Assembly (NCBI GenBank): GCA_017936205.1
Contig: JAGBGB010000202.1
Location: forward strand, 1 to 11,399
From: Oscillospiraceae bacterium
GTDB lineage: Bacteria; Bacillota; Clostridia; Oscillospirales; Oscillospiraceae
Direction: 5' to 3'
Length of the DNA stretch: 11,399 bases
This document shows positions 1 through 11,399 of the stretch, one piece after another. The notes beneath the pieces are model-generated. The model ran no database searches, was not told the DNA's origin, and worked only from the letters and a program-made list of their open reading frames with translations. Each line of letters opens with the position of its first letter. Position 1 is the first letter of the stretch. The position numbers were made by a program, and so were the translations under genes.

Positions 1-1280
1 GCCATAGCGGTACTGGGAGCCGCCGTTGGCAGCTCTTTGCGGTATTTGGGACCACTGTTGGCAAGGATCTTACCCATGATGGAGCCTGCGATCCGTCGCA
101 CATCTCCCTCCGGGTGCATCAGTAGCTCATAGAGGAATGCCAGTAGTTTCTGCTTATTGCTGCGGGTCATATAGGTATTGTACTCGTCAAAAAGCCGCAA
201 ATAGGTACGGATCCGCTGATCCGTCTTCTCGCCCCTTGCCTGCTCTAAAAGCAGATCAAAGGAGGCATCTGTGCTGATCATATGCATCAGCTTCACATTG
301 TTATCAAAGGTCAGCTCCCGTATGGCATCTACAGCCTGTGCCTGAGACAGCAGAGCTGCATCCGTCTCCTCCACAGCCACAGGTGCGTGGACATCGAACT
401 CCGGTTGAATTCCCTTGGACAGCAGGAACCGCTCAAAATCACGGAGCTTACTATAGACCAAACGGTAACGTCGCAGCTTGGCAGGAGTTACATCTGCCAG
501 CTTGCTCATGATCATCTCATAGGCCTGTGCCAGAGAATAGATCCGAACCACCTCACGACCATTCTCTCTGGTTCCCCGTACACGGAAGTCCGCATAGATC
601 AGCAGTAAGGATTCTATGGGCAGATTCTCAAATTCCAGATCCCAAGTGGAATGATTGGCAGAAACATGGGCGATCTTCTCCATGCCCCGTTCCGACAGCC
701 ACTGGAAGGTATAATAATAGTGTAAATAAGGGATCCGCTTGGCATCCTCTCCACGGCAAGCGAATTTTCCGATATCGTGACACAGAGCAGCGGCCTCCAC
801 CAGAGGCACATCTACAGGCAAGCCTGCCCGTCGTGCAAGGAGGGCTCCGTGGACTGCCACATTCCGCACACCAATGGTGTGAGAGGCTGCATCGAAGGGC
901 ATAAGCTCCCGTCCCAGATACAGCATGGCAAGGAAGTGGGACTGCTCCAGAGCTGCACGGAAGAGAGGATACTCCTCCCTGACCCGACTGCTGCCGCACA
1001 GAGACGGGTCCACAGGCAGCAGATCCGTCAGCGGGTCAAAGCCCTCCTTCTTCGTCTCCAGAGCTTCTTCCAGACTCTTCACATACAGATCCACAGCCTG
1101 CTGCACCTGTGAGCTCGGATGGATATAGTCTCCATCGGGGAACAAGCCATTGCACAGGGAGGCATAGATACAGGGAAGCCAGCCCTCCGAGGGCTCCGGT
1201 GCAAGAGCCTCCATAGAAGGTCTCAGCGCCTCTAAAATATGTTCACAGGATATACGGTTCTTTGGGTTCTCAAGCTTCAT
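1..1280 (-). CDS. HD-domain protein with C-terminal helical (HEAT-like) region, partial at left edge
   Basis: I translated this frame by hand from the ATG at 1278-1280; it stays open for 426 codons to the window edge, so the C-terminus is missing. A ribosome binding site AAAGGGAG (complement of 1289-1296) lies 8 nt before the ATG. Residues about 135-235 look like an HD metal-dependent phosphohydrolase domain: H144, then the hallmark H168-D169 in CHDIGK, H205 and H210, and D231 in YADFRVRG, in the order H...HD...H...H...D. HD domains usually hydrolyse phosphoesters or nucleotides. After residue 320 the chain looks all-helical, and residues about 378-410 (HPEGDVRRIAGSIMGKIL) resemble a HEAT/ARM repeat, so a scaffold-like extension probably follows beyond the window. 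No signal peptide or membrane segment is seen, so it is cytoplasmic. It has its own promoter (1336-1364) and lies downstream of the SLH gene's terminator. The substrate is unknown. Confidence 0.85.
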   Translation of the reverse strand, partial: MKLENPKNRISCEHILEALRPSMEALAPEPSEGWLPCIYASLCNGLFPDGDYIHPSSQVQQAVDLYVKSLEEALETKKEGFDPLTDLLPVDPSLCGSSRVREEYPLFRAALEQSHFLAMLYLGRELMPFDAASHTIGVRNVAVHGALLARRAGLPVDVPLVEAAALCHDIGKFACRGEDAKRIPYLHYYYTFQWLSERGMEKIAHVSANHSTWDLEFENLPIESLLLIYADFRVRGTRENGREVVRIYSLAQAYEMIMSKLADVTPAKLRRYRLVYSKLRDFERFLLSKGIQPEFDVHAPVAVEETDAALLSQAQAVDAIRELTFDNNVKLMHMISTDASFDLLLEQARGEKTDQRIRTYLRLFDEYNTYMTRSNKQKLLAFLYELLMHPEGDVRRIAGSIMGKILANSGPKYRKELPTAAPSTAM

Positions 1281-1335
1281 TTTTACCGCTCCCTTTGTAT
1301 AGAATGATCTATCTGCAATAAGGTGATACATTTTT

Positions 1336-1364
1336 ATTATACCGAATTTTTCTCCCATATACAA
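1336..1364 (-). promoter_or_regulatory. Sigma-A promoter of the HD-domain gene
   Basis: On the minus strand the -35 box TTGTAT (complement of 1359-1364) and a perfect -10 box TATAAT (complement of 1336-1341) are separated by exactly 17 bp. Transcription would start near 1328-1329, giving a leader of about 48 nt before the ATG at 1280. The -35 is weak, but the perfect -10 and ideal spacing make the call good. Confidence 0.75.
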
Positions 1365-1409
1365 TAGCCTGAGATACAAAAAAAATCCATTTTTCGATAC
1401 AACAGGAAA

Positions 1410-1442
1410 GGGGCTGCCTCACTGCGAAAGTGAGACAGCCCC
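1410..1442 (-). terminator. Hairpin terminator after the SLH/PHP protein gene
   Basis: The arms 1410-1422 and 1430-1442 form a 13-bp stem around a 7-nt loop. The stem is fully paired, with one G-U, when transcribed on the minus strand; on the plus strand the same position is a C-A mismatch. This orientation preference fits its place 16 bp beyond the stop codon of the minus-strand gene. The stem is followed by CTTTCC rather than a clean U-run; a run of eight T lies only about 20 nt further on. It should insulate the HD gene, which then needs its own promoter. Confidence 0.75.
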
Positions 1443-1457
1443 CGGTAATTCGGGTGT

Positions 1458-4400
1458 TTACTTGATCAGTCGGTCATATTCCATAATGATTTTCGCCATC
1501 TGACCTCTGGTTGCAGTGTTCTGAGGCGCCAGAATAGTTTCACGGACACCATTGACAATGCCCTCACCTACTGCCCATGCAAAAGCATCGGCTGCGTAGC
1601 CGCTGATGGAAGCAGCATCCTCGAAGCCGGACAGATCCGTCTTCTCAGCGGCACTTACATCATAGCCTGCCAGCTTTGCGTAGCGGTACAGGAAGGTAAC
1701 CATCTGCTCACGGGTCACAGCCTGATCCGGTGCGAAGCGATCCTCGCTTACACCCTTGACCACACCGTTCTCATAGCCCCACTGCACAGCATCGGCATAC
1801 CACAGCCCCTCAGCTACATCGGTAAAGACAGTGCTTCCGCTGACCTCGGGAGAGCCTGCAATGCGGTACAGAATGGTCACTACCATAGCGCGGTTCAGAG
1901 TCTTATCCGGTGCGAAGGTGCTATCGTTCATACCGTTCATCAAGCCATTCTCGAAGACATATTCCACAGCCTCACGGTACCACAGATTCTCAGGCACATC
2001 GGTGAAGGGGAATTCCGGCTCCCAAGCTGCGGCAGTGACGACCACTTCTCCACGGTCACGGACACGGAGTCGTGCGTAGCTGTCATGGGAAATTGCATAG
2101 GTATTGTCGTAGGAAGCCAGACCAATGGCAGTTACCACAGCCTTAACCTTCAAGTTCTCGATGACCTTATCCATAGTAATATAGCCATCGATGAAGATAC
2201 GGGCAACCGTGCCCTCTTCGTCCTTAATGTAGATGGACTCTACCAGACCGCTGGCCTCGGTGATCTCAGTGACCACACCTTCGAGGCTGACCAGCATACC
2301 TTCTACGGAGCGGTCGTTGAGCTGTGCGGCGGTGATCTTCTTAGGCTCTACGGGCTCGGTCTCGCCCAGCTTCTCTACAGTCTGAACCTGAAGCTCAGGC
2401 TCGCCCTGATAGGCTTCGGTCTGACCGGTAACACGGAGCACATCGCCTAACTTGTAATCCCCGGCAACAGGGAAGCAGTTGATGCCTGCGGTCTCGTCCT
2501 GCACATAGATGCAGTCGAAGAAGGCGGTGGTCTTGTCGTAGCCGGAAGCGTTGGAGGTCACTACGCCCTCAATGGTGAACTTGTAGCCTTCCTCTGTCTG
2601 GGCACGAACCTCGGAAATAGGAGTGACCCTTACAGGCTTCATAGCCCCAAAAAGGACTTCACAGAAGGCATTGTTTCCGGTCTCTGCAGGGATCTTCAGG
2701 TCGTAGTCGTTCATGAAGGAAGCACCTGCTACAAGAATCATGCCCTTGTCAGCAAAGCGTTCCACTGCCATGACCAGCAGACGAGTGTCTTCTGTATCGT
2801 AGGAATACTTCACAGAATCGCTGCCGCCCTTGCCGTCATTGTCTGCATCCTTGGAGATGGTCTCTGCATTGGCAAAGAGGATGGGAGATACCCCTGCCGG
2901 GAAGCTCTGTGTTGCCTGTCCTGCTTCATCTACTGCATAGACGGTAGAACCGCCGTAGTAGCTAATGGGCTGATCCAATCCTTCAGTCAGAGGATCCTGA
3001 CCATAGGAACCGAAGCTGAGGCCGTAGGAGGTATCCTCATAGGTTCCGTCATCGTGGAGACGGAGAGAGGAACTCAGAGCCTCTAACAGGCGATTCTGGG
3101 TAGCTGCGGTATGGGGCTCTATCTTGTCATTGCTGTCACCACCACCGGTGATGATCAGCATGCCGCCTCTGTTATGGAAGGCCGCCAGAGCCGCCAGCTC
3201 TTCTTCGGAATAATCCTTTGCTTCACCCTGACGACGGGAAGGAGCAGTGATAACCAGCGCATTGTAGTCCTCGTTGTTACAAGCAGCGATCAGAGCCGCA
3301 GAATCATTGAGGATCTGGGTGCGGATAGAGGACGCAGTTGCAAGACTTACAAAGTTCTTGATCAGATCCTTGTTGTAGCCGGTCACATACTCGTTTGCGT
3401 GGGAGGCATCGATGCCTACATAGCAGATATCCTCCACAGACTGCACATCCAGCTCCACGGAGGTGGAGAAGGTGTAGTCCTTGCCCTCATATTCCACTAC
3501 TGCGGTCACAGTAATGGTCAGGAGCTTTGCAGCAGTGGGAACATAGTTCCATGTCAAGGTCTTCTCACTGAGAGCAGACAGATCGTAGGAGTTGTTGTCC
3601 ACATAGAGCACCTCGTTGCCGTTGGTGGTGTAGACCACATTCTTAATCACAGCATCAGCGGTTTCTTCGTTATAGAAGGTGGTGGACAGGGTCAGCTCTT
3701 CCCCTACTACGGGAGTAGCGGTGCTGGCTACGGTCTCACGAGCGCCCAGCTTCAGGCTCTCGCCTACCCAAATGGGAGCGGTAACAGCAAGATCCTTATC
3801 AGCCTGGGTCACACGGACATAGTAGTAGGAATACTCGGGATCCAGCTCTGCGGTCAAGGTGCCACTTGCCAGCTCCTCAGCATTGTCCCAAGTGTAGGCG
3901 ACCTTGCCGGAGTTGACGATCAGCTCTACTCTCACTATGCTGTCGCTGCTGTCGGGATCATACATAGAAATTGCAAAGCTCAGCTTGCCGGGAACGGTCT
4001 CAATGATAGTACCCATAGGCAGATCATTGACCATGTAGGACAGCTCCAGATTTCGATCCTCCGTTGCATAGACACGGTAGTTACGGATGGCTTCATAAAT
4101 GGCTTCTTCAGAGAAGCTCTCAGCCAGAATAACATCACGAGCCTCATTGCCGTTGCCCCACTTTGCCTTATGGTTGTCCTGATTGTTGGTGGGAGCAATG
4201 TGCCAACCCTTATCCAGAGCCAGAGTGTACTGGTCATAGCTGGGATAGTAGCCGCCACCATGGATGGGGCCTTCACCGTTACCAACCTCGACCAGATAGA
4301 CACGGGTATCTGCCAAGGGATTCCAATATGCAAAGTTGGCAAAATTGCCGAACATCGTTCCCGGGTGATTGAGTTGGGTAATAGAATCCACGCCGGCATC

Positions 4401-7400
4401 GGTGCTGATCAGGTCATAGTAAGCACGCATACCTGCATCTGCACTCTTGTTGTTCAGGGTCTTGTTGTTCCGGGAAACGATACCCTCGGTGACGAAGGTG
4501 TTCATGTGTCCGGGGCCTCCTGACCAAGTCATTTCGAAGCCGGGGATAGCAATGATATTATCATGACTTGCATTGAAGTCAGCCATGGAGGTCTTGTAGG
4601 TATTCCACAGCGCGTAGGAAGCAGGAGTACACAGGGATGCGTCGAAGAGAGCTGCCTCCGGGTTCGGTTCAGCAGAGGTATCGAAGTAGTTAGAGTGGTC
4701 AGTAAATGCCACGAAGTCTACATTTGCGTCCTCAGGCAGATCCGCAATATACTCCAATGCGCTGTCCAGAGTACCTGCACCGTCGGAGTATCCGGTATGA
4801 GCATGGAGCTGACCGTAGAGGAGCTGATACTTTGCCTCACCGACGGTGAAGCTCCAGCTCTTGGTCGCAACCTTCCCGTCTGCACGAGTGACGGTAAGGG
4901 AAACACTGACGCTGCCGTCCTCCATAGGTTCAGCAGGCTGATAGCTGACCACGCTGTCGGCATAAGCAGCTTCTACCGTCTCGCCGTTGACAGTCAGAAC
5001 AATGGTGGGGTTCTCACCTGTATTGCTCAGCTTAGCAGAGATTACAGGACGCTTGTCGTCCTTAGTCTGTGCATTGGGGATGGGGGTTACATCGGAAATG
5101 GTGGGCTCGTCCTTGACCTCAATGACGACAGAGGACTCAATGGCGACACCCTTGTTATCCAGACCCTTGACCGTAACAGTCAGGGACTCACCTGCTACCA
5201 GATCAGCAGGAATGATCACGGAATAGCGTCCATTGGAGAAGGTGCTCTCCAGTTCTGTTTCTCCAAGGAATACATGGAGCTCCTTGATGCCGAAGAGAGC
5301 CTCAACGGTAAAGCGGAGCAGATACTTCTGCCCTGCATAGGCAGTGCCGGGATTGCCGAAGACAGCCTTGGGCTCATTGACCACACCGTCAGTGATCTTC
5401 TCGTTGCTGCAGGGATAGAAGCTGTAGGTGAAGATATCACGGTCTATGACCTCCGTCATACCCCATGTGGTGAAGCCTTCGGAATAGTACTGCAGGAACT
5501 GGCGGTTGCCCTCGAAGGCTGCGGTGCGGCTGCCCAGAGTGTAGCCACCGTTATATTCCTCCAACAGCCAGTCTGCATCCTCAGAAGCAGTCATGGTGTA
5601 GAAGGCATTGTTGCCCGTACCTGTGGAGCAGAGATAGCCGAAGGAAGGGTTGAAGAAGCGGTAGTATTCCCCATTCTTCTCCACCTTGAACAGCAGAGCA
5701 CCGTTGGAGCAGTCAGCCTTGCCTTCAAGGATCTTGGCAGCAGCAGCCTTGACGAAGCAGGTGTTGACATCCTTGATATCCCCTTCCATGCCGGAGAGAA
5801 CGCCCTTTGCAGACTGGTTGTAGATCACGACCACATCTCCCTCCTGAGGGAGACCGGGGCGTTCCTGTCCGTCCAGCTTATAGATGCACACAGGCTTCTG
5901 ACCGGTTCCGCCGTAGCAGGAGAAAATACCTACGGTATTGTAGCGGATGGTGTTGGAGCCCTTATCAGCCTTGGAGACAATGGCAGCAGTGCCGTCGGAT
6001 GCAATGGTAATGGTGAAGGATGCGTTAATATCCTTCTCCTCCTGCGTACGCAGGAGGTTGCCGCTTTCCGTAGAGGCGTACAGGTAGCCGGGGAAGTCAC
6101 CGTTGGTGGCATACAGTGCGAAGGTATTTGCCTCAACACCGGATTCCAGAGTGATGATCTGCGTGCCCTCGTCATAACTGCAGCGGTCATATGCCTTAAT
6201 GACCTGACCGTAGTCGCGGTTATTTGCCTTCTGGGTCACACCCAGAGAATAGTCAAAGTCCTTGGTAACGATGATGATCTGATCACCGGAAGCCAACTGG
6301 GATACGTCGGTCACAAGCTGTGCCTGCTTCTCGCCCAGCACGGGGGGTACATAGATGGTATAGGTGAAGGTCACTTCCTTGCTGTCCTCCATGCCCTCCT
6401 TCACAGCCTTGACGGTGAAGACTGTATCCTCGGTAATGGCAATGGGAGCAGTGTACTCCACCCATTCTCCTTCCCCAATGCGGTAGAGGATGCTTGCACC
6501 CTCAGTAGCACAGCTAAAGCTGATCTCTGTACCGGAGTCGACCACACCGCTTCTGGGGCTGGCTTTAGGAGTTGCTACAGTATTGGAGGGCGTCACATTG
6601 CCCCCTACAACATAGAAGCGGACTGCATACAGCTCCTCTGTGGGATTGTAGAATGCAGACCAGTAGCCCTTGTCTGCGTACCATTCCAGATATGTGCCGA
6701 TGGGGCCCTTGACGAAGAACTCGTCTTCCTTTCCATCTAACTTCTCCAGAGTCCATGCGGCATTCTCCTCGCTGAAGCCCAGATGGGTGCGGTTCACAAC
6801 TGCCAGCTTCTGACCGGCTGCAGTGGTGAAGCTGTAGGTTCCATCCTCGTTGACGCCAACAGTCCAGATGTGCTCCTCACCGAAGCCGGAGAGGCTGTCG
6901 TTGGAAAGCACCAGCTCTGTACCTGCCAGATCCTGATTCTTCTCTGCATCCACGATATTAGAGGACAAGCCCATGCTATGGGTAGGATTATAAATAACCA
7001 CACGATCCCCGGCGGTCAGGGTATCCGTGAAGCCACCGACGTTTGCCGCAAAGAACTGCATGAGATATGCGCCGGAATTATAGCTCTGGAAGCTGTAAAC
7101 CGTGAAGTTGCCCTTGTAGTATTCCAGAGCCATGGCAGAATTACTGACACTCTTAACGAAGAAGCCGCCCTCTGCTGCTTCTACTGCCCAGAGACTACCA
7201 TCGGACTCTGCTGCCTCGAAGGTAAGCTGATTGGCAGAGCCGCCGAAGGTCAGGAACTCTCCCGCAGCATTTTGGAAGCTATAATAGCCATCGGCATCCA
7301 CGCTCAGAGTCACAGCCTCCATACCCTCAGCAACCAGAAGCTGGTCATTCTCTACAGTTCCGGCAATAGAAGCCAACTGGGTTCCGCTTGCCTGCGCAGT

Positions 7401-8153
7401 CAGAACGGCCTTATTTCTGGGATTGTAGATGTATACGCTCTGTCCATTCTCAATCTCAGTGATCAGATCGGCCAGTTCCCCTTCCGGCTCTGTAGGAGGC
7501 TCCGTAGGGTCGGGAACTGTAGGAGGCTCCGTAGGATCGGGAGTTGTGGGAGGCTCCGTAGGATCGGGTTCGGTGGGAACCGTGGTCTCCGGAGGCTCGA
7601 TACCATCGGCAGAGATCCAGAAGTTCAGGGTCTCTCCGGCAATGTTCCCGGTATCATAGGTCTTGTAGGCTCTCCAGTCGGGAGTTGCTCCTGCATAGAC
7701 ACCCAAATATCTGGCATTCCCATCAGGATCGGCAGTGGTCAGATAGCCGCCCTCATGGAGCGTCCAGACCGCTGCAGTCTCACCGATACGGACACAGTTA
7801 TTGCCGGTGACAATATATAACTGCCCATTTGCGGCATGAATGTTGTATCCACCCTCAACAGCCTCGATAGTCCAGCCGAAATCTTCGGCAGCACCGGCAG
7901 TGCTCAGAACCTCTCCGTCTGTTGTGGCAACTACAGCCAGAGGCTGTCCGCTGCTGCCTGCTCCAACTGTGGGCAGGGCATAGGTGGTTCCTTCCTTGGT
8001 CATGGTGATGGCTACGGTATCACTCGGCTGGATCTCTGCAAGGCTGACCTTTTTCCAGAGGGTGCTTTCCCCTTCAGCAAAGGACACTGCAGGCAGCAGA
8101 GAGAATACCATTGCAACGATCAGCAGCCAAGAAAGAATTCTGCTTTTCTTCAT
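1458..8153 (-). CDS. Giant secreted SLH-anchored PHP-domain (CehA/McbA-type) metallohydrolase
   Basis: This 2231-residue protein starts at an ATG with AAGGAGG (complement of 8161-8167) 7 nt upstream. Seen in order: signal peptide 1-26 (KKSR, hydrophobic core, S-F-A cut site); beta-rich modules at about 34-181, 228-370, 377-517, 609-761 and 770-915; Pro/Thr linker 187-224; chitobiase-C-like domain 527-600; Ig-like domains about 923-1105; PHP domain about 1110-1370; Ig-like 1375-1572; GATase-like domain (DUF4350 type) about 1576-1842; OB-fold-like domains about 1846-1928 and 1938-2040; SLH motifs from about 2050, 2110 and 2175. The PHP domain keeps nine candidate metal ligands: H1117, H1119, D1124, H1153, E1207, H1216, H1263, D1326, H1328. 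Known of the families: PHP enzymes hydrolyse phosphoesters with a metal cluster; SLH triplets bind secondary wall polymer. Inferred: an exported, wall-bound phosphoesterase, perhaps acting on nucleic acids or nucleotides since OB folds often bind them. Substrate unproven. It has its own promoter and terminator. Confidence 0.93.
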   Translation of the reverse strand: MKKSRILSWLLIVAMVFSLLPAVSFAEGESTLWKKVSLAEIQPSDTVAITMTKEGTTYALPTVGAGSSGQPLAVVATTDGEVLSTAGAAEDFGWTIEAVEGGYNIHAANGQLYIVTGNNCVRIGETAAVWTLHEGGYLTTADPDGNARYLGVYAGATPDWRAYKTYDTGNIAGETLNFWISADGIEPPETTVPTEPDPTEPPTTPDPTEPPTVPDPTEPPTEPEGELADLITEIENGQSVYIYNPRNKAVLTAQASGTQLASIAGTVENDQLLVAEGMEAVTLSVDADGYYSFQNAAGEFLTFGGSANQLTFEAAESDGSLWAVEAAEGGFFVKSVSNSAMALEYYKGNFTVYSFQSYNSGAYLMQFFAANVGGFTDTLTAGDRVVIYNPTHSMGLSSNIVDAEKNQDLAGTELVLSNDSLSGFGEEHIWTVGVNEDGTYSFTTAAGQKLAVVNRTHLGFSEENAAWTLEKLDGKEDEFFVKGPIGTYLEWYADKGYWSAFYNPTEELYAVRFYVVGGNVTPSNTVATPKASPRSGVVDSGTEISFSCATEGASILYRIGEGEWVEYTAPIAITEDTVFTVKAVKEGMEDSKEVTFTYTIYVPPVLGEKQAQLVTDVSQLASGDQIIIVTKDFDYSLGVTQKANNRDYGQVIKAYDRCSYDEGTQIITLESGVEANTFALYATNGDFPGYLYASTESGNLLRTQEEKDINASFTITIASDGTAAIVSKADKGSNTIRYNTVGIFSCYGGTGQKPVCIYKLDGQERPGLPQEGDVVVIYNQSAKGVLSGMEGDIKDVNTCFVKAAAAKILEGKADCSNGALLFKVEKNGEYYRFFNPSFGYLCSTGTGNNAFYTMTASEDADWLLEEYNGGYTLGSRTAAFEGNRQFLQYYSEGFTTWGMTEVIDRDIFTYSFYPCSNEKITDGVVNEPKAVFGNPGTAYAGQKYLLRFTVEALFGIKELHVFLGETELESTFSNGRYSVIIPADLVAGESLTVTVKGLDNKGVAIESSVVIEVKDEPTISDVTPIPNAQTKDDKRPVISAKLSNTGENPTIVLTVNGETVEAAYADSVVSYQPAEPMEDGSVSVSLTVTRADGKVATKSWSFTVGEAKYQLLYGQLHAHTGYSDGAGTLDSALEYIADLPEDANVDFVAFTDHSNYFDTSAEPNPEAALFDASLCTPASYALWNTYKTSMADFNASHDNIIAIPGFEMTWSGGPGHMNTFVTEGIVSRNNKTLNNKSADAGMRAYYDLISTDAGVDSITQLNHPGTMFGNFANFAYWNPLADTRVYLVEVGNGEGPIHGGGYYPSYDQYTLALDKGWHIAPTNNQDNHKAKWGNGNEARDVILAESFSEEAIYEAIRNYRVYATEDRNLELSYMVNDLPMGTIIETVPGKLSFAISMYDPDSSDSIVRVELIVNSGKVAYTWDNAEELASGTLTAELDPEYSYYYVRVTQADKDLAVTAPIWVGESLKLGARETVASTATPVVGEELTLSTTFYNEETADAVIKNVVYTTNGNEVLYVDNNSYDLSALSEKTLTWNYVPTAAKLLTITVTAVVEYEGKDYTFSTSVELDVQSVEDICYVGIDASHANEYVTGYNKDLIKNFVSLATASSIRTQILNDSAALIAACNNEDYNALVITAPSRRQGEAKDYSEEELAALAAFHNRGGMLIITGGGDSNDKIEPHTAATQNRLLEALSSSLRLHDDGTYEDTSYGLSFGSYGQDPLTEGLDQPISYYGGSTVYAVDEAGQATQSFPAGVSPILFANAETISKDADNDGKGGSDSVKYSYDTEDTRLLVMAVERFADKGMILVAGASFMNDYDLKIPAETGNNAFCEVLFGAMKPVRVTPISEVRAQTEEGYKFTIEGVVTSNASGYDKTTAFFDCIYVQDETAGINCFPVAGDYKLGDVLRVTGQTEAYQGEPELQVQTVEKLGETEPVEPKKITAAQLNDRSVEGMLVSLEGVVTEITEASGLVESIYIKDEEGTVARIFIDGYITMDKVIENLKVKAVVTAIGLASYDNTYAISHDSYARLRVRDRGEVVVTAAAWEPEFPFTDVPENLWYREAVEYVFENGLMNGMNDSTFAPDKTLNRAMVVTILYRIAGSPEVSGSTVFTDVAEGLWYADAVQWGYENGVVKGVSEDRFAPDQAVTREQMVTFLYRYAKLAGYDVSAAEKTDLSGFEDAASISGYAADAFAWAVGEGIVNGVRETILAPQNTATRGQMAKIIMEYDRLIK
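7492..7572 (-). repeat. Three-copy 27-bp tandem repeat encoding the Pro/Thr/Glu linker
   Basis: The unit containing GGAGGCTCCGTAGG recurs with an exact 27-bp period (copies start near 7492, 7519 and 7546 on the plus strand). Each copy encodes nine residues of the form PDPTEPPTx, giving the linker at residues 187-224 between the first and second beta-rich modules. Proline/threonine linkers of this kind are extended and flexible and are often glycosylated in surface proteins. The repeat is an obvious place for slipped-strand copy-number change without frame loss. Confidence 0.85.
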
Positions 8154-8181
8154 GGTAATTCCTCCTTAAAATAAAAAATCA

Positions 8182-8223
8182 GGCACACAGGGGACTTCCG
8201 CCTTCGTCCGTTCCATGTGTGCC
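8182..8223 (-). promoter_or_regulatory. Leader stem-loop of the SLH/PHP gene, followed by a U-run
   Basis: The minus-strand transcript is predicted to start near 8224, and GGCACACA begins one base later. It pairs perfectly with TGTGTGCC (complement of 8182-8189) across a 26-nt loop that contains a possible inner GGAC/GTCC pairing. The stem is followed by GATTTTTTATTTT and then the AAGGAGG site. It could be a 5'-end stabiliser, as expected for a long-lived surface-protein mRNA, or an attenuator, since a stem plus U6 mimics an intrinsic terminator. It matches no riboswitch class that I recognise. Confidence 0.5.
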
Positions 8224-8230
8224 CTTGTTT

Positions 8231-8259
8231 ATTGTACCATTTACTCCCTGTGCTTTCAA
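8231..8259 (-). promoter_or_regulatory. Sigma-A promoter of the SLH/PHP gene
   Basis: On the minus strand the -35 box TTGAAA (complement of 8254-8259) and -10 box TACAAT (complement of 8231-8236) are 17 bp apart, and TGG before the -10 gives an extended -10 element. The predicted start is near 8224, with a leader of about 71 nt. The gene thus has its own strong promoter despite being co-oriented with glmM. No clear intrinsic terminator was found between glmM (stop at 8396) and this promoter, so some read-through from the glm operon is possible. Confidence 0.8.
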
Positions 8260-8395
8260 GGTAATTTCAGCTCTTTTTAAGGCTCCTCGTTATTTTTTAC
8301 AAAGATAAGCAATTATGTAATTTAACATTTCTATCTATTGTGAATTCTGCTCATAGCTCATTCTGTAAATAATGCTATATTATACACTCCACCAA

Positions 8396-9778
8396 CTATA
8401 CTCTGGCGTGACCGCGGGCACAGATCACATCGATCACACTGTCCACATATTTGCGGCACAGCTCCTTGTCAGAAGCCTCCACCATAACACGGATCACAGG
8501 CTCTGTGCCGGATTCCCGTACCAAGATCCGCCCTGTATCCCCTAAAGCCTCCGCAACAGTCTGTACCGCTTTCTGCACCTCCGGGTCCTTCTGCGCCTCG
8601 GGCTTAGAGTGGACTCGAACATTCTTCAGCACCTGAGGATAGAGGGTGAAGCCCTCGCAGAGCTGAGAAAGGCGCTTCTTCTTTGCGAGCATGACCTCCA
8701 TGATCTTCAGGCTGGTCAGGATCCCATCTCCGGTGGTAGCGTATTTGTTAATGATAATATGACCGGACTGCTCCCCACCTAAGCGACAACCGTGCTGCAC
8801 CATATGCTCATACACATATTTGTCCCCAACCTGCGTCTTGGCATAGCCGATGCCTTCTGCATCCAGAGCCTTATAGAGCCCAAAGTTGGACATGACCGTT
8901 GTAACCACGGTGTTATTGGCAAGCTGCCCCCGTTCCTGCATATACTTCCCTAAGATATACAGGATGTGATCCCCGTTCACCACCTGTCCCCGTTCGTCTA
9001 CACAGAGGCAGCGGTCTGCATCGCCGTCATAGGCAAAGCCTACATCCAAGCCCTGCTCCACGACCAGCTTCTGCAGCTTCTCAATATGGGTAGAGCCTGC
9101 CTCCCGATTGATGTTGGTGCCATCGGGCTCTGCATTGATCACGTAGGTCTTGGCGCCTAATGCATCAAATACAGATTTGGCAATATTCCACGCCGCACCG
9201 TTGGCGCAATCCAGCCCCACCTTGATGCCCTTGAAGGAATACAGAGCCAGGCTGATCAAATAGCCCACATAGCGATTTCGACCGGATACATAGTCAACGG
9301 TTCTGCCGATCCGCTCCCCTGTGGCAAAGGGAAGCTCCTCATACCGTGCCCCGAAGAGCTCTAAGTCTCCATCTAAATACTGCTCAATATAAGAGATGGT
9401 CTCCTCGTCCATTTTCTCTCCCTGCGCATTGAGCAGCTTGATTCCGTTGTCATAGAAGGGATTATGGCTGGCAGAGATCATCACACCGCAGTCGAATTCC
9501 TCTGTCCGTGTCACATATGCCACAGAGGGTGTGGTAGTCACATGGAGCAGATAGGCATCTGCCCCGGAGGCGGTGATCCCGGCTGCCAGAGTGTACTCAA
9601 ACATATAAGAAGAACGGCGAGTATCCTTGGCGATCAGGATCCGCGCAGGTGTCTCCCCTACAGGTCGCTTCACAGAAAAATACCAACCTAAAAAACGTCC
9701 TACCTTGTAGGCATGGTCTGCTGTCAGAGTTACATTCGCCTCCCCACGGAAGCCATCGGTGCCGAAATACTTACCCAT
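8396..9778 (-). CDS. glmM: Phosphoglucosamine mutase
   Basis: GlmM interconverts glucosamine-6-phosphate and glucosamine-1-phosphate in the cytoplasm, the committed route to UDP-GlcNAc for peptidoglycan. The 460 residues are close to the family's usual size of about 445-450. Seen: N-terminal KYFGTDGFRG; the phosphoserine loop ISASHNP at 101-107, with S104 as catalytic serine; the Mg-binding loop DGDADR at 251-256 (D251, D253, D255); the sugar-binding loop GGEQSG at 334-339; and the phosphate-binding loop RESGTEP at 421-427. The short loops and the GGEQSGH form fit GlmM rather than phosphoglucomutase or phosphomannomutase. The ATG at 9776-9778 has AAGGAGG (complement of 9788-9794) 9 nt upstream and overlaps the end of the preceding gene by 8 bp (ATGGGTAA), implying translational coupling. 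Transcription comes from the promoter at 10535-10563. It appears intact. Confidence 0.96.
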   Translation of the reverse strand: MGKYFGTDGFRGEANVTLTADHAYKVGRFLGWYFSVKRPVGETPARILIAKDTRRSSYMFEYTLAAGITASGADAYLLHVTTTPSVAYVTRTEEFDCGVMISASHNPFYDNGIKLLNAQGEKMDEETISYIEQYLDGDLELFGARYEELPFATGERIGRTVDYVSGRNRYVGYLISLALYSFKGIKVGLDCANGAAWNIAKSVFDALGAKTYVINAEPDGTNINREAGSTHIEKLQKLVVEQGLDVGFAYDGDADRCLCVDERGQVVNGDHILYILGKYMQERGQLANNTVVTTVMSNFGLYKALDAEGIGYAKTQVGDKYVYEHMVQHGCRLGGEQSGHIIINKYATTGDGILTSLKIMEVMLAKKKRLSQLCEGFTLYPQVLKNVRVHSKPEAQKDPEVQKAVQTVAEALGDTGRILVRESGTEPVIRVMVEASDKELCRKYVDSVIDVICARGHARV

Positions 9779-10493
9779 GTCTTACATCCTCCTTCCGATC
9801 TATGAGACAGAGAGCACCCCAATCCAGGATGCTGCATTCTCTCTTAGGTACGATCCGATTCTCCCCCTTGTAGATGCTGTTGGCAGGAACCACACCCCGA
9901 ACACAGGAGGTAGGATACACCGTCCCATTGCGACCAATGATCGTGCCGGGATTCAGGACGGAATTGCATCCGATCTCTCCGTAATCCCCAACCATGGCTC
10001 CCAGCTTCTTCAGACCGGTATCAATGGTACCTTCCCCCTTAATCTGCACGGGGCTTTTATCGGATTTCACATTGGAAGTCACCGCTCCGGCACCCATATG
10101 GGCACGATAGCCCAGAATGCTGTCCCCCACATAATTGAAATGAGGAACCTGCACCCGATCAAAAAGGATCACATTCTTCAGCTCTGTAGAATTGCCAACC
10201 ACGCAGTACTCTCCGATCAAGGCACTACCACGAATGAATGCACAGTGTCGCACCTCTGTATGTGCTCCAATGATACAGGGTCCACCCAGATGAGCAGTGG
10301 GCGCGATCACAGCTGTGTAATGGACCCAGACCTGAGGAGCCAATTCCATATACTCCTCACGGTTCAGCTCTGATCCCAGAGATAGGATCAGGTCCTTGAT
10401 ACCCTTCAGTGCCTGCCACGGGTAGGTAAAGTGAGACAAATAGTCCGCAGCTAAGGTATATCTTAGGTCAAACAATGCTTGGACAGTCAACAT
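9771..10493 (-). CDS. Stand-alone GlmU-C-like acetyltransferase (left-handed beta-helix)
   Basis: This 240-residue protein is built mostly of hexapeptide repeats (about 53-205, for example VWVHYTAVIAPTAHLGGPCIIG) after a short N-terminal helical part containing YPWQAL. The stretch VGNSTELKN (99-107) followed by PHFNYVGDSILG (117-128) and MGAGAVTSN (133-141) matches the acetyltransferase site of GlmU: H118 sits where the GlmU catalytic histidine is, with Y121 and K106 also kept. A later segment, TGLKKLGAMVGD to NPGTIIG (159-187), resembles the archaeal-type GlmU helix. It lacks the N-terminal nucleotidyltransferase domain of bifunctional GlmU (about 450 residues). Its place just before glmM suggests acetylation of GlcN-1-P from acetyl-CoA, with uridylylation done elsewhere; a related sugar acyltransferase role is the alternative. 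The ATG at 10491-10493 has AAAGGA 9 nt upstream. Confidence 0.85.
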   Translation of the reverse strand: MLTVQALFDLRYTLAADYLSHFTYPWQALKGIKDLILSLGSELNREEYMELAPQVWVHYTAVIAPTAHLGGPCIIGAHTEVRHCAFIRGSALIGEYCVVGNSTELKNVILFDRVQVPHFNYVGDSILGYRAHMGAGAVTSNVKSDKSPVQIKGEGTIDTGLKKLGAMVGDYGEIGCNSVLNPGTIIGRNGTVYPTSCVRGVVPANSIYKGENRIVPKRECSILDWGALCLIDRKEDVRHG

Positions 10494-10510
10494 TTTCCAT
10501 CGTCCTTTCC

Positions 10511-10527
10511 GTCAGGCTACCCCTGAC
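10511..10527 (-). promoter_or_regulatory. 5'-terminal stem-loop of the glm operon leader
   Basis: On the minus strand GTCAGG (complement of 10522-10527) pairs with CCTGAC (complement of 10511-10516) around the 5-nt loop GGTAG. The stem begins at the predicted transcription start (10527-10528), leaving the AAAGGA site and ATG just downstream in single-stranded sequence. A 5'-terminal stem often protects mRNA from 5'-end-dependent decay; that role is inference here. Confidence 0.5.
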
Positions 10528-10534
10528 AGGAAGG

Positions 10535-10563
10535 ATCATACCACAGCTTGCACAGAAAATCAA
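10535..10563 (-). promoter_or_regulatory. Sigma-A promoter of the acetyltransferase-glmM operon
   Basis: On the minus strand the -35 box TTGATT (complement of 10558-10563) and -10 box TATGAT (complement of 10535-10540) are separated by 17 bp, and TGG before the -10 makes it an extended -10. The predicted start near 10527-10528 leaves a short leader of about 35 nt before the acetyltransferase ATG at 10493. The promoter is divergent from the one at 10668-10696, with about 100 bp between the two -35 boxes. Confidence 0.75.
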
Positions 10564-10667
10564 GTATATATTTGTCGTATTCGATTATTTTTGTGCAATC
10601 GTACAGTCGGAATATGTAAATAAATCCATTTCTCCTACAGTTTTTATGAAAATCAACAGATTCCTCC

Positions 10668-10696
10668 TTGACAGATCCTCCGCCTTCCAGTACAGT
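10668..10696 (+). promoter_or_regulatory. Promoter of the small four-cysteine protein gene
   Basis: A consensus -35 TTGACA (10668-10673) and a -10 box TACAGT (10691-10696) are separated by 17 bp. The octamer CAGTACAG occurs twice, at 10688-10695 (over the -10) and at 10702-10709 (near the start site), spaced 14 bp apart. This could be an operator, but two copies of a simple octamer may also be chance. The predicted leader to the ATG at 10765 is about 60 nt. Confidence 0.6.
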
Positions 10697-10764
10697 ATAG
10701 ACAGTACAGGATGCACCGCCCTCAAAGCAGCTGTGCAGAAATTAAAAGAAACGAGGTATCCATA

Positions 10765-10995
10765 ATGGACAAGCAACCCAACTATTGCTGCGAGAATCTG
10801 CGCAAAAGTGTCAGCATGGAGAGAAGCCTGCTGTTTTATCATCCCGTATTCGAAGAATACGGCATACCCTTTACCACCACCGACGGCTTCTCCTACATGA
10901 CCATCGGCTACTGCCCCTGGTGCGGCAAAGAGCTGCCCCTGAGCAAGCGTGAGCAGTGGATCAAGGAACAGAAAGCCTCCCGCCCCACAGAATAA
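10765..10995 (+). CDS. Small four-cysteine protein, CC...CPWCG type (DUF6980-like)
   Basis: The protein is 76 residues. I chose the ATG at 10765, not the in-frame ATG at 10711, because GAGG (10753-10756) lies 8 nt before it and because the conserved-looking CCE motif then falls near the N-terminus. Seen: C8-C9-E10 and a later GYCPWCGKELP (C50, C53) with a Y-G-I segment between them (32-34), ending in a basic and acidic helix (SKREQW). The paired cysteines suggest a zinc-binding fold; CC...CPWCGKxLP is, from memory, the pattern of the uncharacterised family DUF6980, found in bacteria and phages. It has no signal peptide and its function is unknown. It stands alone, divergent from the glm operon, and is followed by a strong hairpin at 11006-11040. 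Confidence 0.8.
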   Translation: MDKQPNYCCENLRKSVSMERSLLFYHPVFEEYGIPFTTTDGFSYMTIGYCPWCGKELPLSKREQWIKEQKASRPTE

Positions 10996-11005
10996 GCCAA
11001 AAATC

Positions 11006-11040
11006 GGGGACTGACTCCCGCCCACGCCGAGTCAGTCCCC
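11006..11040. terminator. Perfect 12-bp hairpin terminator after the small protein gene
   Basis: The arms GGGGACTGACTC (11006-11017) and GAGTCAGTCCCC (11029-11040) pair perfectly over an 11-nt loop, beginning 10 bp after the stop codon. On the plus strand the following bases (TCCGCC) are not a U-run. On the minus strand the stem is followed by GATTTTTGG. It therefore looks like a stronger terminator for leftward transcription coming from the IS/repeat side, while it may still end the small gene's mRNA or protect its 3' end. Confidence 0.7.
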
Positions 11041-11092
11041 TCCGCCCCCTTAGCGAAATTCCGATTTATCGCACAGTTTGATTTACCCCTTC

Positions 11093-11228
11093 GTAGGGGC
11101 GCGCATTGCGCGTCCGGTTCATGACGGAACGGCATGAACACAAAAACCATCGAAAATGATATAATTTCTCCACAAATCGAAACATTTTTCACAACCACCA
11201 ATTCTTGGCGGTTGTCGGACGCGCAATG
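11093..11228. repeat. MITE-like palindromic element, apparently truncated on the right
   Basis: The left arm starts GTAGGGGCGCGCATTGCGCG and itself folds (8-bp stem, one G-U, loop ATT, 11097-11115). Its 13 bases at 11104-11116 recur as the exact inverse complement at 11216-11228, after which the expected continuation CGCGCCCCTAC is missing. Inside lie two more inverted repeats: GTTCATG/CATGAAC (11117-11123 with 11133-11139), and an 11-bp stem around TTC (11191-11201 with 11205-11215) that is fully paired, with one G-U, on the minus strand. GTAGGGGCG-type elements are known as dispersed repeats in gut Clostridia. It encodes no protein that I can support. Confidence 0.6.
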
Positions 11229-11263
11229 TGTTTGGTGTAGTAAGATGGTATACACATGAGGTA

Positions 11264-11292
11264 ATTACATGGTATACAGTTTCTGATATAAT
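11264..11292 (+). promoter_or_regulatory. Transposase promoter
   Basis: A perfect -10 box TATAAT (11287-11292) lies 17 bp downstream of ATTACA (11264-11269), a 4-of-6 match to the -35 consensus. The -35 directly abuts and overlaps by one base the second ATGGTATACA repeat, so a protein binding those repeats (for example the transposase itself) could repress transcription. Confidence 0.55.
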
Positions 11293-11324
11293 AAAGGCAT
11301 ACTTTACAGAGAGGAATGAAGAGT

Positions 11325-11399
11325 ATGCCGTGGAATAAAAGGACTGTAAACCAGATGAGAACAGAATTTGTACTTAGAGCATTATCCCACGAGAAAAGC
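11325..11399 (+). CDS. IS transposase, N-terminal 25 codons only (IS481-like)
   Basis: The ATG at 11325 follows GAGAGG (11309-11314) at 10 nt and opens a frame that runs off the window after 25 codons. The start MPWNKRTVNQMRTEFVLRAL is typical of IS481-type DDE transposases, whose N-terminus begins MPW and leads into a helix-turn-helix before the integrase core. Those domains would lie beyond the edge, so whether the gene is intact cannot be told. An IS3-type protein is the alternative. Confidence 0.65.
   Translation, partial: MPWNKRTVNQMRTEFVLRALSHEKS

What the first reader, a model, noticed from the sequence alone, without database searches (positions are those of the whole stretch)
4029..4826. 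Full nine-ligand PHP active site displayed on the cell surface
Residues H1117, H1119, D1124, H1153, E1207, H1216, H1263, D1326 and H1328 occur in the order and motif context (HxH...DH...E...H...H...DxH) of PHP phosphoesterases with a metal cluster. Most well-studied PHP proteins are cytoplasmic, yet this one has a signal peptide and three SLH anchors. It is therefore likely to be an active extracellular phosphoesterase, not a dead scaffold. The CehA/McbA label does not predict its substrate.
Basis: partly seen in the sequence, partly recalled or inferred. Interest (0 to 1): 0.7.

Follow-up and report, generated by a model that had tools for sequence, protein, structure and literature searches.

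The report
Gut bacterium's cell-surface metal phosphoesterase
A very long protein predicted to sit on the outside of a gut bacterium carries a complete three-metal active site, belongs to a large and common family of such enzymes, and is probably used to cut phosphate-containing molecules, perhaps nucleotides or pieces of DNA and RNA; in many relatives a membrane protein of unknown function is encoded right beside it.

Summary

"Phosphoesterase" does not follow from the motif, because CehA and McbA hydrolyse carbamates. Indirect evidence favours it. The core PHP unit, GIFT and OB domains is widespread; some Clostridium relatives add a 5'-nucleotidase. A YibE/F membrane-protein gene adjoins the PHP gene in 46 of 80 loci. 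In the window's order YibE/F genes adjoin a predicted exported phosphoesterase, of three unrelated folds, in 23 of 38 loci. Against this: 6 of 40 in a phylum-wide sample, and no YibE/F beside the window copy, though its paralogue has one.

Best reading: a surface phosphoesterase for phosphate or nucleotide scavenging; substrate untested.

The parts
1458..8153 (-). gene for the 2231-aa surface PHP protein
   Evidence: ORF; translation
8076..8153 (-). predicted Sec signal peptide, residues 1-26
   Evidence: read from sequence; no signal-peptide program run
6609..7472 (-). two related N-terminal repeat modules, residues 228-372 and 374-515; the second resembles a module just before the calcineurin-like domain of this genome's surface 5'-nucleotidase protein
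   Evidence: (32% identity to each other, E 7e-7; 38% to contig C112, E 9e-10)
6372..6557 (-). CHB_HEX_C_1 domain, residues 533-594
4056..4826 (-). PHP catalytic domain, residues 1110-1366
4170..4805 (-). codons of the nine ligands H1117 H1119 D1124 H1153 E1207 H1216 H1263 D1326 H1328
3759..4058 (-). C-terminal beta-sandwich of the PHP unit, residues 1366-1465
   Evidence: model residues 267-366
3432..3722 (-). beta-strand domain, Ig-like by its strands, residues 1478-1574
   Evidence: secondary structure only
2625..3431 (-). GIFT (IFT52-type, glutamine-amidotransferase-like) domain, residues 1575-1843
2184..2630 (-). OB-fold region (DUF5689 / tRNA_anti-codon), residues 1842-1990
1461..2009 (-). 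three SLH repeats, within residues 2049-2231
   Evidence: three stretches; outer limits set by eye
3..1379 (-). downstream neighbour on the same strand: HD-domain protein, open at the window edge; start codon uncertain
8396..9778 (-). upstream neighbour: phosphoglucomutase/phosphomannomutase family protein

Best explanation
An exported, SLH-anchored, metal-dependent PHP phosphoesterase. Shown from sequence and models: the complete nine-ligand site, the PHP fold, the GIFT and OB domains, the SLH repeats and the family-wide architecture. Inferred: the site holds up to three divalent metals that activate water to cleave phosphoesters outside the cell, most likely of nucleotides or nucleic-acid fragments held by the OB domain. 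In the wider family the enzyme probably works with the adjacent YibE/F membrane protein, which may take up or respond to the product.
Against: CehA and McbA themselves are carbamate hydrolases. No substrate, metal or localisation was tested. The window copy has no YibE/F neighbour. Outside the order only 6 of 40 YibE/F loci adjoin a phosphatase, all alkaline phosphatases and none PHP. 15 of 38 YibE/F loci in the order show no phosphoesterase neighbour; some have other enzymes (GH92, GH10). The 5'-nucleotidase fusion is absent from the 120 listed closest relatives. OB folds also bind non-nucleic ligands. The OB match to STN1 is weak (E 4.8e-4 with a profile), and a single-sequence search found nothing.
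Confidence: 0.58

Rival explanations
1. Active surface PHP enzyme whose substrate is a wall or polymer phosphodiester (teichoic acid, glycerophosphodiester, phosphorylated glycan) rather than nucleotides.
For: Surface calcineurin-type phosphoesterases with LTD, Ig and SLH modules are described, and ShfP generates extracellular glycerol in B. subtilis (PMC11488536 passages). The GIFT-region fold list also holds oligosaccharyltransferase and glycoside hydrolase chains.
Against: RPA/STN1-like OB domain and 5'-nucleotidase fusions point to nucleotides. No wall-polymer family is among the 25 commonest neighbour families shown (of 96).
Confidence: 0.17
2. Active surface metallohydrolase of the CehA/McbA type that cuts a carbamate, ester or amide, not a phosphoester.
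For: Passes the CehA/McbA domain model. McbA uses histidines of its PHP-like domain, and CehA four histidines, for carbamates; both have export signals or periplasmic location (PMC8292978 passages).
Against: Genomic linkage and fusions run with phosphoesterases. The nearest solved folds with known activity act on nucleic acids or phosphates (activities partly from the entry titles, partly recalled).
Confidence: 0.15
3. Catalytically dead PHP scaffold used for adhesion or binding.
For: E. coli Pol III keeps a PHP domain that has lost metal ligands (PMC3666897 passages). A group of this family has lost ligands 1, 4 and 9 (P0150, P0160, P0174, P0183, P0185).
Against: All nine ligands kept here, in 76 of 80 loci and in 119 of 119 long relatives; the other 4 loci have alignment gaps at six positions and the remaining three intact.
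Confidence: 0.05

Closest known systems
NCBIfam NF038032 CehA/McbA family metallohydrolase
   Same: Domain scores 92.8 bits, over the cut-off of 80; export signal, as reported for CehA/McbA
   Different: CehA and McbA, described from Rhizobium, sphingomonads and Pseudomonas, are carbamate hydrolases; this is a 2231-aa SLH protein with GIFT and OB domains
TM0559 (2anu) and BVU_3505 (3e38), predicted PHP phosphoesterases
   Different: Titles say 'predicted'; far shorter chains (about 220 and 340 residues), too short for SLH, GIFT or OB domains beside PHP
Sb-PDE of Sphingobium sp. TCM1 (PMC5460133, passages)
   Same: PHP-superfamily protein with a signal peptide and measured phosphodiesterase activity
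   Different: 441 aa in all; sequence not compared here
PHP domains of PolX, Pol III, RNase AM and EndoQ
   Different: Intracellular DNA/RNA enzymes (recalled), 12-20% identity in the aligned part
ShfP (YvnB)-like surface calcineurin phosphoesterases (PMC11488536, passages)
   Same: Large exported phosphoesterases with Ig, LTD and in some cases SLH modules
   Different: Calcineurin-like, not PHP, catalytic fold; no such domain in the window protein

Membership tests
PHP superfamily | nine metal ligands in canonical order | tested here: met
   consensus from PMC3666897 Table 1
PHP superfamily | PHP barrel fold | tested here: met
   predicted model pLDDT 93.3; PHP chains lead the fold lists
PHP superfamily | ligands clustered in one pocket | tested here: inconclusive
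   eight ligands at or after the ends of predicted strands, H1216 at the start of one; no coordinates to measure distances
PHP superfamily | binds divalent metals | not testable with these tools
   needs purified protein
Pfam PF02811 as a model (a score, not a biological feature) | score over the curated cut-off | tested here: not met
   17.5 against 26.4 bits; 15 of 25 full-length members of A3 match at E 0.01
NF038032 CehA/McbA domain family | score over the curated cut-off | tested here: met
   92.8 against 80 bits
NF038032 CehA/McbA domain family | carbamate hydrolysis (namesakes only) | not testable with these tools
   no assay
SLH-anchored surface proteins | SLH repeats | tested here: met
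   three stretches, 105.4 bits
SLH-anchored surface proteins | pyruvyl transferase for the wall polymer in the genome | tested here: inconclusive
   two PF04230 matches over cut-off, not shown to be CsaB
ShfP-like surface calcineurin phosphoesterases | calcineurin-like catalytic domain | tested here: not met
   no PF00149 match in the window protein at E up to 1

The most novel reading that the evidence does not exclude
YibE/F membrane proteins and exchangeable exported phosphoesterases (PHP, purple-acid/calcineurin-like, 5'-nucleotidase, alkaline phosphatase) form an undescribed two-part surface system for scavenging or sensing phosphorus compounds in Clostridia, and the PHP-GIFT-OB proteins are its nucleic-acid or nucleotide-processing branch.
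Probability: 0.4. Interest if true: 0.75.

Novelty: new variant of a known kind. Interest (0 to 1): 0.52.

Why it matters
Relatives of this PHP domain are very numerous (capped), yet the phrase 'McbA family metallohydrolase' is in no paper of the library searched. If the linkage means what it seems to, it gives a likely reaction class to a large set of 'CehA/McbA' proteins whose label misleads, and a functional lead for the YibE/F membrane family: no library paper holds both YibE and YibF (one listed paper holds yibE with 'phosphatase', PMC13227979, not opened), and no solved structure matched its profile at E up to 1.

Tried and rejected
Dead scaffold: rejected for this protein, since no ligand is lost; the real loss group (P0150, P0160, P0174, P0183, P0185) is a different set of 534-662 aa proteins with signal-like starts. 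Three other apparent losses (P0134, P0198, P0226) look like fragments whose ends are out of frame; not counted as real variants. A further 61 of the 120 short hits have alignment gaps at one or more ligand positions.

Close solved relative by sequence: none good. PolX at E 0.56 for the single sequence and 0.0096 with A1; TM0559 at E 0.003 with A2. CehA did not appear among the sequence matches; this excludes nothing. Foldseek rows below the PHP chains are beta-sandwich matches to antibodies and the like, without meaning here. NF033190 is only the SLH region.

Neighbour survey: of 125 nearest ORFs, 4 lying 1500 bases or more away were dropped. In the YibE/F survey the first neighbour lists missed some true genes hidden by longer antisense ORFs (L146, L153, L168); they were added. 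A second apparent calcineurin hit in L168 (9353-14356) is not counted: Pfam shows no such domain in that ORF. Alkaline phosphatase is shown by Pfam for L137; L136 and L138 are 92% identical to it and the tally has 3. The window genome's own C284 pair is left out of the 38. The phylum-wide sample was largely negative (6 of 40); 40 of 54 places outside the window's order were read, and they were scanned with local profiles, not Pfam, so calcineurin-like genes there may be missed. Of the 10 unlinked YibE/F places, six start within 2 kb of a contig's first base, so 14 of 24 may be low.

Papers seen as passages only: PMC11488536, PMC8292978, PMC3666897, PMC6616362, PMC5460133, PMC5636811; others as search listings.
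Full report
WHAT IS THERE. The window is one whole contig of a draft genome of 2.46 Mb in 364 contigs, 72.5% complete. The gene at 1458..8153 on the minus strand encodes 2231 residues. They match the nine-position consensus printed in Table 1 of PMC3666897 at 9 of 9 positions (passages). That paper and PMC5636811 state that nine such residues hold three metals (passages).

HOW FAR BEYOND CHANCE. The CehA/McbA model NF038032 covers residues 1114-1463 at E 2.7e-26, above its cut-off; Pfam's PHP model gives only 17.5 bits, below its cut-off. In 53 aligned sequences the nine positions are 89 to 100% identical. Of 119 long relatives, 119 have all nine. Of the 120 listed relatives of a Clostridium copy, 119 do and one has N at position 8. 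Of 120 short hits, 51 have all nine, 61 have gaps and 8 differ.

A GROUP WITH LOST LIGANDS EXISTS, AND THIS IS NOT IT. Five relatives with signal-like starts (P0150, P0160, P0174, P0183, P0185) lack histidines 1, 4 and 9 together, with arginine at 9. E. coli Pol III also lacks 1, 4 and 9 (and departs at 5 and 7), with arginine at 9, and is held to be likely inactive (PMC3666897 passages). So loss does occur in this family, which makes the intact site here more meaningful.

RELATIVES ARE COMMON AND MOST CHECKED LOOK EXPORTED. A search with the PHP region returned 7,997 proteins at E up to 0.001, the candidate limit. Export was checked only in the 80 loci: 67 of the 70 with an uncut start have a signal-like N-terminus by a simple pattern. 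For anchors, 19 have SLH, 6 an LPxTG-like end and 22 a hydrophobic tail, 22 show none of these and 11 are cut. This genome has two more large PHP proteins, on C284 (with SLH, cut at its start) and C299 (open at both ends), plus a short PHP protein on C319. Extracytoplasmic PHP enzymes are in print: McbA and CehA (PMC8292978) and Sb-PDE (PMC5460133), all seen as passages.

FUSIONS. In Clostridium nigeriense (L053) and a Clostridium MAG (L055) the same protein continues into a calcineurin-like plus 5'-nucleotidase unit. Of the 120 listed relatives of L053, 18 carry both PF00149 and PF02872; of the 120 listed, none. In this genome a separate 2316-aa protein (C112, L096) joins a subtilase, a 5'-nucleotidase and SLH repeats, and shares its SLH region (44%) and one N-terminal module (38%) with the window protein.

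GENE LINKAGE. Among 121 nearest-neighbour ORFs of the 80 loci, 33 are YibE/F membrane proteins; the next commonest families have 3. A profile search finds YibE/F adjacent in 46 of 80 loci: 20 hits downstream on the same strand, 17 upstream and divergent, 8 upstream on the same strand, 2 downstream and convergent (47 hits, one locus holding two pieces). The gap is 250 bases or less in 39 of 46. Changing order with kept adjacency suggests a functional tie. In the window's genome and 19 others drawn as relatives, 14 of 24 YibE/F places over the cut-off lie within 8 kb of a CehA/McbA match. The window's own copy lacks such a neighbour; its 63%-identical paralogue on C284 has YibE/F 21 bases downstream.

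THE REVERSE TEST. I read 38 YibE/F loci: 37 from the order sample plus L103 from a same-genus genome. In 23 of 38 an adjacent ORF is a phosphoesterase: calcineurin-like 17 (L103, L105, L135, L140, L141, L143, L145, L146, L147, L149, L151, L153, L156, L157, L160, L166, L168), PHP 3 (L139, L142, L144), alkaline phosphatase 3 (L136-L138). A simple pattern finds a signal-like start in 22 of these 23; L145, whose ORF was read from a non-ATG start, shows the same kind of stretch by eye. In single-contig genome G020 all seven YibE/F copies have such a neighbour, six calcineurin-like and one PHP. Calcineurin-like matches number 242 in 27 of these genomes, about 3.7 per Mb, so chance within 3 kb is near 2%; related genomes are not independent, so no exact probability is claimed. 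The other 15 have varied neighbours, such as GH92, GH10 or glycolytic genes, or none identified. In a phylum-wide sample (49 of 159 genomes have YibE/F over the cut-off) only 6 of 40 loci read adjoin a phosphatase, all alkaline phosphatases. The tie is thus strong in the window's order and among PHP carriers, weak elsewhere.

CONCLUSION. The active site is complete in sequence and predicted fold; the location is predicted and ordinary for this family. The reaction class is inferred from linkage and fusion, with phosphoesters of nucleotides or nucleic acids the best guess. What looks new is not the PHP site but the conserved PHP-GIFT-OB core and its tie to YibE/F. I met no description of either in my ten paper searches, but those cover open-licence papers only and never used GIFT or OB as terms.

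Noticed in passing
L010:4306-5460 (+), contig C284 of the same genome: A YibE/F membrane protein gene starts 21 bases after the paralogous SLH-PHP gene; such genes recur beside surface PHP genes (46 of 80 loci).
   Followed up: yes
L143, L144, L146, L149, L151, L157, L166 (genome G020): All seven YibE/F copies found in one single-contig genome adjoin a predicted exported phosphoesterase (six calcineurin-like, one PHP).
   Followed up: partly
P0150, P0160, P0174, P0183, P0185: PHP relatives with signal-like starts that have lost ligands 1, 4 and 9 together, three of the five positions at which E. coli Pol III departs from the consensus.
   Followed up: partly
L096:2066-9016 (+), contig C112 of the same genome: A 2316-aa protein joining a subtilase, a 5'-nucleotidase and SLH repeats.
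   Followed up: partly
L154 and L155 (two genomes of one genus) and L169: Two YibE/F genes in tandem; in L154 they are followed by a GH92 glycosidase gene instead of a phosphatase.
   Followed up: no
window 3..1379 (-): HD-domain protein gene close downstream of the PHP gene on the same strand; possible co-transcription not tested.
   Followed up: no
L198, L200, L201, L206, L208, L211: Outside the window's order, YibE/F genes adjoin alkaline phosphatase genes in 6 of 40 loci read.
   Followed up: partly
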